Positions 1 to 25,261 of a stretch of 25,261 nt of DNA are shown here, piece after piece (the stretch's first letter is position 1; each line of letters begins with the position of its first letter). Where the stretch lies: IMG/VR virus record IMGVR_UViG_3300017727_000145, positions 1 through 25,261 of that record. One strand, given 5' to 3'. The translations under genes were made by a program, and so were the position numbers. Under the pieces are notes generated by a model, which did no database searches, was not told the origin of the DNA, and saw nothing but the letters and a program-made list of their open reading frames with translations. This DNA comes from a virus.

Positions 1-1
1 C

Positions 2-3000
2 TCTATTGATTTCAGACCTAAAGTAGATGGCAATACTACAATTACTGGATTCCAAGATCAATCAATTGTAGAACTATTTGATACCACAGATTATATTACT
101 TTCTTAGGAACTGGTGGTATTCCTACAGCGACACCTGCTCCAGATCAAAATCTACCATACACTGTTTCGTTCAGTGAAAAACAGTATTTGGATCGTATCG
201 ACGGTTTATTCCTCACTAAAAAAGGAGAGTTTATTATCAAAGAAGGTAACTCTTCTCTTAACCCTTCTAAACCAGAGTTATTAGATGATGCTGTTTCTCT
301 GTGCTATTTACATATTCCTGCTTTCACCAACAGTAGCAAAGATGTAAGAATTATTCCTGTAGATAACAAGCGTTATACTATGAAGGATATTGGCAAACTA
401 GAAAAAAGAATTGAGCGTCTAGAGTATTATACTACCCTAAGCATTCTTGAGCAGCAAGCATTGAACATGCAAGTCAAGGATGAAATTGGATTGGATAGAT
501 TCAAATCTGGTTTCTTGGTAGATAATTTTGAAGCACATAGAACCGGAAACCTAAAATCAGAAGATTATAGATGTGCTGTTGATACACAACAATCTGTTCT
601 AAGAGCACAATCTAAAGAAGATAGTTTTGTTCTTAAAGAAATTAATACTAGAGATGACCAAAGAGTTGTTTCTGGTTATGTTATTAATGATAATATTGTT
701 ACTTTACCTTTCACAAACGTAGAACTTCTTGGCAATAAGAATGCCACGAAGACTATTAATCCAAATCCATTTGTTGTTATTCAATATGTTGGAGAGGGCG
801 TAATTGAACCCCAACAAGATTCTTGGTATGATCAAGGTATTGCTCCATTAGTAGTTGATTCCAATACTAAACTAAATTCTATTTTCTTGGCTAAAGAAAA
901 TACTTCGGAAGCGTATTCTAGTATTTACAACTCATTTATTATAAATTGGTGTGGTAGCGATTCAGGATTCCTTCCTATCGAATCTCTTGCTGGTATTAAT
1001 ACAGAAGATATCGAATCTACTGTACAATCTGCTGGTGTTTCTAGTTCTTCTAACGTAAGTCCACAGAATAACGAAGTAGGAAAAGGTCTTGCTACTAAAA
1101 CTGTAGATGGCAAAAAAATTGCTTCTTCACTCCAGTTCTTCGCCAGATCTATTCCAGTTAAGTTTGTCATGAATAGATTAAAACCAGACACCAAAGTTTA
1201 TGTCTATATGGAAGGACGTAATATTGATCGTTGGGTTGTGCCCGATAGTAGATTTACTGGCAAATCTGGAAACTCTTTATCAACATTTGGTGCTCCTCTA
1301 ATTACTGATTCAAACGGAAATCTTTCTGGTATTATTTTAGTTCCGGCTGGTCTTCCTCCTGTATCTAACACTAGGTGGACTAATGATGTAGATACTGTAA
1401 AATATGATGAATCTGGAGAAGAAATTAGATTCTCGACTGGAACAAAAACTATTAGATTTACTTCGGCATCAGATGATTCTGATAAGTCAGAAGTTGATAC
1501 TTATGCTGAAGTTAAATTCTATGCTTCTGGTACTACTCCGGCCAATCCACCGAGTATTACATCTACTGCTGTTTCTTTCTTTAAGGCAAATGAAGGTGTT
1601 CAGTTAGTTGATAGTAATACTGACAATCCAGTAAAACCAAATCCACTTGCCCAAACATTCAAGATTGAAAACTTTGATGGTGGTGTAATGGCGACTGGAA
1701 TTGATCTATTTTTCAAGAACAAAAGTGAAACTATTCCTCTTAGAGCTTATTTGACTGATGTTGCTTCAGGCAAACCGGGCAAAAATATTATTCCCGGTAC
1801 ACAAGTATCACTAACTCCCGAAACTTATTTAAAAATTTATGTAACCGGGGAAAGTGAAACAGTTACGATTAATTTGAATGAGTATGTAACTGGTAAAACT
1901 TCTAATGCTTCTGGACCTATTGCTAAGGTATTTGATTCTAACCTAGTAAGAGTTGGTGATGATACAAGCAATTCGTTCTTGCTAAACAAAGAACAAGTTT
2001 ACACTCTTGTTCTTAATAATCATAACGGCACATCATTTGTAGCAAATGAATCTTTATCTATTCCTTCTGTTACATCATACAACGCTACAAATAATACCAC
2101 ATTAGGAGTATTCATTGCCAAAGATTCTGGTAAGGTTACTGATCTAAGAGTATCTAACGTTGGAGATAATTACGAAACTGCTTCTATTGTTATAGAAAGT
2201 CCCCAACTCCCCGGAGGATCGTCAGCAACAGGTTCAATTTCTGTATCTGATGGTAAGTTATATAACTGTGAAGTCTCGCTCTCTGGAAGAGGATATACCG
2301 AACCGCCGTCAGTTGTTGTTAAAGGAGTAGGACTAGGCGCTGCCGGAGCTGTTATCGAATCAGTTATCGAAATTGATACACCTTCGGTAAGAATGGGTAT
2401 TGCTGTAGATGATACTGGAGTAACTGAATCCACCACACCAACCAAGTTTATGTTCAAGCATCCGGTATACTTACAAAATAATACCGAATATGCTCTTGCT
2501 ATTGAAACAGATTCTATTGAGTATGAAATGTGGGTATCTAAATTAGGAGAAACTGAAATTTCTACTAGTAACATTGTTACTACACAACCTCTATTAGGAT
2601 CAGTTTACAAATCACAAAACACTGATAATTGGACCGAAGATCTATTTGAAGATCTTAAATTTACTTTATACCGTGCTGAGTTTACTCCTGGAACAGATGG
2701 AGAAATTGAAGTTACTAATGAAAATCTTGGTTACGAAAAATTAGATGTATCTCCATTTGAGACTAGTGTAAGATCTGCTACTAACGCCACTTCATCTCTG
2801 TTTAAAAACAATAATTCTATTGTTAAAATTTATCATAGAGACAATGGTTTTGAAACTATCGGAAACTCGTATGTGTTCTTCAAGAATGCTGAGGATATTG
2901 GTGGTATTTCTGGTGTTACTTTGAACCAGAGACTTTACAAAGTTTCTAATTCTGGTATTGATTTTTACAACATCACGAGTCCAAATGGAGCTGGTTCTAG

Positions 3001-4405
3001 CATCATTGGAGGTGGTAGCGACGTTCTTGCTTCTTATAATAGAAAATTTGAAAAATTATATGCCCAAGTTCCTTATTTACAGTTTGACGGCACTAAGATT
3101 GATTCATTTGTAGCAACTACAGATATAGTTCCCGTTGATTCTAGCACCAAGAATTATGTTTCGTATTCATTTTCGGATTATGAAAAAACATTCTTAGGAG
3201 AAGAGCAGTTCTTTACTAATCAAAAAGTTATTGCTTCTAGAATTAACCAAACTATGAACGGATTGGCACATTCATTAAAGTATAAATTTAAACTTTCGAC
3301 ATCGAATTCTGCTCTATCCCCTGTTATTGATCTACGTACTGCTACCGTTAAAACAGCATCTAATAGAATAGAAAACGCTAGTGGTTACGAAGATCGTTAT
3401 GGTAAGAGAGATCAAGTACTTTCATTCTTGCCTCTATACCAGTTATCAATTTCTGTTACTGGCAGTAATGCTGGAGACGTAGGTGCAAACAAATTCTTAA
3501 TTGGACAAACGTCCAAAGCAGAAGGATTTATTACTAGTTTTACTAATGGCGATGCCACTATTAGACTTAAAACTACTACTCCATTCCAGCAAGGAGAACC
3601 ATTGACTCTCATTGATGAGACAGGAGCTGAAGTATCAAACGTCGCTATCACGATTACCGCTATTTCAGAAATTCAATTTAATTTCAGTGTAGGATCTAAT
3701 GTAATTGCTTATTCACCCCAAGATTCTAGTGTAGATTACTCCAATAAAATTAATGGTAAAGTTATCCTCTGGGATGCTGAAGATAAAATTTTAATTGTTG
3801 AAAATTCATATCAACCAATTAATGGAAACTATACAGCATCCGTTTCAAATGCTGAAGCATACACAAGAAATCAAGATAATACTGCTCAGCAACCAGATGT
3901 CTTTAGATCAGGTGATGTTGTACTATCTACTGGAGACGATACTCCGGTATTTATTGAAATCAACCAAATTGATTATTCTACCGGAGTTGATTATGTACCA
4001 GAAACAGATGCCGTAAATAGTTCTTCAGTTGCTAAGTATGTAACTAAAGAAGTCTTTATTGATAACTCTGGATCTGCCATCGATGTAAGATCTACTATGA
4101 ATCTCACTGATATAGAAAATGTTAAGATTTACTATAAAATTAGAGAGTCTTCTAGTTCAGCAAACTTCAGTGATATTAACTGGGTTCCATTTAATATAGA
4201 TGGAGATCCTGATGTAAATAATCTAGCCAGTCCATCAAACTCAATATCTGGTCAGTTTGAAAAACAGCAAGATTATCAAGAATTGGTTTACAGTGCTTCA
4301 AATCTTCCTGAGTTTACTTCTTTTGCTGTAAAAATTATTATGAAGACTGATAATCCTTCATACGTACCTAAGATTCAAGATCTACGAGTTGTTGCTTCAT
4401 ATTAA
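2..4405 (+). CDS. DUF4815-type virion structural protein, 5'-truncated by the window edge
   Basis: The frame is open from base 2 to the TAA at 4403-4405, giving at least 1467 residues. The first in-frame alternative start (TTG at 188) lies inside coding sequence, because upstream residues such as SIDFRPKVDG already fit the family. Fragment residue 127 onward reads MKDIGKLEKRIERLEYYT, followed near 164 by LDRFKSGFLVDNF. Near 547 comes NPLAQTF and near 862 QPLLGSVYKSQN. I recognise this series from large DUF4815 virion proteins of T4-like cyanophages. The short Glu/Lys/Arg-rich segment near 127-150 may be a coiled coil; the rest looks beta-rich. Residues about 711-796 carry two GxGYT-like repeats (GDNYETASIVIESP, GRGYTEPPSVVVKG). 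The role is probably a baseplate- or fibre-associated virion component, which is inferred from family and neighbours. The stop overlaps the next ATG by one base, implying translational coupling. Confidence 0.8.
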   Translation, partial: SIDFRPKVDGNTTITGFQDQSIVELFDTTDYITFLGTGGIPTATPAPDQNLPYTVSFSEKQYLDRIDGLFLTKKGEFIIKEGNSSLNPSKPELLDDAVSLCYLHIPAFTNSSKDVRIIPVDNKRYTMKDIGKLEKRIERLEYYTTLSILEQQALNMQVKDEIGLDRFKSGFLVDNFEAHRTGNLKSEDYRCAVDTQQSVLRAQSKEDSFVLKEINTRDDQRVVSGYVINDNIVTLPFTNVELLGNKNATKTINPNPFVVIQYVGEGVIEPQQDSWYDQGIAPLVVDSNTKLNSIFLAKENTSEAYSSIYNSFIINWCGSDSGFLPIESLAGINTEDIESTVQSAGVSSSSNVSPQNNEVGKGLATKTVDGKKIASSLQFFARSIPVKFVMNRLKPDTKVYVYMEGRNIDRWVVPDSRFTGKSGNSLSTFGAPLITDSNGNLSGIILVPAGLPPVSNTRWTNDVDTVKYDESGEEIRFSTGTKTIRFTSASDDSDKSEVDTYAEVKFYASGTTPANPPSITSTAVSFFKANEGVQLVDSNTDNPVKPNPLAQTFKIENFDGGVMATGIDLFFKNKSETIPLRAYLTDVASGKPGKNIIPGTQVSLTPETYLKIYVTGESETVTINLNEYVTGKTSNASGPIAKVFDSNLVRVGDDTSNSFLLNKEQVYTLVLNNHNGTSFVANESLSIPSVTSYNATNNTTLGVFIAKDSGKVTDLRVSNVGDNYETASIVIESPQLPGGSSATGSISVSDGKLYNCEVSLSGRGYTEPPSVVVKGVGLGAAGAVIESVIEIDTPSVRMGIAVDDTGVTESTTPTKFMFKHPVYLQNNTEYALAIETDSIEYEMWVSKLGETEISTSNIVTTQPLLGSVYKSQNTDNWTEDLFEDLKFTLYRAEFTPGTDGEIEVTNENLGYEKLDVSPFETSVRSATNATSSLFKNNNSIVKIYHRDNGFETIGNSYVFFKNAEDIGGISGVTLNQRLYKVSNSGIDFYNITSPNGAGSSIIGGGSDVLASYNRKFEKLYAQVPYLQFDGTKIDSFVATTDIVPVDSSTKNYVSYSFSDYEKTFLGEEQFFTNQKVIASRINQTMNGLAHSLKYKFKLSTSNSALSPVIDLRTATVKTASNRIENASGYEDRYGKRDQVLSFLPLYQLSISVTGSNAGDVGANKFLIGQTSKAEGFITSFTNGDATIRLKTTTPFQQGEPLTLIDETGAEVSNVAITITAISEIQFNFSVGSNVIAYSPQDSSVDYSNKINGKVILWDAEDKILIVENSYQPINGNYTASVSNAEAYTRNQDNTAQQPDVFRSGDVVLSTGDDTPVFIEINQIDYSTGVDYVPETDAVNSSSVAKYVTKEVFIDNSGSAIDVRSTMNLTDIENVKIYYKIRESSSSANFSDINWVPFNIDGDPDVNNLASPSNSISGQFEKQQDYQELVYSASNLPEFTSFAVKIIMKTDNPSYVPKIQDLRVVASY

Positions 4406-4605
4406 TGAAATATTTAAAAGTCGAAGGTCACGAAAATCTTTTTCGTGATGTTACTACGGGAGCGATTGTCAACACCGACAAACCCGCTCCCAGAAACTTT
4501 TCTCGTACATTCAACAATGCATTAGAAGACATAAATACTTTGAAGGAAGAATTATCTGAAATCAAACTACTTCTTAGAGAGATCGTAAGAAATGCCAGCA
4601 ATTAA
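4405..4605 (+). CDS. Small conserved cyanophage protein of unknown function (66 aa)
   Basis: The ATG at 4405 overlaps the preceding TAA by one base, and no strong Shine-Dalgarno is visible, so it is probably translated by coupling to the upstream gene. The N-terminal part (KYLKVEGHENLFRDVTTGAI, then NTDKPAP) resembles a short protein I associate with structural operons of T4-like cyanophages, often written YKVDGHENLVRD. The C-terminal half (LEDINTLKEELSEIKLLLRE) is a heptad-like amphipathic helix that could form a coiled coil. There is no signal peptide or membrane segment. Its end overlaps the next gene by 14 nt. Function is unknown; a small virion or assembly factor is a guess from position. 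A late-promoter-like octamer lies within it at 4530-4537. Confidence 0.75.
   Translation: MKYLKVEGHENLFRDVTTGAIVNTDKPAPRNFSRTFNNALEDINTLKEELSEIKLLLREIVRNASN
4530..4537 (+). promoter_or_regulatory. Possible T4-type late promoter CATAAATA, internal to the 66-aa gene
   Basis: CATAAATA matches the T4 late consensus TATAAATA except at the first base. It lies 55 nt before the ATG at 4592, longer than the 22-33 nt seen for the other boxes here. It sits in coding sequence and may be chance. If real, it would allow transcription of the 1345-aa gene independently of the upstream operon. Confidence 0.35.
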
Positions 4606-7600
4606 CGTCGCCAGAACAGATACCTTTGAAGTTCAAAGGCAAAAGATTAACCAGCTTGGAAATCAAATTTTCAACATCTCAGAAGGTGGTTCTGATCTTT
4701 CGACCGGCAATTTAAAATTAGGAGATGGTACTAGAGGTACTCCATCTCTAGCATTTGCTTCTGATGTAAGTTTAGGTTTATATAAAAATGCTCAGAATGA
4801 ATTAGGATTTGTCAGTAACTCAAAAAAAGTTTTAGATCTTAAATTAGAAGAATCCGTATTCTATAAAAATACTGTAGTAAGAAAAAATACGATTACTACT
4901 AGTGGAGTTACAATTAATCAATCCGGATCGGGATATGATATCGGATCATATTCTGATGTAGCACTTTTGGGTGGATCTGGATCTGGATCTACAGCATCTA
5001 TTAATGTTCTTTCTTATAGCGGAAGTATTACGACAAATGGAGACGGATATACTCCAGGAAATTATACTGATGTAGATTTAACAGGAGGAAATGGTGTCGG
5101 AGCTGTTGCTGATGTAGTTATTACTAGTGTTGAAGGTACTATTACTAATGCTGGTTCTGGATATACTGATGGACTATATTCGGACGTTGGGTTGACCGGA
5201 GGAAGTGGAGTAGGAGTAACAGCAGAATTTGATATTATATCTGGGGTTGTAGATAGTATTACAATTACTCCAGGAACAGGAAATGGTGGTTATATTCAAG
5301 GAGAAGTATTATCAGTAGCAGCTGCTCAGGTCGGAGGAACTGGGGCTGGGTTCCAATTTACTATTTCTAGCAATCCAGGTACTGTCGAAACGTTTTCTAT
5401 ATCACTTTATGATGATGGCAATCTGTATCAATCTGGTGATATTTTATCTTTAGATACTTCTGTGGTCGGAACTCCATCCACACCATTTCAATATACTATT
5501 GGTGATGTAGGGGTTATTGATAATATAAGTATCACTAATTCAGGATTAGGATATAACGATAATGATATTTTAACTGTAAATGCTTCAGATCTTTCATCTA
5601 ATATCGAATATGCTGTTACTGTTGTAGCAACACAATTAATAGAATTTTCTCCAAATACCGTAGCATCTTCTGTTTTTACCAAGAACAATGATGTTCAAGG
5701 TAGAAGTGGTCAAGTTGAAGGCGTAGGATTAGTTAACGTATATACAGGATCCAACAATCAGACATACAACAATGTTTCTTTACCTGGAGCATCTGGTACA
5801 GGTTTGGTAATTGATTTTATTACTAATACCGAAGGCGAGTTAGAAATTTCTAATGTTGTTTCTACTGGTTTTGAATATACAACTTCAGAAGTTATCAATA
5901 TTCCATCAGGTTCTGTTGGAGGAATTTCGGGAGCACAGATAACAATTCAATCGGCGTCTACTTTCAGTGCTATTCCATGCTATGAAGTGTTTTCCACAGG
6001 ATCTTTCATAGATGCTATTGTAGTTGGAAATGATAGTTTTGATGTAAATGATCAAATATTTGAAATAGGTAATAGCAATTACCAAACTATCACAGGAGTG
6101 ACTTCGGCAAATCAATATTTACTTGATGATGGCACTGGCGATACACCAGAAGACCAATACAATCCATTATTTACATTATACTCTGGTAACACATATAGAT
6201 TTATCTATTCAGACTCTTCCAATTCAGGACATATTTTTGCTCTCAGTAGAACTCCCGGAGGAGAATTTGGTACAGTATCTCAATCTGGAGTTACTATTTC
6301 AACTTCTTCAAAAACTTTAACAGTTACCGATACTACTGGCATTACAGTTGGAATGACAGTTAGTGTTTCTGGAGGATCTGGGGTACTTGAGGCAACATCT
6401 GTAGTAGAAAGTATTGTCAATGGAACTTCTTTGACTCTTGATAGTTTTCCTACAGGAGATGGTACTGCTGATTTAACATTTACTGGAGTAGAGTATAGCG
6501 AAGGAACTTTTAAGGGAGCAGACTATTTAGATATTACTATTAATGATGCCACCCCAAATATATATTTTTACTGTACCGTCCATCCTTTAATGGGTGGGTA
6601 TTCTGAATATGAATCAGTTTTATCTACCAATACAAATAACCCCAAAGTTTTTGGATCTGGATTTGAGTTATTAGTTGATACTGTTTCTACCGTAGATTCA
6701 GTTCTTTTGGATGTATCTTCAGGCGATGTAGCAGCATCTTCTTTTACTGGACTTTCGGGCAGTATTTCCTCATTAGTTTCTAATGTTAGTGTAACTACTC
6801 CGTTATTGGAAGGAACAACTATCAATGGAACTTCGTTAAATTCTACAACATCTTTATCTATTACATCCGTAAATGGAACGACAGTAACTGGCGATTTAGA
6901 CATTGGTACTACTATTCAAACTGTAGCGTCTACTGGATCAATTACGACTTCAGGTGAATTAAAAACTAATGGATCTTTTAATTCATCAGATAAATTAATA
7001 ATTACTGATAATAACATCAGTTCTAGTTTAAACAATAGTGTTATTATCACACCAGCAACAGATCAAATTGTCAAAGTGGATAGCGACACTGCTTTAATTA
7101 TTCCTAGCGGACTATCTACTGAAAGACCAACAACTCTTGCTGAAAATGGTGCTATTAGATTTAATACAGAAAATGGGCAATATGAAGGTTATAGTGCCGC
7201 CACAACCTCTTGGTCTTCTTTAGGTGGTGTTAGAGATATTGACGGCAACACATATATCGAAGCAGAAGCAACAACTGGGGCTAACGACAATACTTTATAT
7301 TTTTATAATGATGGTAACAATACTGTAAAAATAACTCCACAAAAATTAGATTTTCTTAGTGCCAAGACTATTTCTTCTTCCAAAGTTGGTTTACCTACTC
7401 ACACAGTGTATAGTTCAAATCAAAATTATACTGTAGGCGATTACGCAAGATACGAGAAAAATTTATATGAAGTTACTGTGGCTGGTACTTCAGGTACTTC
7501 TGGAAATGAACCTGTTCATACTTCAGGAGCAGCTTTATCAGGAACAGTAGAATTTACGTGGTTTGCCATTGCTGTTGATGATCTTACATTTAGTCAAATT

Positions 7601-8629
7601 GATGAACTAAAACTAACAGAACAAACTCAATTATCAATTGATGGTGAATTGAGATTGACAGGAAATACAATTTCTACCGATGTTAGTGATTTGATCATAT
7701 CACCAAATTCTGGTAGGAAAGTACAGATTGTATCTACATCTTCCTTGGCAATTCCATCTGGACAAACTGGACAAAGAGGAACACCAGCGGCTGGATCTAT
7801 TAGATATAATACTGATATCGAACAATATGAAGGATATATTGCTTCCAACTCAAAATGGTCTTCTCTTGGTGGTGTTAGAGACGTTGATGGAAATACATAT
7901 ATCATTCCAGAATCTGCTCCAGGAGCAAATGAAAATACTTTGTATTTCTATAATGATGGTTCAAATTCATTAGATGTCAATCAACAAAATATTATTTTAA
8001 GAACGGTCAATAGAATTGAATCATCTGGATTAGAAATTGATTGTCCAGAACTTACATTTGCTAGTCAAGCGTTAACAATCAGAAATGATCAACTTAATTC
8101 TACTGATAGTTTTATTTTTTCAAGCAGAGATAATTTAGATATTGGTCATTCCACAGGTCTTGTAACAACTCCTCTGTTTAGACTAACAAATACGGGAGAA
8201 GTTCAGGTAAATACTGGATTCGGAACTTCTTCAAATTCATATACAAAAGTGTTAGATGAAACTCTAACAGTTTTTAATCTAAGAGATGTTGAAACCACAA
8301 CATCAGATTTACTATTAGAAAAAGATGTAACAAATACTGGTACTTACACAATTTTTAATCCAGCAGAAATTTCTTCTGCCAAAATGGTAGTTTCTATTCA
8401 TAATCAATCTTCAAACCATAGACAAATTAATGAATATTTAATTACTCATTATGGAACTGATATCTTCCATACAGAATATGGAGATCTAAACACAGGAGAA
8501 ATTCAAGCATCACCAACTTTTGATTTTGATGTTAATGGAAATGTTATTGTTACCTTCACATTAAATTCTGGTTTGGTAGCAAATAATATTGTAAATATTA
8601 CTGTAGTAGTCAATTCTATTAGGAACTAA
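4592..8629 (+). CDS. Large modular virion protein with cupredoxin-like copper-site domain (1345 aa)
   Basis: The ATG at 4592 lies 14 nt inside the previous gene. Residues 1-95 (ARTDTFEVQRQKINQLGNQI, then GDGTRGTPSLAF and GLYKN) match the start of cyanophage fibre-like structural proteins. Residues about 100-340 are tandem GxGYT-type beta repeats with a period of about 38 residues. Residues about 513-676 look like a cupredoxin: an SGH motif with H547, then FYCTVHPLMGG giving C661, H664 and M667. A beta insert of about 70 residues (562-633) lies between His and Cys. Residues 824-914 and 1040-1129 are two copies of one module (IPSG, NTxxxQYEGY, WSSLGGVRD, DGNTYI, TLYFYNDG). Residues 937-994 form a WxVGDYxxY-type module (YTVGDYARYEKNLYEV). 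The C-terminus is a separate beta domain. It is probably a surface or fibre component of the virion; copper binding is an inference from motif spacing. Confidence 0.8.
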   Translation: MPAINVARTDTFEVQRQKINQLGNQIFNISEGGSDLSTGNLKLGDGTRGTPSLAFASDVSLGLYKNAQNELGFVSNSKKVLDLKLEESVFYKNTVVRKNTITTSGVTINQSGSGYDIGSYSDVALLGGSGSGSTASINVLSYSGSITTNGDGYTPGNYTDVDLTGGNGVGAVADVVITSVEGTITNAGSGYTDGLYSDVGLTGGSGVGVTAEFDIISGVVDSITITPGTGNGGYIQGEVLSVAAAQVGGTGAGFQFTISSNPGTVETFSISLYDDGNLYQSGDILSLDTSVVGTPSTPFQYTIGDVGVIDNISITNSGLGYNDNDILTVNASDLSSNIEYAVTVVATQLIEFSPNTVASSVFTKNNDVQGRSGQVEGVGLVNVYTGSNNQTYNNVSLPGASGTGLVIDFITNTEGELEISNVVSTGFEYTTSEVINIPSGSVGGISGAQITIQSASTFSAIPCYEVFSTGSFIDAIVVGNDSFDVNDQIFEIGNSNYQTITGVTSANQYLLDDGTGDTPEDQYNPLFTLYSGNTYRFIYSDSSNSGHIFALSRTPGGEFGTVSQSGVTISTSSKTLTVTDTTGITVGMTVSVSGGSGVLEATSVVESIVNGTSLTLDSFPTGDGTADLTFTGVEYSEGTFKGADYLDITINDATPNIYFYCTVHPLMGGYSEYESVLSTNTNNPKVFGSGFELLVDTVSTVDSVLLDVSSGDVAASSFTGLSGSISSLVSNVSVTTPLLEGTTINGTSLNSTTSLSITSVNGTTVTGDLDIGTTIQTVASTGSITTSGELKTNGSFNSSDKLIITDNNISSSLNNSVIITPATDQIVKVDSDTALIIPSGLSTERPTTLAENGAIRFNTENGQYEGYSAATTSWSSLGGVRDIDGNTYIEAEATTGANDNTLYFYNDGNNTVKITPQKLDFLSAKTISSSKVGLPTHTVYSSNQNYTVGDYARYEKNLYEVTVAGTSGTSGNEPVHTSGAALSGTVEFTWFAIAVDDLTFSQIDELKLTEQTQLSIDGELRLTGNTISTDVSDLIISPNSGRKVQIVSTSSLAIPSGQTGQRGTPAAGSIRYNTDIEQYEGYIASNSKWSSLGGVRDVDGNTYIIPESAPGANENTLYFYNDGSNSLDVNQQNIILRTVNRIESSGLEIDCPELTFASQALTIRNDQLNSTDSFIFSSRDNLDIGHSTGLVTTPLFRLTNTGEVQVNTGFGTSSNSYTKVLDETLTVFNLRDVETTTSDLLLEKDVTNTGTYTIFNPAEISSAKMVVSIHNQSSNHRQINEYLITHYGTDIFHTEYGDLNTGEIQASPTFDFDVNGNVIVTFTLNSGLVANNIVNITVVVNSIRN
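4895..5615 (+). repeat. Tandem GxGYT beta-repeat array (about 38-residue period)
   Basis: Within the 1345-aa protein, GSGYDIGSYSDVALLGGSG, then DGYTPGNYTDVDLTGGNG, then GSGYTDGLYSDVGLTGGSG recur with about 115 nt (38 residues) between equivalent Gly-Tyr pairs. They are followed by degenerate copies (GNGGYIQGEVLSV, GLGYNDNDILTVNAS). The same motif family occurs in three other genes of this window. It is likely a short beta-hairpin or beta-solenoid unit acting as a spacer or ligand-binding surface. Confidence 0.8.
6128..6616 (+). other. Cupredoxin-like domain (putative type-1 copper site) within the virion protein
   Basis: Residues 513-676 of the protein beginning at 4592. The first half ends at SGHIFALS with H547 and is preceded by FTLYSGNTYRFIYSD, the usual cupredoxin strand before the first His. 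The second half reads ITINDATPNIYFYCTVHPLM, then GGYSEYE, giving C661, H664 and M667. Cys-x2-His-x2-Met is the ligand spacing of amicyanin (C92, H95, M98, with H53 upstream). The His-to-Cys gap is 113 residues rather than about 38, explained by an insert at 562-633 (VTDTTGITVGMTVSVSGG, a common phage beta motif). Confidence 0.65.
7061..7333 (+). repeat. Duplicated module, copy 1 (residues 824-914)
   Basis: The copy runs from DQIVKVDSD through IPSGLSTERP, GAIRFNTENGQYEGY, WSSLGGVRDIDGNTYI and TLYFYNDGNN. It pairs with 7709-7978 at both protein and DNA level (for example ggtgttagaga shared around GGVRD), which indicates an internal duplication or recombination between homologous modules. Confidence 0.85.
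7709..7978 (+). repeat. Duplicated module, copy 2 (residues 1040-1129)
   Basis: This is the second copy of the module at 7061-7333. It reads SGRKVQIVS, IPSGQTGQRG, GSIRYNTDIEQYEGY, WSSLGGVRDVDGNTYI and TLYFYNDGSN. The two copies are separated by about 125 residues that include the YTVGDYARY module and a linker (LTEQTQLSIDGELRLTGNTI). The core WSSLGGVRD-DGNTYI is nearly identical; the flanks have drifted. Confidence 0.85.
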
Positions 8630-8631
8630 AA

Positions 8632-9141
8632 ATGGCGGTCAATTTAAAAAACTTTGATTCTACTGGAGGTTTTTCTGTAGGGAGAACTCAAATTGTAGAT
8701 GAATTACAAAATTTTGAGAATATTAACACATTAAAAATACAAAACTCAAATTTCACAAACTCTAGTACTACAAAATATATTTTAAGTGGACTTAACACTG
8801 GAGTATTGAGTCTTGACGGTGGTTCCGAACAAATTATATTACCAAACAATACAATTAATTTTATTACTGGAACAGTAGCAGCATCCAATGATAGTGGTGG
8901 TGGATTTTATTTGGTTAAAATTGAAGCAGCAGTTTCTGTTGATAGTATTGGTGATGTTTCTTCCTTAGGACAATTGACCACTGTCATTAGAGATACGATT
9001 CCAACAGGGCAAGAATGGGATATTAATGTTTTTGATACTGGTGCTGATAATAGATTCAGTTTTAATACAACAAGAACAGGAACTACCAATATTATTAAAT
9101 GGGTTGTTTCTACAGAGGTAGTATCTATCGACTGGTCTTAA
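8632..9141 (+). CDS. Virion structural protein, 169 aa, unrecognised beta-rich family
   Basis: The ATG is two bases after the preceding TAA, with an AGGA Shine-Dalgarno at 8621-8624 lying inside the end of the upstream gene. It is therefore almost certainly in the same transcript. The sequence is polar, beta-rich and free of signal peptide, membrane segment or cysteine. Visible features are an N-terminal KNFDSTGGFSVGRTQIVDEL, a central GFYLVKIEAAVSVDSIGDVS and a C-terminal WDINVFDTGADNRFSFNTTR. I cannot place it in a named fold. Similar short proteins accompany large fibre-like genes in T4-like cyanophages, so a small virion or fibre-accessory role is the most economical guess. Confidence 0.7.
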   Translation: MAVNLKNFDSTGGFSVGRTQIVDELQNFENINTLKIQNSNFTNSSTTKYILSGLNTGVLSLDGGSEQIILPNNTINFITGTVAASNDSGGGFYLVKIEAAVSVDSIGDVSSLGQLTTVIRDTIPTGQEWDINVFDTGADNRFSFNTTRTGTTNIIKWVVSTEVVSIDWS

Positions 9142-9142
9142 T

Positions 9143-9150
9143 GCTAAATA
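9143..9150 (+). promoter_or_regulatory. Putative late promoter GCTAAATA before the giant fibre gene
   Basis: GCTAAATA lies two bases after the stop of the previous gene and 33 nt before the ATG at 9183, in the only short intergenic gap on this side of the giant gene. It differs from TATAAATA at the first two positions but keeps the TAAATA core. By T4 geometry, transcription would start near 9156, leaving a leader of about 27 nt. Confidence 0.5.
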
Positions 9151-9182
9151 TATGTAGGAAAAAGGCGGTTTAGAGCAGTAAC

Positions 9183-12100
9183 ATGAGCTTTAAGTTTAAC
9201 TCGGATAACGAAAGAATCTCGGGCATAAATCCTTCCATCTTAGGAGAATCCGAATTTACTATTAGAACTGGTACGTCGGCTTCCGAGAGGGAAATTTTTA
9301 GAGCTCAATTGTCAGATGCTGGTCTGCCAAGAGTTGGTATTAATAGGACTGGGAGAAAGATTGAAAAAATTACTGTTGGATCGAAAGGTGCTGATTATAC
9401 AATACCTCCAACGGTTGTTATTGAATCTCCAACTAGATCACCGTTTGTTCAAGCTCAAGCTTCAGCCGTAATTAATAATGGGTTAGTAACAGCAATTGTA
9501 GTTGACAATCCTGGAGATGGATACGAAACTGCTCCAGCAATTACCTTCACTGGTGGTGGAGGTGGAGCAGGTGTTTCGGCTACTTCTACTCTGGATGAAG
9601 TCTTATTTGAGTTAGATGTCAACGGAGCTGTAAGAACTTCAACATCTATTATTTCTGATACTGCTCGTATCTTGAACCTTGATATTGATAATTTTGTTAC
9701 CGCTGATGCTAGTTTTAGAGCTCCCAATCTTAAAACTTTCCAAAATAATACTGGAACTCCTTGGGCACAAAACGTCATTGTTCAGGTAGGAGATTATCGT
9801 TATTATAATACTAATGTATATCAGGTAATAACTTCTGGACAAACTGATTCTATTAGTCCACCAGAACATACTGATGGTGTTGAAGCAAATGGAACTGCTC
9901 AACTAAAACATATTGGTTTTAGAGTTATTGATCAAAACCAACCTTTCTATAGCGAGACAGGTGAAGCAGGAATTTTTCCAAGATCTATTACTCCAAGACT
10001 AGGAGATAGATCAGATAAGATTGCTACTACAGAATACGTCCTCAACCTAGCAACGAATGACGTTGGTGGTCGTGTTTATGTCTCACAATCTATTGGCGAT
10101 GATTTAAATGATGGTCGTTCTGCTGTAAACCCAGTTAGAACAATCAAAAAAGCATGTCAAATTGCTTGGTCTACTGTTGGAGTCAAAGAGACTCTTATCA
10201 TCTCCGGGGGAGACTATGTAGAAGATAACCCAATTTCAATACCACCAGATTGTTCACTTGTTGGTGACAACCTTCGTTTAGTTATTGTAAGACCACAAAA
10301 TGCTAGAAAGCATGTATTTAAGTTTGGTGATAAAAATTATGTAACTGGTATTACTTTCCGTGATCAAATTGATTCTAATGGAGATCCTGTGGCAACATGG
10401 GATTTTGCCATGGTATTTGACGATAAGCAAAGAATTTATTTTGATAAAGAATCTGGTGGTGGGTTTGGAAGAACCTTACCTATTGGTCATCAAGTATTTG
10501 GACCACCTAGAATTTCTTCCACTTTCCAAACTAATACTGGGTTAAGTAACTTAACAATAGGAAGTGCTGTAAGAGGTATTAATACTGGTGCTGAAGGTAC
10601 AATATTTTCTTTATCATTTACAACAACTACTGGACCACAAGCTTATGTAAATGGCACAGGTTTGGTAAATGTTACTAATAGTACGTTTGCTACAGGAGAA
10701 ACTTTCCAATTTGGTGGTTCTGGCACATCTAAGTACTTAGAAGAGACCGCTGTAACAAGTGGCGATATCCTCTGGGCGATTGGTAATGTTTATACTGTAA
10801 CAGCATCAGGTACTACAGGTACATCTATCCCAAATCATACTAGTGGTGCTGCTACAAATGGAACCGCAGAACTTACTTTCCTTAGAGTCGCTTATGAGTT
10901 TGTTTCTACTGACATCAAATCTATTCGTGCTGAAGGTGAAGTTGTAGAGACTGGAACTGATTATACTACAGCTCTTCCCATCACAAGAATTGATTTTTCC
11001 AAGCAAGGAACTGCCGAAGTTTCTCAAGGTGGTTTTGGATCTGAGGTGGAAGGAAATGGCGAAGACTTGGGTGGTATTATTTTCTATACTAATGCTCTTT
11101 CTGGAAGAGCAAACGTCCATCCTTTCAAAGAAGGTCAGGAAATTGAAATTTCTGGTCTACCTTCATCCCCAACAGATTTATCATTCCTTAATGGAAAGCA
11201 AAGAATTTATAAAATATTATTAGATGCTGATGGAAGATCTAGAAGGTTCGTAATTCCTAAAAAGACTACAGTTCTTACCACAGATAATTACTTACCAACA
11301 GGTATCGTAGAAGTAAAGTCAGCAATGTCTTACATGACATTATCTTTACTAAACTCACCAAACAAATTTAATAGAGCATCATATGTTTCCAGAAGATATC
11401 AAGATGCTTGTAATTTAATTAGAAACAATATAGATTTTATTAAAGATGAAGTTGTTTTAAAATTAAACGATCAATTTGCTAAAAAACATTTTGCAGTTGA
11501 AAACTACAATTCTGATTTAAATACTTTTAATGTAAGGACAAATCCAAACAGTTTTGCTCATTCCTACGTGAGCGGCGGTACAGTAACGTTTGAAGGAACT
11601 GAATATACAGTTTCAAATCTAGCTTATAACAATGAAACTGGGATTGGTTCTATATCTACAACAACAACAATCTCTGGATTAAAAAATGATGATATCGTAA
11701 AAGTAGAAGATATCGTAGTTTCTTGTACACAGGGACAAAAAATCTATCCAGGATTTAATATTCCTGGCGGAGACTCGAAGTGTTACCGAGATGTTGGTCA
11801 CTTTGTCAATGCTATTCTAATGGACCTTGAGTATGGTTCAAATTCTCATGTTATCGAAGCAGCAAAATATTATATTTCTGGAGCTAGAGTTGAATATGTA
11901 GATAACGAAATTATTCAAACTATTAGAGCTTTTGAATATGCCAGACAACTGATGGTCTTGGCAATGAGAAATTGGATTACCGGAGATGGAACTTCCAGTA
12001 ATCTAGAATATGTTCCAGAATATTCGAGTGTTGCTAGATACAAAGATCCAACAGTAATTTCAACAACAGCTGGAGCTCCCGTTTGTGCTGATGTAGAAGC

Positions 12101-15100
12101 TTCTATTAATACAATAGTATATCTTTTTAATGATATCCTAGCAAATAATACTAATGGAACACTTCTGGATGCTGCTTATTTAGTTGCTAGAAATAGACAC
12201 GTAATTGCTGATCAATCATTTAGAGATGCCACATCATTCTATCCAGCACTTAGATTAAATGAGCAAAGATCATTTAAGTGTAAGAGAGATATTAGTCTTG
12301 TACTTTCCGGTTTAATTAGAGATTTATGTCTTGGTGGCAACTCGGGTATCGTCAATGCCGCCGAGCAATACTATACTGGTCAAGCATTAACTGGAGTTCC
12401 TGAAGCACAACTTGGCGGCACCATTTATGCCTTCCGTCAGGTTCGTAAGTACGCTCGTCAAGCGATGCGTAATTGGACAAATGGTAATTTTATTGACACA
12501 ACTCCATCCTTCTCTACATATAGTTCAACTTCTGGGGAGTTAACTGTAACATTCCCAACTCCAACCACACCTATTATAGCCAATAGAACTAGAGTTGCTT
12601 TTAAAGAAGGTGCTATCACATTCAATTGTGATCCTGGATCTGGAGCAGGTAATCACGCAAGTCCTACTCCATCAGATCGTAATTATGGCAAGAGTAGTCT
12701 AATTACTGCTGTTAGTATCAATGGTGGAAACACAACTATCACAACTAATGTTGGAGATGCTGGTTCTGCTGCTGGGATTAACCACACATTTGACTCAGCG
12801 TTGGCAAATGGAACCATTTTAGTTTGGGATGAAATTGATGTTTATTCTCCTATTCCTAGATTTGAAGATTGGAATATTCTTGTAGATGGATCCAATGTAG
12901 CTTTAGAACTTCTCACTCCATCTGACGCTACCTACAACCCTGCTACAGGAGATTTTACTATTACATCAGTTGGTCATGGGTATTCCACCAGCAATGTGAT
13001 CAGAATTGCTCCACAGTCTTTCACGTTCACTTGTGCCATGGATGGCGACAAGACAGAACATTATCTTCCTGGTGCTGGTCAAACAGCGTTTGATAGCGAA
13101 TTAGCGATCACCGGGACTACTAATGATACTATTACTGTAAACGTAGGTGCTTCTGCTGCTGATGTACAATTTACACCAACAGATGCTATATACGATCCTG
13201 CTACTGGTGAGTTTACGATAACAATCGGATCACATAGTTTATACATTGGTGCTGGTATTACTATTGATGATAATTCAATTTCCTTTACTTGTGAGATGGA
13301 TGGAGATGACTCAACTAAGTCATATCCACGTCCAGGTATTGATCCGTTTGCTGGAAGATCTATTCCAATTTCAGCAGTTGGTCCAACCACTATTACAGTT
13401 AATGTAGGTAAGTCTGGTGCCAATAAGTATTGGCAACCATCGTCGGCTAGTTACGCTGCTGACACTGGCGATATGATCATGGATATTGGACAACATGGTC
13501 TAGGAGTTGGTAGAAGTGTTGTTCTTGAAGATAATTCACTCACATTTACTTGTGATTCAGATGGAAATGTTTCTCAAGAAACCTATCCACGCCCTGGATC
13601 TGATCCTTTTGCTGGCAAGTCTATTGCTATTACTAATGTTGGATCATCTCAGCATACAGCAACTAATGCTGATTATGATGCTTTGCTGGGTCTTGTAACT
13701 TTAACAATTGCTAATCATAACTTCACTGAAGGTGATTATGTTAAAGTTGCTGATACTTCATTAACATTCTCTTGCCAACCTGAAGGAGAATCTGCTCCTA
13801 TCAATAAATCATACCCTCGTGCTGGGTACGATTATCCAAGTGGTCGTTGGTTACAAATTACTAACGTAACTACAAATACGTTTGATATTGAAGTTGGTCC
13901 TTCTGCTTATACGGGAAGTCACAGTTTTGTAAGTGCTGCTGCTAACGGGATCGAAAGACAAAATGGACTAATAACAATTAATGTGGGTGCTTCTCCAGTT
14001 GGTCAGCAATACACCCATGCTTTTGTAGGTGCTACTGCTAATGCCGTACAGCATCTACCACAATCTGATCATACTTTTGTTTCTGCCGGAACTAATGCTA
14101 TTAAGCATCTACCACAATCGACACATACATTTGTAAGAACCCAGAATAATTCTATTGCTATATTTGCATCTGGAGGATCTCCTGTTTGCTCTGGTATTGC
14201 TTCTACTATCAATACTTCCATGTTACTACTTGAGCAAATTTTAGATGGAACTATTGCTCCTGGAGGAACAGCAGTAAATTATGGAACTCTGTTTGATACT
14301 TCAAATATTCTGACTAGACCAGATAATTATCTTTATGATCAAGATAATAAAATCATAACTCCAACAACTACATATAATGATCTTCCTATCATTGAGGCAT
14401 CTCCATATACACAAAACGCTTCGGTTATTTCTTTCCTAGGTGGCGGTGGTGCTGAAATCGATGGAGACAAAGTTGCTTCTCCCAACTCACCATTCCCTGG
14501 TCTAGAACTTGACGGATCAGCATCCTTCCCCAACCAAGGAAAATCAATGGTTGCTGCTGCCTTTACCATCATCACATTTGGTGGTACTGGATATAGAGTT
14601 ATTAATGACGGTTATACTCAGTTAGTTTCTGTCTTCGTTATCTTTGCTGAAAATGGTTGTTTATCCGAGTCTGGTGGATATGCTTCTATCACTAACTCTG
14701 CTACCAACTTCGGTACATTTGCCCTAAGAGCATCAGGATTTAGAAAAGAATCCTATGAGTTTGACTCTGGATACACATCTGGTGGAGGAGTTTATAATAG
14801 AGCATATATTTCTAATGTATCAAATACAGTTACCGGCAGATCTATTCTTACGGTAGAGAATTTAGGAAGAAGAGCTCTAGAGCATTATATCGTCAAGGTA
14901 GATGGTTATAGTAATGTTGATAGTGATACAGAATTTTTCATAGATGAAGTAACTGGAGGTACAGTAGGACCACCATTTACGTGTACTTTAACTATAGATG
15001 ATGGCACGGGTGGATCACTTTCTCTAATTGATGATAATAACGGACAAGTGGTCAGTGCTACAAATTTAGTAGCGTATCACAACACTAATTACGGTAGTGA

Positions 15101-18100
15101 TCCTTCAGTAGCACTACATAGACCATCTATTGTTAACTCTTCTTCCCACACTTGGGAATTTGCTGGATCTGGTACTAATTACAATGCCTTGCCAGAGAAC
15201 GGTGGAACTAAGATCGAAGCAAACGAACAAGTTTCCGAAAACTATGGTCGTGTTTATGTTTCTGGTACTGACGAACTTGGTGACTTCAAGGTTGGTACAT
15301 TCGCCAAGATCGAGAACAGAACTGGTGCTATCACCTTTACAGGAACAGTTACCATCTCCGAAGTTGAATTCTTAAAACTGAAGGGTGGTGATGTTGTTGT
15401 TACTGGTTTCGATGCTTCCAATACACTTGGTGGTGCTACATCTTCTGACAGCAAGATCCCAACCCAGAAAGCAGTCAAGGACTATATTACTAACAACCTT
15501 GGTCCATATATCAACAAACCATACTCAACAAACGCTGTTCCTAGAGCACTTGTTGAACTAACAGATAGTGGCAAAATTTCACTAGATCAAATTCCTGCTC
15601 TACGTCCATTTAGTGTTTACACAGTTGCTGATCAAGCAGAAAGACTTGGGGCTAATACCACATATGGAGATAGTGGTGCTCTTGCCGGAGATATTGTTAT
15701 TCAAAACGATACCTCCCGATCGTTTATTCTTAATAATGATACGGAAAGTCAGTTCTTAGGTTTCTCTTACAATGCTGCCTTAGCATTTACGGTGAATGAT
15801 ATATATGCTTCCAGAAATTCCGGTGGTGCTGTTGGAGGCAGTGGATCACAGATTCAAGCAACAGAATATAGACAAGGTATTTTGTATACTGTCAATATTA
15901 CTAATGGTGGATCTGGGTACACATCAGCTCCAAATGTAACAATTAGTGGTGGAGGATCTCCAACAGTATCTGCTGATATCATAGCAACCGTTGCTAACGG
16001 TCAAATTGTATCACTAAGTATTGTAGAATTTAATAATTATGTTGGTGGTTATGGGTACTCATCTGTTCCTACAATTACAATTGATGCTCCTACATCTGGA
16101 GGTGGTACACAAGCAACTGCTAGTGGATTGATTGAAAGTAGACTTTACGGAAGCATTGTTAATAATGTAAAATTTGCCGATACAGATTACGTCAATGATG
16201 ATAATGGAACTACAGTAGATGTAATTAGAGTATACAATACTTCTTCTACGAATATTAGTAATTGGGTAGCACTATCTTCCGATCAGATTGATGCTGGATC
16301 TGTTACTTCTGGTATTCTATCCACATCAAGATTGGCACAAAACTCTTCTGCTGCTAACTCTTTCACATTTTTAAGAGGAGACCAAGCATACGCTCCCGTC
16401 CTTCAGTCATTAAAAGGTGCTGAAACAAGATACTTCGCTATTACTAGTGCTCAATCTCTCACTAATTCCAGTACACTAACATTCGCAACAAATTCAAATC
16501 TTCTTAAAGGGCATGAAGTTGTAGATAATGTTTCTGGCATTCAATCTAATACGTTGATTTCAGTTGTAACTACTGCTGCTGGTACTACGGATATTTTATT
16601 AGATAAAGCTTTATCGGCAGATGTTCCAGCTGGAACAATCATCCAATTTGAAAGAGGAGTATCTCCTCTTGTTATGGAGTCTACGTTTACTATTGGAGCT
16701 TTCGTAGAAGAAATTGTTATTGCTAATCCTGGTAGTGGATACACCAACGGATCGTATCCTGATGTTCTTTTAACTGGAACTGGTAATGGTACAAGTCTTA
16801 AAGCTAATGTAGTTATTGCCGGTGGAACAGTAACATCAGTTCTGGTAACTAATGGTGGTACTGGATTCACAAGCGGCGACTTTGTTATTTCTGGTGCTAA
16901 TATCCCAGTAATATTTGGTCCTGGTTCAAATTTAAATCTACGAGCAAAAGTAGGAGAAGTAACCAGAAACTATGCTAACACTACTATTGATATCAGTAGG
17001 ACAACAGATCAGACTATTTCTCAAGATTTATATGGTACAGTTGGTGTTTCTAGATTTAAAAAATCTCAGTTCAATATTGGTGATGACGGAAACGGATCTA
17101 TAGAATTAAAATCAGGTGATGGTAGTAATTTAGATGCTGATTTACTTGATGGATTCCAAGGATCACATTACACTAATGCCGGTAGTATTACATCAGGTGT
17201 TCTAGGAACTGATAGATTATCCGGTACTTATAATATTAATGTTTCTGGTCAAGCAGGTGCCACACTACGTTTAGAAACTGACATCGGTTCTCTAAGTTCT
17301 TCTTCTAGTCCAGATCAATTCCCATCTGGTTTAAGTGCTGATACTAAAAACAATTCGGCGGATGGACTTGATGACGGTGGAATTCGTCACCTGTCAGTAA
17401 CCCTAAGGAACGGTGCTTCTGGTACTGACGCTACTTATGGTGGTGTTAGACAATTAGCATTCACTGATAATGATAACATGTGGATTCGTGGTTCTGGAAC
17501 TACTCCAGCAAACTCGTTTGGAACATGGTATAAAATATGGTCAGAAAAAAATGATGGTCCAGATACAGGACTTGATGCTGACAAGTTAGATAACAAAGAA
17601 GGTAAGTGGTATCAAACTGCTTATAATATAAACTACGGTATTCTATCTTGTAACAGGATCCCAGAATATCTAGAAGAAACTAATATTAAAGACTCATTAA
17701 TTATTAGAGGAATCAACAACTTCGAGTATTATGAGATATATGTTCCGAATCAACTATTGGTTGGATTACCTTTTGTTGATGCTAACGGATCATATCAAGT
17801 TGTAAATCTATATGATTCTACTTCTAATAGTGTTGGTAGTTTCCAAATTACAAATATTGTTACTAATGACGAAGTTCCTGTACCACCAAATCCAGCAAGT
17901 TCGGAAGATACTTCTGGTGACTATAGTATTCTGACAGGTTACATTAGTAGTGGTGGTTTTGTTGGGGCACTAACTGTTGGTACTGCTTCTAATAGACCAG
18001 CATTTGCTGACTATAGAATTATACTTCCTCCAAATAATGAGACCACACAAACTGTATATGAAGGAGCAAGACTTTCTGACGGAGAATTAATTCTTGGTAG

Positions 18101-19979
18101 AAAGGATGACAATGCTTCTACACCGGATATCAAATTTAGATCTGGTGCTACTACTGCTAATAACAGCGGGACGATCACATACGACTCCAGTATTGTAGCT
18201 TCTGGAGGAAACGGTAGTACGGGCCAAGGTACTATAAATGTCATTGTAGGAACAAATGATAGTTTTACAATTAACAGTAACATTGTTTATAATGCTGGTA
18301 ACCTATCATTCTCTAGTACGGGTGCTTCTAATTCAGTCGTAGTACTAGATAACAGTGGTAATTTTAGCGCCAACGAAATTACAGCAACTCTAATTGGTTC
18401 TGCTTCTGATAATTTATTGCTAACCGGAGGCACTATTGATGGTGATCTCAATATTGGTAACGTAGCAACTTCAAGAACTCTAACAATTACCGGCGATGTT
18501 GATGTTTCAGATACACTAGACGTAAATGGAATATTTAAAGTTGACACTACCAACAACTTAATATACGGTGATGTAACAAATGGCAATGTTCTAATAGGTT
18601 CTGCTCCAGCAGCAACAGTAGCACAAAATGGTAAGTTTAATATAAACACTACTACTGATGGTAAAACTGCTTTAACATTAAGAACAACAGATAACACAGC
18701 AGATCAAGGTATTGCTTTCCAGAATGGTGGATATTCTTATACTTGGAGTATCTTTAGAAAAGCATCTGATTATGGCACCAATAATCCAGCAACAACATCG
18801 GCTGCCGACCTTTATTTCAATGGTGCCAATACAGCAGCAGAATCCAATATCGATAACTTACCTAATTCTCTCATCTTAAGAGCAGGTGGTGATATCGAAA
18901 CTGGCAGCGGTAATGTTGGTATTGGTCAGTCTCCACTTGACATTCCATACAAACTATCTGTTAATGGTCAAGTACATACAGAGAATGCTTCTGCTGTTAG
19001 TTATAGTGATCAAGATTCTTATCTCGTATTCTTCAATGATTTAGAAGTAGAAGTTTTAGATACATCTGCTAACTCTGGATACAATGTAATGAATACATTT
19101 GTTGCCGAGAAGACAGGTGATTTAAGAATCAAGTGGACATCGTACATTGAATCCGGTCCAAACTGGTATGCTTTCCGATTTACTAAGAATGGAACTGAGT
19201 TGTTCAATGCTCCATATAATTCCGTTACATATCTAGACGGAAACAGTGCTTCTGTACACAATTACAGAAACTTCTCTGCTGCTATCACTGATGTTAATCC
19301 AGGAGATATCATTTCATATGAAATGGTATCGTCCACTTCTGGTGGATCACCTGTAAATGGTAGTGGAACTCAAGATCTATATTGTAAGAACTTTAGGGTT
19401 TTTAGTGGATCTCCTCATCATGCTAATCCTCATGGTGGCAATGTTTTTATCGGTGATGGTCAGATCGGTATTGGAACTGGTATCCTAATTAATCCCAGTG
19501 ACTCAACTACAGAGTATGCTTTGAATATTCAGGGCAACATCAACTTCAATGGTTTGTTGCTTCAAAATAATGCCGAATTTATTGCTTCTAGATGGTCCGA
19601 ATCCGGAACCGATATCTATAGAAACTCTAGAGTTGGTATTGGCGAAACTACTCCTATATACACTCTTGATATTGGCGAAGACTTCACAGATGCTGGCGAG
19701 ACTGGTCGTCTACGTGTTCAAGGTACTTCTAGATTAGAAGGTGCTGTAACAGTTTCTACTGGTGGTGCTGAGATTACAGGAGACCTCGAACTTAAAGACG
19801 GATTTACTGTCAATGGTTCTGCTCAATATCTTGATACTTATGGCATCATCAAATCTTCTGGTCAAACTATTGATGAAAATGTTACTATCCCAGCTGGAAC
19901 AAATGCTTTCTCGGTTGGAGATATTATTGTTGCTAATGGAAGAACAATTACCGTAAATGGTGTTTGGAAAATTCTTTGA
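9183..19979 (+). CDS. Giant fibre-like virion protein with split parallel beta-helix (3598 aa)
   Basis: A single uninterrupted frame from ATG 9183 to TGA 19977. Approximate map in residues: 60-135 GxGYT repeats; 194-250 and 523-575 VGDYxYYxxxVYQV-like modules; 297-430 start of a pectin-lyase-like beta-helix (RVYVSQSIGDDLNDGRS, SIPPDCSLVGDNLR); 737-1105 helical segments with CYRDVGHFV and CKRDISLVL motifs; 1247-1510 four repeats of about 80 residues containing FTCxxDG and YPRPGxDPFAG; 1740-1865 resumption of the beta-helix (GKSMVAAAFTIITFGG, NSATNFGTFALRASG); 2235-2320 and 2510-2573 GxGYT repeats; about 2651 LDGFQGSHYTNAG; 2754-2790 pyocin-knob-like RQLAFTDNDNMWIRG with TWYKIW; 3270-3410 a C1q/TNF-like jelly-roll; 3483-3500 VGIGETTPIYTLDIG; and a final NVTIPAGTNAFSVGDIIVANG end domain. 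It is very probably a host-contacting appendage, inferred from modules and position. Confidence 0.85.
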   Translation: MSFKFNSDNERISGINPSILGESEFTIRTGTSASEREIFRAQLSDAGLPRVGINRTGRKIEKITVGSKGADYTIPPTVVIESPTRSPFVQAQASAVINNGLVTAIVVDNPGDGYETAPAITFTGGGGGAGVSATSTLDEVLFELDVNGAVRTSTSIISDTARILNLDIDNFVTADASFRAPNLKTFQNNTGTPWAQNVIVQVGDYRYYNTNVYQVITSGQTDSISPPEHTDGVEANGTAQLKHIGFRVIDQNQPFYSETGEAGIFPRSITPRLGDRSDKIATTEYVLNLATNDVGGRVYVSQSIGDDLNDGRSAVNPVRTIKKACQIAWSTVGVKETLIISGGDYVEDNPISIPPDCSLVGDNLRLVIVRPQNARKHVFKFGDKNYVTGITFRDQIDSNGDPVATWDFAMVFDDKQRIYFDKESGGGFGRTLPIGHQVFGPPRISSTFQTNTGLSNLTIGSAVRGINTGAEGTIFSLSFTTTTGPQAYVNGTGLVNVTNSTFATGETFQFGGSGTSKYLEETAVTSGDILWAIGNVYTVTASGTTGTSIPNHTSGAATNGTAELTFLRVAYEFVSTDIKSIRAEGEVVETGTDYTTALPITRIDFSKQGTAEVSQGGFGSEVEGNGEDLGGIIFYTNALSGRANVHPFKEGQEIEISGLPSSPTDLSFLNGKQRIYKILLDADGRSRRFVIPKKTTVLTTDNYLPTGIVEVKSAMSYMTLSLLNSPNKFNRASYVSRRYQDACNLIRNNIDFIKDEVVLKLNDQFAKKHFAVENYNSDLNTFNVRTNPNSFAHSYVSGGTVTFEGTEYTVSNLAYNNETGIGSISTTTTISGLKNDDIVKVEDIVVSCTQGQKIYPGFNIPGGDSKCYRDVGHFVNAILMDLEYGSNSHVIEAAKYYISGARVEYVDNEIIQTIRAFEYARQLMVLAMRNWITGDGTSSNLEYVPEYSSVARYKDPTVISTTAGAPVCADVEASINTIVYLFNDILANNTNGTLLDAAYLVARNRHVIADQSFRDATSFYPALRLNEQRSFKCKRDISLVLSGLIRDLCLGGNSGIVNAAEQYYTGQALTGVPEAQLGGTIYAFRQVRKYARQAMRNWTNGNFIDTTPSFSTYSSTSGELTVTFPTPTTPIIANRTRVAFKEGAITFNCDPGSGAGNHASPTPSDRNYGKSSLITAVSINGGNTTITTNVGDAGSAAGINHTFDSALANGTILVWDEIDVYSPIPRFEDWNILVDGSNVALELLTPSDATYNPATGDFTITSVGHGYSTSNVIRIAPQSFTFTCAMDGDKTEHYLPGAGQTAFDSELAITGTTNDTITVNVGASAADVQFTPTDAIYDPATGEFTITIGSHSLYIGAGITIDDNSISFTCEMDGDDSTKSYPRPGIDPFAGRSIPISAVGPTTITVNVGKSGANKYWQPSSASYAADTGDMIMDIGQHGLGVGRSVVLEDNSLTFTCDSDGNVSQETYPRPGSDPFAGKSIAITNVGSSQHTATNADYDALLGLVTLTIANHNFTEGDYVKVADTSLTFSCQPEGESAPINKSYPRAGYDYPSGRWLQITNVTTNTFDIEVGPSAYTGSHSFVSAAANGIERQNGLITINVGASPVGQQYTHAFVGATANAVQHLPQSDHTFVSAGTNAIKHLPQSTHTFVRTQNNSIAIFASGGSPVCSGIASTINTSMLLLEQILDGTIAPGGTAVNYGTLFDTSNILTRPDNYLYDQDNKIITPTTTYNDLPIIEASPYTQNASVISFLGGGGAEIDGDKVASPNSPFPGLELDGSASFPNQGKSMVAAAFTIITFGGTGYRVINDGYTQLVSVFVIFAENGCLSESGGYASITNSATNFGTFALRASGFRKESYEFDSGYTSGGGVYNRAYISNVSNTVTGRSILTVENLGRRALEHYIVKVDGYSNVDSDTEFFIDEVTGGTVGPPFTCTLTIDDGTGGSLSLIDDNNGQVVSATNLVAYHNTNYGSDPSVALHRPSIVNSSSHTWEFAGSGTNYNALPENGGTKIEANEQVSENYGRVYVSGTDELGDFKVGTFAKIENRTGAITFTGTVTISEVEFLKLKGGDVVVTGFDASNTLGGATSSDSKIPTQKAVKDYITNNLGPYINKPYSTNAVPRALVELTDSGKISLDQIPALRPFSVYTVADQAERLGANTTYGDSGALAGDIVIQNDTSRSFILNNDTESQFLGFSYNAALAFTVNDIYASRNSGGAVGGSGSQIQATEYRQGILYTVNITNGGSGYTSAPNVTISGGGSPTVSADIIATVANGQIVSLSIVEFNNYVGGYGYSSVPTITIDAPTSGGGTQATASGLIESRLYGSIVNNVKFADTDYVNDDNGTTVDVIRVYNTSSTNISNWVALSSDQIDAGSVTSGILSTSRLAQNSSAANSFTFLRGDQAYAPVLQSLKGAETRYFAITSAQSLTNSSTLTFATNSNLLKGHEVVDNVSGIQSNTLISVVTTAAGTTDILLDKALSADVPAGTIIQFERGVSPLVMESTFTIGAFVEEIVIANPGSGYTNGSYPDVLLTGTGNGTSLKANVVIAGGTVTSVLVTNGGTGFTSGDFVISGANIPVIFGPGSNLNLRAKVGEVTRNYANTTIDISRTTDQTISQDLYGTVGVSRFKKSQFNIGDDGNGSIELKSGDGSNLDADLLDGFQGSHYTNAGSITSGVLGTDRLSGTYNINVSGQAGATLRLETDIGSLSSSSSPDQFPSGLSADTKNNSADGLDDGGIRHLSVTLRNGASGTDATYGGVRQLAFTDNDNMWIRGSGTTPANSFGTWYKIWSEKNDGPDTGLDADKLDNKEGKWYQTAYNINYGILSCNRIPEYLEETNIKDSLIIRGINNFEYYEIYVPNQLLVGLPFVDANGSYQVVNLYDSTSNSVGSFQITNIVTNDEVPVPPNPASSEDTSGDYSILTGYISSGGFVGALTVGTASNRPAFADYRIILPPNNETTQTVYEGARLSDGELILGRKDDNASTPDIKFRSGATTANNSGTITYDSSIVASGGNGSTGQGTINVIVGTNDSFTINSNIVYNAGNLSFSSTGASNSVVVLDNSGNFSANEITATLIGSASDNLLLTGGTIDGDLNIGNVATSRTLTITGDVDVSDTLDVNGIFKVDTTNNLIYGDVTNGNVLIGSAPAATVAQNGKFNINTTTDGKTALTLRTTDNTADQGIAFQNGGYSYTWSIFRKASDYGTNNPATTSAADLYFNGANTAAESNIDNLPNSLILRAGGDIETGSGNVGIGQSPLDIPYKLSVNGQVHTENASAVSYSDQDSYLVFFNDLEVEVLDTSANSGYNVMNTFVAEKTGDLRIKWTSYIESGPNWYAFRFTKNGTELFNAPYNSVTYLDGNSASVHNYRNFSAAITDVNPGDIISYEMVSSTSGGSPVNGSGTQDLYCKNFRVFSGSPHHANPHGGNVFIGDGQIGIGTGILINPSDSTTEYALNIQGNINFNGLLLQNNAEFIASRWSESGTDIYRNSRVGIGETTPIYTLDIGEDFTDAGETGRLRVQGTSRLEGAVTVSTGGAEITGDLELKDGFTVNGSAQYLDTYGIIKSSGQTIDENVTIPAGTNAFSVGDIIVANGRTITVNGVWKIL
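11391..12485 (+). repeat. Repeated helical Cys-Arg-Asp segments inside the giant protein
   Basis: Three related helical stretches occur: RRYQDACNLIRNNIDFIKDE from residue 737, KCYRDVGHFVNAILMDLEYG with C867, and KCKRDISLVLSGLIRDLCLG with C1033. The second and third continue with an AA-x-x-YY segment and end in a YARQ...AMRNW motif (AFEYARQLMVLAMRNW, RKYARQAMRNW). They are probably degenerate copies of one alpha-helical domain, unusual in an otherwise beta-structured fibre. Confidence 0.7.
12921..13917 (+). repeat. Four tandem beta repeats of about 80 residues with FTC...YPRPG signature
   Basis: Repeat starts fall near 12921 (SDATYNPATGDFTI), 13179 (TDAIYDPATGEFTI), 13440 (SSASYAADTGDMIM) and 13656 (TATNADYDALLGLVTL), about 70-87 residues apart. 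Each has a central FTC or FSC cysteine, as in SFTFTCAMDGD, SISFTCEMDGD, SLTFTCDSDG and SLTFSCQPEG. Copies 2-4 follow with YPRPG or YPRAG and a DPFAG-like or DYPSG segment. Most end in an ITVNVG-like strand. These are classic tandem fibre-shaft or adhesin units. Confidence 0.85.
13908..14160 (+). repeat. Short HxFVxAxxNAIxHLPQS repeats
   Basis: Immediately after the 80-residue repeats, four short units recur: SHSFVSAAANGIERQNG, THAFVGATANAVQHLPQS, DHTFVSAGTNAIKHLPQS and THTFVRTQNNSIAIF. The DNA core catctaccacaatc is repeated exactly in the middle two units, indicating recent duplication or recombination. Confidence 0.85.
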
Positions 19980-19985
19980 TAAATA
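19978..19985 (+). promoter_or_regulatory. Late promoter GATAAATA overlapping the giant gene's stop codon
   Basis: GATAAATA begins at the second base of the TGA stop (19977-19979) and ends 24 nt before the ATG at 20009. It is a one-base variant of the T4 late consensus. Predicted initiation is near 19991, leaving a leader of about 18 nt that contains the purine-rich aagatagg before the start codon. Confidence 0.75.
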
Positions 19986-20008
19986 TAACTGTAAGATAGG
20001 TTTCTACA

Positions 20009-20536
20009 ATGAGCACAATTGAAGTAGGTACTTTATATTATGGAGATGCTGGTGCTTCTGGCGCTGTGTTACCATGTTTGAAATTAAGAACAGTACTCTT
20101 TAGTGATATTAGTACTATGGGAAACGCTTGGGCTCAGCGAAGTGTGTTTAATACTAGTGCGTTGATCAATAATGGTGGTTTCGGAGTTACTTCGGAAGCA
20201 ATTACAATTCCCGAAGCGGGAAGGTATTTTGTTACGAGTAATATGATTCATGAAGATCAAACGGCAGCATCAACTACCCAAGATAATTATCGTTGTACTA
20301 TGTGGCATCGTTGGTCAATTAATGGCATTGCTCAAGTCGAAGAATCTAGATCTTCATATATGAGAGATTACGCCAATCAGGTTAGAGCATCAACTGGAAT
20401 AAGTACAATGTATGACTTGAACGCAGGAGATTTGTTGAGATTGGAATTTAGAAATTATACTGGATATAATAGTTCAAATACCCTAAAACTTGTTGACAAT
20501 AGTCACATTATGATGTTTAAATTTTCGGGACAATAA
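20009..20536 (+). CDS. C1q/TNF-like jelly-roll virion protein, tandem copy 1 (175 aa)
   Basis: It starts at ATG 20009, preceded by aagatagg, and follows a late promoter. The pattern is that of a C1q/TNF-type beta-sandwich: RSVFNTSALINNGGF (residues 44-58), ITIPEAGRYFVTSNM (65-79), RWSINGIAQVEES (101-113), SSYMR (115-119), a Tyr-Asp-LNAGDLLRLEFRN stretch (135-149) and a last strand SHIMMFKF. In C1q proteins the same order appears as a strand ending in ...AGLYxF, a W/V-x-x-NG strand and L-x-x-GD. It shares RxVFxTSxxINxGGF with the next gene, so the two are paralogues. The probable role is a small receptor-binding or decoration protein associated with the giant fibre; fold and role are inferred. 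No signal peptide is seen. Confidence 0.75.
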   Translation: MSTIEVGTLYYGDAGASGAVLPCLKLRTVLFSDISTMGNAWAQRSVFNTSALINNGGFGVTSEAITIPEAGRYFVTSNMIHEDQTAASTTQDNYRCTMWHRWSINGIAQVEESRSSYMRDYANQVRASTGISTMYDLNAGDLLRLEFRNYTGYNSSNTLKLVDNSHIMMFKFSGQ

Positions 20537-20538
20537 TA

Positions 20539-21075
20539 ATGCCATTAACAGTAAATACAATTAAAGCGAGTTCTGTTGCCCAATCAGGGGCTGGTGGCGC
20601 TGCCAGTGTATATTCGTCATCTGCTTATTTCATGACGAGATTAACTGCCAACTCAAACCCCAACGATGCCTCTAGTTTCACACATAGAACCGTGTTTGAT
20701 ACGTCGCCGGTAATCAACGAAGGTGGGTTTTCTCACGATGGAAATTATATCAATGTTCCTGAAGCAGGATTATATATTGTTTCAGCAAATGTAGCATTCA
20801 ATAATGCCTCGGCAAGAGATGTACCAGGATTTCGATTTGGTGTTAGTCTCACCGGGTCTACTGGTGCTTATTCAGGACAAGTTGAAAATTCATTATCTTC
20901 TTATATGAGAGTGGCGTCGGGTCATAATGAGGCTAGTACAGAACTTGTTACTGCTTACCAACTAAATGTGGGTTCTGGTATTAGAATGGAATTCAGAAGA
21001 TTTGGAAATACCGGAATTAATACAACAATTATTCCATCTTATAGTTACATCACAATTTGGAGATTAGGAGCTTAA
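20539..21075 (+). CDS. C1q/TNF-like jelly-roll virion protein, tandem copy 2 (178 aa)
   Basis: The ATG is two bases after the preceding TAA, in the string taataatg, so it is co-transcribed and probably coupled; GGGA lies nine nt upstream. The N-terminus PLTVNTIKASSVAQSGAGG is a flexible Gly/Ala/Ser lead-in. The core RTVFDTSPVINEGGF (50-64) and INVPEAGLYIVSANV (71-85) match copy 1 closely and are textbook C1q-like strands. SSYMR (120-124) is identical to copy 1, followed by YQLNVGSGIRMEFRR and a final SYITIWRL strand. Loops between strands differ strongly from copy 1, as expected if they make the binding surface. It contains no cysteine. It is likely a trimeric surface or fibre-tip protein by fold analogy. 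Confidence 0.75.
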   Translation: MPLTVNTIKASSVAQSGAGGAASVYSSSAYFMTRLTANSNPNDASSFTHRTVFDTSPVINEGGFSHDGNYINVPEAGLYIVSANVAFNNASARDVPGFRFGVSLTGSTGAYSGQVENSLSSYMRVASGHNEASTELVTAYQLNVGSGIRMEFRRFGNTGINTTIIPSYSYITIWRLGA

Positions 21076-21079
21076 TAAA

Positions 21080-21613
21080 ATGGCAACAGGAGATTTATAC
21101 GTAGATACTATTCCAGCATCAACGTCTGTAGTAGATTATAGTAATAACGATATCAAACCATCAGGAACTGTTTTTGGCAAATGTGCTAAAATTATTCTTG
21201 GTAACGGAACCAATAACGTTAATGCCAACAATTATGTCGATCAGATGACATTAGGTTTTAGCGATTTTGATGGTTTGACAGTTTCTAATACCCAAATCAA
21301 TATTGATCCGGATTTTCAAGGATTGTATCAGTGTTGTTTTCAAGTTGCTGTGGATGGCGGCAGCGCCAGATGTAACGCTGGATTCCAATGGGTCATTGAT
21401 GGGTCAGTACAATCAGAAATGTACTTGTCTAACTACAATAGACAGGGGAACGCGATACAAGGTGGCACCCATAATACCTCTAGTGATGGTGGTTGTCAAA
21501 TATTTAATGTGACAAGTAGTATAAGACTTAGAGGATCACAACAAGGAGGTGGTGGTACTATCACTACTGTTGATGGTTCTATAACAATTATGCTTATTGC
21601 TCCAGCACCTTAA
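21080..21613 (+). CDS. Diverged C1q/TNF-like protein, tandem copy 3, cysteine-rich (177 aa)
   Basis: It begins four bases after the preceding stop, with AGGAG at 21066-21070 as ribosome binding site inside the upstream gene. The layout follows copies 1 and 2: an N-terminal DTIPAS segment echoing NTIKAS of copy 2, INIDPDFQGLYQCCFQVAVD (73-92) in place of ITIPEAGRYFV, FQWVIDGSVQSEMYLSNYN (102-120) in place of WSINGIAQVEESRSSYM, GCQIFNVTSSIRLRG in place of YDLNAGDLLRLEF, and a last strand SITIMLIAP. Unlike its neighbours it has five cysteines (35, 85, 86, 98, 139), including an adjacent pair. Similarity to copies 1 and 2 is low but colinear, so the paralogy is an inference. Confidence 0.7.
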   Translation: MATGDLYVDTIPASTSVVDYSNNDIKPSGTVFGKCAKIILGNGTNNVNANNYVDQMTLGFSDFDGLTVSNTQINIDPDFQGLYQCCFQVAVDGGSARCNAGFQWVIDGSVQSEMYLSNYNRQGNAIQGGTHNTSSDGGCQIFNVTSSIRLRGSQQGGGGTITTVDGSITIMLIAPAP

Positions 21614-21631
21614 TTGTATTATTTTTCATAT

Positions 21632-21639
21632 ACTAAATA
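21632..21639 (+). promoter_or_regulatory. Putative late promoter ACTAAATA
   Basis: ACTAAATA lies in the 47-nt gap after the third jelly-roll gene and retains the TAAATA core. The predicted start of transcription is near 21645. That is at or after a possible TTG start at 21643 and just before the ATGs at 21655 and 21661, so it favours one of the ATGs as the real start. Confidence 0.55.
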
Positions 21640-21660
21640 ATATTGTTACGAGAAATGGAT

Positions 21661-21996
21661 ATGGCATCTACGGTTTATTATTTCAAATTTGAAAATAGGG
21701 AAGAATGTTACGAAATTTGTAGATCTGTGGGGTATTGCTTTACAGATCCCGTAACTGGAGACACTATTATGGATGTTCCTGGTAAAGGACATATTGATGT
21801 TGCTGGACAATTTTATGATCCGGATGTTCAACCACTTTCTGCTAGTCCAGAAGGAGAAATGGAACCTGATTTTGAAAACTATGTTTGGAAAGAAGGATTT
21901 CATTTAAATGTTGTCATTAGTGATGATGCTAGTATTCCAGAAAATTTGCTTCCTTATCAAATTGAAGTAACCACGCCAAATCTACCATCTCGATAA
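21661..21996 (+). CDS. Conserved hypothetical phage protein, 111 aa
   Basis: I choose the ATG at 21661 (MASTVYYFKFENREECYEIC). It has a GAG about eight nt upstream and lies about 16 nt after the predicted transcript start. ATG 21655 adds only Met-Asp and is possible; TTG 21643 would coincide with the promoter start point. The N-terminal half has two close cysteines (EECYEICRSVGYC) and the phrase FTDPVTGDTIMDVPGKGH. The C-terminal half is acidic and ends NLLPYQIEVTTP. I recall similar short proteins next to gp13 in marine T4-like phages but know no function. There is no membrane segment or signal peptide. The stop codon lies within the next late promoter. Confidence 0.7.
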   Translation: MASTVYYFKFENREECYEICRSVGYCFTDPVTGDTIMDVPGKGHIDVAGQFYDPDVQPLSASPEGEMEPDFENYVWKEGFHLNVVISDDASIPENLLPYQIEVTTPNLPSR

Positions 21997-21999
21997 ATA
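21992..21999 (+). promoter_or_regulatory. Late promoter GATAAATA containing the upstream stop codon
   Basis: GATAAATA includes the TAA stop (21994-21996) of the 111-aa gene. It lies 28 nt before the ATG at 22027 and is identical to the octamer at 19978-19985. The predicted leader is about 22 nt. Confidence 0.75.
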
Positions 22000-22026
22000 C
22001 TATTACACACAATCAAATTGATTACT

Positions 22027-22221
22027 ATGGACACCGAACAACTTAGAACAAATTTTGAAGAGCAAATTGCTAGTACCGATAAGCAAATTGCCGAACTAGA
22101 AGTGAACCTTGTTAAGGCGAAAGAGTATAAATTAAAACTCCAAGGCGGAATGGAAACCTTGGAACTGCTTAATCCAAAGGAAGAAGAAACAGAAGCATCT
22201 GAAGAACCACCGGCAGAGTGA
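22027..22221 (+). CDS. Small coiled-coil protein, unknown function (64 aa)
   Basis: The ATG at 22027 (MDTEQLRTNFEEQIASTDKQ) is preferred over the in-frame TTG at 22018, because it gives the same promoter-to-start spacing as neighbouring genes. No clear Shine-Dalgarno is visible. Residues 1-45 are highly charged with heptad-like spacing (IAELEVNLVKAKEYKLKLQG) and almost certainly helical. The tail (NPKEEETEASEEPPAE) is acidic and probably disordered. Similar proteins, with a central KLxGGxETLxLL-like segment, are familiar to me from the same place beside gp13 in cyanophages. A scaffold-like or chaperone-like role is conceivable but unsupported. Confidence 0.7.
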   Translation: MDTEQLRTNFEEQIASTDKQIAELEVNLVKAKEYKLKLQGGMETLELLNPKEEETEASEEPPAE

Positions 22222-22253
22222 TTAATTTTTAATGGTTTCCTAAAATAACCTTC

Positions 22254-22261
22254 CATAAATA
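22254..22261 (+). promoter_or_regulatory. Late promoter CATAAATA before the neck gene cassette
   Basis: CATAAATA is in true intergenic sequence 28 nt before the gp13 ATG at 22289. Predicted initiation is near 22267, and the leader ends in a purine-rich gtaggtaa before ATG. The next three genes follow with gaps or overlaps of at most four bases, so this box probably drives gp13-gp14-gp15-gp16. Confidence 0.75.
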
Positions 22262-22288
22262 GTATTAGGGAATCTATGTAGTAGGTAA

Positions 22289-23119
22289 ATGGCAGCGCCA
22301 AGTACAAGACAGGAGTTAATTGATTATTGTAAACGTCAATTAGGTGCTCCTGTTCTACAAATCAACATTGCTGATGAGCAGACAAGTGACATCGTAGATG
22401 ATGCTATCCAGTTTTATCATGAGCATCATTTTGATGGTCTTGAACAAATGTATCTGAAGCATAACATTACTGATTCGGATGTCACTAGATTTACCACACA
22501 GAATGAAGTTACTCAAACTGTAGACCCTGATGCTACTGGATGGGAGCATAGGAAAAATTTTCTAGAAATCCCAAGTCATGTAATGGGTGTTAGTAAAGTA
22601 TTTGGCGTGTCATCGAACTTTGTTCGTAACAACTTATTTGGGATGTCAAACCAATACTTCTTGATGGATATGTTTTCCTTCTCGAATGGGTTCAAGATGG
22701 GAAATTTTGACCTTACTAATTATTATATGGTCAAACAATATTTTGAAACTCTAGATCAAGTTATCAATACTGGTGCTTTTGTACAGTATAGATTTACGAA
22801 GAGACAAGATAGATTGTATGTTGATATTGATGTCAATAGACTTAAAGAAGGAAACTGGATTCTGATTGATTGTTGGGGTTCTATAGATCCAGATACATAT
22901 ACCCAAGTATATAATGATAGTTTTCTCAAAAGGTATACCACTGCTTTAATGAAAAGACAGTGGGGAGCAAACCTCATTAAATTCAACAATGTTCAACTTC
23001 CTGGTGGCATCACCCTAAACGGTCGTCAGATCTGGGATGATGGTAACAGAGAAGTTCAAGCACTTGAGTCAGAAATGCTGTCCAAGTATTCCCTTCCACC
23101 AATGGATATGATCGGATAA
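22289..23119 (+). CDS. 13: Neck protein gp13 (T4-like)
   Basis: A 276-residue protein. It starts MAAPSTRQELIDYCKRQLGA, then PVLQINIADEQTSDIVDDAI and FYHEHHFDG, the start I recognise for gp13 of T4-like cyanophages; T4 gp13 is about 300 residues. gp13 assembles with gp14 on the portal vertex of the packaged head, closing it and forming the site where the tail docks. The C-terminal half contains WILIDCWGSIDPDTYTQVY and ALMKRQWGANLIKFNNVQLP, with GGITLNGRQI following, all conserved-looking. There is no signal or membrane segment, as expected for a cytoplasmic assembly protein. It is first in a late-promoter-driven cassette, one base before gp14. Confidence 0.9.
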   Translation: MAAPSTRQELIDYCKRQLGAPVLQINIADEQTSDIVDDAIQFYHEHHFDGLEQMYLKHNITDSDVTRFTTQNEVTQTVDPDATGWEHRKNFLEIPSHVMGVSKVFGVSSNFVRNNLFGMSNQYFLMDMFSFSNGFKMGNFDLTNYYMVKQYFETLDQVINTGAFVQYRFTKRQDRLYVDIDVNRLKEGNWILIDCWGSIDPDTYTQVYNDSFLKRYTTALMKRQWGANLIKFNNVQLPGGITLNGRQIWDDGNREVQALESEMLSKYSLPPMDMIG

Positions 23120-23120
23120 G

Positions 23121-24248
23121 ATGCCTACTAGTCCTTACTTTCCCACTTACTATAGCGGTTTTTCTGGCGAGCAAAATCTCGTACAGGATCTCGTTGACGA
23201 GCAGATCAAACTGTTCGGATCGGATATCTATTACCTACCTAGAACAATCCTGAAAGATAATACTTTAGATGACATCATCTATTCAAAGTATCAGGAACAA
23301 TTTCAGATTGAAATGCTTCTAGAGAACGTAACAGGTTTTGGAGAAACATCTGAATTTATCAGTAAGTTCGGTCTGCGTATTACAGATGAAGTAAAGTTTC
23401 GAGTCTCTACAAGACGTTGGGATGAAGAAGTAACTGAACATGCTCCTACTCTTACATTAGATAACAGACCTAACGAGGGAGATCTATTGTATTTCCCGTT
23501 GACAAAAGATTTGTATGAGATCAAATTTGTAGAAAGAGAGCAACCTTTCTATCAGATGGGCAAACTTCAATTCTACACAATGACTGCTGAGATCTATGAG
23601 GTTGGCAGTGATAGCATCGAGACAGGTGTTGCTGAAATTGATGTAATTGAAACAACCCAGTCTAGTTCCATTAAACTGTTTATGGATCCTGGTGGTACAG
23701 GAGACTTTGTTGTAGGAGAAGAAATTGTAGGTGACGAGTTCCTTGCTAAGGCAACATCAACTATTAGTGGTGATGCTGTTGATGGTGTAGTAATGACAGA
23801 CACTGGTTTGTACTACAACCAATCACTACCACCATCTGTTACATTCTCTGGCGGAGGAGCAACTACAGATGCTACGGGCACGGCGACGGTTTCTGCTGCT
23901 GGTCTTATTACTGGGGTTGTCATCACAGATGGTGGTGCTGGTTATACTAGTGCTCCTACTGTCACTATTGATTACTCACCCAAAGACAATAGAGCAGATG
24001 TCAAGTCTTGGGATAGTGCTACACGTGCCTTGGAAGTCATCAACAGAACAGGAACCTTCACAACTGCTGAACTAGTTACTGGTCTAACTTCAGGTGCTAC
24101 TTGGAGTCCCGAGTCGTTTAACACTCTAAATAATACCAACAGCGCCTACGATCAAAACTCCGAAATTGAAGATGAGGCTGATAACCTTATTGATTGGGGA
24201 GAAGTTAATCCCTTCGGTGAGTATGGCAACTTTATGGATTCATTCTAA
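23121..24248 (+). CDS. 14: Neck protein gp14 (T4-like) with inserted GxGYT beta repeats
   Basis: A 375-residue protein starting one base after gp13. The N-terminal 150 residues (SPYFPTYYSGFSGEQNLVQD, IKLFGSDIYYLPR, then TLDDIIYSKYQEQFQIEMLL) are the recognisable gp14 core, which with gp13 closes the head and joins it to the tail. T4 gp14 is about 256 residues, so this one is roughly 120 longer. Much of the extra is residues about 221-287, a pair of GxGYT-type repeats (GLYYNQSLPPSVTFSGGG, GAGYTSAPTVTIDYS) like those in the fibre proteins upstream. The C-terminus returns to a plausible gp14 end (EDEADNLIDWGEVNPFGEYG). The stop overlaps the gp15 ATG by one base. Confidence 0.88.
   Translation: MPTSPYFPTYYSGFSGEQNLVQDLVDEQIKLFGSDIYYLPRTILKDNTLDDIIYSKYQEQFQIEMLLENVTGFGETSEFISKFGLRITDEVKFRVSTRRWDEEVTEHAPTLTLDNRPNEGDLLYFPLTKDLYEIKFVEREQPFYQMGKLQFYTMTAEIYEVGSDSIETGVAEIDVIETTQSSSIKLFMDPGGTGDFVVGEEIVGDEFLAKATSTISGDAVDGVVMTDTGLYYNQSLPPSVTFSGGGATTDATGTATVSAAGLITGVVITDGGAGYTSAPTVTIDYSPKDNRADVKSWDSATRALEVINRTGTFTTAELVTGLTSGATWSPESFNTLNNTNSAYDQNSEIEDEADNLIDWGEVNPFGEYGNFMDSF
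23781..23980 (+). repeat. GxGYT-type repeat pair inserted in gp14 (residues about 221-287)
   Basis: Two units, VVMTDTGLYYNQSLPPSVTF and VVITDGGAGYTSAPTVTIDY, share the pattern V-V-(I/M)-T-D-x-G-x-x-Y-(7-8 residues)-V-T-(I/F). They are the same family as the units in the 1467+-, 1345- and 3598-residue virion proteins, although gp14 is a neck protein. Confidence 0.8.
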
Positions 24249-25051
24249 TGCTTGGTCAACATTTCTATAACGAAGCTATACGTAAAACGGTAGTTGGTTT
24301 TGGTACGTTATTCAATAATATCGAACTGAAGAAAGTAGATCCAAGTACAGGTTCTGTACTTGAGGTTGAAAAAGTTCCTCTTGCTTATGGACCTAAGCAG
24401 AAATTTTTGACACGTCTAGAGCAAAATCCAGATGTATCTAATAAGGTTGCTATCACAATACCACGTCTTTATTTTGAGATGACTGCTATTACTTACGATA
24501 ATGCTCGTAAGACAAGTCCTGTACAAAAATATAGAACAACTATTGCCGAGGATGGTTCGGAAGTTAAAACTCAGTATGTTCCAATTCCTTATGACATGTC
24601 ATTTGAACTAGGAATTATTGGCAAATCTCAAGATGATGGTCTACAAATTCTCGAACAAATTTTACCATTTTTTCAACCTAACTTTAATATTACTCTCAAC
24701 ATGGTTACAGACATGGATGAGAAAAAAGATATTGCTATTGTACTGAACAATATCAATTACGAAGATGACTGGGATGATAATTTTTTAGATCGTAGAAGCA
24801 TTGTGTGGACATTAAACTTTACCGCCAAGTCTTATATTTACGGTCCTTATACTAATACTGGAATTATTCGTAAAGCTACTATTTACGAATCATTGGGTGA
24901 TCTCGCTGCTAGTAAAAGAACTGCTGCTTACAGTTACTCTCCCAAGGCATTGGAAGATAAGAATGGTGACGGGCAGATCACAACTGCTGATGATGAACTA
25001 ATTATTAGTACAGACGACTTTGGATTTAATGAAGGTATTGAACTATTATGA
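24248..25051 (+). CDS. 15: Tail completion and sheath stabiliser gp15 (T4-like)
   Basis: A 267-residue protein, close to the roughly 270 of T4 gp15. The ATG overlaps the gp14 stop by one base. The start MLGQHFYNEAIRKTVVGFGT with LFNNIEL is the standard opening of gp15 in T4-like phages. Later motifs are VAITIPRLYFEMTAITYDNA, YVPIPYDMSFELGI and WTLNFTAKSYIYGP. gp15 forms the hexameric terminator ring on top of the tail tube and contracted or extended sheath and binds the neck so that head and tail join. Near the C-terminus DKNGDGQITTADDE resembles an EF-hand-like calcium loop (D-x-N-x-D-G-x-I), which is unusual enough to note. The stop overlaps the next ATG in an atga junction. Confidence 0.9.
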   Translation: MLGQHFYNEAIRKTVVGFGTLFNNIELKKVDPSTGSVLEVEKVPLAYGPKQKFLTRLEQNPDVSNKVAITIPRLYFEMTAITYDNARKTSPVQKYRTTIAEDGSEVKTQYVPIPYDMSFELGIIGKSQDDGLQILEQILPFFQPNFNITLNMVTDMDEKKDIAIVLNNINYEDDWDDNFLDRRSIVWTLNFTAKSYIYGPYTNTGIIRKATIYESLGDLAASKRTAAYSYSPKALEDKNGDGQITTADDELIISTDDFGFNEGIELL

Positions 25052-25261
25052 GTAAGTTTGAAAATAATATGGAAGATTTATTTGACATTGAAGTTGAATC
25101 TACTGATATTGAACCATCTAAACCAGTACCGCCAACAGCAGATAAAGACGACCAGACAAAAGATTACGAATATACCAGAGGGTCTTTGTACTCGCTCATA
25201 GACAAGGGCAGAGAGGCGCTAGACGGGGCGTTAGAGGTTGCTCAGGAGTCAGGGCACCCTA
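25048..25261 (+). CDS. 16: Terminase small subunit gp16 (T4-like), 3'-truncated by the window edge
   Basis: The ATG at 25048 overlaps the gp15 TGA (ATGA). The frame stays open for 71 residues to the window end. It reads MSKFENNMEDLFDIEVEST with an acidic, proline-containing linker, then DYEYTRGSLYSLIDKGREAL followed by DGALEVAQESGHP. The YEYTRxxLYxLIxxGxEA segment is characteristic of gp16 of T4-like cyanophages. gp16 forms rings that regulate the large terminase gp17 during DNA packaging. Assignment also rests on position directly after gp15, as in T4, where gp17 would follow. The last 61 bases are about 62% G+C by count, much richer than the surrounding sequence. Confidence 0.85.
   Translation, partial: MSKFENNMEDLFDIEVESTDIEPSKPVPPTADKDDQTKDYEYTRGSLYSLIDKGREALDGALEVAQESGHP

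Follow-up and report, generated by a model that had tools for sequence, protein, structure and literature searches.

A tandem repeat with a nearly invariant single cysteine, carried as a putative movable block in a giant tail-fibre protein of marine cyanophages

The stretch of DNA analysed here (the window; 25,261 nucleotides, positions 1 to 25,261 of IMG/VR virus record IMGVR_UViG_3300017727_000145) comes from a T4-like cyanophage and covers part of its cluster of structural genes. It carries a very long open frame, P0001, in which a small domain is repeated in tandem. The features needed for the description are given below, with residue numbers of P0001 in brackets and bit scores from a profile of 658 distinct units.

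9183-19979, plus strand: P0001, the giant tail-fibre protein with the array, an open frame of 3598 aa
9990-10502, plus strand: conserved segment before the array (270-440), found in 36 loci at E <= 1e-5
11385-12512, plus strand: helical-looking module (735-1110), with tblastn matches in the fetched loci
11505-11519, plus strand: alternative insertion site (775-779), where the array lies in the loci L009, L024 and L175
12510-12797, plus strand: U0 (1110-1205), degenerate unit with Cys1149 in FNC, without His18 and without YPR; 48.4 bits
12924-13181, plus strand: U1, Cys1284 in FTC, with YLPGAG; 87.6 bits
13182-13442, plus strand: U2, Cys1370 in FTC, with YPRPG; 99.5 bits
13443-13664, plus strand: U3, Cys1457 in FTC, with YPRPG and a short C-terminal part; 82.0 bits
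13665-13934, plus strand: U4, Cys1531 in FSC, with YPRAG; 88.2 bits
14160-15152, plus strand: conserved segment after the array (1660-1990), found in 39 loci at E <= 1e-5

P0001 belongs to the cyanophage tail-fibre family PHROG_5342 both by the profile match along the protein (E 0, 4067.9 bits, in five stretches, the best at 1659-3597) and by gene order: on its 3' side stand small genes and then the gp13-, gp14- and gp15-like neck and sheath-stabiliser genes. Phage Syn1 has the same gene order up to gp13-gp15, and P0001 is collinear with its tail fiber protein Syn1_101 (3380 aa). The segment 270-440 has 62-94% identity among the listed matches that span most of it, and we take both conserved segments to be beta-helix-like. 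A part of P0001 (2447-2628) also matches PHROG_460 (head closure Hc2; E 9e-16), which is the family of the gp14-like neck protein in the same window (23121-24248); this stretch is common to several structural proteins of the phage.

Another virion structural protein of the window, P0002 (4592-8629), holds at 6104-6661 a cupredoxin-like stretch with an invariant His (6/6 aligned) and a C-x2-H-x2-M motif which is kept in four of the six and replaced in the other two; its likeness to type-1 copper proteins is presumed. The stretch gave no Pfam or PDB sequence match, it was detected in 46 of 50,697 phage records, all cyanophages by name, and no paper joining phage, cupredoxin, tail and virion was found.

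The four strong units U1-U4 span 12924-13934 with about 74-87 residues each, and their Cys codons start at 13032, 13290, 13551 and 13773. They are genuine repeats, alike far beyond chance: blastp identities are 41% between U1 and U2 (E 4e-17), 47% between U2 and U3 (E 8e-24) and 37% between U3 and U4 (E 2e-11), and their profile scores are 82-99.5 bits, whereas 200 residue shuffles of P0001 never exceeded 5.7 bits. The 658-unit profile contains U1-U4 themselves, while the blastp similarity is independent of it. U0 is related to U2 with 31% identity (E 4e-6). Each of U0-U4 has exactly one Cys. A candidate sixth unit at 812-857 was rejected, its score being only 1.3 bits and not significant. The preliminary description, made from this DNA before the present analysis, had placed four tandem units at 12921-13917, each with one central cysteine and a YPRPG turn at regular intervals. 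The four units with one Cys each do lie there, in frame in P0001 (blastp E down to 8e-24), but the degenerate fifth unit U0 precedes that span. The YPRPG turn is exact in U2 and U3, whereas U4 has YPRAG and U1 YLPGAG, and the distances from Cys to Cys (86, 87 and 74 residues) are not fully regular.

The repeat is unnamed in Pfam and NCBIfam. P0001 gave no Pfam-A match at E <= 0.1, no NCBIfam match and no solved relative by sequence, in agreement with the earlier remark that no named family was known for it; the endosialidase catalytic domain was likewise not found (Pfam-A, E <= 0.1). The suggested search with a profile of the units among phage and metagenome proteins yielded, after iteration, the 658 distinct units, and P0001 reached no Pfam or NCBIfam family. 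In the open-licence literature, as far as its available text extends (including PMC7824862, PMC3037559, PMC7029224 and PMC12632334), no description of the repeat was found.

Within what was searched, the module is found only in marine cyanophages. With the 350-aa array as the tblastn query, 321 of 50,697 phage records were matched, whose names begin with Synechococcus phage (242), Cyanophage (49), Prochlorococcus phage (22) or Marine (8). Taken as a scale, the gp15-like protein matched 2018 records, 593 of them Escherichia phages; the array is thus not a general T4-like feature. All 130 IMG/VR loci hold units, as expected from how the loci were found. In genome_contigs 33 loci match the DNA pattern and five of these hold units; four are MAG contigs, and the sole named-isolate locus is the 188-kb Nonlabens xiamenensis contig NZ_RMVE01000006.1 (L153, L180-L183). 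A cellular origin of the latter units was rejected, since the contig is 98.7% identical to cyanophage P-TIM40 over all 8 kb compared, that is, cyanophage DNA in a flavobacterial isolate assembly, where it is probably a carry-over.

The number of profile matches per reading frame ranges from 1 to 26, many frames ending at contig ends. Units are also held by the virion proteins of T4-GC 643 (at least 8 matches in P-RSM4 and at least 14 in P-SSM7), by a P-RSM6 virion protein (at least 22), by an ACG-2014e short-tail-fibre protein (2) and by Sf-FS3_86 (L174 6004-13482; 9). Sf-FS3_86 is labelled a YHYH domain-containing protein; it has no Pfam match at E <= 0.01 and so does not belong to YHYH by that scan; the label may be a mistaken or an inherited one. 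All 114 units scanned match PHROG_1276, PHROG_5342, PHROG_701 and PHROG_18802. Apart from PHROG_1276 (unknown function), every PHROG family in which the units sit consists of large virion or tail proteins, and the context of the unit-bearing proteins is exclusively tail, baseplate or structural.

The outstanding property of the unit is the constancy of its cysteine, Cys37. Because the Cys itself could bias detection, the profile was rebuilt with positions 18, 37, 40 and 46 masked, and with this Cys-blind profile Cys37 was present in 642 of 645 distinct units. Most loci had been fetched with a pattern containing FTC, so units lacking that peptide were counted separately; Cys37 was found in 511 of these 514. 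It is likewise present in all 42 units of the six isolate genomes to which tblastn had led. In a weighted set of 640 units (effective number 360), which was restricted to units having Cys37, Pro49 is the sole listed position as constant as the cysteine, followed by Gly9 (0.96), Phe35 and Asp53 (both 0.93), His18 (0.92), Tyr48 (0.91) and Arg50 (0.90). Core positions, among them 26, 28, 33, 60 and 62, are less constant than Cys37. The residue is encoded by TGT in 766 and by TGC in 119 of 885 matches, redundant copies included. Exactly one Cys stands in the aligned columns of 589 of the 645 units, and Cys makes up 1.23% of the residues inside the units versus 0.48% outside them in the same frames. 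Conservation in 642 of 645 units goes beyond the requirements of an ordinary packing residue, and it is puzzling that a single unpaired Cys should be almost absolutely constant in a domain whose sequence otherwise falls to about 40% identity.

The exceptions are instructive. In the three Cys-less units (L021, L070 and L088, the first two nearly alike) the beta4-beta5 hairpin is four positions shorter and His18 is replaced by Asn. In unit 3 of L002 and L003 eight residues including the Cys are gone from the same hairpin and the His is kept; these two are outside the list of three, presumably removed by the length filter. As the Cys is missing in five units with a shortened hairpin, it accompanies the long form of the hairpin. 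Conversely, the U0-type units, 19 by our rule (no His18 and no Tyr48; e.g. L001, L019, L125, L049), keep Cys37 without His18, Tyr48 or Arg50, which suggests that the Cys may matter apart from the other marks of the barrel. Many of the Cys units that lack His18 are of this type, with SP instead of YPR. A second Cys at position 72 occurs in 8 of the 19 U0-type units and in 11 of the 626 others, counts that ignore relatedness; it could form a disulfide inside the barrel or reflect shared descent.

The fold of the unit was modelled with AlphaFold2. With 114 units in the alignment, U2 was predicted as a small beta-barrel of six strands (pLDDT 86.7, pTM 0.76; m6c20e083a063), and the four-unit model, built with 9 sequences, reached pLDDT 80.1 and pTM 0.66. 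In the U2 model the Cys lies at the end of strand 4 (model residues 39-43), and a short turn follows. The Cys hairpin, in block 41-50 of the model, is its less certain part, the mean pLDDT being 74 there, 90 in block 31-40 and 86 in block 51-60. Covariation of position 34 with 45 and 47, and of 36 with 45, agrees with an antiparallel beta4-beta5 hairpin, in which Leu33, Phe35 and Cys37 alternate with polar positions 34 and 36 and lie on one face with residues 44, 46 and 48. Since Cys37 shares this face with the core residues Leu33 and Phe35, we take it to point inward, close to the end of the predicted barrel.

The best solved neighbours of U2 are the endosialidase barrels (1v0e, 3gvj, 3gvk and 3ju4 with Z 6.7, 4hiz with 6.5; Z 6.5-6.7 over 66-68 residues, 1.9-2.4 A), followed by a phage head-to-tail protein and then by the E1 FCCH barrel (Z 4.8-5.7). 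U4 is the part of the four-unit model that matches solved structures best, with Z up to 7.9 over 76 residues for E1 FCCH and 6.9-7.3 for the endosialidases, although according to the comparison tool values of Z below 8 may reflect merely a common arrangement. Foldseek returned no PDB match at E <= 0.001 (best E 0.13), and against BFVD 23 matches at E <= 0.001, of which all the organism-named ones are Synechococcus phage proteins; the fold comparison covers the families in the Foldseek and VIA rows. When single units were scanned against Pfam at E <= 1, End_beta_barrel was matched by 13 of 114 units (best E 0.0028) and E1_FCCH by 12 of 114 (best E 5.3e-5). These weak matches to the same two families make a shared fold more likely than Z alone does. 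The barrel fold of the unit is likely; its likeness to the endosialidase and E1 FCCH barrels (Z 6.7-7.9) is suggestive only.

Other candidates raised by the 114-unit profile were discarded. Iota-carbonic anhydrase (E 1.8e-5) was rejected as chance, its E value being the sum over three internal repeats with independent E values of 4.8, 85 and 76; two of the three matched repeats lack the Cys, and the fold of this enzyme is alpha+beta. BB0238 and the other solved-structure candidates had E values of 0.16 or worse and were rejected as well.

It was also recognized that the array is not bound to one place in the fibre. The listed loci that match at least one of the three P0001 segments flanking the array number 62, and 17 of them have all three segments together with units; in 8 of the 17 the helical-looking module comes first and the array second, which is the order of the window, and in 9 the array comes first. 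That the module is helical is our reading of the sequence. In L009 and L024 the array is flanked by clean matches to residues 711-774 and 780-1234 of P0001, in L175 (Syn1) the flanking matches are shorter (711-771 and 782-1098), and in all three about 1.3 kb holding the units lies between the flanks. Array positions 1-4 have a mean identity of 57-66% between phages, a comparison that mixes both placements, versus 36-52% between positions within one protein. The occurrence of the array on either side of the helical-looking module in a collinear protein points to a movable block; by these alignments a four-unit block of fixed inner order appears to have changed place with the neighbouring module.

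The reading that we favour, held with about even confidence, is that the units are small adhesion barrels pendant from the fibre, and that the single cysteine of each has its role within that barrel. Observed, of all this, are the repeated units and where they occur, the constancy of the Cys, and a block that stands at one or the other of two places. The string of barrels, carried as one block inside the giant tail-fibre protein, would hang outward from the fibre body, and its several modules would each bind the cyanobacterial surface weakly or extend the reach towards it; the barrel fold near the endosialidase beta-barrel and the E1 FCCH barrel is its predicted part. An adhesion role is assumed because the repeat lies in tail proteins and resembles the K1F tailspike barrel; the barrels probably help the virus to grip its host. 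In a mutational scan (PMC12632334) the K1F barrel is described as a hotspot of host discrimination and as one of the three sites that bind polysialic acid. By analogy with this sugar-binding barrel the ligand would probably be a polysaccharide. The strand face and the hairpin length, in turn, argue for a Cys that serves its own barrel: it may pack or fix the beta4-beta5 hairpin closing one end and would make no disulfides between chains. Against this assignment, a Cys with a purely structural task should in some units have given way to Ser, Ala or Val, yet 642 of 645 have kept it; in the model the tip of the hairpin could reach a neighbouring chain; and the U0-type units retain the Cys without the other marks of the barrel.

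A less ambitious explanation is that the barrels are inert spacers, which do no more than add length or bulk to the fibre, bind no ligand and have the Cys as a packing residue. The wide range of copy number (1 to 26 matches per frame) and the two possible places of the array agree with it; same-position units, however, are more alike across phages than the different units of one protein, so that each position has an identity of its own, which interchangeable spacers would not have, and we consider this explanation rather doubtful. The preliminary description had suggested inter-chain disulfides or metal sites along a trimeric fibre, the cysteines of the three chains converging to lock the fibre or hold a metal. 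The near-invariance of Cys37 (including the 42 of 42 units of the isolates), the frequency of His18 (602/645) and of His or Lys at position 46 (611/645), and a hairpin tip that might be exposed would suit such an arrangement. Yet geometry does not allow a ring of three like cysteines to pair completely, and the Cys shares the inward strand face with core residues. Within the unit no constant ligand set accompanies it: His18 is missing from 40 of the 642 Cys units (in 3 of them by a gap), so that a Cys-His pair is not the whole story, His/Lys46 is missing from 31 of the 642 (gaps included), and position 46 is Lys, a poor metal ligand, in 233 of 645. Because the partners vary, we accepted as a general explanation neither a metal site formed by Cys37 with His18 and residue 46 nor a type-1 copper set that includes Met39. 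The shift of the array relative to the helical-looking module also suits pendant domains and is hard to fit with a continuous three-chain stem needing each Cys in register. Convergence on the three-fold axis thus found no support, and we regard the cross-linked or metal-holding fibre as unlikely.

A reactive or modified thiol should be weighed as well. Together with its basic neighbours (His/Lys46, His18), Cys37 might form a low-pKa thiol or a cross-link, which would lie inside the barrel or reach the host surface. A constancy greater than that of the core positions speaks for it, as does a basic position 46 on the partner strand, near Cys37 by covariation; on the other hand, some U0-type units (e.g. 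L019, L024, L125, L001) retain Cys37 without His18 and a basic 46, and no enzyme family matches. We judge it very improbable in this specific form, and only slightly less so the broader idea that the thiol does chemical work instead of serving for packing, in a barrel module of the cyanophages' own. Were that idea true, the 4 to over 20 barrels per tail protein would amount to a many-pointed thiol array, reacting with the cyanobacterial surface or holding a metal or cofactor against it.

Marine T4-like cyanophages infect major primary producers of the ocean, and their receptor-binding proteins are largely unassigned. A countable module marking candidate adhesion arrays could allow receptor-binding regions to be found and compared across isolates.

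Compared to known systems, the nearest is the endosialidase beta-barrel (PF12195 End_beta_barrel; K1F/endoNF 1v0e, 3ju4, 3gvj; phi92 4hiz), likewise a small barrel in a phage tail protein. There, however, a single barrel is present in the tailspike, inserted in a propeller, whereas P0001 has a tandem array, and the protein stays below the curated cut-off of PF12195 (no match at E <= 0.1). The same holds for PF16190 E1_FCCH (none at E <= 0.1), the first catalytic-cysteine half-domain of ubiquitin E1, a barrel of the same size as the unit but part of a eukaryotic enzyme with another role; at most the fold would be shared, and no functional link is implied. The existing clusters containing the unit, PHROG_1276 (325 aa, unknown function) and PHROG_5342, 701 and 18802 (virion or tail fibre), are whole-protein clusters, none of which defines the unit or assigns it a function. 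Among the phage gene clusters, T4-GC 643 (P-RSM4, P-SSM7) is unit-bearing but a different gene, located upstream of gp9 and gp8, while Syn1_101 (T4-GC 1070) is collinear with P0001 and stands before gp13-gp15, differing in that its array precedes the helical-looking module.

Follow-up and report, generated by a model that had tools for sequence, protein, structure and literature searches.

Detachable adhesins of the gp38 type, carried on the long fibres of T-even phages, are encoded by a small separate gene behind the fibre gene and are inferred to cap the fibre end. In marine phages, putative receptor-binding genes with a C1q domain have been reported beside tail-fibre genes in metaviromic islands (Mizuno, Ghai and Rodriguez-Valera 2014, PMC3909814); in the part of that paper drawn on here, these are single C1q-domain genes of pelagiphages, under-recruiting in metaviromes, for which host recognition was inferred. 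Among cyanophages, a C1q tail protein of S-B05 was reported in 2021 (PMC7824862), and the S-CAM7 fibre (AOV62158) likewise contains a homologous C1q-like domain, in this case at its C-terminus. A hyperplastic region between g15 and g18 of cyanomyoviruses, a variable insertion site amid conserved structural genes, has been reviewed (PMC2984593).

The locus described here, in a T4-like cyanophage, resembles each of these systems and differs from each. As in the metaviromic islands, C1q-like genes adjoin a tail fibre, but there are three of them, separate, position-fixed and co-inherited, and they show no evident excess variation. The domain that is fused to a collagen-repeat fibre in S-CAM7 is here free-standing and triplicated; compared with gp38, the fold differs and three genes replace one. 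The variable slot that the trio occupies lies at a different site from the hyperplastic region, from the giant fibre to g13, and would hold tip adhesins rather than metabolic genes. The gC1q/TNF trimers, and in particular the A, B and C heads of complement C1q, have a jelly roll in common with the predicted fold of the trio, and complement C1q likewise has three distinct paralogous chains; identity to it is about 10-15%, the three proteins have no collagen stalk, and a heterotrimer is hypothetical here. A literature search, with subscription literature outside its scope, returned no description of the slot, of a fixed trio or its joint transfer, or of trios of unrelated families recurring in one slot. 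C1q-like genes beside marine phage fibres were thus already known, while the fixed, co-transferred trio and the recurrence of trios appear to be new as far as the papers searched extend.

Organization of the locus

The window, that is, the whole stretch of DNA analysed, is a viral contig of 25,261 bases in which gp13, gp14 and gp15 of a T4-like cyanophage lie downstream of the trio (C1, C2 and C3). Among named phages it comes closest to Synechococcus myoviruses (Kyanoviridae where classified), with 71-73% DNA identity in the interval from just upstream of gp13 to gp16. Large structural proteins of 1405, 1345 and 3598 aa are encoded upstream, and the trio is located between the 3598-aa fibre gene and gp13:

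9183-19979, + strand: giant fibre protein, 3598 aa (PHROG phrog_5342 tail fiber protein, 4068 bits)
19978-19985, + strand: late-promoter-like motif GATAAATA, putatively serving the trio, 31 bp 5' of C1 (a match to the consensus)
20009-20536, + strand: C1, putative tip protein at position 1, 175 aa (35% identical to C2; orthologues in loci L002, L003 and L004)
20539-21075, + strand: C2, putative tip protein at position 2, 178 aa (TNF/C1q matches by AlphaFold2 and Foldseek)
21080-21613, + strand: C3, diverged putative tip protein at position 3, 177 aa (AlphaFold2, Foldseek, and hhalign to the C2 profile)
21632-21639, + strand: next late-promoter-like motif, ACTAAATA, after C3 and 29 bp 5' of the 111-aa ORF
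21661-21996, + strand: small ORF of 111 aa after the trio (phrog_18574, no function label)
22289-23119, + strand: gp13 (neck), the conserved right edge of the variable slot (phrog_211 head-tail adaptor, E=6.7e-47)

C1 begins 29 bp past the end of the fibre ORF, and the gaps between C1 and C2 and between C2 and C3 are 2 and 4 bp, so that the first-pass annotation was exact in placing three ORFs of these lengths directly behind the giant fibre gene. It was also right to place a single late promoter ahead of them, in that a promoter-like site lies at 19978 and the next one follows only after C3; for this reason the trio looks like one transcription unit. Five of the eight matches to this motif on the + strand of the window are intergenic, 26-40 bp ahead of an ORF start.

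Further downstream, the C-terminal half of gp14 (window 23121-24248; residues about 180-340) has matches to many PHROGs of baseplates and fibres, which suggests that a repeat domain has been inserted there. The gp14 of Syn1 and of Sf-FR1 is shorter (292 vs 375 aa).

Homology and predicted fold of the three proteins

C1 and C2 are clear paralogues (35% identity over 134 aa, BLASTP E=8e-20; shuffle z=25), and all of the shared motifs originally quoted for them are present: RxVFxTSxxINxGGF as RSVFNTSALINNGGF in C1 and RTVFDTSPVINEGGF in C2, (I/V)PEAGxY as IPEAGRY and VPEAGLY, and SSYMR in both. C3 had been called colinear but more diverged, in agreement with its weak pairwise similarity (C2-C3 E=2e-4, z=5; C1-C3 E=0.002, z=4). 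Profile-profile comparison including orthologues gives E=2.5e-7 over 161 columns against C2 (hhalign) and E=7.5e-6 against C1, so that similarity among the copies is significant with C3 included, and C3 is confirmed at the level of profiles as a distant family member. The accompanying idea that framework strands are kept while loops vary finds little echo: conservation of strands and loops does not differ significantly within the C2 orthologue set (p=0.29), within the C3 set (p=0.15) or among C1 plus C2 (p=0.23), and the difference becomes marginal (p=0.03) over all twelve proteins of the four lineages.

The proposed C1q/TNF-like fold is borne out by structure prediction for C2 and C3 and by homology for C1. 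AlphaFold2 single-chain models built from small alignments are jelly rolls (pLDDT 76.6 for C3 and 66, a modest confidence, for C2), both with the strand pattern of a ten-strand jelly roll and with a TM to target of about 0.5-0.76. In Foldseek searches of the PDB, the best matches of the C2 model are APRIL, Eiger, BAFF, TNF, C1q-like 3 and Bacillus ExsFA/BxpB (E about 1e-6 to 1e-5), and those of C3 include 4-1BBL, APRIL, C1q globular heads and Bacillus BclA (E about 1e-5); against viral models, C3 retrieves the tail fibre of S-CAM7 together with many phage proteins of C1q or collagen type. For C1 the fold is assigned through its 35% identity to C2 and weak TNF profile matches, TNF-family chains heading the list when the PDB is searched with a C1-orthologue profile (E=0.007, weak). 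Sequence searches of the PDB gave nothing convincing for C2 and no match for C3. None of the three reaches the curated Pfam cut-offs for C1q or TNF, the best scores being 15.1 bits for C2 against TNF (cut-off 23) and 13.6 bits for C1 against BclA_C (cut-off 38), with none for C3. Membership therefore rests on fold and not on family models: the three proteins share a predicted C1q/TNF fold and are not members of those Pfam families as modelled.

Evidence for a position at the fibre tip

In S-CAM7, a homologous C1q domain forms residues 1228-1374 of the 1375-residue fibre AOV62158 (E=1.3e-17), with collagen repeats upstream, and it is also C-terminal in a 727-aa neighbour of that fibre. The trio domains had no convincing match in any of the three large proteins of the window, the giant fibre included. 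As the same domain ends the fibre in S-CAM7 and is a free gene after the fibre elsewhere, it is best read as a separable tip, and the assignment of the trio to the fibre tip, first raised as a possibility in the first-pass annotation, is now supported by the Foldseek matches and by this C-terminal fusion. A cluster of sugar-nucleotide and glycosyltransferase genes (GDP-mannose dehydratase, GDP-fucose synthetase, glycosyltransferases) directly precedes the two collagen-C1q fibre genes of S-CAM7 (locus L026, 7098-10952 and 14500-20845).

The trio might instead decorate the baseplate, neck or capsid and adjoin the fibre gene through gene order alone, as the neck genes gp13-gp15 directly downstream and matches of the C1q-like domains to halovirus proteins annotated as baseplate assembly protein V could indicate. 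We consider this improbable, given that S-CAM7 fibre proteins terminate in this domain at their C-terminus, that the slot always lies behind the giant fibre, and that the remaining families in the slot are lectin-like or of fibre-tip type.

The slot in other cyanophages

We compared 20 loci over the stretch that runs from the fibre towards gp13; the four C1q-trio loci are among them, and a few stop short of gp13. Homologous trios of small proteins occur at nine loci and in three families, while larger tip proteins are single, paired or mixed. A glycine-rich family (about 250 aa) is present as three tandem homologues in Sf-FP1, Sf-FR1 and S-RIM44, with best matches by position, and the phrog_6942 family (about 190 aa) forms tandem trios in ACG-2014j and S-WAM2, between which no clean one-to-one order was found. 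The S-PM2 slot holds one fibrinogen-like and two LamG proteins, and that of S-H9-2 three unlike, mixed lectin/fibrinogen-like tip proteins. Two tip genes are found in ACG-2014h, Sf-CH11 and Sf-CH1b, and a single large tip protein in Syn1, S-RIM32, S-H9-1, ACG-2014e, ACG-2014i and S-RSM4; since other phages thus carry one or two larger tip genes, three are not obligatory for the locus. One tip for each large fibre (three large genes, three tips) is disfavoured, as Syn1 combines a single tip gene with a similar set of large structural genes. Two of the tip-gene families, phrog_6942 and phrog_28263, align to longer fibre profiles at the C-terminal end of the latter.

In S-H9-2, ACG-2014h and S-H9-1, the large tip genes are interspersed with small ORFs of 109-123 aa, which resemble dedicated tip chaperones and could be such:

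L009, 15446-15775 and 16709-17077: interleaved small ORFs
L037, 10370-10741 and 11672-12037: interleaved small ORFs
L041, 10358-10729: interleaved small ORF

If those of S-H9-2 and ACG-2014h are assembly factors, and considering that the PHROG label of the glycine-rich slot family is 'tail fiber assembly', the trio itself might be thought of as tail-fibre folding chaperones or temporary caps that bind no receptor. This seems very improbable to us for a C1q/TNF fold, which typically binds and which is part of the fibre proper in S-CAM7; moreover, the three slot genes of S-PM2 are annotated 'virion structural protein'. Virion proteomics of S-PM2 and S-SM1 have been published, as cited in PMC3037559.

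Most slot tip proteins start with the signature M-S-x-[LI]-x-V-x-x-[ILV], a pattern present in 37 of 114 slot ORFs and 0 of 192 other ORFs at the same loci. In these counts related proteins are not independent, and the pattern was picked after inspection, so that a held-out test is more informative. When 278 unseen N-termini are scored with a matrix trained on non-C1q tip proteins, C2 ranks third and C3 fifth, and slot proteins fill all of the first 13 places; C1, which fits only the first part of the signature, ranks 37. At the other side of the putative junction, a C-terminal domain of the giant fibre (about 60 aa) is conserved in all 21 fibres compared, whichever tip family follows, and may be the docking site for the N-terminal segment of the tip proteins.

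Age and joint transfer of the trio

The contig closest to the window, IMGVR_UViG_3300017742_001156, is 99.95% identical over 5898 bp, and its differences from the window include a single change in C2 and another in C3, not enough for a test of hypervariability between near-identical strains. Three further relatives are diverged:

IMGVR_UViG_3300037847_003575 (V37847, locus L002): C1-C2-C3 order after the same fibre end; oxygenase-like gene at 5063-5626
IMGVR_UViG_3300021368_000894 (V894, locus L003): C1-C2-C3 order after the same fibre end; oxygenase-like gene at 5043-5597
IMGVR_UViG_3300021368_001926 (V1926, locus L004): C1-C2-C3 order after the same fibre end; oxygenase-like gene at 5085-5648

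All three also carry a homologue of the 111-aa ORF behind the trio (77% identical in L002, 36% in L003 and 32% in L004). The gene 3' of C3 in each encodes a 2OG-Fe(II) oxygenase-like protein of 184-187 aa, matching Pfam 2OG-FeII_Oxy_3 in L002 (E=1.2e-7), with the L003 and L004 copies 51% identical to it; it is missing from the window between 21613 and 21661. Such oxygenases and tryptophan halogenases are frequent in the slot across many cyanophages, and modification of tail proteins is a possible role for the oxygenases.

Four diverged lineages with a C1q trio were found, the window included, and all four keep the order C1-C2-C3. Identity between proteins at the same position is 42-79%, compared with at most 40% between positions, and in a tree of all twelve the proteins cluster according to position (C3 100/100; C1 and C2 with bootstrap 83-88). 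The triplication is thus old and fixed. Its duplications took place before the four lineages diverged, and three distinct chains have been maintained in parallel as position-specific orthologue groups. Copy number is three in every C1q-trio relative found, and positions are not interchanged. This orthology, the trees and the constant copy number speak against a recent lineage-specific expansion, which we reject, and the first-pass view of an expanding adhesin repertoire is not supported by a trio that predates the four lineages and is co-inherited.

The trees of C1, C2 and C3, each taken alone, give the same split, (window, V37847 / V894, V1926), with support of 99-100. The last 1143 aa of the fibre give another, (window, V894 / V37847, V1926), with support of 100, which is also recovered (99-100) from the first 600 and the last 420 residues of that stretch separately. 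AU tests reject the opposite topology both ways (p 1.5e-4 to 1e-8) in a conflict that rests on four taxa. A segment at about residues 3330-3440 of the giant fibre (NVMNTFVAEKTGDLRIKW in the window version) is common to the window and V894 fibres and was not seen in the fibre ends of V37847 and V1926, a distribution that fits the fibre split. Since the trio and fibre trees conflict and the three trio trees agree, the fibre and the trio have different histories and the three genes share one, and the trio appears to move between phages as a unit. Among named phages, tblastn with the window proteins (E 1e-3) found no close relatives of the trio, and an orthologue query only distant matches in S-CAM7, a Salinibacter phage and a halovirus; bacterial and archaeal genomes contained no trio relatives, and wider scans of viral contigs with alignments added none to the same four contigs.

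These patterns bear on whether the three proteins act singly or jointly. Homotrimers are common among TNF/C1q domains, and C1, C2 and C3 could each form a homotrimeric adhesin of its own, able to cap a fibre, which would give a mixed population of tips and a wider receptor range, in line with the repertoire idea of the first-pass annotation; the mixed LamG and fibrinogen-like trios of S-PM2 and S-H9-2 are, indeed, hard to imagine as one heterotrimer. Independent adhesins, however, should be gained, lost and swapped one at a time, whereas number and order are constant here, all three genes are transferred jointly and the four lineages are without sign of recent copy-number change. We therefore disfavour this explanation, and hold it possible though on the doubtful side. 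Where the first-pass annotation offered alternative or cooperating tip receptors, 'cooperating' is the better word, as all three lie behind one promoter-like site and move together, and 'alternative' fits less well.

A model of the fibre tip

Based on these observations, we suggest that the trio is an exchangeable fibre-tip (receptor-binding) cassette that acts as a unit, a reading to which we assign a probability of about 0.68, docking and receptor binding being its inferred parts. The products of the three genes would make up the distal tip of the giant fibre. In each of them, a short N-terminal segment precedes a jelly roll of C1q/TNF type; the segment may dock or register the protein on the fibre trimer, at its conserved C-terminal domain, and the globular heads may bind a cell-surface ligand. 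The three would act together, and the most economical arrangement would be a single C1:C2:C3 heterotrimer at each fibre tip, comparable to complement C1q A/B/C, in preference to three homotrimers independent of one another. A joint three-subunit tip would explain the constant number and order, the single promoter-like site and the shared transfer; the heterotrimer itself, taken as a separate step, we consider somewhat less likely than not.

A broader and more speculative version, which we think unlikely as a whole, is that in many T4-like cyanophages an obligate heterotrimer of three tandem genes caps one giant homotrimeric fibre. Such an arrangement would have evolved separately in three or more unrelated families of adhesins (C1q-like, glycine-rich and phrog_6942), with whole trios swapped by way of a common N-terminal dock on the conserved fibre end.

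Marine T4-like cyanophages are among the ocean's commonest viruses, and their receptor-binding parts are largely unassigned. A review speaks of their 'missing' tail fiber proteins (PMC2984593), and the slot described here helps to locate them. The slot between the giant fibre and gp13, the conserved fibre end, the N-terminal signature and the interchangeable tip families together provide a finding rule that can be applied to any genome, and the rule of three, recurring across unrelated families, would make for a sharp and testable claim on the stoichiometry of the fibre tip.
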